64,000 bases of DNA from Thermomicrobiales bacterium (GTDB taxonomy: Bacteria; Chloroflexota; Chloroflexia; Thermomicrobiales; UBA6265): contig JAUJOZ010000001.1 of the NCBI GenBank assembly GCA_030447415.1, forward strand, positions 124,001 through 188,000, given 5' to 3'. Numbering within the stretch: the stretch's first letter is position 1; every line of letters begins with the position of its first letter. A model generated the notes under the pieces. The model searched no databases. It saw nothing but the letters and a program-made list of their open reading frames with translations, and was not told the origin of the DNA. The position numbers and the translations under genes were made by a program. Shown here piece after piece: positions 1 through 64,000 of this stretch.

Positions 1-103
1 CGGTCTGCTCGAGGATGACCGATGCACCGGGGGCCAAGACGGCCGCATCTAGAGCGTGGGGAAGGGTGACAACGTGGCTCTGGCCGACCCGTCGAATCTT
101 GAC
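1..103 (-). CDS. AbrB/MazE-like DNA-binding protein, N-terminal fragment at window edge
   Basis: Read on the minus strand, the first bases give about 34 residues of SpoVT/AbrB type: [14 protein letters not shown], then a stretch ending SVILEQT that runs off the left edge. The G-x-S-x-V-V-T-L-P core is typical of swapped-hairpin antitoxin or transition-state regulators. A strong ribosome binding site (GAAGGAGG) lies about 15 bases upstream of the motif, but the expected start position reads GTC rather than GTG or ATG. Either the start is unusual or a base is wrong. No partner toxin is visible because the gene leaves the window. Confidence 0.4.
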
Positions 104-289
104 CGCCCGCGTCCGGCGTCCTCCTTCGAGGCTAGCGATGAGGATACACGGGTATCCAGCGCGAGTTGTCGCCGGGCCGCATGGGTACTGGAAGCGGGTG
201 AGACGCCCCCCGCACGCCGAGGTCCCTGGACCGCCGTGGTAGCATCCGCACCGCTTGTGTTGGTCTACCCTACGAGGAGAGGTCCTTTC

Positions 290-655
290 GTGCCCAGTCA
301 GCCCAGCAAGACGTTGGAGACGTTCCCCAACCCCCACCCCAGCAGCGACTACGTAGTGACCATCTCGTCGCCGGAGTTCACCTGCGTCTGCCCGATGACG
401 GGGCAGCCTGATTTCGCCACGATCACAGTCGAATATGCGCCCGGCGAGCGGTGCGTCGAGCTCAAGGCGCTGAAGCTCTACCTCTGGTCGTTCCGCGATG
501 AGGGGCACTTCCACGAGGACGTCACCAACCGGATCCTCAACGATCTGGTGGAGGCGACCCGACCGCGCCGCATGACCGTCACCGGCGACTTCAACGTGCG
601 CGGTGGTCTGCACACCGTCGTCAGGGCGTCCTACGCCTGCCCCGACCACGTCTGA
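290..655 (+). CDS. queF: NADPH-dependent 7-cyano-7-deazaguanine reductase (QueF, unimodular type)
   Basis: This enzyme reduces preQ0 to preQ1 with NADPH in queuosine tRNA biosynthesis, in the cytoplasm. The 121-residue product matches the short unimodular QueF class. Visible are the thioimide-forming Cys region ([13 protein letters not shown]), the QueF signature around [15 protein letters not shown], and a C-terminal [12 protein letters not shown] block. The GTG start at 290 was chosen because GAGGAGAGG sits 7 bases upstream and the longer upstream reading is Arg/Pro-rich noise. No other queuosine genes are adjacent, so it appears to be a single-gene transcript. Confidence 0.95.
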
Positions 656-672
656 TCTCGGACATCCGAACC

Positions 673-693
673 GGTTGGCCCGTCAAGCCAACC
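673..693. terminator. Hairpin between convergent queF and LLM genes
   Basis: GGTTGGC at 673-679 pairs perfectly with GCCAACC at 687-693 across a 7-base loop. It lies 18 bases after the queF stop, where a terminator shared by two convergent genes would be expected. There is no U-tract, so termination is inferred from position only. Confidence 0.3.
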
Positions 694-729
694 CGTCACG
701 TCAACGGCCGTCCGCGGCCGATCCGTCGC

Positions 730-1740
730 TCAAGCGTCGACGGCGCTGCCTGCGCCCAGCTTGACGCGGGGTGCGACCTCCCGGGCCAAGAGGCGGAACG
801 TTTCCACGTCCGCGGCATCGAGGGACTGGACGACGAAGTACTGGACGCCGGCGTCGGCAAGGGCCTGGAAATAGGCGATGGCGCCGTCCGGGGTGGCCGC
901 TATGCGGGTGAAACGCTGCTCGTCCGTCAATCCCTCGGGGTAGTAGCGGGCGAGCTTCGCCTGGGCGCTTGCTTCGTCCTCGGCGAGCATCAGCCAGGTG
1001 GTGAAGTGGGTCCGGAGCACATCGTCGTAGGGGCGCCCGACCTCCTCGCAGTGGCGGCGTAGGACCGCGAACTTGCGCCGCACGTCGTCGGGTGTGCGGG
1101 CGGCGCCGATGTTACGTCCCTGGCCAAAGTTGCAGGCGTCGGCGAAACGAGCGACCTGACGGAGGGTAACGCGCTCGCCGCCACCGGCCAGGATCAAAGG
1201 GGGGCCGGGCCGCTGAATCGGCGGCGGTGTGACCCGCTCCTCTGTGGTGTGGTGGTAGCGCCCGCGAAAGGTGAACGGCTCCGGTCCCCAGACGCCGCGG
1301 ATGACGGTGATCGCTTCTTCGAGCGCCGCCTGGCGCTCCCCGACCGGCGGAAAGGGGAGGCCGAGCTGAGCAAACTCAGCGCCGTTCCAGCCGATGCCGA
1401 GGCCGAGCAGGAGGCGGCCGCCGCTGAGGTTGTCGTGGTCGGCGGCGAGGCGGGCGGTCATCACCGGGGGACGGTATCCGGCGCAGGAAACGATCGAGCC
1501 AAGGCGGATCCGCTCCGTCGTGGCGGCGAGGACCGCCAGATGCAACCAGGGCTCCGGCGCGTAGGCCGGGTGGTCCCCGATGAAGAAGGCGTCGAATCCC
1601 AACTCCTCGGCCAAGCGGCCGGCCGCCAATACCCGTTTCGTCGGCTCGGGGTCGTCCGGTTGGGGGAAGACCTGGAGGCCGAAGCTCACCCGGCCGCGAT
1701 GGTCCTCCACCCAGTTGAACATCGGCAGCTGCGTTTCCAC
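730..1740 (-). CDS. LLM-class (luciferase-like) F420-dependent oxidoreductase
   Basis: A 336-residue TIM-barrel flavin/F420 oxidoreductase of the bacterial luciferase superfamily. Family features include RVSFGLQVFPQ at the first strand, AEELGFDAFFIGDH, the GRLLLGLGIGWNGAEF block and a C-terminal ALADAGVQYFVVQS strand. The GTG start at 1740 is preceded by a GGGAGGAGGGGGG purine run. The substrate cannot be told from sequence: members act on F420 substrates, alkanesulfonates or other hydrides. It is convergent with queF and stands alone. FMN versus F420 use is not resolved. Confidence 0.85.
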   Translation of the reverse strand: METQLPMFNWVEDHRGRVSFGLQVFPQPDDPEPTKRVLAAGRLAEELGFDAFFIGDHPAYAPEPWLHLAVLAATTERIRLGSIVSCAGYRPPVMTARLAADHDNLSGGRLLLGLGIGWNGAEFAQLGLPFPPVGERQAALEEAITVIRGVWGPEPFTFRGRYHHTTEERVTPPPIQRPGPPLILAGGGERVTLRQVARFADACNFGQGRNIGAARTPDDVRRKFAVLRRHCEEVGRPYDDVLRTHFTTWLMLAEDEASAQAKLARYYPEGLTDEQRFTRIAATPDGAIAYFQALADAGVQYFVVQSLDAADVETFRLLAREVAPRVKLGAGSAVDA

Positions 1741-1963
1741 TCTCCCCCCCTCCTCCCAGGCACGCGAGTGCGGAGGCCATCATCGCGGCTTCGCGAGACG
1801 GGGACAACCGCTGGCCGGTGGTCGGTCACCTCCGACCGCAGCGGGCGGGCCGTGTTCGCGACGAACGTTGACGGCCCGGGGGAACGTCCTGACAATCCGC
1901 TTGATACGAGCCCGTGACGCGCAACGATGCCGCACGGCGGCTGGACGAACGGGGGACCGCGTG

Positions 1964-2731
1964 ATGGGCACGGATGGGGACGAACGGGACGGAGAGGCTT
2001 GGGGCGAGGTCGCCCGCGGACTGGAGGAGCGTCCGATCCAGGCGCTGATCTTCGACATGGACGGCACACTCGTCGATAGCGAGCCGTTCGCCGAACGGGC
2101 GTGGATCGACTTCCTCCGACGGCATGGGCATGAGCTGCGGGCCGAGGTGCTGGGGCGGATGTTCGGGTTGCGACTGTTCGAGAGCGCAGCCATCGTCAAG
2201 GAGGCGTACGGGCTCGACCTACCGGTCGAGGAGATCGCCGCCACTCAGGACGAGCTGCGCTTGGCCGCCCTGCGGGGGAACCTCCGGCCGCTGCCGGGAG
2301 CGGCGGCGCTGGTCGCGTTCGGCCGGGAGGCGGGGCTGCGCCTGGCGCTGGCAACGTCGAGCCTGCGTCACCACGCCGATCTGACGTTGGCCGAGGTCGG
2401 GCTGGCCGGCTCCTTCGATGCCGAAGCAACCGGGGACGAGGTTGAGCGCGGCAAGCCGGCCCCCGACATCTTCCTGCTCGCGGCCACGCGGCTGGGAGTT
2501 GAGCCGCGGGCGTGCCTGGTGCTCGAGGATTCGCCGGCGGGGGTCACGGCGGGCGTCGCGGCCGGGATGCGCTGCGTCTGGATCCCAAACGCGAAGACCC
2601 GCAATCTGCCGCTGCCGACCGCGCCGGATGCGACGATGCCTGACCTCGGAGCCGTGATCCCATGGTTGCAAACCCGAGGGGTTGACGTGCCAGCGGCCGC
2701 CGGCCCTCCGGAGGTCGAGGCCGGCGCGTAA
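1964..2731 (+). CDS. HAD-superfamily phosphatase, beta-phosphoglucomutase-like subgroup
   Basis: Motif I is FDMDGTLVDSEP near residue 30, where the first Asp is the nucleophile. Motif II is LATSSLRHH, the motif III Lys is in GKPAPDIFLLAA, and motif IV is CLVLEDSPAGVTAG. The alpha-helical cap between motifs I and II has the size of the phosphoglucomutase/pyrophosphatase/GPH subgroup. About 20 charged residues precede motif I. The start is ATG at 1964 or the overlapping GTG at 1961; the longer upstream extension is low complexity. The sugar-phosphate substrate is not predictable. Confidence 0.88.
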   Translation: MGTDGDERDGEAWGEVARGLEERPIQALIFDMDGTLVDSEPFAERAWIDFLRRHGHELRAEVLGRMFGLRLFESAAIVKEAYGLDLPVEEIAATQDELRLAALRGNLRPLPGAAALVAFGREAGLRLALATSSLRHHADLTLAEVGLAGSFDAEATGDEVERGKPAPDIFLLAATRLGVEPRACLVLEDSPAGVTAGVAAGMRCVWIPNAKTRNLPLPTAPDATMPDLGAVIPWLQTRGVDVPAAAGPPEVEAGA

Positions 2732-2900
2732 AGCGGCGTAGGCGTGCCCTGAGCCGGCGTCGCTCGCGCTCGGCCAGCGGGCATATGATCCAGGGCACGC
2801 GGTAGCGTCGCACTGCCAAGCCGGGTGGACGCGCGATCATGGAACGAGACGGCGGGAAGCGAGCGGTGACCCGGCCGTAGGTGTGGGCGGAGGGACGGCG

Positions 2901-3185
2901 ATGACGGTGCGGGTCTACCTCGCGGCGGCGCGGCTGGTGGCGGGTCCGCCGCAGCCCGGCGACCTGCCGGCGGAGTGGGTCTTCGTCCACGCCTCGGACG
3001 TACCCGAGGTCTGGGTCGAAACCGAAAGTGCCGCCGTGCCCGAGCCGGGCCGGGCCGTCGCCTTTGCCCTGGCGCGCACCATGGAGCTAGGCGTTGAGCG
3101 GGTAACGGGGACGGTCGAACGGAAGGTTGCCAAGCGTCCTGGGCGGGCGGGGGGCCGGACGACCGGTCCAGTTCCCGGACGATAG
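2901..3185 (+). CDS. Hypothetical protein, 94 aa
   Basis: ATG at 2901 follows GGAGGGACGG. The product begins MTVRVYLAAARLV, has an acidic middle (WVFVHASDVPEVWVETES) and a basic, probably disordered tail. Composition in the first 75 residues is protein-like rather than Arg/Pro noise. I do not recognise a family. It lies 100 bases upstream of the Ham1-like gene on the same strand and may be co-transcribed with it. Confidence 0.5.
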   Translation: MTVRVYLAAARLVAGPPQPGDLPAEWVFVHASDVPEVWVETESAAVPEPGRAVAFALARTMELGVERVTGTVERKVAKRPGRAGGRTTGPVPGR

Positions 3186-3293
3186 ACGGTCCAAACGTAG
3201 GGGGCCGAATCCGCGGTCGGGAAGCCGATGGCGGCGACACCGCCAGCCACAGAAGGAGGCGTGGGCTCGCATGCGGCGAAGGACACTCGGCCG

Positions 3294-3938
3294 ATGAGGC
3301 GGATGGTCGCCGCGACGCGGAACCCGGCAAAAGTTGAGCGGCTAAGTGACTTGGTCGGCGATCTCGCGGCGGTATCGCCCCCAGCTCTCGACATATCCCT
3401 TGAGCAATCGGCCGACCAGGAGTCGGGCGACTCGTTCGCCGAGATCGCCCGGACGAAGGCGGGTGCGTGGTCGCGAGCGATCGGTACGGACGATCTCGTG
3501 GTTGCCAGCGACGGCGGGATCCTCATTCCCGCCCTCGCCGACGCCTGGGATCCGCGGCGAACCCGCCGCTTCGCGGGCGAGGGCAGGACCAACCGCGAGC
3601 GAGCCGACGCGTTGCTGGCCCTCGCCGCCGGACTGGAAGGCGAGCAGCGGCGCGTCCTCTGGCGGGAGGCGATGGCGGTCGCGCGGAGCGGGGTCGTGCT
3701 CGCGACCTGGGAGGCGGACGGCCCGCCCGGCCTGCTGGCGCGCGACTACGATCCCGCTTGGCTCGACGCGAGCGACGGCTTCTGGATGCCGGCGCTCTGG
3801 GTCTGTCCCGAGTACGGCGGCCGTCGGCTGGCCGACCTGGCCGCGGTGGAGCGGGCAGCGAGGGTCGACCACTGGGGACGGCTCGGTACGGAGTTGCGTC
3901 GTTTCCTCGTCGGTCTGCCGTCGGCGGCCGATCGGTGA
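3294..3938 (+). CDS. Ham1/RdgB-like non-canonical purine NTP pyrophosphatase
   Basis: The N-terminus MRRMVAATRNPAKVERL fits the family pattern (V-x-A-T-x-N-x-x-K) for binding the nucleotide triphosphate. SFAEIARTKAGAW and LVVASDGGI follow, corresponding to the metal-binding E and D region. The middle (DAWDPRRTRRFAGEG) differs from classical RdgB, so this is a divergent branch and the house-cleaning role on ITP/XTP is inferred. ATG at 3294 was chosen because it places the conserved motif at the N-terminus; GTG at 3261 is an alternative but sits too close to its AGGAGG. Confidence 0.78.
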   Translation: MRRMVAATRNPAKVERLSDLVGDLAAVSPPALDISLEQSADQESGDSFAEIARTKAGAWSRAIGTDDLVVASDGGILIPALADAWDPRRTRRFAGEGRTNRERADALLALAAGLEGEQRRVLWREAMAVARSGVVLATWEADGPPGLLARDYDPAWLDASDGFWMPALWVCPEYGGRRLADLAAVERAARVDHWGRLGTELRRFLVGLPSAADR

Positions 3939-4109
3939 AGAGAGTGAACGGTCTGCCAGCATGCCCGGCCAAGAGGCTTTCGCTCAGCATCCTGGCGCTA
4001 GCGAGGGTTCTTGATGCCTCGCGGCAACGCTGGCAGCCGCGGGGGCCGCGAGCAGGCTCAGCTCGTCCGGCGTCGCGCACGCGTCGGGTGACCGTCGGCC
4101 CCGGCGCGG

Positions 4110-5723
4110 TCAGCCGACGAAGAGGATTCCGCCCATCCCGGCCTCGATGTGGCCGGCGACATCGCAGAAGAGCTTGGACTCGCCCACGGGGGCGTTGATC
4201 GTCGCCGTCCGGCTCTCGCCGGGCGCGAGGTCGATGTCGATCACGGTGCGGCGTTCGTCGCCGGCGGTCACATTGTGCGACTCGGTTCCGTGATTGACCA
4301 CCCGGACCTCGATCTCGGCGTTCGCCGGGATCTCCAGCGCGCCCGGCGTGAAGGCGTGGTCGACCATCTCGAGCGTCACTGGCGCGTCGGGTCGCGCCAA
4401 CGCCGGCCGGATTAGAAACGAGCGGTAGTCCGCGAACTCGCGCTTAGCCCGAATCTCCAGCGTGGGAGCGTCAAGGCGCCGCAGCAGAAACGGCATGGTC
4501 TCTCCAGATGTCGTTTGGTCCATAGCGGCGACGTAGATGCTACGCCCGTCCGGCGTCGGTATCACCCGGTCGATTTGAACGTGGGGTAACGCCCGCGCCA
4601 CCACCTCGCCCGCCTCGACGTCGATCAAACGGAGCCCAAGGCCGTCGAAGGTCGGTCGGTCACCGTCCATGTCGGCCTCGTAGCCGAAGACGTAGAGGTG
4701 ACCACCGTCGGGGGTGAAGACGGCCTGCAGCATGGTTCCTTCCATCGCTTTGGCCGACGCGCGCTGGGGCATCAGGGGCACGAACTCAAGCACGCGGTCG
4801 AGCCACCTGTGCGGTCGCGCGAGTGACACCGTGTGCTCCACCTCCAGCCGCTCGGCGTCGATGACGGTGAGCGTTTCCTCGTCGGCGTGGACGATGGCGA
4901 GGCGATGGCCATCAGGCGACAGCGCCACGCCAGGCTGCAGGAGGGCCGTCACGGCCTCGCCCCAGGCGGCGGCCTGGTCGGTCTGCCAGAACCCCGCGAG
5001 CACCTCCGGTAGCTCCAGCCGCCCGACCTCCTCGCCGGAGGCGAGATCGTGAACCACGAGCCGAGCTGAACGCGGTCCCGTCTCGTTCACGGGATCCGGC
5101 CCCGCACCGACGGCGATCAGGCGGTACAGACGCGACGCCGCGGTGTCGATTTGATGTTGCTCGGGGCCGTCGCTGCCGTGGATCGTGGCCAGCAACCGAC
5201 CATCGCCGGTGTCGAACACCTTCCAACCCGGCGTGAACGTGGCGTCGGCGTAGTCGTCGTAGAGCGATGCGACCAGACGCGTTCCGTCAGCGCTGAGGGT
5301 CAACGCCGCGACCGAGCCGGCGGGCATGAACCGCGACCGCTCGCTTCCAAACAGGCCGTCGCGCACCATGATCTCGCTGCCGTGGACGCTCGCCAGGGTC
5401 GAGCCGTCGGCAGAGAGAACGGCGCTGGCGAACTCGGTGCCGGCGTCGAGGGTGACCGTCGGTCGGTCCGGTTGGTTGCTCACGGTCTGGGGGTCGAGCG
5501 GGGTCAGCAGCGCAGGGTCGCGGAGATCGAGAGGGAGTTCCGGGACACCCTCCGAGACGTAGAGCTCTATCGCCGGCGGCCGGGCCGCCGGATCCTTTGC
5601 GCCGGCCCGGGGGCCGAGCGCGAGGAACGGGATCACGAGGAGGAGTGCCGCCACGGCGAGGTGACGCGGTCTCTCAGAGGCAGTGTGCGGAAAGGCGGCC
5701 CGGGCATGAGCGCATTTCGGCAT
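4110..5723 (-). CDS. Secreted beta-propeller protein with C-terminal type 1 copper (cupredoxin) domain
   Basis: A 537-residue exported protein. Residues 1-42 form a signal peptide with core LAVAALLLVIPFLAL. Residues 75-420 hold repeated propeller blades of YVTN/WD40 type (for example LSADGSTLASVHGS, LSPDGHRLAIVHAD, FTPDGGHLYVFGYE). The last 90 residues are a cupredoxin with copper ligands His in ESHNVTAG and the C-x4-H-x4-M set in FCDVAGHIEAGM, a rusticyanin/sulfocyanin-like spacing. It could be an extracytoplasmic electron-transfer or metal-sensing protein; the role is inference. The propeller part lacks obvious catalytic residues. Confidence 0.85.
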   Translation of the reverse strand: MPKCAHARAAFPHTASERPRHLAVAALLLVIPFLALGPRAGAKDPAARPPAIELYVSEGVPELPLDLRDPALLTPLDPQTVSNQPDRPTVTLDAGTEFASAVLSADGSTLASVHGSEIMVRDGLFGSERSRFMPAGSVAALTLSADGTRLVASLYDDYADATFTPGWKVFDTGDGRLLATIHGSDGPEQHQIDTAASRLYRLIAVGAGPDPVNETGPRSARLVVHDLASGEEVGRLELPEVLAGFWQTDQAAAWGEAVTALLQPGVALSPDGHRLAIVHADEETLTVIDAERLEVEHTVSLARPHRWLDRVLEFVPLMPQRASAKAMEGTMLQAVFTPDGGHLYVFGYEADMDGDRPTFDGLGLRLIDVEAGEVVARALPHVQIDRVIPTPDGRSIYVAAMDQTTSGETMPFLLRRLDAPTLEIRAKREFADYRSFLIRPALARPDAPVTLEMVDHAFTPGALEIPANAEIEVRVVNHGTESHNVTAGDERRTVIDIDLAPGESRTATINAPVGESKLFCDVAGHIEAGMGGILFVG

Positions 5724-6113
5724 CGCGTCGCCCCTTTCTCAATGGGATCCGGCGAACGGGTCGTCGGTTCTCAACCCCTTCTACCGCGGAGCACCCGGTT
5801 CGGTTCCCACTCTTCGGGCGCGTCGCCGTGCGAGGTGCCCAACAGGACCCATGCTTGACCATGGAGCGGACGGAGGACGGCCGAGCGCCGGAGGGTGTTC
5901 CCGCCCCTTCGGTCGACGCGACGGTGACGATGGATTAGGGCGTGGTCTGGTAGTTGTTTACCCTGGCCGTCGCGCCGGAGGACGGAACGGACACGGTGTC
6001 GCTGTTCGGGGACCGAGGGCCGATGGAGCGGATCCCGCTGGACGGTATCGATCATGGCCCGATGGTGCGACGGCTGGGACGCTCCCTGCTCTCTCGCGGC
6101 TCCCGGTGTCCGG
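5724..6113. other. Intergenic region with no supportable gene
   Basis: It contains the upstream side of the propeller/cupredoxin gene and the downstream side of the cupin. A 70-codon open frame at 5954-6166 begins with protein-like residues but becomes Arg/Ser-rich and overlaps the cupin end, so it is not called. Confidence 0.5.
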
Positions 6114-6434
6114 TCAGCCGGTCTCCGCGGGTGCGAAGAAGACAAGCAGCGTCAGGTCCGCGGTGATGGTGTGGAACCGGTGCTCGACCCCCGCCGCGAC
6201 GAAGAGGACGGCACCGGGAGCGACCGGCCGCTCCTCGTCGCCGGCGCGGAACAGGGCGTGGCCGGCGACGACGTAGTAGACCTCGTCCTCCGCGTGTGGC
6301 CGCTGGCCGTCAACGCCGCCGGCGGGCAGCACGTAGAGGCCGACGCTGAGGGACGGGACTCGCAGGAACTCCAGATACGGCTTGCCCGCCGCGCCGTGGG
6401 CGGTGATGACGTGGGCGAGGTCGAACGCCTCCAT
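6114..6434 (-). CDS. Small single-domain cupin protein
   Basis: A 106-residue double-stranded beta-helix protein. Cupin motif 1 is degenerate: PHAEDEVYYVVAGHALF supplies one His and a Glu. Motif 2 is PGAVLFVAAGVEHRFHTI with the conserved PxG-like turn and His. Such proteins bind a metal and act as isomerases, dioxygenases or sensors; no substrate is predictable. It lies 55 bases downstream of the membrane protein gene on the same strand, which suggests co-transcription. Confidence 0.83.
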   Translation of the reverse strand: MEAFDLAHVITAHGAAGKPYLEFLRVPSLSVGLYVLPAGGVDGQRPHAEDEVYYVVAGHALFRAGDEERPVAPGAVLFVAAGVEHRFHTITADLTLLVFFAPAETG

Positions 6435-6489
6435 CGGTCAAAACGCTCCTCTCGATACCGACTGCGCGTTCGGGTCGCGACCCCACGGA

Positions 6490-6966
6490 TTACGGGCGAC
6501 GCAGACGCTCGTAGACGAACCCCAGGACCGCGCCGTACGCGACGTGCCGCGGGACCGACTGGAGGAAGGCCGTCCAGGTCCAGTAGCGGTCGAGCTGACC
6601 ATCGCGGATGCCGGGGTGGCGGTCTTCGAGGATGGTCAGCGGGTAGAGCAGCGCGTTCTCGACGCTGGCGAAGACGATGCCCCGCAGCCAGGGTGGACCG
6701 GGCAGCCGCCGGTGGGCGGCGACTGCGTAGGCCAGCGCCAGCCCGACCGCATTGACGAAGTGGACGGGGACGCCGACCGGCCGCGCCCACCCGCGCCGCT
6801 TGCCGACGAGCGGCCGTCCGAGGAACACGAGGTCGTCCGCATTGTGGCCGACCAGGCGCAGATCGACCTCCATCGCCGCGACGTAGGCCACTCCCGCGGC
6901 GGCTCCCGCGAGCGAAACGGCCCGGAGATCGGTTGGTCCGGCCGTCGACCGAGCAGAGCGGGTCAT
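6490..6966 (-). CDS. Hypothetical integral membrane protein
   Basis: About 158 residues from ATG at 6966 (GGGGG six bases upstream); a longer reading from 7047 is possible. Hydrophobic stretches lie near AVSLAGAAAGVAYVAAME, FVNAVGLALAYAVAA and ENALLYPLTIL, giving about four short membrane segments. The pattern resembles small membrane proteins that accompany redox or lipid genes, but I cannot assign a family. It precedes the cupin gene. Confidence 0.6.
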   Translation of the reverse strand: MTRSARSTAGPTDLRAVSLAGAAAGVAYVAAMEVDLRLVGHNADDLVFLGRPLVGKRRGWARPVGVPVHFVNAVGLALAYAVAAHRRLPGPPWLRGIVFASVENALLYPLTILEDRHPGIRDGQLDRYWTWTAFLQSVPRHVAYGAVLGFVYERLRRP

Positions 6967-7089
6967 CGCACCCCCGAACGAGCGCCAGTCGTCCGGCGCC
7001 GCGATAACGACATCACCTGATCGCCCGGAACCGGCGCGCCTCACCAAGCGCCCCTACCTTCGTCCGCGCTGCCTACCCCTGTCGGCTCT

Positions 7090-7923
7090 TCAGTCCGGTA
7101 CCGGGACCGACAGCTCGCGACGGCGGAAGCTTGGGACCGGCTGGCGCTTGTGCTCGGAGGCCCGCTGCATCCCGAGGATGCGGTCGCGGACCTCCGCGTC
7201 GAGGTCGGACGTCTCGCCGCGCTCGATAGCCGCCAGGGCGTCGTCGAGTTGGTCATAGGTCAGTCCGATCTCCGCTTCGTCGGTCTGGCCCTGCCATAGC
7301 CCGGCGGAGGGCGCTTTCGTGATGATCGGCTCCGGCACACCGAGCTCGCGGGCCAGCGCGCGGACCTCGTGCTTGTAGAGGTCCAGGATCGGCAGGAGGT
7401 CGACTCCGCCGTCGCCGTACTTCGTGTAGTAACCGATCAGTGCCTCGCTCTTGTTGCCCGTGCCGACGACGATGCCGTTGCGGAGGTTGGCTAGGTAGTA
7501 GAGGGTCGTCATCCGCAGACGGGGCCGGACGTTGGCAACCGCCAGCTTCGCCCGTCCCTCCGGGCGCCACTCCCCGGCGTGCGTGTTCGATTCGCCGTCG
7601 CTGCCCTCGGTCTTCGGCATGGCGGCGAGGAATGCCTCGGTCACCGGCGTCAGGTCGATTTTGACTGTCTCGACGCCGAAGGTTGCGGCCACCAGTTGGG
7701 CGTGCTCCGCGTCGGTCGGGTTGGAATGGGACGGCATGATCGCGCCGAGGACCCGCTCGGGGCCGGCGGCGCGGGAGCAGAGGCCGCAGACGGTGGCCGA
7801 ATCGACGCCCCCGCTGAGGCCGAGGACGAAGCGCTCGGCGCCGCTCTCCTCGAGGTGTCGGCGTAGCCAGGCAGCGATCTCGTAGGCGAGTGAAGGGACG
7901 TCGATCGTCGCGGTTTCGGTCAT
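7090..7923 (-). CDS. nadE: NAD+ synthase, ammonia-dependent type
   Basis: This enzyme amidates nicotinic acid adenine dinucleotide to NAD+ via an adenylate intermediate. The PP-loop SGGVDSA is at residues 37-43, GTGNKSEALIGYYTKYGDGG forms the substrate region, and LYKHEVRALARELGVP the helix after it. The 277-residue length has no glutaminase (nitrilase) domain, so it should use ammonia directly. GAGGAG lies 7 bases before the ATG. It is monocistronic, with no other NAD genes nearby. Confidence 0.95.
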   Translation of the reverse strand: MTETATIDVPSLAYEIAAWLRRHLEESGAERFVLGLSGGVDSATVCGLCSRAAGPERVLGAIMPSHSNPTDAEHAQLVAATFGVETVKIDLTPVTEAFLAAMPKTEGSDGESNTHAGEWRPEGRAKLAVANVRPRLRMTTLYYLANLRNGIVVGTGNKSEALIGYYTKYGDGGVDLLPILDLYKHEVRALARELGVPEPIITKAPSAGLWQGQTDEAEIGLTYDQLDDALAAIERGETSDLDAEVRDRILGMQRASEHKRQPVPSFRRRELSVPVPD

Positions 7924-8246
7924 CGGGCGCTCCTCGCATGGGTGGCGGGTAACGGATGAGACGGGTCACCAATACCCCCGCGACCGTATCGTCCGCCGCC
8001 GGTCATCGGCCGTCAAGGGCGCGCGTCGGACGGCGAACTGTGCCGTGGCATGCGCGCCGGGGGACGGACCAGGGGCCGCCCGTCGAGCTAGGTGCGGTAA
8101 CGCGGGCCCGTGGGAGTGCGACCTTCACGCTCGGCCCACGAACCCTGGGTGCAGTCGGCTTCCCGTGACGTCGTCGGTTCGGCGCGGTGGCTTCGGCACG
8201 CCGCTGGGACGGAGGTCCCTCGGGACCGACGCACGCGAAGGTTGTG
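7924..8246. other. Intergenic region, no gene seen
   Basis: About 320 bases between nadE and the CAP/SH3b gene. The short frames here are Arg/Pro-rich and lack ribosome binding sites. It should contain the nadE promoter, but I see no clear -35/-10 pair. Confidence 0.5.
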
Positions 8247-9485
8247 CTACGCCAGGTAAGCGGCGAAGGCCCAGCCGGCCGTCCCGTTGGACAAGACGGA
8301 GACGAAACCATTGGCACTCTCGCCGGTGAGTGTCACTGCACTGCCCAGCGGCATCACCAGGATGATGCGGTCGGCCAGGCTCGTACCGGCCCGCAGGTTG
8401 AGGTCGCTGGTGACGGTGCGGGTCATCCCGCTGGGATTTGTGCCGGTGGGCGTGCTGGTGGCGAGGTAGGTTGCCGCCGCCCAACCGTCCAGGCCGTTGA
8501 AATGGACGGTGAGGAAGCCGTCCAGCGACTCGCCGGTCAGCGTCACCATCGCGCCGTACGGCATCACCGCGAGGATGGGATGGCCGGTGCCGGGACCGGC
8601 CCGCAGATTGAGGTCGGATGTGGCGGTCGTGGTACCGCCCGGGTAGAAGTCCGGCGTAGGGGTCGGCGGCGGAGCAGGTGCGTCCTCACTCCGCAGGTAA
8701 GCGGCGAATGCCCAACCAGGTGTCCCGTCGAAGGAGACGGACACGAAGCCATTGGTGCTCTGACCGGTGAGCGTCACGGCGGCGCCCGGGGGCATGACGA
8801 GGAAGACGGCGTCGGCCAGACTCGGACCGGCGCGAAGGTTGAGATCGGTTGTCGTGATCGCGGTGGTCCCGCTCAGTGCTCCCTCGGGCGCGGGCACCGG
8901 CGCGAGCGTCAGCTGGTCGCCGCAGCGCGCGGCGTCGCCATCGGCCACGCCGCCGAAGACGGTCGTCCAGTACCAGCCGTAGCGGGAACCTTCGCCGTAG
9001 GCACGCCCGATCCCGATCGCCGCGAAGCCGGAGCGGAGCATGTTGCTGTTGTGGCCGGGGCTGGTGCGCCACAGCTCAAAGGTGCGTGCGGCGTCGGCGT
9101 AGCCCGCGGCGATGTTCTCGCCGCGGAGCGTGGCGTGGCCGTATCCGTGGTTGATCATGTTCTGCGAGAAGTCGGTCCCGTCGGCGAGGGTGTGACTAAA
9201 GTAATTCAGTTCCGCCATGTCGACGCTGTGGTGCTCGGCACCGGCGCCGAGTGTTTGCGTCAGCGTCAATGGTGCGAGGCCGTTCCGACCTCGATAGTCG
9301 TTGATGATGGCGAGGAACGCCTGCTCCTCGCCGTCGGCGCAGTAGCCGTCGGTGGCCGTATTCAGCGCGGCGGCCGGTGCCGGAGACGCGGGGGCGGCGC
9401 CCGCCCGCGACGTCGGTCCCCCAAGGGCGACACCGACCACCAGAGACCAGACCACCAGGGCCAGCGCGACCGATCGGCGCAACAT
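8247..9485 (-). CDS. Secreted CAP (SCP/PR1) domain protein with three SH3b repeats
   Basis: 412 residues from ATG at 9485. The signal peptide core is SVALALVVWSLVVGVAL, followed by an Ala/Pro linker. The CAP domain (about residues 45-165) shows SVDMAELNYFSHTLADGT, HATLRGENIAAG and LWRTSPGHNSNML, where the last His is the usual CAP signature. Three bacterial SH3 repeats of about 60 residues follow, each beginning DLNLRAG and ending GWA.AAYL, probably for cell-wall binding. The start was chosen because the longer reading adds a non-signal basic stretch. It likely acts outside the cell; a catalytic role is uncertain. Confidence 0.9.
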   Translation of the reverse strand: MLRRSVALALVVWSLVVGVALGGPTSRAGAAPASPAPAAALNTATDGYCADGEEQAFLAIINDYRGRNGLAPLTLTQTLGAGAEHHSVDMAELNYFSHTLADGTDFSQNMINHGYGHATLRGENIAAGYADAARTFELWRTSPGHNSNMLRSGFAAIGIGRAYGEGSRYGWYWTTVFGGVADGDAARCGDQLTLAPVPAPEGALSGTTAITTTDLNLRAGPSLADAVFLVMPPGAAVTLTGQSTNGFVSVSFDGTPGWAFAAYLRSEDAPAPPPTPTPDFYPGGTTTATSDLNLRAGPGTGHPILAVMPYGAMVTLTGESLDGFLTVHFNGLDGWAAATYLATSTPTGTNPSGMTRTVTSDLNLRAGTSLADRIILVMPLGSAVTLTGESANGFVSVLSNGTAGWAFAAYLA

Positions 9486-9857
9486 CGCCCGTCTCCCCTC
9501 CCGCCCGCCCGCCGCAGCGGCATGGCGAGGCGCCGCGGTGCACATCCTGGTGGATGGCGACCCGAGCTCGTCGGTTACGGTGCGGGGATGAAGCGGGACG
9601 GAGCAGCGGGCTCGCTTGACCCTGGAACCCTCCGCCAGGGGGCGAGCCGAACGCGCCTCTGCCCGAGGATGTCAGCGTTACGGCAACGATGCTACCCCGC
9701 GGACCCGATCGGCGCAACATGAGGCCATCGTCGATGCCGAGCCGGCGGGTGTTTTCCGGTGGGGATTAGACCGGATCGCCGTCGGGTCCAACGTCTCGGC
9801 GGAAGGCCCAGTTAGCGACGTGGCACCATCCGGTCGCCTCGCAAACGCCGAACGCGG
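9486..9857. other. Intergenic region, no gene seen
   Basis: Lies between the start of the CAP gene and the end of the E2 gene, both on the minus strand. It must hold the CAP gene promoter. Open frames here are short and compositionally non-coding. Confidence 0.5.
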
Positions 9858-11393
9858 TCAATAGAGTGACAGCCCCTCATCGACGTTCTCCAACCAGGCC
9901 TTGACCTGCTGGAGGAAGCGGGCGGCGGCAAGGCCGTCGAGGACGCGATGGTCGATGCTGAGGGACAGGTTCATCATGGAGCGGATGCCGATCATGTCGT
10001 CGATCACGACCGGGCGCTTCACGATTGCCTCGGTCGAAAGGATGGCGGCCTGTGGCTGGACGAGGATCGGGGTCGAAACGAGGGAGCCGAAGGTGCCGGG
10101 GTTGTTGACCGTGAAGGTGCCGCCGACGACATCGTCCGGCGCCAAGGTTCCGGACCGCGCCTTGGCGGCGAGCTCCGCCACCGCGTGCATGAGGCCGGCC
10201 AGGCTGAGGCGGTCGGCGTGCTTAATCACCGGCACGACCAGCCCGTCCTCCAGCCCGACGGCAACGCCGACGTTGATCGCCCCGCGCTGGACGATCCGCC
10301 CCCCCGGCTCGTCCCAGACGGCGTTGAGCCGCGGTTGGTCGCGCAGCGCGGTCGTGGCCGCCTTGATGGCGAAGGGAAGGTAGGTGAGATCGATCCCTTC
10401 CCGCCGACGGAACGCCTCCTTGTGCGCCGTCCGGTAAGCGACGACCCGCGTCATGTCGACTTCCATGACCACCGTGACGTGCGGCGCCGTCCGCTCCGAG
10501 CGGACCATGTGCTCGGCGATCGCGCGTCGCATCGGGGTGAGCGGAACCACCACGTCGCCGGGGGCAGGCTGGACAGATTGAGGGCTGGAGGCTGGGGGCT
10601 GGGACCCGACAGCAGCCGGCATAATCGGGGCCGGGGCCGCGGCCATCGGCGTGGCGGGCGTGATAGGCGCCGCGGGTGGAGACGGAGACCAGGTGGCGAG
10701 CCCGTCCCGCGTGGGAACTGACTCCGGCGGCGCGCCGGCCGTCTCTTGCAGCGCCTCGGTGACGGTTGCGTCGGCGGCCGCCTCATCCGTCACGGACGGC
10801 GCGGTTGGTGCGGTCGCCAGGTACGCCAGGATGTCCTGCTTCGTGACGCGGCCGTGGATGCCGGTGCCTGGAACCTGGGCGAGCTCGATGCCGTGCTCTT
10901 CGGCGATCCGGCGCACCGCGGGGGACGAGCGGGCGCGCAGCAGCGCCGCCTCGTCCGCGATCTCGCCCTTGCGGCGGAGGCCCATGACGGTGCCCGGGTC
11001 TGCGGACGACGTAGATGCCTGCGACGGGAACGCGGCAGGCTGGGCCCGGCTCTCGGCATCCCCGCGGGCGGCCGACTTGGTCCCGCTCCCCGGCGCCCCG
11101 CTGTGAATCGCCAGATCCTGCCCGCCCGACTCGTCGATCAGGCAGAGGCCGGCGCCGACGGGCACCGTCGTATCGGGCTCGACCAGGATCGCGACGAGGA
11201 CGCCACCGACCGGAGCGGGGATCTCGGCGTTGACTTTGTCCGTGACGACCTCAACCAGCGGCTCGTACTTCTCGACCCGGTCTCCGATCCCCTTCAGCCA
11301 GGTCCCAATCGTTCCCTCGGTCACGCTTTCGCCGAGCTGCGGCATCGTGATCGTTGTCGCCACCCCGGCGGCGGCAGCGGTCTCGGTCACCAT
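9858..11393 (-). CDS. Dihydrolipoamide acyltransferase (E2) of a 2-oxoacid dehydrogenase complex
   Basis: E2 core that transfers the acyl group from lipoyl-lysine to CoA. The N-terminal lipoyl domain carries the lipoylated Lys53 in VVTDKVNAE. An Ala/Pro linker is followed by a peripheral subunit-binding domain (SSPAVRRIAEEHGIEL to RVTKQDILAYLA). A second long Pro/Ala linker leads to the catalytic domain, with the active-site HRVLDG in LSIDHRVLDGLAAARF. ATG at 11393 was chosen because GGAGG lies about 10 bases upstream; GTG at 11411 is the alternative. It is the last gene of the lpd-E1alpha-E1beta-E2 cluster; RFTPHSSDDDD in the E1alpha neighbour points to the branched-chain type. Confidence 0.93.
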   Translation of the reverse strand: MVTETAAAAGVATTITMPQLGESVTEGTIGTWLKGIGDRVEKYEPLVEVVTDKVNAEIPAPVGGVLVAILVEPDTTVPVGAGLCLIDESGGQDLAIHSGAPGSGTKSAARGDAESRAQPAAFPSQASTSSADPGTVMGLRRKGEIADEAALLRARSSPAVRRIAEEHGIELAQVPGTGIHGRVTKQDILAYLATAPTAPSVTDEAAADATVTEALQETAGAPPESVPTRDGLATWSPSPPAAPITPATPMAAAPAPIMPAAVGSQPPASSPQSVQPAPGDVVVPLTPMRRAIAEHMVRSERTAPHVTVVMEVDMTRVVAYRTAHKEAFRRREGIDLTYLPFAIKAATTALRDQPRLNAVWDEPGGRIVQRGAINVGVAVGLEDGLVVPVIKHADRLSLAGLMHAVAELAAKARSGTLAPDDVVGGTFTVNNPGTFGSLVSTPILVQPQAAILSTEAIVKRPVVIDDMIGIRSMMNLSLSIDHRVLDGLAAARFLQQVKAWLENVDEGLSLY

Positions 11394-11495
11394 CGTGGCA
11401 GTTTCCTCCACGGCGCTGGGTCATGGGTCTCGGGCCGTGGGCAGGGATCGGGGTTCGGTCCCCGATCCCTAACATCCAGCACCCGGGTCCCACGC

Positions 11496-12542
11496 CTAAT
11501 AGGCGAGCAGGCGGCGCAGGGCGGCGCCGATCTTCGCGGCGTCGACCATGAAGGCGTGCTCGAGCGGCGGGCTGAACGGCATCGCGGGGACGTCCGGAGC
11601 GGCGAGGCGCATCACCGGGGCGTCAAGGTGGGTGAAGGCCTCCTCCGCGATCACGGCGGCCACCTCGCTCGCCACGGAGCAGAGGCGGTTTGCCTCGGTG
11701 ACGACCAGCGCCTTGCCGGTCTTTTTGGCGGAGGCAACGATGGCCGCCTCGTCGAGTGGCTTGAGCGAGCGCAGATCGAGGATCTCGACGCTGGCGCCCG
11801 TGTCGGCCGCCACCTCGGCGGCCGCCTTCTCCGCCTCGTGGACCATCATCCCGTAGGTGACGATCGTGGCGTCGGTCCCCTCCCGGACTAGTCGGGCCTT
11901 GCCGAGCGGCACCTCGTGGTCCCCACCGGGAACGGGTCCCTTGATCAGCCGGTACATCCGTTTGTGCTCCAGGTAGAGCACGGGGTCCTCGTCGCGGAGC
12001 GCGGTCCGGAGCAATCCCTTGGCGTCGGCCGGAGTGGCCGGGGCGACGATCTTCAGCCCAGGGGTGTGGACGAAGACCGCCTCAATGCTCTGGGAGTGGT
12101 AGAGGGCGCCGTGGACGCCGCCACCGTAGGGCACGCGGATGACCATGGGACACGACCAATCGTTATTGGAGCGGTAGCGCAGCCGGGCTGCCTCGTTCAT
12201 GATCTGGTCCATCGCCGGATGGATGAAGTCGAGGAACTGGATCTCCGCCACGGGCCGCAGCCCGTTGAGCGCCATGCCGATCGCCGTGCCGATGATCTGT
12301 GACTCGGCCAATGGCGTGTCGATCACCCGAGCGTCGCCGAACTCGTCGAGGAAGCCGGCGGTGACGCGGAAGACGCCGCCGCGCCGCCCCACATCTTCCC
12401 CGAGCAACACGACCCGCTCGTCGGCCCGCATTGCGTCCCGCAGCGTCTCGTGGATCGCCTCGATCAGCGTCTTCTGGGTCGTCGCGTCGGCTCCCGCCGT
12501 CGCGACCTCGACGGCTTGGGTGCGCTCCATCGTCTGGACCAT
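11496..12542 (-). CDS. 2-oxoacid dehydrogenase E1 component, beta subunit
   Basis: 348 residues. Features are LLGEDVGRRGGVFRVTAG, DTPLAESQIIGTAIGMAL, EIQFLDFIHPAMDQI and, in the second half, SVEILDLRSLKPLDEAAI. With E1alpha it forms the thiamine-diphosphate heterotetramer that decarboxylates the 2-oxoacid and acylates lipoyl-E2. AGGAGG is 8 bases upstream of the ATG. It lies 131 bases after E1alpha and 102 before E2 on the same strand, so the four genes are probably one operon. IHPAMDQIMNEAARLRYRS is typical of the BCKDH/PDH beta family. Confidence 0.94.
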   Translation of the reverse strand: MVQTMERTQAVEVATAGADATTQKTLIEAIHETLRDAMRADERVVLLGEDVGRRGGVFRVTAGFLDEFGDARVIDTPLAESQIIGTAIGMALNGLRPVAEIQFLDFIHPAMDQIMNEAARLRYRSNNDWSCPMVIRVPYGGGVHGALYHSQSIEAVFVHTPGLKIVAPATPADAKGLLRTALRDEDPVLYLEHKRMYRLIKGPVPGGDHEVPLGKARLVREGTDATIVTYGMMVHEAEKAAAEVAADTGASVEILDLRSLKPLDEAAIVASAKKTGKALVVTEANRLCSVASEVAAVIAEEAFTHLDAPVMRLAAPDVPAMPFSPPLEHAFMVDAAKIGAALRRLLAY

Positions 12543-12673
12543 TCATGCGCCTCCTGGAACGGTAGGTCTGGAGAGCGAGCCAACCGGGACGGCGGACCCC
12601 CGCCCGGCGACCGAGGAGGCGAGGAGCCAGGCCGCCCAGGCGCCAGACTCACGCAGTCCTCGGACCGCTGTTC

Positions 12674-13825
12674 TCAGCCCTCGGCGTAGACGTGGCGGTC
12701 GAAGGTGGCCGGGTCGGGGAAGGGCGCCTGCTCGGCCGCCTCGGTGGCCGCGTCGACTTCACGCTTGATCGCGTCGCGGATCTCGGCGATCGCGGTGTCA
12801 TCGAGCACGCCCACCTCGCGCAGTCGCCGCTCGAACAGGGGGACCGGGTCCTTCGCCTTCCAGACCTTGACCTCCTCCTGGTCGCGGTAGGTGCGGTCGT
12901 CATCGTCGGAGGAGTGGGGGGTGAAGCGGTAGACCTTGGCCTCGACCAGTGTCGGTCCCTCGCCCCGGCGGGCGCGGTCGGCCGCCGCCTTGACGGCGCC
13001 GTAGACCGCCAGCACGTCGGTTCCGTCGACGACGACGCCGGGGAAGCCGTAGGCAGCGGCGCGGTCGGCGACGTGGTCGATCGCCATCTGCAGCGCCTGC
13101 GGGACCGAGATCGCGTAGCGGTTGTTCTCACAGAAGAAGATGACCGGCAGCTTGTGGATGCCGGCGAAGTTGCACGCCTCGTGGAAGTCGCCCTTCGACG
13201 AGCCGCCCTCGCCGAAGGCGGTGAGGGAGACCTGCCCGCTCCCGCGTAGCTTGGCGGCGTACGCGGTGCCGGTGGCCTGCGGGAGCTGAGTGGCAACGGG
13301 GCTGGAGGCGGAGACGATCCGCAGCCGCGACGAGCTGTAGTGCGCGGGCATCTGGCGAGCGCCGGAGGTCGGCTCACCCGCCTTGGCCGTCGCGCTCAAC
13401 ATAATATCGTGCGGCGTGAGGCCAAAGGCCATACAGAGGGCCAGGTCTCGGTAGTAGGGGAGGATGACGTCCCGGCTCCGGTCGAGGGCGAAGGCGGCGC
13501 CGATCTGGGCGCCCTCGTGTCCCTGCCCCGACACGACGAATGGGGCGCGGCCGGCCCGGTTGAGCTGCCACATCCGCTCGTCGACCGCCCGTGCCATCGC
13601 GAGCGCGCGGTACATCTCCCGCAGCGTGGCATGGTCCACACCGGCGTCGCCCTCGGAGGGCGGGACCGTCGTCGCGGTGATCGTGCCCTTGCCGAGGTCA
13701 AGGTGGCCGGGGGCCGCCCGGTCGCCTTGGGCAGTCGCCGCGCCGTTGCCCGGCTGAACCTGTCCGTTCGGTTCAAACGCGTCCTGGACGGCGTCGTCCG
13801 GGGCGAGGGTTCTCTCGGTCGCCAT
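12674..13825 (-). CDS. 2-oxoacid dehydrogenase E1 component, alpha subunit (branched-chain type)
   Basis: 383 residues with a Gly/Pro-rich N-terminal extension of about 70 residues. TPP binding is indicated by FGEGGSSKGDFHEACNFA and ending FFCENN. The phosphorylation-loop equivalent reads RFTPHSSDDDDRTYR, a pattern characteristic of branched-chain 2-oxoacid dehydrogenases rather than pyruvate dehydrogenase. GAGGAG precedes the ATG. It is expected to act on the 2-oxoacids of Val, Leu and Ile, giving branched acyl-CoAs. Confidence 0.93.
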   Translation of the reverse strand: MATERTLAPDDAVQDAFEPNGQVQPGNGAATAQGDRAAPGHLDLGKGTITATTVPPSEGDAGVDHATLREMYRALAMARAVDERMWQLNRAGRAPFVVSGQGHEGAQIGAAFALDRSRDVILPYYRDLALCMAFGLTPHDIMLSATAKAGEPTSGARQMPAHYSSSRLRIVSASSPVATQLPQATGTAYAAKLRGSGQVSLTAFGEGGSSKGDFHEACNFAGIHKLPVIFFCENNRYAISVPQALQMAIDHVADRAAAYGFPGVVVDGTDVLAVYGAVKAAADRARRGEGPTLVEAKVYRFTPHSSDDDDRTYRDQEEVKVWKAKDPVPLFERRLREVGVLDDTAIAEIRDAIKREVDAATEAAEQAPFPDPATFDRHVYAEG

Positions 13826-14104
13826 TGACCGCTCCTCTACTCCTTCGCGAGCTCCCAGCTCCTGGCCCGGTCATGGTCACCCGCAGCCGCGGCGTGGCGG
13901 CGCGGGCTGCTACGCCCATTATGAACCATGGCGGGCGGAGAGGAGCGGCCGCGAGGCGTCGAGGCGCGCGACATTAACGGCGCCTCCTGGGCCGCCAGCC
14001 GGTCGAGTAGCCCCACTTGCCGGTCGAGCTGCGTCGCCAGAGGCCGCGATGGTGAAAGGGCTTCACCCTTTGCATGCTGGGCGGAGTTGCGGCGTTGGGA
14101 CGGG

Positions 14105-14130
14105 GAGGGGCGTCGCACGAGGCGCCCCTC
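14105..14130 (-). terminator. Hairpin downstream of lpd
   Basis: GAGGGGCG at 14105-14112 pairs with CGCCCCTC at 14123-14130 over a 10-base loop. It lies 33 bases past the lpd stop, in the 337-base gap before E1alpha. No U-run follows, so it could be an attenuator or an mRNA stabiliser that adjusts expression within the operon. Confidence 0.35.
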
Positions 14131-14162
14131 GCGCCGTTCTCCCCGACTGTTCGACCCTTCGC

Positions 14163-15656
14163 CTAGATGTGGATGGGGTGACCGAGCAGATCGTGCGCCG
14201 CCTCGCCGAGAACTTCGGAGACGGTCGGGTGCGGGTGGACGTTGAGGGCGATCTCCATCGCCGTGCTGTCCAGCAGCCGGCCGAGCGCCGCCTCGGCGAT
14301 CAGCTCGGTGGCGTGCGGGCCAATGATGTGGACACCGAGCAGGTCGTCGGTCTCGGCGTCGGACACCATCTTGGTGAAGCCGTCCGCCTTCCCCTCGATC
14401 ACCGCCTTGGCGTTCGGGCGCATTGGGAAGCGGCCGACCCGGACCGTGTGTCCGAGCTTCTCTGCCTCCCGCGCCGTCAGGCCAACGCTTCCGATCTCCG
14501 GCTCGCAGTAGGTGCAGCACGGGGAGTTGAGGATGTCGAGCGGATACGGATTGTGGTCGCAGATGTGCTCGACGGCGATGATCCCCTGGTGCATTGCGGT
14601 GTGGGCCAGGAGCTGCTGCCCGTTGACGTCGCCGATGGCGTAGACGTGCTCGACGTTGGTCCGCATCATCGGGTCGACCGCGTCGCCGATGGCGTAGACG
14701 TGCTCGACGTTGGTCCGCATCATCGGGTCGACCGGGATGTATTCCCCTTCGGTCTTGACCCCAACCTCCTCCAACCCGATGTCCTCGATGTTGCCCTGGC
14801 GGCCGATGCCGACGAGCAGGACCTCGGCCTCGACCACCCGCTCCTTGCCCTTGCTGTCGGTGAGGCGCATCGTTACGCCGTTGTCGGTGACGTCGATGTC
14901 CTCCGCGGTCGGGCGCGCATCGGGGGCCAGATCCATCTTCTGGCGCTGGAAGGCGCGGGTCAGGTGCTCGGAGATCTCGTGGTCCTCCTGCGGCACGATC
15001 CGGCCGACGAGGGTGACCTTGGCGCCGTAGCGATGGTAGGCCGAGGCCCACTCGACGCCGGTGGCGCCGCCGCCGCGGACGATGAAGCTCTTCGGCAGGT
15101 GCTCCAGCACCACGGCGTGGTCGGAGTTGATGACCCGGACGCCGTCGTAGGGAACCCCCTTGATCGGGCGCGGGCGGGAGCCGGTGTTGATGATGACGTC
15201 GCGCGCCTGGAGGGTGAAGACCGGACTCCCGTCGTTCGGCGTCACCTGGACGGAGGTCGGACCGAGGAGCCGGCCACGACCCATGTAGACGGGGATGCGG
15301 TGCTTCTTGTCGAAGAGATAGAGGAGGCCGCGGTACTGGCCGTCGACGACCTTGAGCGATCGGCCGAGGGCCGTCTCGTAGTTGAACGACACGTCGCCGC
15401 CGACGTCGATCCCGAATTCCTTGGCCTTCTTGACTTCGTCGAAGACATCGGCCGACTTCAGAAACGCCTTGGTCGGGATGCAGCCACGGTGGAGGCAGGT
15501 GCCGCCGAGCTTGAGCTCTTCGACGACGGCGACGTTGAGGCCAAGCTGCTTGGCGCGGATGGCGGCGACGTAGCCGCCCGTTCCCCCGCCGAGGAGGACG
15601 AGGTCGTACTGGTGCTGAGACTGCTGGTCCTGAGCGGGGTCGGCCATTGAAGTCAT
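14163..15656 (-). CDS. lpdA: Dihydrolipoamide dehydrogenase (E3) with an internal 18-residue duplication
   Basis: FAD-dependent enzyme that reoxidises dihydrolipoamide with NAD+. The FAD-binding GGGTGGYVAA is near the N-terminus and the redox-active disulfide is Cys54/Cys59 in GGTCLHRGCIPTK. The dimerisation domain closes with HVHPHPTVSEVLGEA, providing the catalytic His-Glu. An exact tandem duplication repeats VDPMMRTNVEHVYAIGD, the segment containing the second FAD-contacting GD motif. Length is about 497 residues, roughly the duplication longer than usual. The start is ATG at 15656 or 15647, both close to AGGGAG. It is the first gene of the dehydrogenase cluster. Confidence 0.92.
   Translation of the reverse strand: MTSMADPAQDQQSQHQYDLVLLGGGTGGYVAAIRAKQLGLNVAVVEELKLGGTCLHRGCIPTKAFLKSADVFDEVKKAKEFGIDVGGDVSFNYETALGRSLKVVDGQYRGLLYLFDKKHRIPVYMGRGRLLGPTSVQVTPNDGSPVFTLQARDVIINTGSRPRPIKGVPYDGVRVINSDHAVVLEHLPKSFIVRGGGATGVEWASAYHRYGAKVTLVGRIVPQEDHEISEHLTRAFQRQKMDLAPDARPTAEDIDVTDNGVTMRLTDSKGKERVVEAEVLLVGIGRQGNIEDIGLEEVGVKTEGEYIPVDPMMRTNVEHVYAIGDAVDPMMRTNVEHVYAIGDVNGQQLLAHTAMHQGIIAVEHICDHNPYPLDILNSPCCTYCEPEIGSVGLTAREAEKLGHTVRVGRFPMRPNAKAVIEGKADGFTKMVSDAETDDLLGVHIIGPHATELIAEAALGRLLDSTAMEIALNVHPHPTVSEVLGEAAHDLLGHPIHI
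14627..14734 (-). repeat. Exact 54-bp tandem duplication inside lpdA
   Basis: 14627-14680 and 14681-14734 are identical over 54 bases. The unit is a multiple of three and keeps the frame, adding 18 residues that contain the AIGD motif of the FAD domain. It could be real slippage duplication or an assembly artefact. Confidence 0.95.
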
Positions 15657-15922
15657 CACTCCCTGGTGTGTCGGTTTGGTGGTCGCGCGCCGCCGGCGGC
15701 ACCCGGACGAGCCGGAGGGCGCCGGCAACCGCCCCGGTCCGTCGGAGCTCGGCCGCGCGGAGGATACCCAGTCGAAGTATACGACGCCCTCGGTACGGCA
15801 AAGCCGCCACGACCGTGCTCGGTCGATGGGCGAACGCATCTTCCCGTTGAGCGTCCGACCCGTTAGGCTTCTCGCGCCGCCGCCCGCGCGTCTATCCGAC
15901 CAAGGTCGAGGAGGATCTGGAG

Positions 15923-16717
15923 ATGGAGACCGCCAATGTCGTCACCGCGGGGAGCCCGCTCCCCGACCTCGTCCTCCCCCGCCTCGACGGCGGCGAACTG
16001 CGCTTGGCGGACCTCCGCGGAACGAAGCTGCTCCTCTTCTTTTGGGGCTCGTGGTGAGGCTGCCGCGAGCAGCTGCCCGGGTGGCAGCGGTTCTGGGAAG
16101 CGCATGACGCGAGTGACTTTGCGTTGGTCTCGGTGGCGGTGGAGCACCTGGGCGCCGACGCCGCGCGTGGGTTCGTCGAGGCGGCCGGCGCCGCGTTTCC
16201 CACGGTCGTCGACGAGCATGGTATCTCCAGCGAGCGATTCGGCTTCAAGGTCGTGCCGAATGGCGTGCTCGTGGACGAGGACGGGACCATCCGCTATGTC
16301 AAAGAGGGCGGGTTCTCAGTCGAGAACGCTGAGGACGTGGCGACGGTGGAGCGGTTTCTCGGCGGGGAGGATCCTGGGATCGCGGAAAGCGGCCGGGCGG
16401 CGTACGCGCTCGGTCCGGTCGAGCGGGAGCTAATCGCGACGAGGGTGCGACTCGGCCGGATGCTCGTCGCGCAAGGCCGGCGCGCCGAGGCGGTGGCGGA
16501 GTGGCGGGGAGCGCTCCGGCTCGACCCCGAGAACTTCGTGATCCGCAAGCAGATTTGGGCTGCCGAGCACCCCGAGAAGTTCCACCCGACGATTGACTTC
16601 GACTGGCAGCGGGAACAGCTCCGCAAAGAGCGGGAAGAAGAGGTCGCCCAGGGCATCTGCGGGCCGGACGGCTGCCCGGTGCCGCGGCGCCCTCGACCCG
16701 CGACCGGTCCGTCGTAG
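15923..16717 (+). CDS. Redoxin/TlpA-like protein with TPR tail; probable selenoprotein (in-frame TGA at codon 45)
   Basis: The 264-codon frame is open except for one TGA at 16055-16057. Translated through, the active site reads FFWGSW-U-GCREQLPGW, so U replaces the first Cys of the thioredoxin WCxxC motif (one residue shorter: UxC). Downstream the thioredoxin fold continues (FALVSVAVEHLG, AFPTVVDEHG, KVVPNGVLVDEDGTIR with the cis-Pro). A TPR-like helix pair follows (LGRMLVAQGRRAEAVAEW) and a tail with CGPDGCP. The start ATG 15923 is preceded by GAGGAGGATCTGGAG. Gene callers would report only the part from about 16124. It is likely a cytoplasmic thiol/peroxide redox enzyme. The alternative is a nonsense-mutated Cys protein. 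Confidence 0.8.
16055..16088 (+). promoter_or_regulatory. Candidate Sec codon (TGA) and bacterial SECIS-like hairpin
   Basis: TGA at 16055-16057 is followed 14 bases later by a perfect 6-bp stem: GCTGCC (16072-16077) pairs with GGCAGC (16083-16088) around the 5-base loop CGGGT. The loop begins 20 bases after the TGA and contains G residues and a U, as in bacterial SECIS loops recognised by SelB. The hairpin is inside coding sequence, as expected in bacteria. Function is inferred. Confidence 0.6.
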
Positions 16718-16769
16718 CTCGCGGTCAGCCCGTCTTCGGCGGAGTCCGGCAGGATGCAGAGTATGGCCG

Positions 16770-17499
16770 TCACGATTCCCGGTGTTCGCCCTCGGCGGCC
16801 TCGTCGGCACTAGGCGTCTCCGCGGCGTCGGGCGTCTCGACGATCGCGCGCTCGGTGAGGTGCACCTGTTCGCGGCGCACCGAGCCGGCCGTCGACACGG
16901 TCCGCTCGAACGCCTCTTTAGAAATTTCAATCTCTTCTGCGACGCGGACCTGCTTCTCGACGATGAGCTCCTCGGCCCGCAGTGGAACGTCAAACGTCTC
17001 CTCCCGGAACGCCACGCCCTCCACCGGCGCGGGCCTACCGACGGCTGCCGAGCCGGCGGAGGCGTCCGCCGCCGGGTCGTCGCTCGCAACCTCGTCCCGG
17101 ACCACCACGACATCGGCGCCGACCGTGAGTACCTGCTCGAAGGGGATCACGGTCGGCTTCTTGAACAGACCCGCGCCGATCTCCAGCCCGGTCAGCTGGA
17201 ACGTTTCCTCGTCGAACTCGACTCCGACGACGTGGCCGAGGGACATGCCGCCTTCGGTCAATACCTGCCGCCGCGTCAACTCGTCGAGGCCGACGAGCTC
17301 GGTGTAACGGGCGCTCGTCGCGGCGCCGCGCACCGCCGCCCGACTAGCGATGGCCAGCACGTCCGGACCGAGGGTGTCGACCTCGGTCGCGTCGATCATC
17401 GGTGACGACTCCGGGCGCAGGGCATAGGCCCGCTCCAACTGTCCCAGCCCCGTCGGAGGTGGAGACGACGTCGACGCCCGTCAGTTGCTTGTCGTTCAC
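16770..17499 (-). pseudogene. PRC-barrel plus DUF2382 stress-type protein, frameshifted near the N-terminus
   Basis: A good start (GTG 17499 with GAGGAGG 8 bases upstream) gives VNDKQLTGVDVVSTSDGA, and the frame is then lost at about 17440-17450. The other frame continues LGQLERAYALRPESSPMIDA through a PRC-barrel (GHVVGVEFDEETFQLTGL) and a C-terminal DUF2382 region with EEEIEISKEAF-like repeats that resembles general stress proteins. A single indel explains the break, so this may be sequence error rather than decay. It probably associates with the envelope or with stress survival, by family analogy. Confidence 0.7.
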
Positions 17500-17594
17500 C
17501 GTGCCTCGCCTCCTCTGTCGGATCCGCCCGGTGCGCCGCGCGGACCGGAACCGCCCAGCGCATCACCCCTCGAGATGCAACCGGCGTGCCGTCG

Positions 17595-18483
17595 TCAAAA
17601 ACCGGGGCGCTCCAATCCGACCACCTCCCAATCGAGGACCCGGCGTCCGTCCGCGACGGTGTAGGTGGCAAGTTGCTTCCCCTGGCGGCTGCACGTGTCT
17701 TCCGACTTGCCGGAGATTTGGGCCAGCGTGCTGAGCGGCATCCGCCACCCCTCCGACCAGCCGCGGGCGACGAGGTCGCTCGGCAGCTTCGTCTTTGGCG
17801 GCTCCGTGCGGATGACGTGGACGATGGCGCCGGCGGTCGGGGCGACGGCGCCGAGGCCGGGGTTGCGGACGACGGCGAGCTCGGTTTCCACGCCGGCAAC
17901 GCGTGCCCGCAGGACGCCGATGGTCGCCTCCTGCTCGGCGACCTGGCGCCGCAGCCGCGCGTTCTCCGCCGCAGCGCGGCCAGCTCGTCGCGGAGGTCGG
18001 CGCAGAGGTCGGTCGGTTGGTCGTTGGTTGGTCGCTCGGCCGTCTGGTCGGTTGGTTGGTCGGTCGCAGGTCGGTGGGGAACCGGTCCGATCGGCGGGCG
18101 GGGCTGGCAGTGCCGTCGAGCGCCGTCTGGATCGTGCGCTCACCGTAGGTCGTGCCGCCGCGGCGCTGGTCCCATTTGTCGCGCATCAGGCCGCCGGCGC
18201 GGAAGAGGCGGTCGAGCTGGCCGGGGTCGGTGACGCCGGCGCGGACGAGGTGGCAGCAGCAGCCGAGGTCGGCCTCGCTCTGGCTGCGGTACTCGCCGGG
18301 ATTGCCGTCGTCGTAGAGGCGGCGGAACCGGGCCGAACGGCGGGCGTGCTCGAGGATCTCCTCGTCGTCTAGGTCAAGCGAGGGCGCTGGCGTCGCGCCG
18401 TTGGGCTTGGGCTGCGGCTTCGCCACCGGCGGGAAGGTCTCGGCGTGCCACGCGGCCAGCTCCGCGCTCCGGTCCTGGATCAC
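17595..18483 (-). pseudogene. Replication-associated protein: NrS-1 polymerase-like helix-bundle domain, coiled coil and C-terminal DNA-binding-like region (frameshifted)
   Basis: GTG at 18483 begins directly after the TGA of the small upstream gene. The N-terminal part shows ILEHARRSARFRRLYDDG, SQSEADLGCCCHL and LDRLFRAGGLMRDKWDQR, which match the helix-bundle domain that follows the primase domain in NrS-1-type polymerases. A low-complexity Pro/Thr tract then disrupts the frame. Beyond it another frame gives a coiled coil (AAENARLRRQVAEQEATI) and a region (MPLSTLAQISGKSEDTCSRQ) resembling a winged helix. At least one frameshift lies near 17985. It is likely a phage or plasmid remnant. Confidence 0.6.
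18004..18075. repeat. Simple GGTCGGTTGGT-type repeat tract
   Basis: Short degenerate units of GGTC, GGTT and GGTCG alternate across about 70 bases inside the replication-associated gene. The reading frame changes in or beside this tract, which is a natural place for polymerase slippage. Confidence 0.6.
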
Positions 18484-18484
18484 G

Positions 18485-18622
18485 TCATATCCCGGCAGCG
18501 GGCGCAGACACGACGAGCGCCGGCACGCAAGGGCCGCCCACACCCGCCGCAAGGTCGCGGCGCGGCATCGGCCGGGATTCGGACGCGCGGCCACACGGCG
18601 GGCACGCCACGAGCATCGCCAT
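18485..18622 (-). CDS. Small Cys-containing protein, 45 aa
   Basis: ATG at 18622 is preceded by GGAGGTGATC, a near-perfect complement of the 16S 3' end, 9 bases upstream. The product starts MAMLVACPPCGRASESRP (one CxxC) and ends with TGA at 18485-18487. Two bases after it, the GTG of the next gene starts, so the two are translationally linked. It was missed by length cut-offs. The function is unknown; a half zinc ribbon is possible. Confidence 0.5.
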   Translation of the reverse strand: MAMLVACPPCGRASESRPMPRRDLAAGVGGPCVPALVVSAPAAGI

Positions 18623-18810
18623 GACGTGATCACCTCCGCGGGGGGGCCGGTCGGTTAGCCGATGCCGGCAAACCTGCGCCTCACCCCACCAGCGCGGCCC
18701 CTGCGGGCGTCACACACCTCGCCGTGACTTCCTTTTGCGAAGTGGATCGCGCGGGTGTAGCCTGGGCGGCATCCGAATCCGCCCTCGGCCCACTCGAGAA
18801 GGGCTGTCCC

Positions 18811-19236
18811 ATGCCGACCGCCACCGTCAGCGGCGTCCGCCTGTTCTACGCGCTCACCGGCGACGCGGAGCCGCCGCTCGCACTGCTCTTCACCTGCTGG
18901 GAGCGGGCCGGGCGTCCGGCCCACCGTCCAGGCCGGGCTGCTGGTGACGCTGCTGACGTCCACCGCGAAGGCCGGTCCTGTCACCCCGACCGTGCTGGTC
19001 ACGGACGGCCGCTGCACCCCGTCAGCGACGCGACAGTGACGATCGCGCTGCGATCGCTCGGGGCGGACGGCGGCCCGACGGCTGCCGCGCTCGCCACTGG
19101 GCCGGGCCGCTACGAGGTGGCAAACGTTCCGCTCGGGATCGCCGGACCCTGGGAGGCGAAGGTCAGCGTCGCGCAGCCAGGGGAGGCGGCCGCTAGCTTC
19201 GTGTTCACCGTTACCCTCATCGGGCCGGGTGGCTAG
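18811..19236 (+). pseudogene. Chimeric remnant: alpha/beta-hydrolase start joined to YtkA/FixH-like domain
   Basis: The first 25 residues (MPTATVSGVRLFYALTGD) are a typical alpha/beta-hydrolase N-terminus, but the fold stops there. Further on, a second frame gives LLVTLLTSTAKAGPVTPTVL and then the original frame gives VSDATVTIALRSLGADGG to AASFVFTVTLIGPGG. Together these resemble a YtkA-like copper or periplasmic immunoglobulin-type domain. A deletion fusing two genes plus a frameshift near 19013 explains this. It is probably not functional. Confidence 0.5.
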
Positions 19237-19347
19237 CGGCCTGCGCGGTTCCCACGGTCGGGGCGAAGGCGGCGGGGAACGAACGCCGGCAGGATCGTGG
19301 TCCCGGGCGGGGAGAGGAAACGCCGGCACGCGATGTAAGGAGGACGG

Positions 19348-20013
19348 ATGCCGCCTCACGACGGCGTAAGGGAACGATCCGGGCTCGTGCGGGATCGCGA
19401 GACGGAGCGCGTCCGGCGCTTCTACGACTCGGTCGCCGACAGGCACGACACGTCCATCCGCTTGTTCGAGAAGCTGCTGTTTGCGGACGGTCGGCGGTGG
19501 GTCTGCGCGCAGGCGCGCGGCGACGTCCTCGAGATCGCGGTCGGCACCGGCCGAAACTTCCCGCACTACCCGATGGACGTGCGGCTGACGGGCATCGACC
19601 TGAGCCCGGCCATGCTTGGGGTCGCCCGTGGCCGGGCCGACGAATTGGGTCGCGACGTCGATCTGAAGGTCGGTGACGCCCAGGCCCTCGACTTCCCGGA
19701 CGCGCGCTTCGACACGGTGGTCGCCACCCTCGCCCTCTGCACGATCCCCGACGACCGCCGAGTGGTGGCCGAAACCTGGCGCGTGCTGCGGCCGGGCGGG
19801 CTCTTCTTGCTGCTCGAGCACGTGCGCAGCCCGCTGCTGCCCGTGCGGCTCGTCCAGCGGCTCCTGGACCCGCTCATCGTTCGCTTCCAGGCCGACCACC
19901 TGCTGCGCGAACCGCTCCGTTACCTCGAGGCGGAGGGCTTCGTGATCGACCATCTTGAGCGCTCGAAGTGGGGCATCGTCGAGCGGCTAACGGCGCGCAA
20001 GCCGGCGTCGTAG
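19348..20013 (+). CDS. Class I SAM-dependent methyltransferase (UbiE/PmtA-like)
   Basis: 221 residues; AAGGAGGACGG precedes ATG 19348. The SAM-binding motif I is VLEIAVGTGRNFPHYP, the acidic residue after strand 2 is in TGIDLSPAMLG, and motif II/III are FDTVVATLALCTIPD and VLRPGGLFLLLEHV. The N-terminal RRFYDSVADRHD and C-terminal ERSKWGIVERL are typical of methyltransferases acting on quinones, phospholipids or similar hydrophobic substrates. The exact substrate is unknown. It stands alone between decayed genes. Confidence 0.87.
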   Translation: MPPHDGVRERSGLVRDRETERVRRFYDSVADRHDTSIRLFEKLLFADGRRWVCAQARGDVLEIAVGTGRNFPHYPMDVRLTGIDLSPAMLGVARGRADELGRDVDLKVGDAQALDFPDARFDTVVATLALCTIPDDRRVVAETWRVLRPGGLFLLLEHVRSPLLPVRLVQRLLDPLIVRFQADHLLREPLRYLEAEGFVIDHLERSKWGIVERLTARKPAS

Positions 20014-20031
20014 GCGGCCCGCCGGCAGCCG

Positions 20032-20337
20032 CTATGCTGCCGTGGGTCTGCCCACGGGGAGACGCAGGACGGATGCAGGCCGCCCCGATCGGCCGGCTGC
20101 GGGTGATGACGGGCCGCCTCCCCCGCCGAAGATCGTCGCCACCGAGCCGTCGCCCAAACCCTGCGGTGTTGCCGCGCCCGCTCCCGTCGCGTCGGCCGTC
20201 GGCGCGGCGACCGGTGTGGCGACCGACGTGTCTGGCGTCGGCGCGCCGGGGGCGGCGAGTGCCGGCACCAACGTGGGCTCGTCGTTCGGGCGGGCGCTGG
20301 CGACGCAACTGGCGAACGCGGCGACGGCGACCGGCAC
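20032..20337 (-). CDS. Possible Ala/Pro-rich exported protein (weak)
   Basis: The frame begins MPVAVAAFASCVASARPND, which could be a short lipoprotein signal, and continues with Ala/Pro/Thr-rich sequence. The overlapping frame on the other strand is equally Ala/Thr-rich, there is no ribosome binding site and no domain. Coding status is doubtful. Confidence 0.22.
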   Translation of the reverse strand: MPVAVAAFASCVASARPNDEPTLVPALAAPGAPTPDTSVATPVAAPTADATGAGAATPQGLGDGSVATIFGGGGGPSSPAAGRSGRPASVLRLPVGRPTAA

Positions 20338-20400
20338 GGCTGTCGTCGGTATCGTCTCGCGTATGGACGCAGGGGCCGGGGACTCCCGGGGTGGGAGTGG

Positions 20401-20952
20401 TCATCGCCGTGCTCCGTAGGCGACGTCGGTGCGGGCATCGAGCGGGATCGTCCGCGCCCAAGCGTCAAGCGCGTCCTGCGTTGTGCCGTCGGTCGCCGCC
20501 GTCAGGAGCTTCTGGATGAAGTCGTCACGCAGCAACCCGTGCCGATCCCTATCCCGCAACTTGCCGGGTAGTTCTTCATCACCACAGGAGGTACCCCCCT
20601 CTGTGGTCTCGTCTATAGACCCGGCATCTTGCGGGATAGGGGCATGGGCAACGGTGACGACGTTCGTCGTCCCGACCTGCTGCTCGTGCTCCTCGATGGG
20701 GCGGTGGCAGGTGGCGCACTCGTAGGTCGTCTGCTTGACGTAGCGGGTGCGCTTAAGGACGCCGGCGGTCGGGTGGTTGGGGCAGACGCCGCGGTCGGGA
20801 GCGCCCCCGTGCTGCGTCTTCTCCTTGGGCGCCGCAACGGCGAGGACCTGGGCGAGGGCGGCTCGGTCGGTCAGGGGGCGAGCCCAGACCTCCTTGTGCG
20901 GCGTCAGGATTTCGCCCGTTTCGGGGTCGACGCCCTTGACGTACCCCAGCAC
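20401..20952 (-). CDS. Hypothetical protein with zinc-ribbon-like cysteines
   Basis: 184 residues from GTG at 20952, 10 bases after the stop of the PPOX gene. The sequence is well balanced and low in Arg, unlike the noise frames. GVCPNHPTAGVL and YECATCHRPIEEHEQ give a C-x2-H ... C-x2-C-H set suited to zinc. The C-terminus is helical (LLRDDFIQKLLTAATDGT). I do not recognise the family. In frame it fuses with the frameshifted end of the PPOX gene, which would mislead a gene caller into one long protein. Confidence 0.5.
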   Translation of the reverse strand: MLGYVKGVDPETGEILTPHKEVWARPLTDRAALAQVLAVAAPKEKTQHGGAPDRGVCPNHPTAGVLKRTRYVKQTTYECATCHRPIEEHEQQVGTTNVVTVAHAPIPQDAGSIDETTEGGTSCGDEELPGKLRDRDRHGLLRDDFIQKLLTAATDGTTQDALDAWARTIPLDARTDVAYGARR

Positions 20953-20962
20953 CGACCGGGCC

Positions 20963-21369
20963 TCAGGCCTCGTCCAGAGGGTAGAGCCGATCGACCGTGA
21001 TGGCGAGGACGACCCGTCCGTCGCGCACCATCGCGTCGTCGAACTCGTCCCAGTTGGGGTGCGGCGTGCCGGTGACGCCGACGTACACGTGGCGCAGGAG
21101 GGGAGCACCTCCTCCTCGATGATCCGGCCGGTCCCCTCCACGACAACGTACTCGTACCAGTTGTCGCCGACGACCGTCATCGAGACGCGCGGATCTCGCT
21201 GCACGTTGCGTGTCTTGGCTAGGTCCCGGGTGACCGAGATCTTGACCTGGCCGTCGGCGTCGACCATGTAGGACACGTTCGACAATTGGGGTCGCCCGTC
21301 CCGCTTCAGCGTGGCGAGCACCCCGCGGTGGTTGCCGCGGAGATAGCGCAGCGCCTCCTGTCGGTTCAT
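20963..21369 (-). pseudogene. PPOX-class F420/flavin-dependent oxidoreductase, single frameshift
   Basis: The first frame gives MNRQEALRYLRGNHRGVLAT and KISVTRDLAKTRNVQRDP to VVEGTGRIIEEEV, the split-barrel N-terminus. Near 21108 the frame shifts; the other frame completes the domain with LLRHVYVGVTGTPHPNWDEF and VVLAITVDRLYPLDEA, ending at TGA 20963-20965. One inserted or missing base in the CCCC run explains it. If the base is an error, this is an intact F420-binding-type enzyme of about 135 residues. Confidence 0.7.
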
Positions 21370-21738
21370 CGAGTCCTCCGGCTCGGCGATTCGTCGGTCC
21401 CGGACCGGTCCGACGTCCTCGCCAGACTCAGCCCGCCTGAATCCGATGCTGCCTCGAGCCGTCCCGGCGTGGCACGGGCGTTTCCACGTTCCAGAAGATT
21501 GGGGACGACGCCGGTTGTCACTCTCCGCACCTCCTCGCGATCTCCATCGTCGTCGGCGTCAGCGCGTCGTCCCTCTCTATCGTCTGCTTCGTGTGGTCCG
21601 GCGTCGCGGAGGATCGAGCCGAAGCGCCAGCGTTCGCCAATCTTCCAGCGCCGATAGAAGTCCTGGATGGCGCCGGGCGGCGGCCCCGCTCGCCGTGCTC
21701 ACGGTCGATCCTGGACAGGCCGGGGAGCCGTCCCCCGC
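21370..21738. other. Gap with no assigned gene
   Basis: About 370 bases between the PPOX start and the small acidic gene. One minus-strand frame without a start codon contains AIQDFYRRWKIGERWRFGS, which looks protein-like and may be a broken gene. I cannot assign it. Confidence 0.4.
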
Positions 21739-21861
21739 CTAGAACCAGAGATCGGCCGGCAGCGTGTCGTCCAGGTCGTCGTCCTCGTCGTCGGGGTCGG
21801 CGACGGACTCCTCTTCGGGGGTGAGGGAGTGGCGGTGCTCGGCGAGGTCGCCTAGGGGCAT
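21739..21861 (-). CDS. Small acidic protein, 40 aa
   Basis: ATG 21861 is preceded by CGGAGG with a 5-base gap. The product MPLGDLAEHRHSLTPEEE continues into an Asp-rich run and ends LPADLWF. The strong ribosome binding site and non-random composition support a real gene. The function is unknown; a regulator or chaperone-like role is only a guess. Confidence 0.6.
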   Translation of the reverse strand: MPLGDLAEHRHSLTPEEESVADPDDEDDDLDDTLPADLWF

Positions 21862-22002
21862 GGTTGCCTCCGGAGTTTCCCGAGAGTCACGATACCACGC
21901 ACCAATGCCGGCGGGCTTTATGATTGCGCGCGCTGCGGCGGATGGCGCCGGAGGCGGGGCATACCCGCGGGCGGCATGGTGCGACGTCGAGGTGCCGAGG
22001 AC

Positions 22003-22359
22003 ATGAAGCTGATCCGACAGGACGAGGCGGCGTCGCTCCCCAGCCGGTCCCCGATCTTCGAAGGAGACGTGCGGACTCAGAACCTGGTCTCCGAAGGCGA
22101 TGCCCCGCTGCTGCGCGTGACGTCCGTCACCTTCCACGACGGCGCACGGAACCGGCTGCACCACCATTCGACCGAGCAGGTGCTGGTCGTCACCAACGGC
22201 CGCGGCATCGTCGCCACCGAGCAGCAGGAGTTCCGCGTCGGGCCCGGCGATGTCGTCCTCATCCCCGCTGGTGAGCGGCACTGGCACGGCGCGGAGCCAG
22301 GCCAGAACCTCACCCACCTCTCGATCCTTACTCCCGGTCAGATGACCATTGACGCCTGA
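22003..22359 (+). CDS. Cupin-domain protein
   Basis: 118 residues. Motif 1 is RNRLHHHSTEQVLVVTNGRG, with two His and a Glu as metal ligands; motif 2 is PGDVVLIPAGERHWHGAE, with the third His. The whole protein is one conserved beta-barrel (cupin_2 type). ATG 22003 was chosen over an upstream Arg-rich extension. It may sense or isomerise a small compound; no neighbouring pathway indicates which. Confidence 0.87.
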   Translation: MKLIRQDEAASLPSRSPIFEGDVRTQNLVSEGDAPLLRVTSVTFHDGARNRLHHHSTEQVLVVTNGRGIVATEQQEFRVGPGDVVLIPAGERHWHGAEPGQNLTHLSILTPGQMTIDA

Positions 22360-22592
22360 GCGCCTGCCGGTTACCGGGTGCTGAGGGCCACGGCGGCCGC
22401 GCTAGTCGCTGCACTGACCGACGTCTACAAGCAGAGGACGCAGGCGACAACTCGGCACTTGCCTCGTAGCCCCCGTTGTCTCGGCCGCCGCCGTGTGCCA
22501 GAATAGGAGCGTCCCCGCTCGATCTGCGAGTCCCCGCCAGGCGAGGCGCCCCCTGCCGCCGGATGCGGTGCGTGGCGCAACCCGAGGTGGGG

Positions 22593-23639
22593 ATGGTCGG
22601 CGAGCCGCCCGCGCACGCAGAGCCGAGCCGGACGGATGCGGGGCCAACCGGCATCGCCGTCGCCTCCGTCCAGCTAACGCCGCGCCAACCCGCACTGCCA
22701 CCGCTGCGCGACGTGATGCGCCCCTCGCTACCCGACGGCGACGGATTCGCTCACCCGGCGGAGCGCCACTTTTCTCGCCTCCTGAGCTATTACCGCATCC
22801 GTTGGGTCTACGAGCCGACGACCTTTTGCCTTGCCCGGGCCGCCGATGGGCGCCCCGCCGAGCAGTTCACCCCAGACTTCTACCTCCCCGACCAGCGGCT
22901 GTACATCGAGCTGACCACCATGCGTCAGCGCCTCGTCACTCGCAAAAACCGCAAGCTGCGCCGGTTGCGTGAGCTGTACCCCAACGTCCGCATCAAGCTG
23001 CTCTACCGCCGGGATTACCAGCGCCTCCTCGATGCCTACCGGGGCGCTGACCCTCCCCCTCCTGGCCGGGTCGGGCGGGTGCTCTTTGGCGAGGACGAGA
23101 TCCGGGCACGGGCGGCCGAGCTCGCGTCGGTGATCGCCGCGGATCAGGCTGGCGTGGCGACGGCAGAGGGGGACCGCGCCGCGCCGCTCCTCGTCCTGGG
23201 CGTGGGGCGCGGATCAGAGGTGTTCGTGCAGACGCTGGCGCCTCTGCTGGCGGCGAACGGGCTCCCCGTGGAAATTGACCGCGTGGTCTTGTCGCGCTAC
23301 CGGGGGTCGACCGGGACGCGGCGGGTCCGCGTCCGGCGCGGTCCATCGGCGGCGCTGGCGGGGCGGCGCGTCCTTCTCGTCGAGGAGGTCGTCAGTACCG
23401 GGCTCAGCCTGGAGTACCTCTGTCGCTGGTTGCGGCGGCGGCAAGTCGCCGGGGTGGACGTCTGCGCCCTGCTCGACCGGAGCACCGCCCGCCTGGTCGA
23501 TGTCCCCGTGCGGTACGCCGGATTCCCGGCTCCCGACGAATTGCTCGTCGGCTTCGGCCTTTCCCTGCGTCGCCAGTTCCGCGAGTTGCCCTTTATCGCC
23601 GCGTTCGAGAGGGTCGATCCGGTACCCGACCCAGCATAA
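22593..23639 (+). CDS. Hypoxanthine phosphoribosyltransferase-like enzyme with N-terminal PD-(D/E)XK-like domain
   Basis: The C-terminal half (about residues 165-345) follows HPRT: LLVLGVGRGSEVFVQTLAPL, VVLSRYRGSTGTRRVRV, the PRPP loop VLLVEEVVSTGLSLEYL, then DVCALLDRSTARLVDVPVRY and ELLVGFGL. The N-terminal half holds FTPDFYLPDQRLYIELT followed by KNRKLRRLRELYPNVRIKLL, with the spacing of restriction-fold or phage endonuclease-like proteins (D, E-x-T, K). The combination is unusual. ATG 22593 was chosen with CGAGGTGGGG upstream; the earlier frame from 22476 is noise-like. It could salvage purines; the added domain may bind nucleic acid. Confidence 0.8.
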   Translation: MVGEPPAHAEPSRTDAGPTGIAVASVQLTPRQPALPPLRDVMRPSLPDGDGFAHPAERHFSRLLSYYRIRWVYEPTTFCLARAADGRPAEQFTPDFYLPDQRLYIELTTMRQRLVTRKNRKLRRLRELYPNVRIKLLYRRDYQRLLDAYRGADPPPPGRVGRVLFGEDEIRARAAELASVIAADQAGVATAEGDRAAPLLVLGVGRGSEVFVQTLAPLLAANGLPVEIDRVVLSRYRGSTGTRRVRVRRGPSAALAGRRVLLVEEVVSTGLSLEYLCRWLRRRQVAGVDVCALLDRSTARLVDVPVRYAGFPAPDELLVGFGLSLRRQFRELPFIAAFERVDPVPDPA

Positions 23640-24875
23640 CGGCGTCGCTTTCTTGACGTCTGGACGGTGGCCGCCGGTCGGCCCAACGGTCCCGCGACGG
23701 AGTGGCCGGTGCGGCACGTGAGCCCGGCGACCAACGGTTCCCTGGGACGGACCCGCGAAACGACAGGCCCGGTTAAACCGAGAAGGCGGCCTCGTGGCCG
23801 CCCGCTCGGTGCTCGTGCTCGGGATCCGGAAGGGGGGTCCAGGGGTTCGTAGTGACTCCAGATGTCTGGCCGCTGCCCCGGTGGAGCCGGATGGGACTGG
23901 CGGCGTGCATGCGCTCAGGGCGCACGATAGGGGCGGATCCGAGCAACCTTTGATCGTTCTGGGAGGGGGCCAGCGGCCCGTGTCCTCGCGCCTTCCATGG
24001 AGCAAGTCGCGTGCCACGGCGGTCCCATCAGCACTTTCCTTGTTGCGGTCCGAGCACGGGATCACGGCGGATGGAGGAGGCGGCACCCGTCTGGCCCAGC
24101 GGCCTCCTCGGGCAACGGGCCGACTTTTTCCCTGCGTCGACGGCGAGGCGGAGCCTTCCACGGTCAAGCGGTGCCCCGGCCCCAGTGAATGGTGCGGCTC
24201 GTCGCGAAGTCAGCGCCGTCATAGCGCCGGGCCGGCGGCGGCAAAGCCGCCTCCTGCCGCCTCGTGGCATCCTTGCGCGCGCGCCCGTGGGCCGACACAA
24301 GCCAAGGCTCGTGGTGGCCGACTCCGGTCCGCGAGGAGAACCTATGCACCGAACCGCCCGCTACGACGAGCGGTATTGAACACAATCGCTCGGTCGTGCT
24401 GCGCTGGACCGATCGCGATCAGTTGTCGCTCCCCGTTGCTAATCAGGGCGTGTCTGCAAACTGCCCGTCTGTCTCCGGTCATGACGGAGATGATGGGACT
24501 CAGACCACAGACACGCGAGACGGCCAGCAGGGATGATGAGACGCCCGCCGCTCCAGTGCGAGCACGCACCCTCGCTCCCTTTGGACGCTGGCCTCCAACA
24601 CGGGCGCCCGCCCCGGCTCCTCCCGTGGCTTCCGGCGACCGACGACCACTTCGCGATCGTCCGCTCGTCCGCGGGAGAGACCGCTGGCAGGTGCCGTCCG
24701 GCCGGACGACCGTCAATCCCTGTGCCCGCTAACGGCCGTCCGCCATCGGCCTCGGCACTGCCCCGGGCTCTGCCTCTCCGCGCACCGCCGCGCACGGCGC
24801 CCACCAGTACTGTAGGATGCGCTGCTCAGCCGCCACGTCGCCGGCCGGCCCGTCGGTCGTGAGGAGGTCCTCGCC
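23640..24875. other. Long region without a supportable gene
   Basis: About 1.2 kb. Open frames on both strands are long only because of high GC and lack ribosome binding sites or domains. A hairpin at 23777-23810 (ACCGAG...CTCGGT enclosing GGCGGCC-TCGT-GGCCGCC) may terminate the HPRT-like transcript 140 bases after its stop. The part 24260-24500 may be a decayed transposase but shows no clear motif. Confidence 0.5.
23777..23810 (+). terminator. Two-part hairpin downstream of the HPRT-like gene
   Basis: The outer arms ACCGAG and CTCGGT enclose an inner GGCGGCC / GGCCGCC stem closed by a TCGT tetraloop. It is very stable, but has no T-run afterwards and lies 137 bases past the stop. Confidence 0.35.
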
Positions 24876-25490
24876 ATGCGTCGCGCTGCAGTCCTCGGTT
24901 CGCTCCTCGTCGCCCTGCTCGTCGGCCTCGTCGCCATTGGCGCGGTCGCCCAGGAGGCCACGCCCATCGTCGGCGGCGCCCAGACCCAGGACGCCACCCC
25001 GACCGTGGGCGACGTCACCCTGGAGGTCCTTGCCGTGGCGCCACCGGCGCCCGGCCAAGCCCTGACGCTGCTCCGCCTCGTCCTGGCGCCCGGGGCCAGC
25101 CTCCCGCTGCACACCAACCCTGGGACGACCGCGCTCTACGTCGACGCTGGAGCCCTCGGGGTGACGGCGCTGACGGGGGTGGCCGAGGTGACGCGGGTGC
25201 AGACCCCCGGCACCCCGGGCGCCCTGCCTCCGGCGACCCCCGGTGCCGACGCGACGCCGCCAGCCGCGGCGGTGGTGGAGACGGCGGCGCTGGTGCTCGG
25301 CGCCGAGACGGTCCTGGGGCCCGGCGACGCGGTGGCCTTCGGGCCCGACCTGGTCCACGGGCTGCGCAACGCCGGCACCGGGCCGGCCATCGTCCTGCTG
25401 ACGGGGGTCTACGCCGACGACGAGGCGCCGTTCCAGTTCGTGGAGCTGCCGGCCGACGGTACCCCGACCACCGGCACGCCGACGCCGTAG
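24876..25490 (+). CDS. Secreted cupin-domain protein
   Basis: 204 residues with a signal peptide (GSLLVALLVGLVAIGAVAQE) and GAGGAGG 9 bases before the ATG. The mature part has cupin features: LAPGASLPLHTNPGTTALYV (motif 1, one His) and GPGDAVAFGPDLVHGLRNAG (motif 2, one His). A Pro/Thr/Ala insert of about 30 residues separates them. The C-terminus is Thr/Pro-rich, as in the neighbouring SodC. It probably acts outside the membrane; its ligand is unknown. Confidence 0.75.
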   Translation: MRRAAVLGSLLVALLVGLVAIGAVAQEATPIVGGAQTQDATPTVGDVTLEVLAVAPPAPGQALTLLRLVLAPGASLPLHTNPGTTALYVDAGALGVTALTGVAEVTRVQTPGTPGALPPATPGADATPPAAAVVETAALVLGAETVLGPGDAVAFGPDLVHGLRNAGTGPAIVLLTGVYADDEAPFQFVELPADGTPTTGTPTP

Positions 25491-25697
25491 CCGGGCGCCA
25501 CCCAGTCTGAGAGGAGGCAGGAGCGGCCGGCATTGCCGACGACTCGTGCGACAACCTCGCCGCCATCCCATCGAGCGTTGCCGCGCGCTGAGGCCTCGGT
25601 GACCACGGCTTGGCGGGGTGACACGGACCGATTAGCGGCGAGAAGGGTCAGCGCTGGCGCTCGCAGAACCGCCACCGCGGCGCGTCGGCGGCACGGC

Positions 25698-25883
25698 TCA
25701 GCGGTTGACGTTGACGCTGAGGTTGCCGGTGAGCCAGAGCACCAGCAGGACGATCAGGATCACGCCCGCCGGCGAGAGGCCGGCGGCCCCATAGCGATCG
25801 TAGCCCCAGCCGCCGCCGGCCAGGAGCAGCACCAGCAAGACGATCAGCACGAGCGTCAGCACCGACACCGGGGTCTCCTCCAT
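25698..25883 (-). CDS. Small two-helix membrane protein (DUF3309-like)
   Basis: 61 residues. Two hydrophobic helices (VLTLVLIVLLVLLLAGGG and GVILIVLLVLWLTG) flank a short WGYDRYG loop, matching the small DUF3309-type membrane proteins. The function of that family is unknown. It lies 41 bases downstream of the small PRC-barrel-like gene on the same strand, so the two may be stress-induced together. Confidence 0.7.
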   Translation of the reverse strand: MEETPVSVLTLVLIVLLVLLLAGGGWGYDRYGAAGLSPAGVILIVLLVLWLTGNLSVNVNR

Positions 25884-25923
25884 AGCAGCCGGCTGCGGGC
25901 CGAGCCGGCCCAGCCTAGCCGGC

Positions 25924-26166
25924 TCAGCCCGCGCCCTCGAGGGCGTCCTTGGTCACGTCCAGGTAGATCGTCCCGTCCTCGTAGTTGCAGACGGCGCTGA
26001 TCGGCACGGTCAGGTCCTGCTTACGGAGCAGCCCCTTCTCCACCACGAGGTGGGTCGGGGCCGCCGCGTCGGGGAGGAGGGCCGTCACCTTACCGAGGTC
26101 GGCATCATCAGCCGAGTAGACCTTGTCGCCCTCCTTGAAGCGCCACTGATGGATGGTGGGGTCCAT
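25924..26166 (-). CDS. DUF2171/PRC-barrel-like small protein
   Basis: 80 residues from ATG 26166 with GAGGAGG 6 bases upstream. The product has FKEGDKVYSADDADLGKVTAL, THLVVEKGLL and LTVPISAVCNYEDGTIYLDV, the pattern of short PRC-barrel-type (DUF2171) proteins. These are soluble beta-barrels of unknown role, often stress related. It belongs to the same minus-strand group as the DUF3309-like gene and the small membrane protein upstream. Confidence 0.72.
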   Translation of the reverse strand: MDPTIHQWRFKEGDKVYSADDADLGKVTALLPDAAAPTHLVVEKGLLRKQDLTVPISAVCNYEDGTIYLDVTKDALEGAG

Positions 26167-26284
26167 GGTCGACCTCCTCTGCGGCAGCGGGGCGGTGGAT
26201 GCGTCGGGGGCGCGCGGCGCGCCCTCGGCCAAGCCGCTGCAGGATACCCTGCATCTCCCCCGCCGGGAAGGCGCGCAGCGTCCG

Positions 26285-26413
26285 TCAGCGTGGGTGGTCT
26301 TGCCCAACGAGCATCCGCAGCACGATGGTGAGTGACCACCCCAGCACGATGAGGGCAACGGTCGTCGCCGTCCAGGCGTGATCGGCCGCCGGCCGCCCGT
26401 CGCTTGCGTCCAC
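26285..26413 (-). CDS. Small single-span membrane protein, 42 aa
   Basis: GTG 26413 follows GAGGGG by 4 bases. The product is VDASDGRPAADHAW, then a single hydrophobic helix ATTVALIVLGWSLTIVLRML, and ends VGQDHPR. It lies 118 bases before the PRC-barrel-like gene on the same strand. It was too short for standard gene calling. The function is unknown. Confidence 0.5.
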   Translation of the reverse strand: MDASDGRPAADHAWTATTVALIVLGWSLTIVLRMLVGQDHPR

Positions 26414-26541
26414 CACACCCCTCGCTCGTCACGCCCGCTCAGCCGTCGTCACGTCGACGGGTAACTCGCTCCTAGAAGCGCCACCACGGTGTGGGGGCAG
26501 CCGGGCCTGGCGGCGTAGAGGCGGGGTTCGCACCGCCGATG

Positions 26542-26575
26542 GCTGGCATCCCTCGATGCATCGGGGGATGCCAGC
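26542..26575 (+). promoter_or_regulatory. Perfect 11-bp stem-loop upstream of sodC
   Basis: GCTGGCATCCC (26542-26552) pairs perfectly with GGGATGCCAGC (26565-26575); the loop itself contains the palindrome CGATGCATCG. TTT follows. No plus-strand gene ends here, so it may be a terminator of unseen transcription, an sodC leader element, or a regulator binding site. Confidence 0.5.
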
Positions 26576-26719
26576 TTTAGATTCTGCCGGGTGTGCTGCT
26601 CCCCTGCGCTCCGGGTTGACCGGGCCGACGGAGTTTGCGAAGCTGCGCGATCCTGGCGGCGGCGCACGGGCCACCAGGGAGGTGACCACGCCGCCGGTAG
26701 CGAGAAGAAGGAGCGAAGC

Positions 26720-27433
26720 ATGTCCCGCGTGTTGGGGTTGATCGCCGGGTTGGCGCTGCTCGCCGCGTCGCTGGGGGCGGTCGCGGCTCAGGACGACACA
26801 CCCGAGGCCGCCGAGGCGCCAGAGATAGGGGCCACCCTGGCCGCCACCCTCCAGGACACCGAGGGCCGGACCGTCGGCGTGGCGCTGCTGGCGGGGGGGG
26901 AGGATGGGGAGGACGAGGGGGTAGCCATCATCGTTGGGGCGGTGGGGCTGGCGCCCGGTGCGCACGGCATCCACGTCCACGAGACCGGCGTCTGCGATCC
27001 GGCCGGCGACCGGGCGTTCGCCTCGGCCGGGGGCCACTACAACCCCACCGACGCCGAGCATGGCGACCACGCCGGCGACCTCGGCAACATCACGTCGGAG
27101 GAGGACGGCACCGCGACCCTCCGGGAGACGACCGACAACTTCGGCCTGGACGAGCTGCAGGACGAGGACGGGACGGCCATCGTCATCCACGCCGAGGAGG
27201 ACGAGAACGACCCTGCGGGCGAGAGCTTCGGGGCACGGATCGCCTGTGGCGTCCTCGCCGCCCCAGCGGGGGCCGCGACCGGGACCGTGCCGGCGGACGC
27301 GGAGGCGACCGCCGGCACCGGGGCGATGACAGGGGCAGCGACGACACCCGCGGCCGGTGCCACCGAGGCGGAGACGCCGGTGACCGACGCAGAGACGCCG
27401 CCGGTGGCCGACGTACGCCGGTGGCCGACGTAG
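26720..27433 (+). CDS. sodC: Cu/Zn superoxide dismutase, exported, with truncated repeat tail
   Basis: Signal peptide VLGLIAGLALLAASLGAVAA, then a Cu/Zn SOD domain: GAHGIHVHETGVCD (copper His pair and disulfide Cys), SAGGHYNPTDAEHGDHAGDLGNI (zinc His/Asp), GTAIVIHAEED and ARIACGV (second Cys). It dismutates superoxide outside the cytoplasm. AGAAGGAG lies before ATG 26720. The C-terminus is a low-complexity tail with seven-residue ETPVADV units; a 4-base deficit in one unit moves the frame and ends the protein at 27433. Without it the protein would end at 27495. Confidence 0.88.
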   Translation: MSRVLGLIAGLALLAASLGAVAAQDDTPEAAEAPEIGATLAATLQDTEGRTVGVALLAGGEDGEDEGVAIIVGAVGLAPGAHGIHVHETGVCDPAGDRAFASAGGHYNPTDAEHGDHAGDLGNITSEEDGTATLRETTDNFGLDELQDEDGTAIVIHAEEDENDPAGESFGARIACGVLAAPAGAATGTVPADAEATAGTGAMTGAATTPAAGATEAETPVTDAETPPVADVRRWPT

Positions 27434-27453
27434 AGACGCCGGTGGCCGACGTA
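27392..27453 (+). repeat. 21-bp tandem repeat in the sodC tail
   Basis: Three copies of GAGACGCCGGTGGCCGACGTA lie at 27392-27415 (with 3 extra bases), 27416-27432 (lacking GAGA) and 27433-27453. The missing GAGA shifts the sodC frame, a clear slippage footprint. Confidence 0.8.
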
Positions 27454-27687
27454 GAGACGCCGGCTGCCGGGGCGGAGGAGACGCCCGCCCCCTAACGCCC
27501 GGCACGACCTTCTGACTGCAGCGTCCCCGGGTCATCCCTCGGGGGCGCTGCGCGTCGTGGGCCGCTCACCCGTCCCCAGGACCCCTGATGAGGAGCCTGA
27601 CACCTTCGACCGCTCCACCGGCATGGCCTGCCCCGTGCTGCGTGCCGGCCGGATGGCTGCCGCGGCTGGTTGGCGGCAAGTAGCCAT

Positions 27688-27911
27688 TCACCTCCCCCGC
27701 TCCAGCACCGTTGCCCGCACAAGCACCAGCGCCTCAATCGCCGTCCGCCCGGGGTGTTGCAGGTGGACGAGCGACCAGCGCGCTGGATTCCGGCTCGGCA
27801 GGGGCGGATGGTACGCCACAGCCCGGTACCGCCGCCCGAGCGCACCCGGCTCCTCGGCCCCTCGTCCACCACCTGCCAGCCACGGGCCGCCAGCGTGGCC
27901 ACCAGGGTCAT
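27688..27911 (-). pseudogene. Frameshifted small hypothetical protein
   Basis: One frame starts MTLVATLAARGWQVVDEG; a second frame finishes RRYRAVAYHPPLPSRNPARW and HPGRTAIEALVLVRATVLER before the stop at 27688. Both parts look like one protein of about 74 residues, broken near 27845. It follows the YtxJ-like gene on the same strand. Family unknown. Confidence 0.45.
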
Positions 27912-27982
27912 GGCGTCGCCGTCCGGGGCGATCCCGTGCCGCGCGAGCACGGCGGGGCCTCCGACCGCTACACCCGGTGTCC

Positions 27983-28318
27983 TCACCCGGCGGGGTGGGT
28001 TGGCGCCGGGGCGTGGTCGCCAACGGCCTGCGCGACGGCGTCGGCCGTGATCGCGCAGTGGGAGGCGGACCAGACGGCCCGTCCGTCCCGGAGCACGATT
28101 ACCTGAGGCGACTCGTGACGCACGCCCGTGCGCGTCGCCACTTCCTGTCCGAGCTTGCGGTGCCGGCGCACGTCCACGACAAGCACGTCGATGTCGATCT
28201 GGCCCACCGCCTGGTAGGCACGCGCACTGCCCCCTCACCCGGGGTCGTGCAGGAACAAGACCACCGGACGCGCATGCGATCGCTCCCACGCCCGGTCCAG
28301 CCCCGAGATGTCGCTCAC
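27983..28318 (-). CDS. YtxJ/DUF2847 thioredoxin-fold protein; probable selenoprotein (in-frame TGA at codon 28)
   Basis: 111 residues. GTG 28318 overlaps the yihY stop as GTGA. One TGA interrupts the frame at 28235-28237: VVLFLHDPG-U-GGSARAYQ. In YtxJ-type bacilliredoxin-like proteins the same place reads HSTTCPVSAAAY, so U aligns exactly with the conserved Cys. Both sides are strongly conserved: ISGLDRAWERSHARPVVLF before, and IDVLVVDVRRHRKLGQEVA, TGVRHESPQVIVLRDG and VWSASHCAITADA after. A gene caller sees only the part after the TGA. It is likely a cytoplasmic low-molecular-weight-thiol or thiol redox protein. A nonsense mutation is the alternative. Confidence 0.82.
28202..28237 (-). promoter_or_regulatory. 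Candidate Sec codon (TGA) and SECIS-like hairpin in the YtxJ-like gene
   Basis: On the minus strand, 15 bases after the TGA, GCCTACC (28219-28213) pairs with GGTGGGC (28208-28202) in a 7-bp stem with one G-U pair and the loop AGGC. The loop starts 22 bases past the TGA, almost the same spacing as in the redoxin gene. SelB recognition is inferred. Confidence 0.55.
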
Positions 28319-29382
28319 GGCAACGAGACGCGCCGCCGCCAATGCCGCCGCGGTGCAGGCCGCCGCCCGGTCCGATGGGCCCGCGCCTTCTCGCCAATGG
28401 CCCGCCCCGTCTCGGCCGGTGGTGGCTCGACCGCACGCGGGCGGCGGTAGGAGGCGTTGACGTAGCAGCCGAAGAGCAGCACGTGCGCCAGCGCGGCGAA
28501 CCAGGCCACCAGCAGGGAGACCAGCCCCAGCGCCGCCCCGTACCGGTTCACCCCGCCGGCCAGCCGCAGGTAGAGCGGGAAGGCCTGGCCCAGCGCCACG
28601 AACAGCGCCCCCGCTACCAGCGCCCCGGGCCACACGTCGCCCAGGCGCTGGCCGGCCGTCGGCACGTAGCGGTAGAGCAGCACGAACAGGGCGGTAGCCA
28701 CGACGAAGGCGAGCAGGTAGCTGAGCGCTTGCCCGCCGCCGCCAGCCAAGGCCCAGGTCCCGAAGTAGGGGCCAAGATCTCGGCCCACGAACAGCGTCGG
28801 CAGCGCGGCGGCGAGGGCGGCCGCCGAGAAGAAGGCGGCGAACCCGACGACAGCGAGCAGTCCTCGCCGGCGGGAGCAGATGAAGCCGCAGTCGGGGACG
28901 CCGTAGACCCGGTTGAAGCAGTGGTTGAGGGCGCCGACGAAGCCGGTGCCGACCCAGGCGAAGCCGAGCAGGCTGGCCGCGGCGAACCAGCCACTTTGGC
29001 GGCGGGCGGTCAAGGCGGCCTCCAGCGCGTCGCGTGCGGCCTCGCCCGGCAGCGCCCAGTAGGCGGCGTGGACGGCGGTGGTGAGGACCGCGTCGCGGCG
29101 CAGGAGGAGGCCGGCGACGGAGACCAGGAGGAGGAAGGTTGGGACGAGGGCGACCAGGGCGTTGTAGGCGATGATGGCGGCCAGGTGCCCGGCGCCGGTC
29201 TCCTGGAACCCCCGGACGGGCCAACTCGCCAGGAGCGCTCGGTAGCCACGCGCCAGCGCCGTCCCGCCGCCTCGCACCAGACCCGTCGGTCGGAGACCGG
29301 CCCCACGCCGATCTGGAGCGCCGGGGATGGCTGGGCGTGCGCGGTGGATGTCGCGGTGGGCAGGGATGGGGTGGAGCGCCAT
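28315..29382 (-). CDS. YihY/BrkB-family inner membrane protein
   Basis: About 355 residues from ATG 29382 with AGGAGG 7 bases upstream. It is a six-helix membrane protein: HLAAIIAYNALVALVPTFLL, AASLLGFAWVGTGFVGALNH, LLAVVGFAAFFSAAALAAAL, ALSYLLAFVVATALFVLLY, VAGALFVALGQAFPLYLRLA and LVSLLVAWFAALAHVLLFGC. GFVGALNHCFNRVYGVPD is typical of the family, whose function is not firmly known. The C-terminus is basic and cytosolic. The stop overlaps the start of the YtxJ-like gene. Confidence 0.88.
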   Translation of the reverse strand: MALHPIPAHRDIHRARPAIPGAPDRRGAGLRPTGLVRGGGTALARGYRALLASWPVRGFQETGAGHLAAIIAYNALVALVPTFLLLVSVAGLLLRRDAVLTTAVHAAYWALPGEAARDALEAALTARRQSGWFAAASLLGFAWVGTGFVGALNHCFNRVYGVPDCGFICSRRRGLLAVVGFAAFFSAAALAAALPTLFVGRDLGPYFGTWALAGGGGQALSYLLAFVVATALFVLLYRYVPTAGQRLGDVWPGALVAGALFVALGQAFPLYLRLAGGVNRYGAALGLVSLLVAWFAALAHVLLFGCYVNASYRRPRAVEPPPAETGRAIGEKARAHRTGRRPAPRRHWRRRVSLP

Positions 29383-29676
29383 GGCAGGACCTCCTGCCCT
29401 CAGCGCAGCAGAGCGCGTGCCACCGCGACGCGAACGGGAGCAAGCGGGTGGGTAGCACGGGGGCGGCATGGCGTCAGGGTGATCCATCGCCGGCCAGTCC
29501 GCCCGCCGAGCCGGCGTAGCCAGTTCGACTGGACGAGCGCCGTTGGGGGAACGGCCCGCCCATTGCCGGAGACGTTTTTTCTACCGGCCTATGGTGCCCC
29601 GGCCAGCCGGCTTTCTTGCTCAGGCGCCTGCGGCGGCACGCGCTGGGGCGGTTCAGAGTCACGGCGCCGGGCGGGG

Positions 29677-29850
29677 TTAGCCGTCCGGCAGCCGCAGTCG
29701 GTCTGCCGCCGCCGTCGCCGGCTCGTTCGCCTCGGCGGAGGCCGTCGGCTCGCCCAGCCCCTCCTCCGCCTTGGCCCGCCGCCGCGCCTCCTCGACCGTC
29801 AAGCGCTCGGCCTCCTTGGCGTCCTCACGGGCCCGCTCGTCGTCGTCCAC
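29677..29850 (-). CDS. Small charged helical protein, 57 aa
   Basis: GTG 29850 follows AAGGGAGG by 5 bases. The product is VDDDERAREDAKEAERLT, then EEARRRAKAEEGLGEPTA and an Ala/Glu tail: a single charged, probably coiled helix. A longer reading from 30006 adds non-conserved sequence. No known domain. Confidence 0.5.
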   Translation of the reverse strand: MDDDERAREDAKEAERLTVEEARRRAKAEEGLGEPTASAEANEPATAAADRLRLPDG

Positions 29851-30676
29851 CGTCGCCTCCCTTCCCCGCCCGGCGTGCACGCGGGGTGCCACCGGCCCAG
29901 CAGCCGGGCCCCCCAACCACTCGGCTGGTCGAACGGCGTGGTCGGGTTGGCCGGGTAGTGTCGGACCGAACGGAACCAACCCGTCCACCGGCGGAGCCAT
30001 GGGCATGGCAACGCGGCGTTTGGTGTGGGATGTTCGAGTGTCGCGCCCCCGTTGGAGGGGGCACCCTACGGGATTTGACAAGAACCCTGGACCAGAAGGG
30101 CTGGTGCTTCGATCCCTCCTCGGAGCGGGGGCGCACGCAGCCGAGTGTTATCACCGCGATGCACGACTGTCGTGGCTCTGCTGAGACCGTCTCTGCAAAC
30201 CGTGGGCAGCGTCGTGAATGGACTGGGAGCGCGAAGAGACCGCTGGATGCGTCCGGCGGTGTCCCTGGTTACATCGATCACGCCCGAGCCAGACCGGCCT
30301 CCTGGACGGTGAACCGGACAACCACGCCGCGCGCGACATGCGCCCGGTGCCACGGCACGTCGACGAAGCAGATCGGCGCATCCAGCAGCGGCTCGCCGGC
30401 GCGGTGACGCGGTCGGATCTTGCGGTGGCAAGCACGCCTTGGATCGGGCGCGCGAATGGAGCCCACTGGTAGTCAAGCTCGCGCGGCTCGGGGAGGAGCG
30501 ATCGAGTTGGCCGAGCGTCTGTCCGCCGCCAACGGCACCACTTTGCCATCTAACCCGCCGTCGGCAAGTCGCGCGACACCCATACACCGTTTGTAGCCTT
30601 GACAGCTGGTCGCACTTGTGTACCCTGCCTCTCCCTGGCGACGGCCAGCCTGGGGTGTTCAGTTTGGAGGTGTGCC
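29851..30676. other. Region without a confident gene
   Basis: About 830 bases. Frames are short; one minus-strand frame (30278-30466) has protein-like residues (ICFVDVPWHRAHVARGVVVR) and may be the end of a lost gene. The last part should contain the promoter for the downstream transport operon; I see no clear consensus. Confidence 0.45.
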
Positions 30677-32218
30677 GTGAAGCGCCTGATCGTTGCCGTG
30701 CTCTTGATCCTGGCTCTCTCTGCCTTGGCGACGCCCGGCGTGTCGACCAGCGCGCAGGAGGGGGGCACCATCCGAGTTGGCCTTGACGTGGATGCGGGGA
30801 CCGGTGACCCGCGGCTGGCTCGGGATACGTCGGCGGCTCGACTCGGGGAGTTGGTGTTCGACGGCCTCGTGCAGCTCGACACCGAGTTAGTTGCCCAGCC
30901 CGCACTCGCCGAGCGCTGGGAGAACCCCGATCCGACGACCTGGGTGTTCCACCTGCGTCAAGGCGCGTCGTTCCACGACGGCGAGGCCGTAACGGCCGAA
31001 GATGTCGTGTATACCTACCAGTCCATCCTTGAGGAGAGCTTCGGTGCTCCCAATCGCGCGCTCTACGTACCCATCACCAGCGTCACTGCCCGCGATCCGC
31101 AGACCGTCGAGTTCAAGCTTAGCGAGGCGTACGCCCCGTTTCTCAACTACATGGAGATGGGCATCGTTCCCCAGCACGTGGCCGAGGATCCGTCCAGCGA
31201 CTTCGCTAACAACCCAGTGGGCGCTGGTCCATTCAAGTTCGTAAGATGGCAGAAGAACAACCGGATCGAGTTGGCGGCCTTTGCGGAGTACTGGCAGGGA
31301 CCGCCGAAGCTTGCCGGCGTCACCCTGATGATCGTGCCCGATAACACCGTGCGGGCGACCGCCCTGGAGACCGGCGACCTGGATCTCATTCACTCCCCGT
31401 TGTCGCCGCAGGACGTCGAGCGGCTGAAGACCACCGAAGGGGTTAAGGTCAGCGAGCAAACGGCGCTCGGTTATACCTACCTCAATTTCAACACCAGCGA
31501 TCCCATTCTGTCAGACGTCAATGTTCGCCGGGCGATCGCCCACATGGTGGACAAGTCCGTCATCTCTGAGCAGATTTACCAGGGCATGGACAAGCCCGGG
31601 GAGTCGCCTCTGGTCCCTAACACCTGGTGGTACTCGGAAGTTGCGGACCACCCGTTCGACCCCGCCACTGCGGCCGACCTCCTCGCCAAGGCCGGCTGGC
31701 AGGACAGTGACGGGGATGGGATCCTCGACAAGGCCGGGCAGAAGCTGAGTCTCGTGCTGAAGACGCACAGCGAAGACCCCAACCGCATCCAGGCGGTGGA
31801 GTACCTCCAGAACGTGCTCACTGAGAATGGCTTCGAGGTGTCGGTGGAGACGGCGGAGTTCCCCACCTTCTTCGAGGCGGTCAGGAACCAGGATTACCAG
31901 ATCGCCCTCATCGGCTGGTTGCGCTTGGTGGACCCGGACTACGCGATGTACAACCAGTTCCGCTGTGATGGGTCGAACAACTACGGGAAGTACTGCAATC
32001 CACGGGTCGACGAGTTGCTTCAGCAAGGCCGGGCAACCATAGACCCCGCCCAGCGAGCCCAGATTTACAAGGAAGCGGCCCAGATCGTGGTCGACGAGGT
32101 GGCCTACGACGTGCTGCTGTACCAAGGCTACATCGTCGCCATGCGGGACAACGTTGAGGGCTTCCAGCCCCACCCGGCCGGGAGTTTTAACTCCCTGCAC
32201 GCGACCAGCCTGACCTAG
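30677..32218 (+). CDS. ABC transporter substrate-binding protein, family 5 (dipeptide/oligopeptide type)
   Basis: 513 residues from GTG 30677 with GGAGG 6 bases upstream. A signal peptide (LIVAVLLILALSALA) has no lipobox Cys. SBP_bac_5 features are WENPDPTTWVFHLRQGASFH, VTAEDVVYTYQSIL, VGAGPFKFVRWQKNN, LNFNTSDPILSDVNVRRAIA and YDVLLYQGYIVAMRDNV. It captures a peptide or peptide-like ligand outside the membrane. It is the first gene of a six-gene operon with two permeases and three catabolic enzymes, which suggests an amide-containing small molecule. Confidence 0.93.
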   Translation: MKRLIVAVLLILALSALATPGVSTSAQEGGTIRVGLDVDAGTGDPRLARDTSAARLGELVFDGLVQLDTELVAQPALAERWENPDPTTWVFHLRQGASFHDGEAVTAEDVVYTYQSILEESFGAPNRALYVPITSVTARDPQTVEFKLSEAYAPFLNYMEMGIVPQHVAEDPSSDFANNPVGAGPFKFVRWQKNNRIELAAFAEYWQGPPKLAGVTLMIVPDNTVRATALETGDLDLIHSPLSPQDVERLKTTEGVKVSEQTALGYTYLNFNTSDPILSDVNVRRAIAHMVDKSVISEQIYQGMDKPGESPLVPNTWWYSEVADHPFDPATAADLLAKAGWQDSDGDGILDKAGQKLSLVLKTHSEDPNRIQAVEYLQNVLTENGFEVSVETAEFPTFFEAVRNQDYQIALIGWLRLVDPDYAMYNQFRCDGSNNYGKYCNPRVDELLQQGRATIDPAQRAQIYKEAAQIVVDEVAYDVLLYQGYIVAMRDNVEGFQPHPAGSFNSLHATSLT

Positions 32219-32342
32219 ACGGTGTTCCGGCGCTCAGCGCCATGGCCATGGGGATGAGGGCTGGTTGCGCGGCGATCCCGCCCTCACCCGTCGTCTCCGC
32301 GACCTAGCCCGGGCGCTGCCCGGAGAAAGGCGCTCGGACGGG

Positions 32343-33326
32343 GTGCCGCGCTACATCGCCCATCGGCTGCTCCTCCTCGTCCCGGTGCTGTTAGGGATCA
32401 CCGTAGGGGTGTTCTTGCTGTTGCATCTGATCCCCGGTGACCCCGCCGTCGTGTTGCTCGGACAGGACGCTAATCCGGCCGACATTGCCCGACTGCAGCG
32501 GGTCCTGGGTCTGGACGAGCCCCTTATCGTCCAGTTGGGCCGCTATCTCGGACGAGTGATTCAAGGGGACCTGGGCGACTCCATCTTCCAGTCCCAGCCC
32601 GTCACCACGGTCGTGTTCGGAGCGTTGCCGGCGACGATCGAGCTGGCGGTGGCGTCCCTGCTGGTTGCCGTGCTCCTCGGCGTGCCGCTCGGCGTGCTCG
32701 CCGCGGTCCGCCAGTACTCGCCCTTCGACTACGGGACGATGCTGCTGGCGCAAATCGGCGTGTCGATGCCCGTCTTCTGGTTTGGCATCCTGGCGATCCT
32801 CCTGTTCTCCGTCAACCTCGGCTGGTTGCCGACCTTCGGTCGCGGGGAGGGAGTTCTCACGGCGGCGGTGGACGGGATCAGGGGCGAGGGCTGGGGAGAG
32901 CTGCGGGACGCTTTCCGCTTCCTGGCAATGCCGGCGCTCACGCTCGGCTTCAGCGCGGCTGCGCTCATCAGCCGCATGGTGCGGGCGTCGGTCCTCGAGA
33001 TCTTGTCCCAGGACTTCATCCGCACGGCGCGGGCGAAGGGCCTGCGTGAGGGGACCGTGATCGCTCGCCACGCGCTGCGAAGTGCCCTGATCCCCGTGGT
33101 CACGATCGTCGGGCTGCAGTTTGGGTACCTGCTCGGCGGGGCCATCATCACGGAGACCGTCTTCGCCTGGCCAGGGGTGGGCCGGCTGATGATCACGGCG
33201 ATCGGCCAGCGCGACTTCCCGTTGGTCCAAGGGTCGGTACTCATCTTGGCCCTGCTGTTCTCGTTAGTGAACTTGTGCATCGACGTCCTGTATGCGTGGT
33301 TGAACCCGCAGATCAGCTACGGGTGA
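32343..33326 (+). CDS. ABC transporter permease, DppB/OppB type
   Basis: About 327 residues from GTG 32343; an earlier ATG at 32265 would add a basic stretch. The N-terminal helix LLLLVPVLLGITVGVFLLLH and GDPAVVLLGQDANPADI are typical of DppB. The cytoplasmic EAA loop (ILSQDFIRTARAKGLREGTV) binds an ATPase. The C-terminus ends YAWLNPQISYG as expected. It pairs with the DppC-type gene 10 bases downstream. Confidence 0.92.
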   Translation: MPRYIAHRLLLLVPVLLGITVGVFLLLHLIPGDPAVVLLGQDANPADIARLQRVLGLDEPLIVQLGRYLGRVIQGDLGDSIFQSQPVTTVVFGALPATIELAVASLLVAVLLGVPLGVLAAVRQYSPFDYGTMLLAQIGVSMPVFWFGILAILLFSVNLGWLPTFGRGEGVLTAAVDGIRGEGWGELRDAFRFLAMPALTLGFSAAALISRMVRASVLEILSQDFIRTARAKGLREGTVIARHALRSALIPVVTIVGLQFGYLLGGAIITETVFAWPGVGRLMITAIGQRDFPLVQGSVLILALLFSLVNLCIDVLYAWLNPQISYG

Positions 33327-33336
33327 GGTCCGACCG

Positions 33337-34170
33337 ATGAAGGGCGCGCTCAGGCGTCTCTGGCGCAGCAAATCCGCGGTCATTGGCGGGGCAATCGTGC
33401 TGGCGGTCGTGCTTTGTGCCGTCCTCGCGCCAGTGCTCGCGCCCGATGATCCGGAGGCGATGGAGATGACCAACCGCCTCGAGGGACCCAGCTGGCAGCA
33501 CCCGATGGGGACCGACCAGTTCGGGCGAGACCTGTTCACGCGCGTCCTGTACGGCGCCAGGATCTCGCTCAGCGTGGCGCTGATTGCGGTTGCCCTGTCG
33601 GTGGTGCTCGGCGTCGGCATCGGGCTCCTCTCGGGGTATTACGGCGGCATCCTCGACCTCCTGGTGCAGCGGCTGGTCGACATCTTCTTGGCCTTCCCCG
33701 TGCTGCTGCTCGCGATCGCGCTGGTTGCCGCGTTGGGTTCGAGTCCCCGGAACGTGGTCCTGGCCCTGGGCCTGGTGGGGTGGACGAACTACGTCCGGGT
33801 CGTCCGGGTCGACGTGCTTGCGTTGAAGGGGCGTGAGTTCGTCCAGTCTGCCCGGGTGGTGGGCGTGTCCGACGCCCGCATCATCCTCCGCCATATCCTG
33901 CCCAACGTGGTGTCGCCCGTCCTGGTGCTCTCGACATTGGGCATCGGCTACGCGATCGTTGCGGAGGCGGGGCTCAGCTTCCTCGGGCTCGGCGTCCAAC
34001 CCCCGGCGCCGAGCTGGGGGTGGACCGTTGCCTTCGGCACGCGATTCCTCCGCGATGCCCCGCACCTGTCAACCTTCCCCGGCCTGGCCATCATGGTGAG
34101 CGTGGTGGGCTTCAACCTCCTCGGGGACGGGCTGCGGGACCTGTTCGACCCGCGATCGCGGCTACGCTGA
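33337..34170 (+). CDS. ABC transporter permease, DppC/OppC type
   Basis: 277 residues. The N-terminal RSKSAVIGGAIVLAVVLCAV and HPMGTDQFGRDLFTRVLYGA are the DppC signature; the EAA loop is REFVQSARVVGVSDARIILR; the end reads GDGLRDLFDPRSRLR. It is the second membrane subunit of the importer. No ATP-binding subunit follows, so ATPases must come from elsewhere in the genome. Confidence 0.93.
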   Translation: MKGALRRLWRSKSAVIGGAIVLAVVLCAVLAPVLAPDDPEAMEMTNRLEGPSWQHPMGTDQFGRDLFTRVLYGARISLSVALIAVALSVVLGVGIGLLSGYYGGILDLLVQRLVDIFLAFPVLLLAIALVAALGSSPRNVVLALGLVGWTNYVRVVRVDVLALKGREFVQSARVVGVSDARIILRHILPNVVSPVLVLSTLGIGYAIVAEAGLSFLGLGVQPPAPSWGWTVAFGTRFLRDAPHLSTFPGLAIMVSVVGFNLLGDGLRDLFDPRSRLR

Positions 34171-34223
34171 GCCGGTGGGTCTGTTGCACCGCCGGCTGCG
34201 AGACACCAGCAGGAGGAGGGCGC

Positions 34224-35171
34224 ATGGAACACACCGTCGAGCGAGTCCCCGTCACAAGCTTGGTCAACGGTAGCGAGCTAGCGCTCACAATCCACACCTT
34301 CCGGGCAGGGGAGGGCCCGGTGGTCGGGATGAGCGCGGCCATCCACGGCGACGAGACGATCGGCCCCGAGGCGTTGCGGCGCCTTGGTGCGCTGCTGGAG
34401 CAGCCGGACCGAGAGCTGCGCGGCACCGTCCGCATCATACCGGTGGCCAACCCCTTGGCCTACGAGACCAACACGAGGAACACCCCGACGGACCACGTCA
34501 ACCTCAACCGGGTGTTCCCCGGTGACCCGGACGGCTGGGTGACGGAACAGCTCGCGTCCAAGATCGCCCAACACTTCCTGACCGGCCTCGATGCCTACGT
34601 GGACCTCCACGCGGGCGGCGCCTACCCGGTGGTCGACTACGTGTACCTCACGAGCGCGCCGCAACTCTCCCGAGCCTTCGGGTCACGGCTCCTGTACCGC
34701 CCGAAGGAGCCGTATCCCGGCACCAGCGCCACGGTCGCCGACGACCGCGGCATCCCCACCGTAACGGTGGAACTGGGCGGCGGTCTCTACCAGGAGGAGG
34801 CGTATGCACGGCGCAACCTGGACGGGCTGCTCAACGTCCTCCGGAGCGTCGGGGTGCTTACGGAGCCGGCCCGGCCCGCACCGGAGCAGATCCTGATGCA
34901 CGACATGGCCATCCTGCGGCCCCACCACGGGGGCATCCTCGTGCCTGAGGTGCGTGTGCCCGACCTGGCGCGCGAGGTGCCGGGCGGGACAGTGCTCGGC
35001 CGCATCTACAGTCCCTACACCTTCGAGCTGCTGGAGACGATCACGGCGCCCTTCGAGCGGTCGCTGCTCGTCCTCCTGCGGGACAATCTCGCCCCGATCC
35101 ATCCCGGCGCTTACATGTACATGGTGGGCGACGCTTCGACCGCCGAGACGCTGCCGGCTGAGGCGGCGTGA
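34224..35171 (+). CDS. Succinylglutamate desuccinylase/aspartoacylase-family hydrolase
   Basis: 315 residues; AGGAGGAGGG lies before ATG 34224. It is a zinc carboxypeptidase-like fold: VVGMSAAIHGDETIGPEALR (metal His/Glu), HVNLNRVFPGD (substrate), YVDLHAGGAYPVVDYVYL (second zinc His) and TVTVELGGG (catalytic Glu). It hydrolyses an N-acyl or amide bond of a small acid. Position after the permeases suggests it processes the imported compound. Not enough to say which one. Confidence 0.85.
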   Translation: MEHTVERVPVTSLVNGSELALTIHTFRAGEGPVVGMSAAIHGDETIGPEALRRLGALLEQPDRELRGTVRIIPVANPLAYETNTRNTPTDHVNLNRVFPGDPDGWVTEQLASKIAQHFLTGLDAYVDLHAGGAYPVVDYVYLTSAPQLSRAFGSRLLYRPKEPYPGTSATVADDRGIPTVTVELGGGLYQEEAYARRNLDGLLNVLRSVGVLTEPARPAPEQILMHDMAILRPHHGGILVPEVRVPDLAREVPGGTVLGRIYSPYTFELLETITAPFERSLLVLLRDNLAPIHPGAYMYMVGDASTAETLPAEAA

Positions 35172-35173
35172 TG

Positions 35174-35187
35174 CCCCTGTTCAGGGG
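35174..35187 (+). other. Short hairpin between hydrolase and aminotransferase genes
   Basis: CCCCTG and CAGGGG are separated by only TT directly after the hydrolase stop. With only a two-base loop it is strained; it may weakly attenuate or stabilise the mRNA. Confidence 0.25.
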
Positions 35188-35253
35188 ATCGCTGGAACCG
35201 GTGGAATGCCGACGGGTCGGCGCGAGCTGTGTGAGCGGGTCTGGGAGGCGCAC

Positions 35254-36570
35254 GTGACACTGGAGTCCAGGTACGCGCGGTCCGAAGAGCTCTACCGACG
35301 GGCGATGCAGAGCATTCCCCAGGGGACCCACTCGAGCAGCAGAAAGGACACCCCGCACCCCATCTACTTTCGCCGGGGCGAGGGCGCCTGGATCTGGGAC
35401 CTCGACGGCAACCGCCTGGTCGACTGCGTCCTCGGCAATGGGGCCCTGGTCTTCGGTCACGCAAGCCCCATCGTTCGGGAGGCTGTCGAGGAAGCCATGG
35501 AGGCGGGGCTCGAGTCCGGCCTCGAGACAGAGCTGAGCGTCGAGGTGTCGGAGCTCTTCCTGTGCTTAGTGCCGACCGCGGACCAAGTCCGCTTCGCGAC
35601 GACCGGCACCGAGGCGGTCATGCACGCGATTCACATGGCGCGGGCCGCGACGGGGAGATCCGATGTCGCCAAGATCGAGGCGGCCTATCACGGCTGGTAC
35701 GACCTGGTTTTCGTCAGCACCTGGCCTGACCTCGCCAAGGCGGGAGCGCCGGAGCGCCCGGCTTCCTTGCCGGGTGCGGGCGGGCTCAACCCCGCCGCTG
35801 TTGGGTCTACGCTGGTCATCCCGTTCAACGACGCCGCGGCGGCGGTGCGCCTGCTGGAGGCCAACGCCGGTCGGCTGGCGGCCGTGCTCGTGGAGCCGGT
35901 CCTGATCGACGTCGGCTACATCCCACCCGAGCCTGGGTATCTGGAGGCGCTGCGCGAGGCCACCGACCGGCTCGGCATTGTGCTCGTGTTTGACGAGTTA
36001 TTGACCGGGTTCCGAATCGCCGTCGGTGGAGGTCAGGAACGCTACGGCGTCCGGCCGGACCTGTCCATCTGGGGCAAGGCGCTGGCGGGCGGACAGATCC
36101 TGTCCGCCGTGGCGGGCCGCCGCGACCTGATGGCCCAGTCGGCCGGCCCCGCCGGCTTCGTCGGGACTTTCAACGGGCATCAGTGGTCGCTCTCCGCCGC
36201 GCGGGCGAGCCTGACCGCGCTCGGGGACGGCTCCTTAGTTCGGCAGCTCGAGGACGGGATCTGCTACCTCGCCACGCGGTTCGATGACGCCGCGCGGCGA
36301 GTCGGGGTGGAGGCGAGATTCCACGGTGGCGGCGGCCACTTCCAGTGCTACTTCACCGCCGAGCCGGTGCGCGACTACCGCAGCGCGGCGCGGGCCGATG
36401 CGCGACGCTACGCGTGCTTCCGCGCGGCCATGCTGGACCGAGGGGTCCTGCTGGCACCCGGGTACACCGGGCACAGCGCGATCAGCACAGCGCACGGCCC
36501 GGACGCTCTGGAAGTCATCGCTGACGCCATGAGTGCTGCTCTCGGCGAGGTGGCGGCGCAAGGCAACTAG
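35254..36570 (+). CDS. Class III aminotransferase, glutamate-1-semialdehyde aminomutase-like
   Basis: 438 residues from GTG 35254 with GGAGG 6 bases upstream; ATG 35206 is an alternative. It is a PLP enzyme: FATTGTEAVMHAIHMARAAT (phosphate cup), YHGWYD, VFDELLTGFRIA (Asp to the pyridine N) and the Schiff-base Lys in SIWGKALAGG. The N-terminal IPQGTHSSSRKDTP resembles GSA aminotransferases. In an operon for an imported compound it is more likely a catabolic omega- or beta-amino acid transaminase than a heme enzyme (inference). Confidence 0.88.
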   Translation: MTLESRYARSEELYRRAMQSIPQGTHSSSRKDTPHPIYFRRGEGAWIWDLDGNRLVDCVLGNGALVFGHASPIVREAVEEAMEAGLESGLETELSVEVSELFLCLVPTADQVRFATTGTEAVMHAIHMARAATGRSDVAKIEAAYHGWYDLVFVSTWPDLAKAGAPERPASLPGAGGLNPAAVGSTLVIPFNDAAAAVRLLEANAGRLAAVLVEPVLIDVGYIPPEPGYLEALREATDRLGIVLVFDELLTGFRIAVGGGQERYGVRPDLSIWGKALAGGQILSAVAGRRDLMAQSAGPAGFVGTFNGHQWSLSAARASLTALGDGSLVRQLEDGICYLATRFDDAARRVGVEARFHGGGGHFQCYFTAEPVRDYRSAARADARRYACFRAAMLDRGVLLAPGYTGHSAISTAHGPDALEVIADAMSAALGEVAAQGN

Positions 36571-36728
36571 AGGCCGAACGCCTCTGGGTCGCCGCAGGCG
36601 CGAGCCCGCCTGCTGAGGCGGTTCGACCACTGGACGTGCGCTCGCTCGGCTGGTGTCCGGGACGACGGAGAGGGAGGGCGCTCGTCGATGATCGCGGGTG
36701 CCAGCGACCCGGCCCAGGAGGTGCACTT

Positions 36729-38150
36729 GTGACCCCAGAGGACCGGCGACTCGGCCTGCCCGACCTGTTCGACACGTCGTCCGCGATCGCCCGACGGGAA
36801 CTGTCCCCGGTCGAGGCAGTGGAGGCCGCGCTCCGCCGCATCGAGGCGCTGAACCCGGTCCTCAACGCGTACATCACCGTGCTTGCGGACGAGGCGATGC
36901 TCGATGCCCAGACCGCCGAGCACGAGATTGCCGCAGGCCGCCACCGCGATCCGCTCCACGGTATCCCCGTCTCGGTCAAGGACCTGTTCACGACCCGCGG
37001 GGTGCGAACGACGGCAGGGTCGCGGGTGCTCGCCGACTCAGTACCGACGGAGGATGCTGGGTTGGTGCAGCGGCTCCGGGAGGCGGGGGCCGTCATCGTC
37101 GCGAAAGCCAACACGCTGGAGTTCGCCTATGCGGCCGTCCATCCCGACTACGGCCCCACAAAGAACCCGTGGGACCTCACCAAGACCGCGAGCGGATCCA
37201 GTGGCGGATCGGCGGCCGCCGTGGTGGCCGGGATGGATTTTGGGTCGTTCGGCAGCGACACTGCGGGGTCGATCCGCATCCCGGCATGCTTCTGCGGCGC
37301 CACCGGGCTGAAACCCACGTTTGGGCGGGTCTCGCGGTTCGGCATGCAACTCCTGTCCTGGACCCTCGACCACGCCGGGCCCTTCGGCCGCTCAGCGAGG
37401 GACGTTGCCCTGCTCCTACACGCTGTCGCCGGCCACGATCCGCGCGATCGATTCTCCGCGGACGTTGCCGTGTGCGACTACGCGAGCGTATTGACCGAGC
37501 GCTTGGACGGGGTTCGTGTTGCGCTCGTGACAACCTTTATGGACGCCGGACTCGATGCCGAGATTCGCGCAGCGGTGGAGCATGGTGTGGCGGTGCTCGC
37601 CGAGGCGGGTGCCGAGGTTCGCGACATTGCCATTCCGGAACTGGAGAGTGACGCTGTTGACCCGGTCATGCAGATCCTGCTGCCCGAGGCGACGCACCTC
37701 CACCGGGCCTGGCTTGACGCCCGGCGCGCAGACTACTCGCGGACGGTGCTCGAGCGGCTGCACGCCGGGCGGGCGATCTCGGCGATCACCTACTTCGCGG
37801 CTCGCGACGCGTGCGACCGCCTCCGGGACCGCGTTAAGGAGATCCAAAAGGGCATTGACCTTCTCGTTCTGCCTACCATGCCGGTGGTGGCCACACCACT
37901 GGAAGAGACGACTGTAGAGGTCAAGCCGGACGAGGAAGGTCTCACGGCACTCAACCGGATGGTGGCGCCATTCAATCTGACCGGTCAGCCGGCGCTCTCG
38001 CTTCCCTGTGGCTTCACTCCGGGTGGGCTCCCGATCGGACTACAGCTCGTGGGGCGCCACTTCGAGGAGCGAACCGCGCTGCGGGCTGGATACGCGTTCC
38101 AGCTCCGAACGGACCATCACCGACGGCGTCCACCTGTCGCGGGCGGCTGA
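36729..38150 (+). CDS. Amidase signature-family hydrolase
   Basis: 473 residues from GTG 36729, CAGGAGG 7 bases upstream. Ser-cisSer-Lys triad: Lys84 in GIPVSVKDLFTTRG, the cis-Ser in TASGSSGGSAAAV (157-158) and the nucleophile Ser181 in GSDTAGSIRIPA. The C-terminus (FNLTGQPALSLPCGF, GLPIGLQLVGRHFEE) is standard. It hydrolyses an amide of unknown structure. It ends the operon; the following 215 bases carry no gene. Confidence 0.92.
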   Translation: MTPEDRRLGLPDLFDTSSAIARRELSPVEAVEAALRRIEALNPVLNAYITVLADEAMLDAQTAEHEIAAGRHRDPLHGIPVSVKDLFTTRGVRTTAGSRVLADSVPTEDAGLVQRLREAGAVIVAKANTLEFAYAAVHPDYGPTKNPWDLTKTASGSSGGSAAAVVAGMDFGSFGSDTAGSIRIPACFCGATGLKPTFGRVSRFGMQLLSWTLDHAGPFGRSARDVALLLHAVAGHDPRDRFSADVAVCDYASVLTERLDGVRVALVTTFMDAGLDAEIRAAVEHGVAVLAEAGAEVRDIAIPELESDAVDPVMQILLPEATHLHRAWLDARRADYSRTVLERLHAGRAISAITYFAARDACDRLRDRVKEIQKGIDLLVLPTMPVVATPLEETTVEVKPDEEGLTALNRMVAPFNLTGQPALSLPCGFTPGGLPIGLQLVGRHFEERTALRAGYAFQLRTDHHRRRPPVAGG

Positions 38151-38289
38151 CAATGCACTCAGATGCCCCGGGTATGACAAGCCGTGGTGAACGCAATGGT
38201 GTGATGCTTTGCTAGATCGAGTTCGACGACAAGATGGCCACGGCCTAGTCGGCGGACTGAGGGCTGGTCGTCGGCGGACGGGCGTACCG

Positions 38290-38318
38290 TTGCACGATTT
38301 TGCGCACTTTGGTATCCT
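38290..38318 (+). promoter_or_regulatory. Candidate promoter for the excisionase-like gene
   Basis: TTGCAC at 38290-38295 and TATCCT at 38313-38318 are 17 bases apart, 48 bases before the TTG start. It lies in the AT-richer gap after the amidase and before the mobile element. Confidence 0.5.
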
Positions 38319-38366
38319 CTTGACGGGCGTCCGGACAGTATATCCGTACACCAAGAGGAGGCCGCT

Positions 38367-38573
38367 TTGATAGACGCAGCCCGCCTATTGTCAACCAGGC
38401 AGGCCGCCGAGTGTCTCGGAATCCATCCGCAAACGCTACGGAGGTGGGAGCGCGTCGGCATCATCCCAGCCGCTGCGCGTCGCCGCGGCCGGCGTGTTTA
38501 CACGTCTCGGGACCTAGACCGCATCAAGGCTGCGGTATTCTCAGCGCCAGTGGCGCGGGAGGTGCGGCCATAA
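38367..38573 (+). CDS. MerR-type/excisionase-like HTH protein
   Basis: 68 residues from TTG 38367 with AAGAGGAGG 5 bases upstream. LLSTRQAAECLGIHPQTLRR, WERVGIIPAA and RRVYTSRDLDRIK form a MerR-family winged helix, the size of excisionases and element regulators. It is the first gene of the presumed element, at the end opposite to the integrase, so it is probably a recombination directionality factor or element regulator (inference). Confidence 0.75.
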   Translation: MIDAARLLSTRQAAECLGIHPQTLRRWERVGIIPAAARRRGRRVYTSRDLDRIKAAVFSAPVAREVRP

Positions 38574-38599
38574 CGACCGGCGGGCCCCGGCGCACGCTG

Positions 38600-39115
38600 G
38601 TGACGCCCCGACGGCCGGGCATGCCGGTCCGGCACTCGAACGCCCGCGCGCTCGTAGTGGAAACTGGGCGGGACGCCCACTGGACGGGCATCGGACGCGA
38701 CGTCCAGGTGCGGTGTGGCCATTGTGGGCGTCGGCTATTCGACGTGACCGCCCTCCTGCACGAGGTCTACAACGCGGACGTGGGCGCCTGGGAGTGGTTT
38801 ACGACCGGCGTGCTGGAGATCGAGAAGGCTTGCGGGCGGTGCAAGCGCAAGGGGAAGGACTGCGTCACCGGCACGCCGGGCGAGCCGCTGTCTGATGGCC
38901 TCAGCGGCCCCTGGCGATGCGATTGCGGACAGTCCCTCGCCCGCGTCGACGGGACTCGGGGGCGGGTGCGGACCACGTGCCGGTGCGGCATGGAGGTGGG
39001 TGTCACTGCGAGCGATGCGATCGCCACGCGCACTCTCACCGATCTTCCGCCGCTCCGGGTTCCGACAAGCGACGCTCCCGTAGAGCACGAAGTTCTCGAC
39101 GACATTCCGTTCTAG
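38600..39115 (+). CDS. Com-like zinc-ribbon protein
   Basis: About 171 residues; the start is GTG 38600 or ATG 38621. Multiple Cys sets: VRCGHCGRRLFDVT, IEKACGRCKRKGKDC, WRCDCGQSL and TTCRCGMEVG. The first two resemble the phage Mu Com translational regulator. Com proteins bind mRNA of a phage methylase; a role in element gene control is inferred. The rest is neutral and ends EHEVLDDIPF. Confidence 0.65.
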   Translation: MTPRRPGMPVRHSNARALVVETGRDAHWTGIGRDVQVRCGHCGRRLFDVTALLHEVYNADVGAWEWFTTGVLEIEKACGRCKRKGKDCVTGTPGEPLSDGLSGPWRCDCGQSLARVDGTRGRVRTTCRCGMEVGVTASDAIATRTLTDLPPLRVPTSDAPVEHEVLDDIPF

Positions 39116-39155
39116 GGCTGCCTAGGGAACTCGTCTCCCCGGCCCGTTCGCGCCG

Positions 39156-39320
39156 CTGAGCGCATAACCGCGCCCCTGAGCGCCTATCGCGCCTCCGAGC
39201 GTCCACTGTGCCAATAGAGCACACCACCGCGCCGCTGAGCGCCACCCACGGCCCCCGAGCCACCACGCGAGCCCTCTGAGGCCCTACGCAGCCAGCCGAG
39301 CTGCTGAACGCGCCTTGAGC
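39156..39320. repeat. Nine-copy degenerate 20-bp repeat array (iteron-like), candidate replication origin
   Basis: GAG trinucleotides in the motif (C/T)(T/C)GAG(C)(G) occur at 39158, 39178, 39197, 39217, 39237, 39257, 39278, 39298 and 39317: spacing 19-21 bases, two turns of DNA. The consensus approximates CTGAGCGCCxACCGCGCC. There is no gene here. The array sits between the Com-like gene and the primase operon. Iteron origins of plasmids have this spacing and position. Confidence 0.65.
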
Positions 39321-39360
39321 GCATGGTCGGGCACCGCCCGAAGTCATGCGAGGGTCTCGT

Positions 39361-39546
39361 ATGCCCCAAGACGAACGCGGTCGGCCTGAGCCGCCGACGC
39401 CCGTCAGTTCCCTCTCTCCCGAACCGTCGCTCGCCTATCGCTGGGAGTGTTGGCGTCGCTTGTGGGCAGCCCTGCTCGCGCCGCCTAAGCCGGAACAAGA
39501 AAGCGCCGCCGGGGATGAGCCGGCGACGCGTGGGGAGGCGGCGTGA
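39361..39546 (+). CDS. Small acidic/Pro-rich protein coupled to primase
   Basis: 61 residues from ATG 39361. The product has PSLAYRWECWRRLWAALLAP in the middle and charged ends. Its TGA (39544-39546) overlaps the ATG of the primase gene, a coupling seen in operons. Ribosome binding is weak. Function unknown. Confidence 0.5.
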   Translation: MPQDERGRPEPPTPVSSLSPEPSLAYRWECWRRLWAALLAPPKPEQESAAGDEPATRGEAA

Positions 39547-41813
39547 TGGCGGCCCGCGCTCCCTTTCACGACGATTCTACCGCGTCTGTCGACCGCGTGC
39601 TCGGCCGGCTCGCCAACGTGCGGCCGTGCGGCGCCGGCTTCACCGCCCGCTGCCCGGCGCACGACGACCGGACGAACAGCCTCAAGGTCGACCCCGGCGA
39701 CGACGGGCGGGTCCTGCTCCACTGCTTCGCTGGCTGTGACCCCGAGCAGGTTGTCGCCGCGCTCGGCCTGACCATGGCCGACCTGTTCTCCACGGACGGG
39801 AAGGGGGAGGGGGCGCCTACCCCTCCGGACACCACCGCAACGGTGCACCACCCCGCCGGCTGCACCCTCGCGCAGTACGCTGCGGCCAAGCGCCTGCCGA
39901 TCGATGTCCTGCGGTCGTTCGGGTTGTCCGACCTGTTCTACCAGGGGGCACCGGCGGTCAAGCTGCCGTACCACGACAGCGCCGGGATCGAGGCCGTTGC
40001 CCGCTTCCGCGTGCGCCTGCACAAGGGCGCCTCCGGTGACGACCGCTTCCGCTGGCGGTCCGGCTCCAAGCCCTGCCTCTATGGTCTCGAGCGCCTGGCC
40101 CTGGCGCGCGAGCGCGGGTACGTGGCGCTGGTCGAAGGGGAGTCGAACTGCCACACCCTCTGGTACCACGACGAGCCGGCGGTCGGCGTGCCCGGCGCCT
40201 CGCTCTGGCGCGACGAGCGCGACGCCCCGGAGCTGGACGGCATCGACACGATCTACGCCGTCCGCGAGCCCGACGCCGGCGGCGAGACCCTCCTGCGACA
40301 CCTGGCCGCGTCCCGGCTGCGCGACCGCGTGCGGGTGGTCGAGCTCGGTGCGCATAAGGACCCGTCCGCACTCTACCTCGATGACCCGGCGCGCTTCCCC
40401 GCGCGGTGGCGGGCGGCCCTGGCCACTGCGGTGCCGCTCGCCGACGAACTTGCCGCGGAGACCGAGGCGGAGCACGCCGCGGCGTGGGAGGCAGGCGCCG
40501 GCCTGGCCCGTGCCCCGGACATCCTCGCGTTGGTCGCCGAGACGCTGGCGGCGCGGGTGGCCGGCGAGGCGCGGGTGCTGAAGCTGCTGTACCTGATCGT
40601 CGTGAGCCGCTTCCTGCCCCGTCCGGTCTCAGCCGGCGTGAAGGGACCGAGCTCGGGCGGCAAGTCCTACCTGGTCGAGCAGGTGCTGCGGTTGTTCCCC
40701 GCCGACGCCTCCTACACGCTGTCCGCCATGTCGGAGCGGGCGCTGGCCTACTCCGACGAGCCGTTGGCGCACCGCTTCCTCGTGCTGTACGAGGCGGCGG
40801 GGCTGGCCGGTGACTTCGCCTCCTACCTGGTGCGCTCGCTCCTCTCCGAGGGCCGCATCCGCTACGAGACGGTCGAGAAGACCCGCGAGGGCCTGAAGCC
40901 GCGCCTGATCGAGCGGGAAGGACCCACGGGCCTGCTGGTGACAACGACGGCGGTGCATCTCCACCCCGAGAACGAGACGCGGATGCTCTCGATTCCCGTG
41001 ACGGACACCCCGGACCAGACGCGAGCCATCTTCCGCGCCCTGGCGACCGGGACCAACACCACCGAGCCGGACCTCACCCCGTGGCACGCGTTGCAGACCT
41101 GGCTCGCCGGCGCTGAGCACCGCGTCGAGGTCCCGTTCGCTTTGGCGCTCGCCGACGCGGTGCCACCGACCGCGGTGCGGCTGCGGCGCGACTTCGGGAT
41201 GCTGCTGACGCTGATCCGCGCGCACGCGCTCTTGCACCAGGCGAGCCGGGGGCGCGACGCGGCCGGGCGCGTCGTGGCCGAGGTGGGCGACTACGCGGCC
41301 GTCCGCGGGCTTGTTGCCGACCTGGTCGCCGAGGGCGTCGAGGCGACGGTGCCGGCGACGGTGCGGGAGACGGTGGCCGCCGTCCGCACGCTCACCGGGC
41401 AAGATGGTGCCACGCTGGCGGCCCGGCTGCGCGAGGACTCGGACGCGACGATATCGTTGGCGGCCATCGCCCGCGCGCTCAAGGTGGACAAGTCGGCGGC
41501 GTCGCGCCGCGTGTCGGTGGCGCGCGACCGCGGCTACCTGCGGAACCTGGAAACGAAGCGAGGCCAGCCGGCGCGGATCGCGCTCGGCGAGCCGCTGCCG
41601 GAGGAGACGCCGATTCTGCCGGAGCCGGAGGTCGTGCGGGCGCGTTGCAGCGTTGCAGGTGTGACGGCGGGGATACCCGCCCCCTCCCCCCTCGCCCGTG
41701 CGCCGGCGGTCGAGACGGAGCCCACGAATGGTCGGGCGTGCGTCGATTGCGGCGCGGCGCTGACGGGCGAGCGGAAGTACCGCTGCGCGGCGTGCGCGGC
41801 CATGGCCGCTTGA
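39546..41813 (+). CDS. Plasmid/phage-type DNA primase-helicase (CHC2 zinc finger, Toprim, ATPase)
   Basis: 755 residues. Zinc finger C36-x2-H39 ... C60-x3-C64 (ARCPAHDD, LLHCFAGC). Toprim region near residue 191 (YVALVEGESNCHTLWY with the acidic Glu). A P-loop ATPase with GPSSGGKS near residue 366 and a Walker-B-like LVLYEAAG. Near 640 a winged helix (AIARALKVDKSAASRRVSVA), and a C-terminal zinc ribbon (CVDCGAALTGERKYRCAACA). It would prime and unwind the element's DNA. It follows the iteron-like array. Confidence 0.88.
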   Translation: MAARAPFHDDSTASVDRVLGRLANVRPCGAGFTARCPAHDDRTNSLKVDPGDDGRVLLHCFAGCDPEQVVAALGLTMADLFSTDGKGEGAPTPPDTTATVHHPAGCTLAQYAAAKRLPIDVLRSFGLSDLFYQGAPAVKLPYHDSAGIEAVARFRVRLHKGASGDDRFRWRSGSKPCLYGLERLALARERGYVALVEGESNCHTLWYHDEPAVGVPGASLWRDERDAPELDGIDTIYAVREPDAGGETLLRHLAASRLRDRVRVVELGAHKDPSALYLDDPARFPARWRAALATAVPLADELAAETEAEHAAAWEAGAGLARAPDILALVAETLAARVAGEARVLKLLYLIVVSRFLPRPVSAGVKGPSSGGKSYLVEQVLRLFPADASYTLSAMSERALAYSDEPLAHRFLVLYEAAGLAGDFASYLVRSLLSEGRIRYETVEKTREGLKPRLIEREGPTGLLVTTTAVHLHPENETRMLSIPVTDTPDQTRAIFRALATGTNTTEPDLTPWHALQTWLAGAEHRVEVPFALALADAVPPTAVRLRRDFGMLLTLIRAHALLHQASRGRDAAGRVVAEVGDYAAVRGLVADLVAEGVEATVPATVRETVAAVRTLTGQDGATLAARLREDSDATISLAAIARALKVDKSAASRRVSVARDRGYLRNLETKRGQPARIALGEPLPEETPILPEPEVVRARCSVAGVTAGIPAPSPLARAPAVETEPTNGRACVDCGAALTGERKYRCAACAAMAA

Positions 41814-41882
41814 CCGGTGCCAAGGGCGAGCGGGGTGACCCCTCATCGGCGGGAAATGGATTGTTTAAGGAGGAGGTCGAGC

Positions 41883-42194
41883 GTGTCCGCTGCACTCAAA
41901 ACCGCGAAAACGCTCTATAAGACGCCGGCCCTCGTGACGCACCGTATCCGCTGCGGCAAGCGGACCTGCCACTGCGCCACCGGCGAGGGGCACGGCCCCT
42001 ACTGGTTCTTGCACTGGCGAGAGGGGACCGTCCAACGCCGCCGCTATGTCCGCCACGCCGACGTGCCGGCGGTCCGAACGATGATCGAGCGCAGGCGGCG
42101 GGACGATTCCGAGAACCGGCTGGCGGTGGCGCTGGCCACGGTCAATCTGCGGAGGCTGCGAGCATGGCTCCGGGATCTGGACCCGACGGCGTAG
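41883..42194 (+). CDS. DUF6788-like small protein
   Basis: 103 residues from GTG 41883 with AAGGAGG 9 bases upstream. The sequence TLYKTPALVTHRIRCGKRTC, CHCATGEGHGPYWFLHWR and RRRYVRHADVPAVRTMIERR matches the small family often beside transposases and mobile genes. The Cys/His residues (CGKRTCHC) could bind zinc. Function unknown. It overlaps the next gene by 31 bases. Confidence 0.7.
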   Translation: MSAALKTAKTLYKTPALVTHRIRCGKRTCHCATGEGHGPYWFLHWREGTVQRRRYVRHADVPAVRTMIERRRRDDSENRLAVALATVNLRRLRAWLRDLDPTA

Positions 42195-43054
42195 TGCCAA
42201 CGCCCGAGGCGCGGGCGATCCAGGAGTTGGCCGCCGCCCGGCGCGAGATGGTCGCCGCAGTGACGCGCCAGATCCGCTTCAGCATCGAGCAGCTGCAGCT
42301 GTCGCCCCAGGAGGCGGCGGCGCGGGTGCGGGAGTGGCTGGCCCACGCCCCGGCTGACCAGGAGGCCGACCAGGTGACGTGGTTCGACCTCGCCGGCCTC
42401 ATCGAGCACGACCCGGAGCGCGGCCAGGCGGCGTGGCAGACGCTGAAGGATGAGGCCCGGCAGGAGCTGGCGACCGGCTTCCGGGCCGCCCGCACCTTGG
42501 AGCCCCCGGTCACGGGGCGGCCGTACGAGCGGGCGCAGGTCATGGTCATCGTCGAGGCGCTGCGCCAGGCGCTCGAACCGCGCGATGTCCTGGAGGAGCT
42601 ACTGGTGCGCAGCACATGGCGTCTGCCTATGAGCTCAATCTCCGGTGGCAGGCGCTAGTGGTGCGGCGGATGGAGACGGAGGTTTGGCAGGGGGAGCGGG
42701 ACCGGCAGCCGCGCGCTGGAGAACATGACGCCGGCCCGGCGGGAAACGTACGAGCGCGATGGAGGGGTGGCTGCCGCGCGCGTCGCCGAGACCGAGGCCC
42801 TGGACCAGGCGGTGCTGATGGCGGATCGGTACCAACGGGCGTTCCTGCGGCTGATGAAAGCGTTCCGCGACAACCGCCGGCTGTTCGGGGCACTGGTGGT
42901 GGCTGGGGGGCAGGTCAACATCGCCGAGCAACAGGTCAACCTCACCCAAGAGGCACCGCCGCGATCCTCCCGCGTCCGCTCCCGACCCGTCGCCCGCCGC
43001 CGGCCCGCGCGGGTCCGTGCGTCGCGTGCGGCGGCGTACAATCCCCGGCCATGA
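42164..43054 (+). pseudogene. Hypothetical mobile-element protein, two frameshifts
   Basis: The first frame (to about 42612) gives RAIQELAAARREMVAAVTRQ, DQVTWFDLAGLIEHD and ALRQALEPRDVLEELLVRS. The other frames continue MASAYELNLRWQALVVRRME and MTPARRETYERDGG to RAFLRLMKAFRDNRRLFGAL and GQVNIAEQQVNLTQEA. These read as one helical protein of about 270 residues, broken twice (near 42612 and 42710). Function unknown; possibly a DNA-packaging or transposase-associated protein. Confidence 0.5.
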
Positions 43055-43069
43055 ACGTCCCGCAGTTCC
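43016..43069 (+). repeat. 54-bp direct repeat, copy 1 (5' end of MmeI-like genes)
   Basis: Identical over 54 bases to 45513-45566. It spans a TACAAT box, 8 bases, and the first 19 coding bases of the two MmeI-like genes. It probably marks a duplication or recombination joint. Confidence 0.9.
43037..43042 (+). promoter_or_regulatory. TACAAT -10 box, leaderless start of the MmeI-like gene copy 1
   Basis: TACAAT ends 8 bases before the ATG at 43051. Transcription would start at or next to the ATG, giving a leaderless mRNA; no ribosome binding site is present. No clear -35. The same arrangement is at 45534-45539. Confidence 0.5.
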
Positions 43070-43305
43070 GGGCCAAATGGCGCGGGGTGACGCTGACCGA
43101 GCGGTCGGCCAGCCAGTCGCACTTCAACGACCTGTGCGCCCTGTTCGGCGTTCCCCCGCCGGTCGCGGCCGACCCCACGGACGCCTGGACCACCTTCGAG
43201 AAGGGCGCCACCAAGGCGACCGGCGGCAAGGGGTGGGCTGACGTCTAGCGGCGGGGCTGCTTCGCCTGGGAGTACAAGGGCCACCACGCCGTCCGACAAG
43301 AACGT
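43051..43305 (+). pseudogene. Truncated MmeI-like restriction-modification gene, N-terminal copy
   Basis: MNVPQFRAKWRGVTLTER, SQSHFNDLCALFGVPPPV, YEKG-like FEKGATKATGGKGWADV, then a TAG where the full copy has Trp, then RRGCFAWEYKGHH before the frame fails. This is the start of the nuclease domain of an MmeI-type enzyme (D...E-x-K). Only about 80 residues remain. Confidence 0.75.
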
Positions 43306-43346
43306 CGCTCCTGGACCTAGTGCTGTCAGACGAGGACATTCGTTCT

Positions 43347-43700
43347 ATGGATTGGGGCCATCTCGGGGAGGCTCAAGCGATGCGGACGACGGGCAGGAGC
43401 GTGCTGGGGCTGTCGACCGACCCACGGCAGGGCTACCGTGGCATCGGCCGCAGCGATGTGGAGGCGCGGATCGTCGCCGTCCTCCAGGGGCGTGGTGAAC
43501 TGAGCCTGACGGAGCTCCATAAGGCGCTGTACCACAACGTCGCTCAGGACCGGCTGCACGGGGCGATCGCCAGGCTGCGGGACCGGGGCGAGGTGACCCT
43601 GCGGCAGGAGCGGCGGGCGCGGACAAGGGCGGCCACGGGTGGTGGTGGGGTTGGTGGAGCGGTGACCAGAGGGCGCACCACTATCCTGCCCCGAACAGAG
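43347..43700 (+). CDS. Winged-helix-like fragment
   Basis: ATG 43347 starts MDWGHLGEAQAMRTTGRSVL, then VEARIVAVLQGRGELSLTEL and ALYHNVAQDRLHGAIARLRD, a likely winged-helix (C-terminal part of primase or DUF3987-like proteins). Beyond RQERRARTRAATGG the frame becomes noise and crosses a hairpin, so the true end is probably near 43640. Possibly a fragment. Confidence 0.4.
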
Positions 43701-43732
43701 CGGCCGCCGGCGTCTTGCCGGCGGCCGCTCTG
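43696..43732. terminator. 16-bp perfect hairpin between convergent genes
   Basis: Bases 43696-43711 pair fully with 43717-43732 around a GTCTT loop; the arm contains GCGGCCGCCGGC. It is the strongest stem in the element and lies between a plus-strand and a minus-strand gene, consistent with a bidirectional terminator, although no T-run follows. Confidence 0.7.
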
Positions 43733-43790
43733 TCAGATGCTACGGAATCTGGCTACGTACTACCCCGTCGAGACGACGCGGCCATCCCCA

Positions 43791-44075
43791 TCACCGGTTG
43801 GGCAGAGTCGCCCGAGCCCCGACCGGTACGGTAGCCCCCCCGATGTTGATTGGCTCGGGCTCCGCCGCGACCTCCTCGGCGCGAGCGATCAGCGCCGCGC
43901 CAGAAATTGGCTTGGGACGAGCTCCATTGTCGTCCTCACGGCCGAGACTGAGGTCTTCCGCGATTGCCTCGCCTCCGCGGGTCACGAGCGTCCTTACGAG
44001 CCTAAGCGCTTCCTCCTCGGTGTCAAAGATACCCAGGAGGCTGTTGATGTCGGTGTCCCAAAGACGGTAGCGCAT
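43791..44075 (-). CDS. Small conserved-type hypothetical protein, 94 aa
   Basis: The N-terminus MRYRLWDTDINSLLGIFDTE and EEALRLVRTLVTRGGEAIAE are well balanced and helical, followed by an acidic, Ala/Pro-rich C-terminus. No family recognised. It follows the hypothetical gene at 44110 on the same strand by 34 bases, so they are probably co-transcribed. Confidence 0.55.
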   Translation of the reverse strand: MRYRLWDTDINSLLGIFDTEEEALRLVRTLVTRGGEAIAEDLSLGREDDNGARPKPISGAALIARAEEVAAEPEPINIGGATVPVGARATLPNR

Positions 44076-44109
44076 GTCAATCCATCCTGGCTTCCTGGCG
44101 AGCGGGCCG

Positions 44110-44451
44110 TTAAACCTTGGCCACGATGTCCGTCAGGTAGCGCTTCAGGACCTCCTTATCTCCCCGGAGATCGTAGTGCCCCGGCTCCATCGACGGAGTC
44201 CACGTGATGCCGGCGCCCTCAGGGATGTCGTACCGAACGATCAATGACCCCAGGTGGGTGAATTGCTGACCCGCTGCCCGCGCCCCTTCTTCGGAGTCGA
44301 AGGACGACAATCCGTCCCAGGAGCGCTTCTCCTCGTCGGGTTTGTTTGCCGGTGGGTCGCCGTGCTTGTCCTGCGGGGTGCGGTATTCCCGATCGTCGGG
44401 CGGGTGCCGTTTCGCCACGCGGTAGAACGATCGTACCGGCGTGTCTTCCAC
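44110..44451 (-). CDS. Hypothetical protein, 113 aa
   Basis: MEDTPVRSFYRVAKRHPPDD, a polar middle and the structured part GLSSFDSEEGARAAGQQFTH, GSLIVRYDIPEGAGITWTPS and DKEVLKRYLTDIV. The pattern suggests a small alpha/beta protein of mobile elements (similar proteins have an effector or toxin-associated flavour, but I cannot assign it). A promoter is visible upstream. Confidence 0.6.
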   Translation of the reverse strand: MEDTPVRSFYRVAKRHPPDDREYRTPQDKHGDPPANKPDEEKRSWDGLSSFDSEEGARAAGQQFTHLGSLIVRYDIPEGAGITWTPSMEPGHYDLRGDKEVLKRYLTDIVAKV

Positions 44452-44467
44452 GACTCCTCCCCGCGCG

Positions 44468-44497
44468 ACTGTACGCGTACGTACACTTGACAGTCAA
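44468..44497 (-). promoter_or_regulatory. Promoter upstream of the 113-aa gene
   Basis: On the minus strand TTGACT (44497-44492) and TACAGT (44473-44468) are separated by 18 bases; the -10 ends 16 bases before the ATG at 44451. The -35 overlaps the palindrome CTTGACTGTCAAG, a possible operator. Confidence 0.6.
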
Positions 44498-44609
44498 GAC
44501 AATCGTTGACAACGAATCAGCGGCCTTGCTAGAGATGATCCTAGGGCGCCGTGACTAGTGATTTTCTTCGGCCCGCCAAACATGCGGCAAGCTACGCAGA
44601 TGACCGCCT

Positions 44610-44846
44610 TTACAGCAGTCGGCCCAGCCTCGCGCGTTTTGGGGGGACGGAACGAGTGGGGGGTGACGAGGGCGCCGCCGGAAACTCACAGTCATCGCAC
44701 CGTGGCACGTGTGGTCCGTGACCATAAAGGGCGCACAGCAACGGGACATCAACGACGAGAGGGCGCCCACAACCAGCGCAGTAGGTGCGAAGTAGACCAC
44801 CGTCTGTCCATTTGGCGGGCAGCGATTCCTCTTGTTCGGCCCCCAC
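44610..44846 (-). CDS. Small zinc-ribbon-like protein, 78 aa
   Basis: The product has LRTYCAGCGRPLVVDVPLLC and HVPRCDDCEFPA, so two C-x2-C pairs spaced for zinc. The ends are Pro/Arg-rich. No ribosome binding site stands out. Similar in design to the Com-like protein of this element. Confidence 0.45.
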   Translation of the reverse strand: MGAEQEESLPAKWTDGGLLRTYCAGCGRPLVVDVPLLCALYGHGPHVPRCDDCEFPAAPSSPPTRSVPPKRARLGRLL

Positions 44847-44996
44847 CCCTAGCTCGTCGGCCCCGGACCCATCCCCCGATCCTCGTCGGGATCACCGACG
44901 ATCCCGGACCGGGTCAGCGCGGCCTCCCGCGCGTGGGCCTCCAACTTGCGGGTCCTCCTCGACGCCGCCGTCCGGCGCACTGAGAGGAGGCCCCCC

Positions 44997-45113
44997 GTGG
45001 ACCCATCGCTCGCCGTCCTCGCCGCCATCACCCTCGCGCTCGGCTCCGCGGTCGCTGTGCTCGTTCTCGGGGCCGATCGGCTGCGTCGGCGGCTGCCTCG
45101 CCGCCGGCGGTGA
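44997..45113 (+). CDS. Small single-span membrane protein, 38 aa
   Basis: GTG 44997 follows GAGAGGAGG by 7 bases. VDPSLAVLAAITLALGSA, VAVLVLGADRL and a basic tail give one membrane helix with a positive inside end. TGA at 45111-45113, seven bases before the next GTG, so it is co-transcribed with the histidine-kinase-like gene. Confidence 0.55.
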   Translation: MDPSLAVLAAITLALGSAVAVLVLGADRLRRRLPRRRR

Positions 45114-45119
45114 CCCCCC

Positions 45120-45416
45120 GTGGACGAGAATCCGTCCCGGCCTGACCGCGACCCGGCCGCCGCCGACCCGCTGGAGCTCCTACGGCATGAGCTCAAGATA
45201 CCGCTGACCACGATCCGAGGGCAGGCGCACCTGCTGCGGCGCCACGTGCGGCGCCTCGATGGGCTGGACGGGCCGGAGCGGGCGTGGTTGTTGGAACGCG
45301 CCGACCGCATCGACGCCGCCGTGCTGGCCCTGGTCGCCCGCATCGAGCGCATTGGCCACGAGCTGCGCGAGGTGCCCACGGCGGAGGCCGCGCCGGAGGA
45401 GATGGACCGGGGATAG
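45120..45416 (+). CDS. HisKA-only (DHp) histidine-kinase-like protein
   Basis: 98 residues: LELLRHELKIPLTTIRGQAH is an H-box with the phosphoacceptor His, followed by a long helix RAWLLERADRIDAAVLALVA and a second helix. No ATP-binding HATPase domain follows before the stop. Either a stand-alone dimerisation/phosphotransfer protein or the 3'-truncated remains of a kinase. A response-regulator end lies just after it on the other strand. Confidence 0.6.
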   Translation: MDENPSRPDRDPAAADPLELLRHELKIPLTTIRGQAHLLRRHVRRLDGLDGPERAWLLERADRIDAAVLALVARIERIGHELREVPTAEAAPEEMDRG

Positions 45417-45423
45417 CGCTGGC

Positions 45424-45510
45424 TCAGGCTGGCCCGATCAACTCCTTGACTGCGGCGAGCAGGTCATCGATGTCGAAGGGCTTGGCCAGGTAGCGCCGGG
45501 CGTTGTGCGG
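45424..45510 (-). pseudogene. Response regulator receiver, C-terminal remnant
   Basis: The minus strand reads ARRYLAKPFDIDDLLAAVKE and ends LIGPA. YLAKPF is the conserved Lys-Pro of receiver domains and its last helix. The rest of the gene is missing; the break falls at the 54-bp repeat beginning 45513. Confidence 0.65.
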
Positions 45511-45512
45511 CA

Positions 45513-45566
45513 CGTGCGTCGCGTGCGGCGGCGTACAATCCCCGGCCATGAACGTCCCGCAGTTCC
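45513..45566 (+). repeat. 54-bp direct repeat, copy 2
   Basis: Identical to 43016-43069. It includes the TACAAT box at 45534-45539 and the start of the full MmeI-like gene, and joins the response-regulator remnant. Confidence 0.9.
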
Positions 45567-48387
45567 AGGCCCTCTGGCGCGGCGCGGCGCTGAACGAGCG
45601 CCAGTCAGCCCAGCCGCACTTCGAGTCACTCTGCCGGCTGGTCGGCCACCCCACGCCCACGGAGGCTGACCCCGAGGGCCGGTTCTTCGTCTACGAGAAG
45701 GGGCTGGGCAAGACGGGCGGCGGCGGCGGGTTCGCCGATGTCTGGTACCGCCGCCGCTTCGGCTGGGAGTACAAGCGGCCGGGGGAGGACCTCGACAAGG
45801 CGCACCGCCAGCTCAAGCTCTACGCCGAGGCCCTGGAGAACCCGCCATTGCTCATCGTTTCCGACATCCACCGCATCGTCATCCACACCAACTTCACCAA
45901 CACGGCGGCAACGGCGTACGAGATCACCCTCGACGACCTCGACCGGCCGGAGGTACTCGGCTGGCTGCGGGCGGCCTTCTACGACCCGGAGGCGTTGCGG
46001 CCCGGCACGACCGTCCAGGCCGTCACCGAGGACGCGGCGGCACGGTTCGGCGCGCTAGCGGCGGCACTGCACGCGCGGGGCGTGGACCCCCACCGGGCCG
46101 CGCACTTCCTCGTGCAGCTGCTGTTCTGCCTGTACGCTGAGGATGTCGGACTCCTCAAGCGCGGGCTGTTCTCCAACCTGTTGGGCCTCGGGGCGCGCCG
46201 GCCGCAGGCGTTCCCGGCGCAGGCGGCCGCGCTGCTGGCCGTCATGCGCGACGGGGGGCCTTCGGCGTCGGGTGGGTGGACCGCTTCAACGGTGGGCTGT
46301 TCGCCGAGGTCGGGGTCGAGGCGCTGACGGCGGAGGAATTGAGGGACCTGCACGCCGCGGCGGGCCTGGACTGGGGCAGCGTCGAGCCGGCGATCTTCGG
46401 CACGTTGTTCGAGCGCAGCCTGGACCCGGCGAAGCGATCGCAGCTCGGGGCGCACTACACGGGCCGAGCGGACATCGAGCGGGTGGTCGAGCCGGTGCTG
46501 ATGGCGCCCCTGCGCCGGCGGTGGGAGGCCGTCCGGGCCGAGGCGGACGCGGCGAAGGTGGCGTGGGAGGCGGCGGCCACGCCCCGCACGCGCGACAACC
46601 GGCGGGCGGACTTCGCCGCCATCCTGGGCGGTTTTCAGGAGGAGCTGGCGCGGGTGCGGGTGCTGGACCCGGCCTGCGGGAGCGGGAACTTCCTGTACGT
46701 CGCGCTGGCGCGGCTGCTGGACCTCGAAAAAGAGGTGATCGTCTACGGGGCGGCGAACGGGCTGCCGCTCGGGCTGCCCGCAGTTGGGCCGCACCAGCTC
46801 GCGGGGCTGGAGGTCAACGCGTACGCGCGGGAGCTGGCGCAGGTCGTCGTCTGGATCGGCTACCTGCAATGGATGATCGGCAACGGCTTCCCCGGTCGCC
46901 GAGACCCGATTCTGGAGCCGCTGGAGACGATCCAACTCCAAGACGCACTGCTGGACCGCACCGACCCGGCGCATCCCACCGAGGCAAGGTGGCCGGCGGC
47001 GGACGTCATCATCGGCAACCCGCCGTTCCTGGGTGGGAAGCGACTCCGGGCGGAGCTTGGGGACGAAATCGTTGACGATCTCTTCGCGGTCTACGCTGGG
47101 CGAGTCCCGCGCGAGGCCGATCTGGTTGTCTACTTCTTCGAGAAGGCACGAGCGGAGATCGAAACCGGCAGGACGAAGCGCGCCGGTCTGCTCGCCACCA
47201 ACTCGATTCGGGGCGGTGCGAACTGCCGCGTGTTGGACCGGATCAAACAAACTGGCGACATCTTCATGGCATAGAACGACGAGCCGTGGGTGCTCGACGG
47301 TGCCGCCGTCCGCATCTCGATCGTCGGCTTCGATGGCGGCGAGGAGCCGAGCCGCGTCCTCGACGGTGCTCCTGTGGCCGTGATTAACGCCGACCTCACC
47401 GGCACGACCGACGTCACCACCGCCAAACGCCTTCCCGAGAACCTCGGCATCGCCTTTATGGGCGATACCAAGGGCGGTCCGTTCGATGTTCCGGGTGACC
47501 TCGCGCGCCAGTGGATCGCGCTGCCGCCGAACCCCAACGGCCGGCCGAACAGCGACGTGGTCCGGCCGTGGGTCAACGGCCTCGATGTCACCCGGCGGCC
47601 ACGCGACATGTGGATTGTCGACTTCGGCGTGGACATGCCTGAGCACGACGCGGCACTCTACGAAGCGCCGTTTGAGTACGTCCGTCAACACGTCAAGCCG
47701 CTGCGGTCGACCAACAACCGCGAGGCGTATCGGCGCCGCTGGTGGCTCCACGTCGAGGCCCGCTCCGGGATGCGAACCGCGCTCCGGCCGCTGGCTCGAT
47801 TCATTTGCACGCCGACCGTCGCCAAACATCGGCTCTTTGTCTGGTCCGACGGGACAGCGTTACCCGACCACCAACTGATCGTCTTCGCCCGCGCCGAAGA
47901 CGTAGTCGTCGGCGTGCTGCACTCGCGGGCGCATGAGGTCTGGTCACTGCGAATGGGGACGTGGCTCGGTGTTGGGAACGACCCCCGCTACACGCCGACC
48001 ACCTGCTTTGAGACCTTCCCGCTGCCCTGGCCGCCCGGGCGCGAGCCGTGGCGCGACCCACGCCTGCACACCATCGCCGAGGCCGCCCGCGAGCTAGATG
48101 ACCGCCGCCGCGCCTGGCTCGACCGGCCGGGCGTCGATCCCGCCGAGCTGAAGCAGCGGACGCTGACCAACCTCTACAACCAGCGGCCGGCGTGGCTGGC
48201 GCACCTCCACGCCGCCCTCGACCGCGCTGTCTGGACCGCCTACGGCTGGGATGACTCCGACCCCGCCGCGGTGGACGAGGACGCGATCCTGGCGCGGTTG
48301 CTGGTGCTCAACCTGGAACGTGCTAGCGGCTCGATGAGCCGCACCCTGACCTCTGCGCCCGGCGCCGGTCCCAGCACCTACAGCTGA
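45548..48387 (+). pseudogene. MmeI-like (type IIL) restriction-modification enzyme, with one frameshift and one amber codon
   Basis: An MmeI-type single-chain enzyme of about 945 codons. N-terminal nuclease: GFADVWYRRRFGWEYKRPG supplies D and E-x-K, then DLDKAHRQL. Helical spacer with FLVQLLFCLYAEDVGLL. SAM-dependent N6-adenine methylase: LDPACGSGNFLYVALA (motif I) and ADVIIGNPPFLGGK (NPPF). C-terminal target-recognition part with NPRYTPTTCFETFPLPWP. A deleted G in the G run at about 46255 shifts the frame, and TAG at 47273-47275 replaces a conserved Trp (FMA-*-NDEPWVLDG). The start is leaderless. Confidence 0.85.
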
Positions 48388-48407
48388 TACCGGGCGCGCC
48401 CGGCGGC

Positions 48408-49664
48408 TCAGGCGCTCGTCGGCGCCTCGTCGGGCTCTGTGGACGCCGCCTTCCCTGTCAGCAGCCCAAAGTCCTGCTCTGTGACGGCGTGCGTCTGCTG
48501 GACGAACCAGGCCCACCCCCGCGCCGGGTCGCGCCCGCGGAAGGCGTCGAGCCGCGCCCGCAGGGCGGCATCGATCAGGACCGGATCGTCGAAGAAGAGG
48601 CGCACCCCCGTCACGCGGAACGCCCACGGAAACCGCTCCGCGTGCCGCACGTGTGGCAGGGTCCGGCGCTCCGGCGCACTGGCTACCTCAGCCTCGGCGA
48701 CCACGCCCTTGCCCGTCTCGTAGAAGCACAGGCGGTCCCCCGGCGCCAAGCGCGTTCGGGTCGGCGTCTTCTCGCCGAAGACGTACCAGCCGGCCCCCAG
48801 CAGGCGCTCCAGCGCCTCGCGCCCCGACCCGTGCTCGTCGTCGGCGATCGGCGTCAGGATGTGGCGCGGGCCGTCAGCGAGTGCCCGCGCGGGACGCGCC
48901 GCCGGGCGGTGCTCGGCAGGCAGGGCGGACGCTGACCGGTCCTGCGCGGGGCGCGGGGCGAGGTCCGTCGCGGCCGGTGGAGGGAGGACCGTGAGGGGAG
49001 CGGCGAGGTGAGCGCGGAACCACTGCACGAGGTCCTGGGCGGACGCGGGCACCTCGACCTCGGCGCGTGCGCGACGCAGTTGCCGGATCGTGGGCGAGGC
49101 GGGGTTGCCCAGGACGTCGCGGACGGCGGCGTCGAGGCGCCGCTGGAGCAACCAGGTCCGCGCGCCCGTGGGCGTCGTCATGCTCTCGCGCGACAGTTGC
49201 CACACCTGGCCGAACAGCGCGTCGAACTCGGGGTCGGAGTTGAAGGCGAGGAGGTCCAGACTCAGCACCCGCTTGGCCGCCAGGTCCGGCTTGAGAAACG
49301 TGTTGAAGAACTGGAGCTCGCGGCCGTTGGTGAGCGCCGCCCACTCGACGCCCTCGACGGCGCAGTACTGGATCAGCTGGGCGGCGTGCTTCTCGGTCGG
49401 GGCCGTCTGGAGGGGCTTGGCCTCGATGGCCAGGAGCCGGCGCCCGTCGGGGCCGGCCATGACGTAGTCGATGAACTCCTGCGAGTTCTTGACGTAGTAC
49501 TCACGGGTCACGACGCCAATGCCGGACCAGCCGAGGGCGGCGACCAACGGCTCAATGAAGTGGACCTTGGTGTCGGCCTCGCTCAGGCGCGGCGGCGCCT
49601 CCTGGGCGAGGAACGTCTTGACCTGGGCGAGCGTGCGCCGCACCGTGGTTCTGGCGTCATCCAT
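48408..49664 (-). CDS. PD-(D/E)XK nuclease fused to EVE/PUA-like domain; candidate modification-dependent restriction enzyme
   Basis: 418 residues from ATG 49664. The N-terminal half resembles the type I R-subunit nuclease: DTKVHFIEPLVAALGW, EFIDYVMAGPDGRRLLAIEA-K (D...E-x-K), and VEWAALTNGRELQFFNTF. A Pro/Ala linker separates the C-terminal half: GWYVFGEKTPTRTRLAPGDR, LCFYETGKGVVAEAEVASAP and RFPWAFRVTGVRLFFDDPVL, an EVE/ASCH-type beta-barrel that binds modified bases. It is convergent with the MmeI-like gene. Cleaving methylated or unusual DNA is inferred. Confidence 0.72.
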   Translation of the reverse strand: MDDARTTVRRTLAQVKTFLAQEAPPRLSEADTKVHFIEPLVAALGWSGIGVVTREYYVKNSQEFIDYVMAGPDGRRLLAIEAKPLQTAPTEKHAAQLIQYCAVEGVEWAALTNGRELQFFNTFLKPDLAAKRVLSLDLLAFNSDPEFDALFGQVWQLSRESMTTPTGARTWLLQRRLDAAVRDVLGNPASPTIRQLRRARAEVEVPASAQDLVQWFRAHLAAPLTVLPPPAATDLAPRPAQDRSASALPAEHRPAARPARALADGPRHILTPIADDEHGSGREALERLLGAGWYVFGEKTPTRTRLAPGDRLCFYETGKGVVAEAEVASAPERRTLPHVRHAERFPWAFRVTGVRLFFDDPVLIDAALRARLDAFRGRDPARGWAWFVQQTHAVTEQDFGLLTGKAASTEPDEAPTSA

Positions 49665-49734
49665 TCCATGAATCCCCACGCGCAGCGCCCGCCGCCGACC
49701 GATCCGCCGGATTATCCCGAAGGGCCGACGGGGG

Positions 49735-49938
49735 TCAAGGGGCGGGGCGGTGATCGGCCGCCGCCCCCATGCGAGCTTTCGCCGCGATGTCCGCGAGCCA
49801 GCGGCCGGCGGCGAGGTCCTCCAGCAGTTCCGGCGTGCGCGGGCCGTCCCAGCCCTTCGCCTAAACGATGCCCCAGAAGAACGCGACGCCGTGGCAGTCG
49901 ATCGTGGTCTGGGTGTCCGCCTTCCCGACCGTCGCCAT
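49735..49938 (-). pseudogene. Small hypothetical protein with in-frame TAG
   Basis: From ATG 49938: MATVGKADTQTTIDCHGVAF, FWGIV, then TAG at 49861-49863, then AKGWDGPRTPELLEDLAAGR and WLADIAAKARMGAAADHRP before a TGA. Both halves read as one protein. The TAG falls beside Trp-rich sequence, so TGG is a likely ancestor. Function unknown. Confidence 0.4.
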
Positions 49939-50103
49939 ATGCAGCTCGCGCAGGCAGTCCGCGCCCGGTCTCGCCCGATCACACTCCCGAACCGCGCAGA
50001 TCTAGACGACTGGCGCGGCGGTCGGTCCAGGCCGATAAACGTGCCGGAATCGGAAGCCAGCCGGGCCACGGATGGGGGGAAGACAACTGAACCGCGAGCC
50101 TTC

Positions 50104-50910
50104 TCACCGTGAGGTGTCCCGACGCTGATGGAACGCACCGTGGCACGCATTGCAAAGAACGATCAGGTCTTCAGGTGCCTCGTGACCGCGCCGCGCATAA
50201 GTCCGGTGGTGCACTTCCAGTCGGCCCGTTCGATTGCACAGTTGACAGCGATAGCTAGCCCGGCGCAGCGCAGCCGTCCGCTTCGCGAACCACTCGGGGG
50301 TTTGTAGGTACTCCGGATACGGCATGGTCCGCGTGTTGTACCCGGTCCGGGAGCCTGGTGAGGGGCCGGGGGGGCTGGCACGCGATGGCGGTTGGACAGG
50401 CGGTGATCGGGTTGGTCCCGATGGTTCATCGGACCGAAATCCGCCCGTCGCCCTCCGGTCGGCAAGCATGCCCCACGCCACGGCGCCAAAGAGGTACAGC
50501 GCGAAGGCGCCGACCACGCCGAAAACCAGGGCACCGATGCTGGTAAACCCCCACCCGCCGATCTCAAAGACGATGTCCGGATCAGGAGTGGGCGTGGGCC
50601 GGAAGCGGGCGGGGGACGGCGTGGGCGTGCGTGCAATCGGAATCGGGGCGCGCGGCACCGTGCCGCCGCGCGGCAGCAACTCGCAGGCGATCCCGTCGCG
50701 ATCCTCGTCGAGGCGGTCCACGTTGTTGGTGCGACTGCCGCCCCTGGCCTCGAAGTAGGCCTGCGCCTCCTCGTGGGTGCGAAAGTCCCGGCAGTCCAAG
50801 TCTGCTGCGGCCACGGGGGCCGCGCTCGGCTCGGTAAGGAGCCGGAGCGCGGTGGCCAGGGCGGCCGCCGTAACGACGGAACTTCGGAGTTGTGCCGGGT
50901 CGATACCCAT
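50104..50910 (-). CDS. Excalibur domain, membrane helix and HNH endonuclease
   Basis: About 268 residues. The N-terminus has a signal-like helix and an Excalibur calcium-binding domain: LDCRDFRTHEEAQAYFEARG and DRLDEDRDGIACELL (DxDxDGxxCE). A Pro/Thr linker, then one membrane helix (FTSIGALVFGVVGAFALYLF), then a cytosolic HNH: YRCQLCNRTGRLEVHHRTYA and ILVLCNACHGAFH-like. The start is ATG 50910; 51015 is possible. The orientation puts the nuclease inside. The pairing of these two domains is unusual. Role unknown, perhaps DNA entry. Confidence 0.78.
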   Translation of the reverse strand: MGIDPAQLRSSVVTAAALATALRLLTEPSAAPVAAADLDCRDFRTHEEAQAYFEARGGSRTNNVDRLDEDRDGIACELLPRGGTVPRAPIPIARTPTPSPARFRPTPTPDPDIVFEIGGWGFTSIGALVFGVVGAFALYLFGAVAWGMLADRRATGGFRSDEPSGPTRSPPVQPPSRASPPGPSPGSRTGYNTRTMPYPEYLQTPEWFAKRTAALRRASYRCQLCNRTGRLEVHHRTYARRGHEAPEDLIVLCNACHGAFHQRRDTSR

Positions 50911-51117
50911 GGCTCGTGAGTGCCTCCGAACCTGGCCCGCTTTCGGGGCGCCGCCTCCCTCCAAGGCCAGAACCGCCAGCCGGGGGATGGTCCGACCAGC
51001 GGTCTCGGCCGTCAAGCGGGATCAACCCCATGAATCCGGACCGGCCGGGCCCCGATGTATCATCCGCCGAACGCACGCACGACCGACGATGTCGACGCGC
51101 CCGGCTCGGGGAGCAGG

Positions 51118-51960
51118 ATGTCTCACGCCATCGTCCGCGCCGAGACGCCGGAGGAGCGCGAGTACGCGCGGTACCTCGCCGAGATCGAGGCCCGACGACA
51201 CTACGCCGCCGAGATTCAGGCCGAGTTAGAGGCGCTCAACGTCGCCCTTGGCCGCTTCGAAGCCGAGTACCACGCCCGGGTCGGTGTCCTCTTTGTCGAG
51301 CTGGACCGGGTTCAGTTGGCCATCCACGAGTACGAGCGGCGTATCACCCACCTTCAGACGGACCCCACCGCTGATCCAACGGAGGTCGAGCGCGACGTCG
51401 GTGCCGCGTTCGCTGGCCGCCGCGAGGACGTGCGACATGGGGAGGAGGAGACGCGCCGCTACGAGCAGGCGTTCCAGCGGGAGCGGGAGCGCCCGCGACT
51501 CGATCCAGGTACCGAGCAGGAGGTCCAGCGTCTCTACCGCGAGCTGGCGAGGCGGTTCCACCCCGACTTGGCCCGCACCACGAAAGAGCGGCGGCAGCGA
51601 GAGCCGCTGATGCAGCGCGTCAACGAGGCTATGCGGGCGCGTGATTTGACGGCACTGCAGGGGCTGGCGCGCGAGGCCGAGGTAGCGGACCCGGCGTTCG
51701 AGGCGCGCCCCATTGGCGAGAAGCTGGTTTGGGCCATCCGCGAGGTGGCGCGGCTGGACGGCGTGATCGCTGGGCTGGAGGCCGAGCTAGCGGTGGTCCG
51801 GGCAAGCGATACTCACGGGCTCTGGACGCGGCAGGAGGCCGGTGAGCGCGTACTGGAGGCGCTGGAGGCGGATCTGACGGACGAGGTGGCGGCCGTGCGC
51901 GATCAGCTGGCGGAGTTGATAGTTACTTACCGGCGACTACTTGATCGAGGGCGGACATGA
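51118..51960 (+). CDS. Coiled-coil protein with J-domain
   Basis: 280 residues. A long helical/coiled-coil N-terminus (RRHYAAEIQAELEALNVALG) is followed near residue 130 by EVQRLYRELARRFHPDLART, an HPD J-domain that recruits DnaK, and then a second coiled coil (VARLDGVIAGLEAELAVV). The stop overlaps the start of the prim-pol gene as ATGA (51957-51960), so translation is coupled. A DnaK co-chaperone loading the replication protein is plausible but inferred. Confidence 0.75.
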   Translation: MSHAIVRAETPEEREYARYLAEIEARRHYAAEIQAELEALNVALGRFEAEYHARVGVLFVELDRVQLAIHEYERRITHLQTDPTADPTEVERDVGAAFAGRREDVRHGEEETRRYEQAFQRERERPRLDPGTEQEVQRLYRELARRFHPDLARTTKERRQREPLMQRVNEAMRARDLTALQGLAREAEVADPAFEARPIGEKLVWAIREVARLDGVIAGLEAELAVVRASDTHGLWTRQEAGERVLEALEADLTDEVAAVRDQLAELIVTYRRLLDRGRT

Positions 51961-52793
51961 CCAACGAGCGGCTCGCGGTCAAGTTGGTCGACCGAGCCCT
52001 GGTGTTCGACCCGAGAGCGCCCTCCCCGATGGTGCGTCGTGGGCTCGCTCGCCTTGATAGTAGGCTCCGAGCTGCGGAGAGTCCGCCGGCGACCCTTCGA
52101 CTTCTTCCAGAGAATGTACCCCGGGAGTTCATGGCCCTGCCGCAGTGGGTGTGCTGGCGCTGGAGGCTGCGAGGCGAGAAGTGGCGCAAGCCCCCGATCG
52201 ATCCCACTACCGGCCGCGACGCGAACGAGAACAATCCGTCCACCTGGACCAGCTTTTCCGAGGCGGTGAATGCCCACGTGATGAAGGGGTTGCCGGGCGT
52301 CGGTTTCGTGTTCACTCCGCCTGATCCGTTCCTGGGGATCGACCTCGACCGTTGCCGGGACCCAGCGACAGGCGAGCTCGATCCGTGGGCGGACCAGATC
52401 GTCGCCGCGCTCGACTCGTATTCGGAGTTGTCGCCCACTGGCCGAGGCGTGCACGTCGTCGTGCGCGCCGCCTTGCCGTTCGTCGCGTCGCGGCGGAAAG
52501 GGCTGATCGAGCTCTACAACGCTGGCCAATTCTTCGTCATGACGGGCCATCGGCTCCTCGACACGCCGCAGACCGCTCAACCTCGCCAGGCCGAGATTGA
52601 CGCCCTCTACGACCGGTTGTTCTGTGGGAACATCGACGAGGCCGAGGAGCCATGGTTTGTCGACGACTCTGAAGCATCCCTGGAGACATTTCAAACGGAG
52701 CGAAACGACCCCTGGGCCGGGATGCCATTGCCTCAATTGGAGTGGGATCCATACGAGTATGATCTTTGGGTCGATGCCCCGATGCCGGATTGA
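51957..52793 (+). CDS. NrS-1 polymerase-like primase (prim-pol domain only)
   Basis: 278 residues. The primase core is PREFMALPQWVCWRWRL, KPPIDPTTGRDA, NPSTWTSFSEAV, GVGFVFTPPDPFLGIDLDRC (metal-binding D-x-D), SYSELSPTGRGVHVVVR (His) and FFVMTGHRL. In NrS-1-type enzymes this is followed by a helix-bundle domain; here it stops, and a helix-bundle gene without the primase domain is found at 17595-18483. The start is coupled to the J-domain gene. Confidence 0.82.
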   Translation: MTNERLAVKLVDRALVFDPRAPSPMVRRGLARLDSRLRAAESPPATLRLLPENVPREFMALPQWVCWRWRLRGEKWRKPPIDPTTGRDANENNPSTWTSFSEAVNAHVMKGLPGVGFVFTPPDPFLGIDLDRCRDPATGELDPWADQIVAALDSYSELSPTGRGVHVVVRAALPFVASRRKGLIELYNAGQFFVMTGHRLLDTPQTAQPRQAEIDALYDRLFCGNIDEAEEPWFVDDSEASLETFQTERNDPWAGMPLPQLEWDPYEYDLWVDAPMPD

Positions 52794-52868
52794 TCCGAAC
52801 CGGTCGAAGAGGCCGACCCGCGCTATTCATGATTAGGCGGGCTAGCTGATCGGAGGCGAGCGGAGCGA

Positions 52869-53015
52869 CTAGTGCACAGAGTGCCGAGCGGTTCGATCGA
52901 ATCGACGTGTTCTGGGCAATGACGCCACGGTCGGGCCGGCGATCACAAGCGTGACGGCGACGAGGGCGGCGAGGACGGCGGCGAGCTGACCCCCCTCCTG
53001 GTGAACGTGGTTCAC
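52869..53015 (-). CDS. Possible small membrane protein, 48 aa
   Basis: From GTG 53015: VNHVHQEGG, then a helix QLAAVLAALVAVTLVIAGP and a basic tail. No ribosome binding site; coding status uncertain. Confidence 0.3.
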   Translation of the reverse strand: MNHVHQEGGQLAAVLAALVAVTLVIAGPTVASLPRTRRFDRTARHSVH

Positions 53016-53430
53016 CCGTCGGACGGCCACAGCGGCGAGGTGGGAGGCACGTCGGCACCGCGTCGAACGCCTTGGAGAATTCGCTCGCGTACGCGCGGGG
53101 GGCGGACTGCAACGGCGCTCCTGCGGTGGCGCCGTTGCGCCTGCCTTGGCCAGCATTCGGCCGAGCCAGCGCGAGCTTCCTGTAGCCGCCTCATGCGACG
53201 GGAGTCAGGAAACGCCACCCGGCGCAATATCCACGATACTCACGTGTTCGCGGCGCCTGCGAGCGGGGCCCCTCGTCGCACGCTCACCACGCCAACTCCC
53301 GCTAACGTGTGCCCGCGACCCGCCGCCGTGGGGCGGGGGTATGCTGGGGAGCGGGACGCCGCGCGGTTTGCTGATTCTCCGAAATCGCTTGGCAAATGAG
53401 CAACGTCAGGACACGTGGGAGGTCCGTGGC
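53016..53430. other. Gap with no gene seen
   Basis: About 415 bases. Frames are Arg/Pro-rich. It should hold the promoter of the following zinc-ribbon gene. Confidence 0.45.
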
Positions 53431-54071
53431 ATGGGCGGGCTGGGCTCGGGACACCGGCCATGGGGCGGCAAGCGGTGGACGGTTGAGGAGGCGCTGGCGC
53501 TCGACGTGCGGCGCCTGGCGCGAAGTGACGGCCTGACCCCGGGCCGCCACCTGCACCGGTGGCCGTCGCGGTGGGGAGCCGGTGCCGAGGTCGCCTACGA
53601 GGTCGCCGAGGGCGGCGAGACCCTGACACTGGAGTACCGCGTCGTGCCCCACCCGTTGCAGGGCGGGAAGGCGCGCGACGTGGAGCAGGCGGTATCGATC
53701 GTCCGGACCCCGTGCCGCTTCGGCGGGGACCGGCCGGGTTCACCTGCCCCGCGTGCGAGCGCCACGTGGCCGCGCTCTATCACCTCGCCCTCCTCGCCGA
53801 CGACTTCCGCTGCCGGCATTGCCTCGGCCTGGCTTATGCCTCGACCTGGGAGGACGCCACCCGGCGGCTGCTGCGCAAGGCAGACCGGCTGCGCGCCGAC
53901 CTGGGTGGTGCGCCAGGGCTCGGGGGTATCCCGCCGCAGCCGGCGCACCTGGGCTGGCACGCCTACTGGCGGACGGTGGACCGCATCCAGGAATTGGAGC
54001 GCGCGTACGCCACGCGCGTGGCGTCCGACGCCGATGCCCTGCTCAAGCGCCTTCAGGACCAGGAGTCGTAA
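53431..54071 (+). pseudogene. Hypothetical zinc-ribbon mobile-element protein, frameshifted
   Basis: ATG 53431 follows GGGAGG by 8 bases. Frame one: MGGLGSGHRPWGGKRWTVEE, LALDVRRLARSDGLTPGRHL, VRTPCRFGGDRPG. Frame two from about 53735: FTCPACERHVAALYHLALLA, FRCRHCLGLAYAS (two C-x2-C) and a long helix to LKRLQDQES. One missing base separates them. The family is common in prophages and plasmids; function unknown. Confidence 0.65.
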
Positions 54072-54128
54072 GCGTGCGCCCGAAGCGTGGCGGTGCGGCG
54101 CGCCTCGCGGTCGTGGTGACGCGCCGAG

Positions 54129-54290
54129 CTCGCCCACCTGCACCCCGACCTCGACCGCGCCGTCTGGGCCGCCTGCGACTGGGGCGACGTGGAGCCGGTG
54201 GCGATCGAGGAGGACATCATCCTCACGCGGCTGCTCGCGCTCAACCGGGAGCGGGCCGTGCGGGCGCCAGCGGGGGGTAGCAGGCAATGG
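54129..54290 (+). pseudogene. MmeI-like gene, C-terminal fragment
   Basis: LAHLHPDLDRAVWAACDWGD, then EEDIILTRLLALNRERA, matching the C-terminus of the enzyme at 45548 (LAHLHAALDRAVWTAYGW, ARLLVLNLERA). It is another remnant, about 50 residues long. Confidence 0.65.
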
Positions 54291-54414
54291 GGTCGTCGTC
54301 GCGGATGTGACGCGCCGGCGGCGCTTGCGCCGCCGGCGTCCAGCCCGTAGGATGCCGAGGGAACGTCCCGCGGGGGCGCGGCCGGAGGACCGGGAGCGGG
54401 GAGGGAGCCATAGC

Positions 54415-55501
54415 ATGCGCGACGGTCAGCCGCTGCGCCGGCTCGGGGCGCGAGCCATCCTGATCGCTCTCCCGCTGCTCGTCATTGCCGCGTGCGGCGA
54501 CGAGGAGGAGCCGTCGCCGACACCCGCGCCTGCCGCCACGGCTCCGGCGCCCGCCGCCACCGCCCCGACCCCGACGAGTCCGCCGGCGCCAACGGCCGTC
54601 GTCGCCCCACCGACGACGCCCCCGCTGGCCACGGCGGCGCCCGCGCCGACGTCCGGCGCCCTGCCGCCGCCGGGCGGCATCCCGGCCGCTGCGGCGTCCG
54701 CGCCGGAACCGACCGCCACCGCGACTGCCGCGCCCACGGCGACCGTCGTGCCGACCGCGACCCCCACGGTGACCGCGACGCCGACCGCGACTGCCACGCC
54801 GACCCCGACGAGCACGGCCACGCCGACCGCGACCAGCACGCTCACCCCGACGCCGACGGTGACACCGACCCCGGTGCCAACCGACACGCCCACTGCCACG
54901 GCGCAGCCCACCGCGACGGCGACCGCGACCGCGACTGCGACGGTGACCGCGACGAACACAGCCACGGCGACGGCCACGGCCACCGCGAGCCCAACAACCA
55001 CCGCCACCGCCACGCCGGAGCCGACCGCGACGACCCCTCCGACCGCGACAGCGACCGCCACGCCGACGGCGACGGCGACGAGCACGCCCAGCCCGACGGC
55101 TACGGCCGACCGCCACGCCGACGGCGACGGCGATGAGCCGCCAGCCCCGACGGCCACCGCCACCAACCGCCACCCCGACCCCGACCAGCACCCCGACGCC
55201 GACGACCCCTCCGACCGCGACGGCGACCGCCACGCCGACGGCGACGGCGACGCCCCCACCCGCGCCGACCTCCGCTGCCGTCCCGCGGCCACCGGTCGTT
55301 TTGGCCCCGCTCCCGACCGCCACCCCAACGGCCACGGCGATCCCGACGCCCACCGCGACGGCGATCGCGACCCCCACGAGCACACCGACCGCGACGCCGA
55401 CGAGCACGCCGACGGCGACACCCACCGCCACGCCGACGCCGACCGCGACACCGGTCTCGGCACCCACCGCCGCTCCGCTCCCGCCGCCGCCCTCGCCCTA
55501 G
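54415..55501 (+). pseudogene. Lipoprotein with long Thr/Pro/Ala stalk, frameshifted
   Basis: ATG 54415 with GGGAGGGAG upstream. Signal peptide and lipobox LLVIAACGDEEE, then several hundred residues of [12 protein letters not shown]-type repeats. The frame changes near 55110 and the repeats go on in another frame (from about 55133) to the TAG at 55499-55501. No globular domain is found, so it may be a wall-spanning stalk or a truncated adhesin. The tandem GC-rich codons make it prone to slippage. Confidence 0.6.
54700..55470 (+). repeat. GC-rich low-complexity repeat (ACCGCGACG-like units)
   Basis: Imperfect 6-12 base units such as GACCGCGAC and GCCACGCCGACG repeat across about 770 bases. 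All three frames on the plus strand stay open for long stretches, and the antisense strand also gives long false frames. Confidence 0.8.
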
Positions 55502-55678
55502 GCCGCGCCGGCAGTCCCGTAGACGGCTACCCACCCCGACGCGCCGTCGACGGGCGAGGCGGCTCCGCTCGCAGCGATCCGTGTCGGACGGGAAACCGTC
55601 CCGGTGGCTCACAAGCGCTCTAGGTCACAGGCCGCAGCGCTGGCGCCCTCTCGGCGGTACTCGGGCACGTCGTGCATA

Positions 55679-55990
55679 TCACGCGGCAGGTGAGGCTGGG
55701 AAGGTTCGGATCGCTACAGTCCGGGCGCCCCCGCCGCCGCACGTACTGCACGGGACCGCGGTCCGGGCCGCCGGCGTGCGCGGCTCCGGGTCGTCGCCGA
55801 GCGCCTCGGTGGATAGGGCGGCGGGGCCCCAGTCGGTGACGGCCGCGTCGCCGTAGGCGGCGGCCATACGCGTGATCCAGGCCTCGACGACCTCCGCCGC
55901 GTCGACGCGGGCGCAGAACTCGACCTCCGACCGCATCGTCTCGTCGGTCAGGTCGTCGCCAAACGTCGTGGCTATCGTGGTGTCTCTCAC
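55679..55990 (-). CDS. Hypothetical protein, 103 aa
   Basis: MRDTTIATTFGDDLTDETMR, VEFCARVDAAEVVEAWITRM and AAAYGDAAVTDWGPAAL look protein-like; the C-terminus is less so. It is divergent to the XRE repressor gene with palindromes between them, so it is probably regulated by it. Confidence 0.5.
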   Translation of the reverse strand: MRDTTIATTFGDDLTDETMRSEVEFCARVDAAEVVEAWITRMAAAYGDAAVTDWGPAALSTEALGDDPEPRTPAARTAVPCSTCGGGGARTVAIRTFPASPAA

Positions 55991-56074
55991 TTCGACTGCC
56001 TACCGAATCTGAGAGGCGCTGCCATGCCCCTTGTTACTCGATAGACGCTCCTATTAGCTTGCTCCTCAAATCCA

Positions 56075-56110
56075 ATGAGTACGCTCTTACTCATAGTATT
56101 ATGCTATGAT
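56075..56110. promoter_or_regulatory. Overlapping operator palindromes with -10 box
   Basis: ATGAGTA (56075-56081) and TACTCAT (56088-56094) form a perfect inverted repeat with a 6-base centre. TCATAG (56091-56096) and CTATGA (56104-56109) form a second with a 7-base centre. TATGAT at 56105-56110 is a good -10 for the XRE gene. The region is AT-rich in a GC-rich window. Autoregulation by the XRE protein is inferred. Confidence 0.6.
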
Positions 56111-56138
56111 CGGATCGACGGATCGAAAGGAGGACGCC

Positions 56139-56357
56139 GTGAGGACGATCCGGGAGCTTCGGCAAGAACGCGGCTGGACACAGCTCGAACTTGCCAACCG
56201 CGTTGGGGTGACGCCGTCGTCGGTCTACAACTGGGAGAGCGGCAAGTTCGAGCCGAAGGCGTCGCAGCTCCGCGCCCTCGCCCGCGCCTTCGCCGTGAGC
56301 ATGGACGAGATCGATTTCGGGGGAGGGGAGGACGAGGGGGGAAAAGCCGCGGCCTAG
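56139..56357 (+). CDS. XRE-family HTH repressor
   Basis: 72 residues from GTG 56139 with GAAAGGAGG 6 bases upstream. TIRELRQERGWTQLELANRV and TPSSVYNWESGKFEPKASQL form a HTH_3 domain, and LARAFAVSMDEIDF completes it. The size and position next to the integrase fit a phage/ICE repressor. Confidence 0.83.
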   Translation: MRTIRELRQERGWTQLELANRVGVTPSSVYNWESGKFEPKASQLRALARAFAVSMDEIDFGGGEDEGGKAAA

Positions 56358-56435
56358 AGTGACCTAGGCCGCAGCCGGCAGTGCCTCTCCCTGGTAGGCA
56401 GGGCGAGACACAACCATCGTAGCACGGGGGCCACC

Positions 56436-58076
56436 ATGCAGGACCGCACGCCGACCCGCTGCGCCGTCTACATCAGGGTCAGCGACCCCAAGCAGGAGCG
56501 CGAAGGTGCGAGCCTGGAAGTGCAAGAAGAGCAGTGCCGGGCCTATGCCGCTGAGCACGGCCACGTCGTTGTAGATCTCTACCGAGAGATCCTGACTGGC
56601 ACGCTGATGGACGAGCGCCCGGAGCTTTCCCGGATGCGAGAGGCCATCATCCGGCGGGAGTACGATCGGGTCGTGGTCTGGCGACTCGACCGCCTGGGCC
56701 GTGACCCGGACCACCGGGTCTACCTCCGCGTCGAGTGGCAACGACACGGCGTCAGCGTCGAGTCGGTGACGGACCCAACGGAGCAGAGCCGCGAGGGCCA
56801 CCTGATCGACTACATCAGTGGCTATGCCGCGTGGCTCGAGCGGGAGTCCATCGTCCGGCGCACTCAGGAGGGGCGGCGCAAGCGGGCGACGAGCGGCAAG
56901 CTACTCCCGGCCAGGCGGCCCTTCTACGGCTACGCCTGGCGTGACGAGGGGAAGGGTGCCTACGATGTCGATCCGACGACGGCCCCCGTCGTGCGACGCA
57001 TCTACCGCGAGACGCTGGCGGGTGCCTCCTTGCGCCGGATCGCGAAAGGGCTTGAAGCGGACGGCATCCCGACTCCGACCGGGGGCACCCGCTGGAGCGT
57101 CGGAACGTTGTACCACGTCCTCGTCAATCCGGCCTATTGCGGCGAGGCGCGGGCGCTCCGGTGGCGCAGCCAGCGCGTCGGCGCGAAGGGCTACCGGGCT
57201 GAACTCCGGGCGGAGACCGAGCAGGTAATGCTGCCGCCCGGTACGGTCCCCGCCCTCGTGAACACCGCAGACTTCCTTGCGGCGCAGGAGCGTCTGCTGC
57301 GCAACCGGGAGCGAGCTGCGCGGAATAACCGTCAACCCGAGGCTGCGCTGCTCCGGGCGGGATTCATTCGATGCGGCCATTGCGGGCACCGGCTCGTGAC
57401 TACACGCCGCGCCTACGGGGTCGTCTATCGCGGGAGCGGGAGAGTAGCCGACCTCGGCTGCCGTTGCGGCGAGATGAACGCTGACCTGCTCGACGCCGCC
57501 GTTTGGGAGCGGGTGGCTGGCATCCTCACTGATCCGGCGGTAGTGGCCCGCGAACTGGATCGGCTGCACGCCGACGACCCGACCGAGGACGATTTGAAGG
57601 GCGCCGACCGGGCGATTGCAGCGGTGGAGAAGCAGCAGGCCAACCTCGCACGGAGGTTCGGGCTGGTTGAGGATGACGACGCGGCGACCCCACTGGCGGC
57701 AGAGTTGAACCGCCTCGCTGCACAAAAGCGAGCGCTCCTAGCCGAGCGAGACGGGGTGCTGCGGCAACAGGAGACCAGGCGGGCGGCGAAAGAGCGGCTA
57801 GCGCACGTTGAGGCGTGGTGTCGTAAGGTCGCCGCCAATCTCGGCGACCTCACCTACCCACAGCGACGCACCGCCCTGGAGGCGTTGGGCGTCGACGTGG
57901 AGCTCTACCGGGCCGACCACACGCCGCGCTGGCGAATCACTGCGGCTTTGCCCATGGAGGACCCATGCGCGCCTCCGATTGCGTTCACTACGACGAACCA
58001 TTCGGGTGGTGGGGACCGGTCTGGTCCCCACCGGCACCCCGCACCGTGCTCGACCTCGTCCTCGACGGCACCCTGA
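56436..58076 (+). CDS. Large serine recombinase (integrase)
   Basis: 546 codons. Resolvase domain with the catalytic Ser16 in YIRVSDPKQ and RVVVWRLDRLGRD; recombinase domain ARRPFYGYAWRDEGKG to GTLYHVLVNPAYCGEA; zinc ribbon near residue 313 (FIRCGHCGHRL, GCRCGEM); coiled-coil motif with AAELNRLAAQKRALLAERD; and C-terminal LTYPQRRTALEALGVDVELY. The conserved protein ends at about ITAALPMEDP (57960); the last 40 codons overlap the next gene and read as noise, so the stop may be displaced by integration. It inserts the element without host factors. Confidence 0.9.
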   Translation: MQDRTPTRCAVYIRVSDPKQEREGASLEVQEEQCRAYAAEHGHVVVDLYREILTGTLMDERPELSRMREAIIRREYDRVVVWRLDRLGRDPDHRVYLRVEWQRHGVSVESVTDPTEQSREGHLIDYISGYAAWLERESIVRRTQEGRRKRATSGKLLPARRPFYGYAWRDEGKGAYDVDPTTAPVVRRIYRETLAGASLRRIAKGLEADGIPTPTGGTRWSVGTLYHVLVNPAYCGEARALRWRSQRVGAKGYRAELRAETEQVMLPPGTVPALVNTADFLAAQERLLRNRERAARNNRQPEAALLRAGFIRCGHCGHRLVTTRRAYGVVYRGSGRVADLGCRCGEMNADLLDAAVWERVAGILTDPAVVARELDRLHADDPTEDDLKGADRAIAAVEKQQANLARRFGLVEDDDAATPLAAELNRLAAQKRALLAERDGVLRQQETRRAAKERLAHVEAWCRKVAANLGDLTYPQRRTALEALGVDVELYRADHTPRWRITAALPMEDPCAPPIAFTTTNHSGGGDRSGPHRHPAPCSTSSSTAP

Positions 58077-58831
58077 CGACGGAGCTGGTCGCGCTCCTCT
58101 GGACCTGTCTTGCGCGCCGGGCGTCGGTCGTCGTCGCGGCGGGTCCCGGTGGCGCCGGGAAGACGACGCTGCTGACCGCGCTGCTCGATCTGCTGCCGGC
58201 CGGCACGCGGCGCGTCTACGTTCGGGGGTGCTACGAGTCGTTCACCTTTCTGAGCGACCCGGACGTCGACCCCCGGACGACCTGCCTCCTCGTGAACGAG
58301 ATCAGCGCCCACCTCCCGATCTACCTGTGGGGACGGGGGGTACGCCGCGTCCTCGGGCTGGCGCGGGATGGATACGTCGTCGCGGCGACGGCGCACGCAA
58401 CGAGCGTCGAGGACCTTGTCGGGGAGTTGGTTGGGTATCCACTGCGGGTGCCAACGGCGGAGATCGCCGCTCTCGACCTCGTCGTTCTCCTAGACGCCTG
58501 GGAGGAGGAAGGTGCGGTGCATCGGCAGGTGTCAGCGGTCGCCACGCTCGTGCCCACGGCGGGCGGGGGGCTGCGCGTCGACCAGCTGGCGGCGCGACCA
58601 ACGCGGGCTGGGCCCGTGGCGCTCGACATATCCCTCGTAGATCAAGTGATTGAACGGTTGACGGGGGAGCAGCATATCGAGACGCTGCGCGCCGAGCTCG
58701 ACGAGCGGGCCGCCGCCCTTGACCGGCTCGTCGCCAGTCCCGTACCGCCGTCGGCGCTGCCGGCCGTGCTGCGACGCCTCGACGCGCGGTGGCCGAAGGC
58801 GACCAAGAAACGTCGAGACGCCGAGCGGTAG
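57965..58831 (+). CDS. P-loop ATPase, type II/IV secretion-like
   Basis: 288 residues. Walker A GPGGAGKTT at 60-68; Walker B-like TTCLLVNEISAHLPIYLWGR; LARDGYVVAATAHATSVEDL (the His-box region of VirB11/PilT-like ATPases); YPLRVPTAEIAALDLVVLLD. The C-terminus is helical. The start overlaps the integrase end by about 110 bases. It may be the insertion target whose original N-terminus was changed, or a real small ATPase. Confidence 0.65.
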   Translation: MRASDCVHYDEPFGWWGPVWSPPAPRTVLDLVLDGTLTTELVALLWTCLARRASVVVAAGPGGAGKTTLLTALLDLLPAGTRRVYVRGCYESFTFLSDPDVDPRTTCLLVNEISAHLPIYLWGRGVRRVLGLARDGYVVAATAHATSVEDLVGELVGYPLRVPTAEIAALDLVVLLDAWEEEGAVHRQVSAVATLVPTAGGGLRVDQLAARPTRAGPVALDISLVDQVIERLTGEQHIETLRAELDERAAALDRLVASPVPPSALPAVLRRLDARWPKATKKRRDAER

Positions 58832-59102
58832 GACCGACGATGTGGCGGCGGCCTCGCTAGAGGGAGTGGCTGTCTGTGATGGGCTACTATGTCCCTGCGC
58901 TTGGTCGTGTGCAGCCGTGCGGCTAGTCCTAACCGCCATCACCCCACGTCGCGGCCGCCGCTCCGCCGGCGGCGTCCGGCGCCGACGTGAGTTATCCCTC
59001 CTCTGGTGTAACATCATCGCGCCGCAACGCAGCCGTCCGTGACCTTGTTCGTTGGCTCGTCAATCGTCGCTGGGCCGCAAGCCCCGCGAGAGGACCCCAG
59101 GC
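58832..59102. promoter_or_regulatory. Leader region before the MoxR gene
   Basis: 270 bases with no gene. It should carry the MoxR promoter; TAACAT near 59009 could be a -10. A CG-rich inverted segment (GCGGCCGCCGCTCCGCCGGCGGCG) near 58950 may form structure. Confidence 0.3.
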
Positions 59103-60544
59103 ATGACCTCGACCCAATCCTCGTCCTCCGACCAGGCCCCAACGCTTGGAGTCAACCGTCCTCGTACCCTCGGCGAGCTGCGCGAGAGCGGGTACACCCC
59201 GAAGACCGTGCGCGAGGAGCTGCGCGCCAACCTGATTGCCAAGATCCGCAAAGGGGACGAGCTGTTCCCCGGCGTCGTCGGCTACGACCAGACCGTCGTC
59301 CCCCAGATCGAGAACGCCATTCTCTCTGGACAGGACATCATCTTCCTCGGCGAGCGCGGCCAGGCTAAGACCCGTATTGCGCGCAGCCTGGTCAACCTCC
59401 TCGACGAGGCACTGCCGATTGTCGGCGGCTCCGAAATCAACGACGACCCGTTCCGCCCCGTTTCCCGCTTCGCCCGCGATCTGATCGAGGGGATGGGCGA
59501 CGCGACGCCGATTGAGTGGGTTGGGCGCGACCGTCGCTACGGTGAGAAGCTCGCCACTCCTGATACCACCATCGCCGACCTCATCGGCGAGGTCGACCCG
59601 ATCAAGGTGGCCGAAGGCCGCTATCTATCGGACGAGCTGACGATCTCCTACGGCCTGATCCCACGCACCAACCGTGGCATCTTCGCCCTGAACGAGTTGC
59701 CGGACCTCGCCGAGCGAATCCAGGTCGGCCTCCTCAACATCATGGAGGAGCGTGACGTGCAGATCCGCGGCTACAAGATCCGGCTCCCGCTCGACGTCTT
59801 CGTCGTTGCCTCGGCCAACCCCGAGGACTACACCAACCGCGGCCGCATCATCACGCCCCTCAAGGACCGCTACGGCTCGCAGATCCGGACCCACTACCCG
59901 GAGACGATCGAGCTGGAGATGGACATCATGGACCAGGAGCGCGCCGTCTTCGAGACGGCCGGGGTCCAGGTGACCGTTCCGCCCTTCATGAAGGAGATCG
60001 TCGCCGAGCTGACGCACCTGGCACGTCGCTCCCACGATGTCTCCCAACGCTCCGGCGTCTCGGTCCGAATGAGTGTCGCCAACTACGAGAACCTCGTCTC
60101 CAACGCCACCCGCCGCGCGATCCGCCTCGGCGAGCGCAAGCGGCCCCCCGCATCTCCGACCTTGCTGGTGTCCTGGCGTCGACGACCGGCAAGATCGAGT
60201 TGGAGGCGATGGGGGAGGTGCGCGAGGAGCAGGTGGTCGACAAGCTGGTCCAAAGCGCTGTCGTCACCACCTTCAACCGGCACTTCTCGGTGCGCCAGTT
60301 CGAGCGCCTTGTCCTCGCGTTCGACAATGGCTTGGCCGTCGAGGCCTCCGACATGATGCCGGCGATGGACTACGTCCACCAGCTCAGCCATCTGGAAGGG
60401 ATGGGCGACGCGGTTTCCAAGCTCGGCGTCGGCGGCAACCCGGCGGCTGTCGCGTCCGCCGTCGAGTTCGTCCTGGAGGGCCTGCACCTCAACCGCCGCC
60501 TCAACAAGGACGCCGGGAAGGGTCCGGCGCGCTACCACCGGTAG
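59103..60544 (+). pseudogene. MoxR-type AAA+ ATPase, single frameshift
   Basis: Walker A-like ERGQAKTRIARSLVNLL, GIFALNELPDLAERIQVGLL (Walker B) and FVVASANPEDYTNRGRIITP (sensor 1). The frame is lost at a CCCCCC run near 60140; the other frame resumes IELEAMGEVREEQVVDKLVQ, VTTFNRHFSVRQFERLVLAF to LHLNRRLNKDAGKG. One base restores a 480-residue protein. MoxR ATPases act as chaperones with VWA proteins for metal insertion or envelope complexes; the VWA partner is next. Confidence 0.82.
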
Positions 60545-60689
60545 GCGACAAGGCGGCGGGACGGCGAGTCCGCAAGCGGGTTCGTCACTGGCGAGCCCAT
60601 CGTCGCTGAGCGATGCGACGGCACCGCCCTACCACAAAGCAGCCTCGTCACGTCGTGTCCCCTTGCCGATTTCCCAATGGAGAACCTCG

Positions 60690-62932
60690 ATGCCCATCCA
60701 CCACCTTGGCTCCCGCTACTCCCGCTGGGACGGCACGCAGCAGATCAACCCGCTGGACGCCGACGAGCTGATGCGGGCGATGTCCGACGACCTGATGCAG
60801 AACGGCGACCTCGACCTCGCCTTGCAGCGCCTGTTCCGCTGGGGCTTCGAGCGCCCCGACGGCGAGCATGTCCCGGGGCTGCGCGAGCTGATGCAACGCC
60901 TCAAGGAGCGACGCCAGGAGCAGCTCAACCGCTACGACCTCGGCTCGATCCTCGACGACGTCAAGGAGCGGCTCCAGCAGGTTCTGGACACGGAGCGCTC
61001 GGGCATCGAGCGCCGCCTGGAGGAGGCAGCCGGCAGCGGCCAGGATCCGGCGGCCGCCCAGCAGCGAGGCGAGCCGTCCGGCCAGGAGCTGGGAGCCGAG
61101 AACGAGCAGCCGGGGCGCAGCGGCCGAGGCGCAGCCGGGCGAAGCCGCGCAGGGCGGCGAGATGCGCCGGGTCGTGGCCAGCCGAATGCCGAGCCGACCC
61201 AACAAGGGCAGCCAGGACACCCGGCGGGCGAGGCGGGTGAAGCGTCAGGCGACGCCGAGGATGCTTGGTTCCGGACCTCGACCTGCGCCGGATGCTGGAG
61301 CAGATCGCGGCGCGCAAGCTGGAGCAGCTCGACAATCTGCCCGCCGATCCGGGCGGCGCCATCCGCGAGCTGCACGACTACGACTTCATGGACCCCGAAG
61401 CCCGGCGGCAGTTCCAGGAGCTGCTCGCCATGCTCCAGCAGCAGGTCCTCCAGTCGACTTTCCAGGGGATGCAGCAGGCCTTGAGCCAGATGACCCTCGA
61501 GGACGTCGGTGATGCGCCGGATGATGCGCGATCTCAACGAGATGCTGGAAGCCCGTCAGCGCGGCGAAGACCCGAACTTCGAGCAGTTCATGCACAAGTG
61601 GGGCCACTTCTTCGGCCCTGACATCAAGAGCCTCGACGACCTGTTGGAGCACATGCGGCGGCAGATGGCGGCCATGCAGCAGGTGATGCAGAGCATGACC
61701 GCGGAGCAGCGGAAGCGAACTCGAAGGGATGATGCAGGTGGTCATGCAGGACGAGGGCCTGCAACAACAGGAGATGGCCCGCCTCGGCGACAACCTCGGC
61801 CAGATGATGTCTCCGGATGACTGGCGCAACCGCTACCGCTTCTCCGGCGACGAGAGCCTGAGTCCTCTCCGAGGCGATGCGGATGATGGATCGCCTCCGC
61901 GACTACGACGAGCTGGAAGACCAATCCGCTGCGCGATGTCCGCGACTGGACCGACCTGGCCAACCTCGACGACGACAAGGTGCGCGAGCTGATCGGCGAC
62001 GAGGAGCATGAGCAGATGCAGTGCTGGGTGCTCCTCACGAAGCTGCTGGAGGAGGCCGGCTACATCCGCAAGACCCGCCGCGGCCATGAGCTGACGCCGC
62101 AGGGTGCGCAAGATCGGCGAGAAGGCGCTCGCGGACATCTTCCAGGATCCAGCGGGACCGCCTCGGCCAGCACGACTTGCGCCATTCCGGCGGCGCCGGC
62201 GAGCGGACGGACGTCACCAAGGAGTACGAGTTCGGCGACCCGTTCCTGCTTGATCTGCCCAAGACCGTGATGAACGCCGTCCAGCGCGGCGGCGCCGGTG
62301 CGCCCGTCCGCCTCGACCCGCGCGACTTCGAGGTCTACCGGACGGAGTACACGACCCGCTCGGCGACTGTGCCGATGGTCGACATGAGCCGCTCAATGCT
62401 CTACAACGGCTGCTTCAACGCCGCGAAAAGGTGGCGCTAGCGCTCGATTCCCGGATCCGTGGGTAAGTACCCGCGCGACGAGCTGAGCATCATCGGTTTC
62501 TCCTACATGGCGCAGGAGCTCAAGGCGGCGGATCTGCCAACGCTCGACTACAACGAGTAGAAACTACGGCACCAACATGCAGCACGGCTTCCAGTTGGCA
62601 CGCCAGATCCTTGGCCGCCACAAGGGGCCAACCGCCAGATCATCGTCATCACCGACGGGGAGCCGACCGCCCACTTCGACAACGGCCACGTCCGCCTCAG
62701 CTACCCGCCGACGCCGCGCACCTTCCAGGAGACGCTGAAGGAGGTGGTCCGCCGCACCCGCGACGGCATTACCATCAACACCTTCATGCTGGAGCGCTCG
62801 GCGTACATGGTCCATTTCATTAATGACCCGATGAAGATCAACAACGGTCGTGTCTTCATCGCCACGCCGGACCGCCTCGGCGAGTACATCCTCGTGGACT
62901 ACGTCGCCAATAAGCGCAAGTGGATCGGTTGA
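60690..62932 (+). pseudogene. VWA-domain protein (MoxR partner), at least six frame changes
   Basis: Conserved pieces in successive frames: MPIHHLGSRYSRWDGTQQIN, LDLRRMLEQIAARKLEQLDN, MMRRMMRDLNEMLEARQRGE, MMQVVMQDEGLQQQEMARLG, EYEFGDPFLLDLPKTVMNAV, then the MIDAS motif MVDMSRSMLYNG (D-x-S-x-S) and MQHGFQLARQILGRHKG with IIVITDGEPTAHFDN. A TAG at 62558-62560 stands where NEWNYGTN is expected. Co-located with MoxR as usual. Either decayed or error-rich sequence. Confidence 0.75.
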
Positions 62933-62938
62933 CAATCG

Positions 62939-63230
62939 TCATGCCAATCTCGTACCGGGACCGTGGTCCCGGCTCCAGAGCTTGGCCGTGACCTTGAGGG
63001 CCTCAAGCGCCAGTCGCTTCTGCTCATGGGTCAGTTCGCGCAGTTGGCCGCCTGCCGTTGCGGCACCACGCCTCGAGATCGGACAAGCTGCCCCTGAGCC
63101 ACTCGCCATCCTCCCTGGCGGCATCGAGCGCGTCCTGCTCGGCCTGCAGTTGCTGGGCCTGAGCACTCATCGCCGCGAGCTCGGCCTGCACCATGGCCGC
63201 GATGCCACTGTCCTCGATGTCCGCGAGTAG
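62939..63230 (-). pseudogene. Serine recombinase C-terminal remnant
   Basis: The minus strand reads a coiled coil (AELAAMSAQAQQLQAEQDAL), LSDLEAWCRNGR, then after a frame change LRELTHEQKRLALEALKVTA and KLWSRDHGPGTRLA. This is the same C-terminal pattern as the integrase at 56436 (LTYPQRRTALEALGVDVELY). Remnant of a second integrase. Confidence 0.6.
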
Positions 63231-63627
63231 CCGGGGCCGGCGTTGCTCGCTCGGGCCTCGGCGCGTGGCCCGGACGGCTGGCCGATGGAGGTCGGCCCGG
63301 AGCAGAGGCGATGCTATCGCCCGGGATCTGCCTGTTCTGCTCGAGCGGACGCGCTACGCGGTGCGCAACGACGGCGGCGCGCCGACCCGAGGTCTCGCCC
63401 AGACCGGAGCGGGACTTGCCGGTCCGCGCGGCTGGCGTCCTCCACGCCCGCCCGGACGGGCTCCTCGTCCGACCACTCGTCGGAGGGCGCACGACACCGC
63501 CGGCCGCCGGACCCGGCGAACGTGGCATTGGGGAGAGCAACGCTGGCGCCCGGGGCAGCGATCGCCACCCACCAACTCGCGGGCCCCGCGCTGCTCCACG
63601 TGGAGTCGGGGTCGCTCGGTCTAGAGA
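63231..63627. other. Gap with no gene seen
   Basis: About 400 bases between the recombinase remnant and the HTH fragment. Frames are Arg/Pro-rich. Confidence 0.45.
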
Positions 63628-64000
63628 TCAGGAATGGCGAGGCTTGGGTGACGCGCGGTTCCTCGCCGCCCGAGCGGCGACATAGAGTCGGGACGGCTCG
63701 CCGCGGAGGACGCGCGCGCTCCCGCGACCCGGCACTGCGGCCGCCCTGCGCAACGTGGGGGATGGACCGCTGGTCGTCCTCGTTCTCACCATCACGCCGG
63801 CCACCGGACCGGCGGCGCCGTCGTCGTGGGCATCTGGGAAGCGGGGGGCCGCCGGGATCAGCAGTCCCGCCGCCCTGGCGACAGCCGAGCGTTCACGCAG
63901 CACCGTCCGGACCGTCTCGTGGCTCACCCCGAAGTCGGCCGCCAGGTCGCGCAGGCTGCGGTTGCCGGCGTTGGCCCGGACTGCCGCCCCTGCTCGGCCG
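63628..64000 (-). CDS. HTH DNA-binding protein, N-terminus outside the window
   Basis: Reading from the right edge, VRANAGNRSLRDLAADFGVS and HETVRTVLRERSAVARAAGL give a helix-turn-helix of the resolvase/transposase type. The part beyond (from about 63870) is Arg/Ala-rich and may not be original. Probably another mobile-element fragment. Confidence 0.5.
   Translation of the reverse strand, partial: GRAGAAVRANAGNRSLRDLAADFGVSHETVRTVLRERSAVARAAGLLIPAAPRFPDAHDDGAAGPVAGVMVRTRTTSGPSPTLRRAAAVPGRGSARVLRGEPSRLYVAARAARNRASPKPRHS

Follow-up and report, generated by a model that had tools for sequence, protein, structure and literature searches.

Redoxin-like selenoproteins

The ResA/TlpA/DsbE thiol-disulfide oxidoreductases are CxxC proteins that are usually exported or membrane-anchored. 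Among selenoproteins, the available portions of published lists include UGC-containing Prx-like and UGC-containing TlpA disulfide reductase family members (PMC2398784; PMC9312934; PMC13188914), and the corresponding portion of the GOS list sets 46 Sec forms of the UGC-containing Prx-like family against 855 Cys forms. A further described neighbor is the NCBIfam model NF041054 (ResA-like WAxxUGC); a literature search for the name WAxxUGC found no paper using it. Here we describe a gene of an uncultured soil Chloroflexota that standard annotation would end at codon 45 but that almost certainly encodes a selenoprotein, a ResA/TlpA-like Sec-x-Cys enzyme with a TPR tail, in which UGA 45 would be read as Sec with the aid of SelB and a downstream hairpin. 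Our near-certainty about the reading of the internal UGA follows from its retention in about 30 relatives together with a genome that encodes the full Sec machinery.

A redoxin gene with one internal UGA

The gene lies on the plus strand of the window (the whole 64,000-nucleotide stretch analyzed). The frame 15923-16717 translates into 264 residues with a single TGA and a terminal TAG, bearing out the original prediction of a 264-codon frame with a lone TGA at codon 45, the first catalytic position. Of all in-frame TGAs in the window, this one is by a wide margin the best supported by codon usage to its left and right. The thioredoxin motif that had been proposed around it (GSW-U-GCREQLP, within FFWGSW-U-GCREQLPGW) stands as regards Sec at the first catalytic position, but the spacing is that of U-x-C rather than U-x-x-C: ResA-like CxxC sequences, L014 among them, have one residue more between the redox residues. 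Minus-strand frames that overlap 15923-16717 and cluster in the homolog comparison were discarded as shadows of the selenoprotein gene. The features of the locus are as follows.

15909..15914, plus strand: Shine-Dalgarno sequence AGGAGG, 8 nt 5' of the ATG (direct sequence reading)
15923..16717, plus strand: predicted selenoprotein gene with UxC redoxin domain, TPR-like tail, CGPDGCP end and TAG stop (translation, Pfam AhpC-TSA/Redoxin, dN/dS)
15947..16336, plus strand: Redoxin/AhpC-TSA (ResA/TlpA-like) domain, residues 9-138 (Pfam, profile search, structure matches)
16055..16057, plus strand: in-frame TGA, codon 45, predicted to be read as selenocysteine, first catalytic residue of UxC (TGA in about 30 homologs, Cys in two)
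16061..16063, plus strand: Cys47, partner of Sec45 in U-x-C (invariant in alignments A1 and A2)
16072..16088, plus strand: SECIS-like hairpin, 6-bp stem, loop CGGGU (sequence, folding, conservation and pair counts in 29 genes)
16415..16648, plus strand: all-helical TPR-like tail, residues 165-242 (AlphaFold2 model, weak Pfam TPR_11)
16658..16675, plus strand: C-terminal CGPDGC, Cys246 and Cys251 (alignments A1 and A2)

Pfam assigns residues 9-138 to AhpC-TSA (9.7e-16) and Redoxin (3.3e-15) and detects the weak TPR match, in agreement with the expectation that a thioredoxin fold and a TPR tail would be intact 3' of the TGA. In an AlphaFold2 model built from 22 sequences (mean pLDDT 89.1, pTM 0.85), four helices come after a thioredoxin fold; the model's best matches among solved structures are ResA and relatives (PDB 1su9, 3kcm and 3gl3; TM about 0.85 by target), 1su9 and 3kcm being matched at E about 1e-11, and profile search likewise points to a ResA/TlpA-like family. 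The C-terminal CGPDGCP is invariant in the main clade (alignment A1) and missing or altered in distant members (alignment A2). No N-terminal hydrophobic segment is seen in the protein sequence, so the product is probably cytosolic; its likely role is that of a thiol/selenol reductase or peroxidase. Against five homologs, dN/dS is about 0.2-0.36 3' of the TGA and similar 5' of it: the protein downstream of the TGA is under purifying selection.

Conservation of the TGA

In a first homolog search, which covered the gene's own genome and 60 relatives, every intact full-length homolog in the order (55-68% identity) contained a TGA within the match, at the same column and in the context W-G-S-W-U-[GR]-C-R-x-QLPGW. 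A GTDB genome scan returned 26 loci, hosted by Thermomicrobiales, other Chloroflexota, MAGs labeled Armatimonadaceae, Rubrobacter, Dehalococcoidia or Bacillota, and one Streptomyces; all loci that cover the site carry TGA except L061, from a Bacillota MAG (WGSW-C-RCRE), and L071, from Streptomyces sp. AP-93 (WGSW-C-GCRY), both of which have TGC. At a match threshold of 1e-40, 17 of 400 genomes sampled across the phylum have the gene, with an in-frame TGA throughout the matches listed except for one truncated copy that starts past the site. In sum, the TGA is kept at the codon-45 column in about 30 intact homologs in which the site can be read, and the two Cys homologs, both distant (43% and 31%), are the only ones found. 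Between the U and the C of the UxC motif stands G, R, S, A or V.

Since TGA occupies all site-covering loci but these two, Sec and Cys alternate at the column with Cys rare; this is the alternation that the original prediction had proposed to look for, and the outcome that it had named as fatal, a residue other than Cys in the non-Sec forms, is not what L061 and L071 carry. Cys homologs normally outnumber Sec forms, which makes their scarcity in the UxC subfamily unusual. Some family copies contain extra stops (one TAG in L055, two TAGs in L021, a second TGA in L012, an additional upstream TGA in L009), which suggests that in some MAGs the gene has recently decayed or been misassembled.

Selenocysteine machinery and other UGA genes

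Lack of the Sec machinery, the other outcome foreseen as refuting, is likewise contradicted: the genome encodes SelA (491 bits), SelB (324 bits, encoded on the contig that contains the window), SelD (359 bits) and tRNA-Sec (64.7 bits, anticodon TCA, that is, UCA), all above curated cut-offs. The SelD match (L076; G000:C56:104499-105428) itself contains one in-frame TGA, so this SelD is probably a selenoprotein too. Among the UGA-bearing genomes tested, SelB is present in 12 of 14, and SelA exceeds its cut-off in most relatives; G010 and G023, UGA-bearing MAGs of one genus that are 72-75% complete, have SelA, with neither SelB nor tRNA-Sec above cut-off. As for the two Cys forms, the Bacillota MAG possesses both SelA and SelB, and in the Streptomyces genome SelA gave no match and SelB none above cut-off. 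The genetic code is not reassigned, because TGA, the commonest ordinary stop, terminates 14 of the window's 22 long coding-like frames.

Two more genes of this genome have a TGA within the frame.

27983-28327, minus strand: BrxC/YtxJ-family frame (PF11009, 75 bits) with TGA 28235-28237 at the redox Cys, HDPG-U-GGS (translation, Pfam)
L098:936-1982 (G000:C17), minus strand: paralog with in-frame TGA, NF041054 WAxxUGC_long selenoprotein (551 bits)

The former is the second thioredoxin-fold TGA gene that had been announced within about 12 kb; the frame is real, and its TGA is 12.2 kb away. Its homologs L103 and L111 have Cys at the TGA position, and two more BrxC/YtxJ homologs in the same genome are both without TGA. 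The active site of L098 reads WASW-U-GC.

A SECIS-like hairpin

The perfect 6-bp hairpin with loop CGGGT that had been claimed shortly 3' of the TGA was located at 16072-16088 (GCTGCC-CGGGT-GGCAGC), the stem starting 14 nt and the loop 20 nt after the TGA. As described in the available part of PMC13188914, a bSECIS has a loop of 3-9 nt, a stem of 4-16 bp, a G in the first two loop positions and 16-37 nt between UGA and loop, and the hairpin satisfies the three geometric rules of that source. Relative to the model in its Fig 2, the window copy shares a 6-bp stem, a loop of 5 nt with GG at its positions 2 and 3, and a UGA-to-loop distance of 20 nt, but leaves the N1-N2 pair of the preferred loop unformed (C and U); the relatives' loops AGGCU and AGGUU can form that pair. 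A scan of the whole window against Rfam at gathering thresholds gave no match.

Folding energy is unexceptional for GC-rich DNA (z = -1.2, with 20 of 200 shuffles folding equally well) and was dropped as a proof in itself, so that support for the hairpin comes from conservation. The Leu codon in the stem ends in G (CTG or TTG) in 29/29 UGA genes, where just 51% of their remaining Leu codons do so; the contrast corresponds to about 1e-9 if the genes were independent, an optimistic figure owing to their relatedness. In the same 29 genes Gln CAA accompanies Leu TTG in three of three cases and CTG in none of 23, and the stem pair C19-G33 is replaced by U-A in three genes and by U-G in another three. 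Counted over the pairs of the stem, 95.4% of cells are paired versus 90.6% after shuffling, with a covariation score of 0.120 versus 0.063 (0/500 shuffles). These pair statistics are moderate evidence, because four of the six stem pairs are invariant and three of those four are largely fixed by the peptide.

Neighboring genes and a paired UGA gene

In four relatives (G017, G018, G012 and G009) a second UGA gene, peroxiredoxin-like and with the motif FYRGDW-U-PYCNGQL, lies directly downstream of the UxC redoxin.

L047:6804-7484, L049:6947-7525 region and L070:6892-7455 region, also L062 and L054: UPYC peroxiredoxin-like UGA gene

In G011 both genes are on one contig, with a redoxin copy that looks decayed, and in a Rubrobacter MAG the two are paired in opposite orientation. 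The UPYC gene adjoins the UxC redoxin in all five relatives that have it at 1e-20, and from this arrangement the two make up a putative selenoprotein pair, conserved in five genomes of the same family and the Rubrobacter MAG. Such a tandem provides a concrete functional lead. The window's own genome has no UPYC gene at 1e-20; the neighbor of the window gene is a PRC-barrel/DUF2382 gene on the opposite strand. Elsewhere in the window, 13837-15866 holds long frames that overlap on opposite strands (657 aa on the minus strand, 533 aa on the plus strand) and are without a Pfam match, the 657-aa frame having a low third-position GC (0.48), and 17563-18633 on the minus strand encodes an NrS1-1 polymerase-like HBD domain (PF22763, 65 bits) in a protein possibly of mobile-element origin.

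Alternative explanations

The TGA could be a premature stop, in which case the gene would be a pseudogene or yield a truncated peptide of 44 residues, or it could be an assembly error. The decayed-looking copies of the family, L055 with its further TAG, L021 with two TAGs and L012 with a second TGA, lend this some color, but the same codon is found again in about 30 genomes that were assembled independently, and what follows it is a conserved protein under purifying selection; we consider a stop or an error extremely improbable. Just as hard to credit is the insertion of some other amino acid, through general recoding of UGA to Trp, Gly or Cys or through near-cognate readthrough: TGA recoding is known elsewhere, but in this window TGA is the most frequent stop codon, tRNA-Sec, SelA, SelB and SelD are all present, and homologs without the TGA have Cys, neither Trp nor Gly.

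A subtler doubt concerns the hairpin alone. The gene could be a real selenoprotein gene in which 16072-16088 merely reflects the coding of QLPGWQ, with SelB using another structure or no special structure. The CC/GG and T/A pairs of the stem are dictated by the P, W, L and Q codons, and L071, a Cys form in whose genome no Sec machinery was found, can pair into a similar stem at the same place; against this stand the G that invariably ends the stem Leu codon (29/29 versus 51%) and the co-variation of TTG and CAA at synonymous sites, CTG never occurring with CAA. On balance we judge a by-product hairpin unlikely, and we favor a selenoprotein gene whose hairpin takes part in decoding.

A proposed model for the selenoprotein and a possible partner

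We posit that SelB carrying Sec-tRNA-Sec would bind the hairpin 14 nt past the UGA, whereupon the ribosome would insert Sec at UGA 45. Sec45 would then attack a disulfide or peroxide substrate, and the intermediate would be resolved by Cys47 or by the C-terminal Cys246/Cys251 pair, which we hypothesize to act as resolving or shuttle residues. A more far-reaching scheme, which we offer tentatively and hold to be possible although on the whole doubtful, draws on analogy with the C-terminal arm of thioredoxin reductase: the gene would represent a distinct, almost exclusively Sec-using subfamily in which Sec-x-Cys works with the Cys pair of CGPDGCP on a TPR arm, and in some Thermomicrobiales it would form a two-gene selenoprotein unit with the UPYC partner, the UxC enzyme reducing the UPYC protein.

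Relation to known families

NF041054 shares with the window protein a redoxin domain with a WxxWUGC site and a TPR-like C-terminal region, and all members of alignment A2 match the model. The window protein scores 147 bits, below the cut-off of 300, with its best stretch at model positions 83-202 of 354; it is without the model's N-terminal region and has CGPDGCP in addition. Its identity to the paralog L098 is 31% over 242 aa, TPR region included. Judged by these sequence comparisons, it is a relative of NF041054 WAxxUGC_long, not a member. With ResA/TlpA/DsbE proteins it shares the fold (1su9, 3kcm, 3gl3) and the sequence profile, and it differs in having UxC rather than CxxC, in its TPR tail and in showing no evident hydrophobic segment at the N-terminus.

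The likeness to the UGC-containing Prx/TlpA-like selenoproteins, as far as the available portions of their descriptions go, extends to a PF00578 redoxin domain, Sec in a UGC motif and the existence of Cys homologs (PMC2398784; PMC9312934; PMC13188914), and by the published definition in those portions the window protein has the PF00578 domain with Sec in UGC. The difference is that x varies in the UxC of the window subfamily (G, R, S, A, V); a TPR tail is absent from the available portions of the published descriptions, and the term TPR appears nowhere in the corresponding text of the GOS paper. Because published lists already hold UGC-containing Prx-like and TlpA types, the window gene is best classed, on present sequence comparisons, as a new subfamily inside this recognized kind, set apart by its TPR tail, by the CGPDGCP at its C-terminus and by a second UGA gene that lies next to it in five relatives. 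The UGC-type selenoproteins thereby gain a well-supported subfamily from uncultured soil Chloroflexota.
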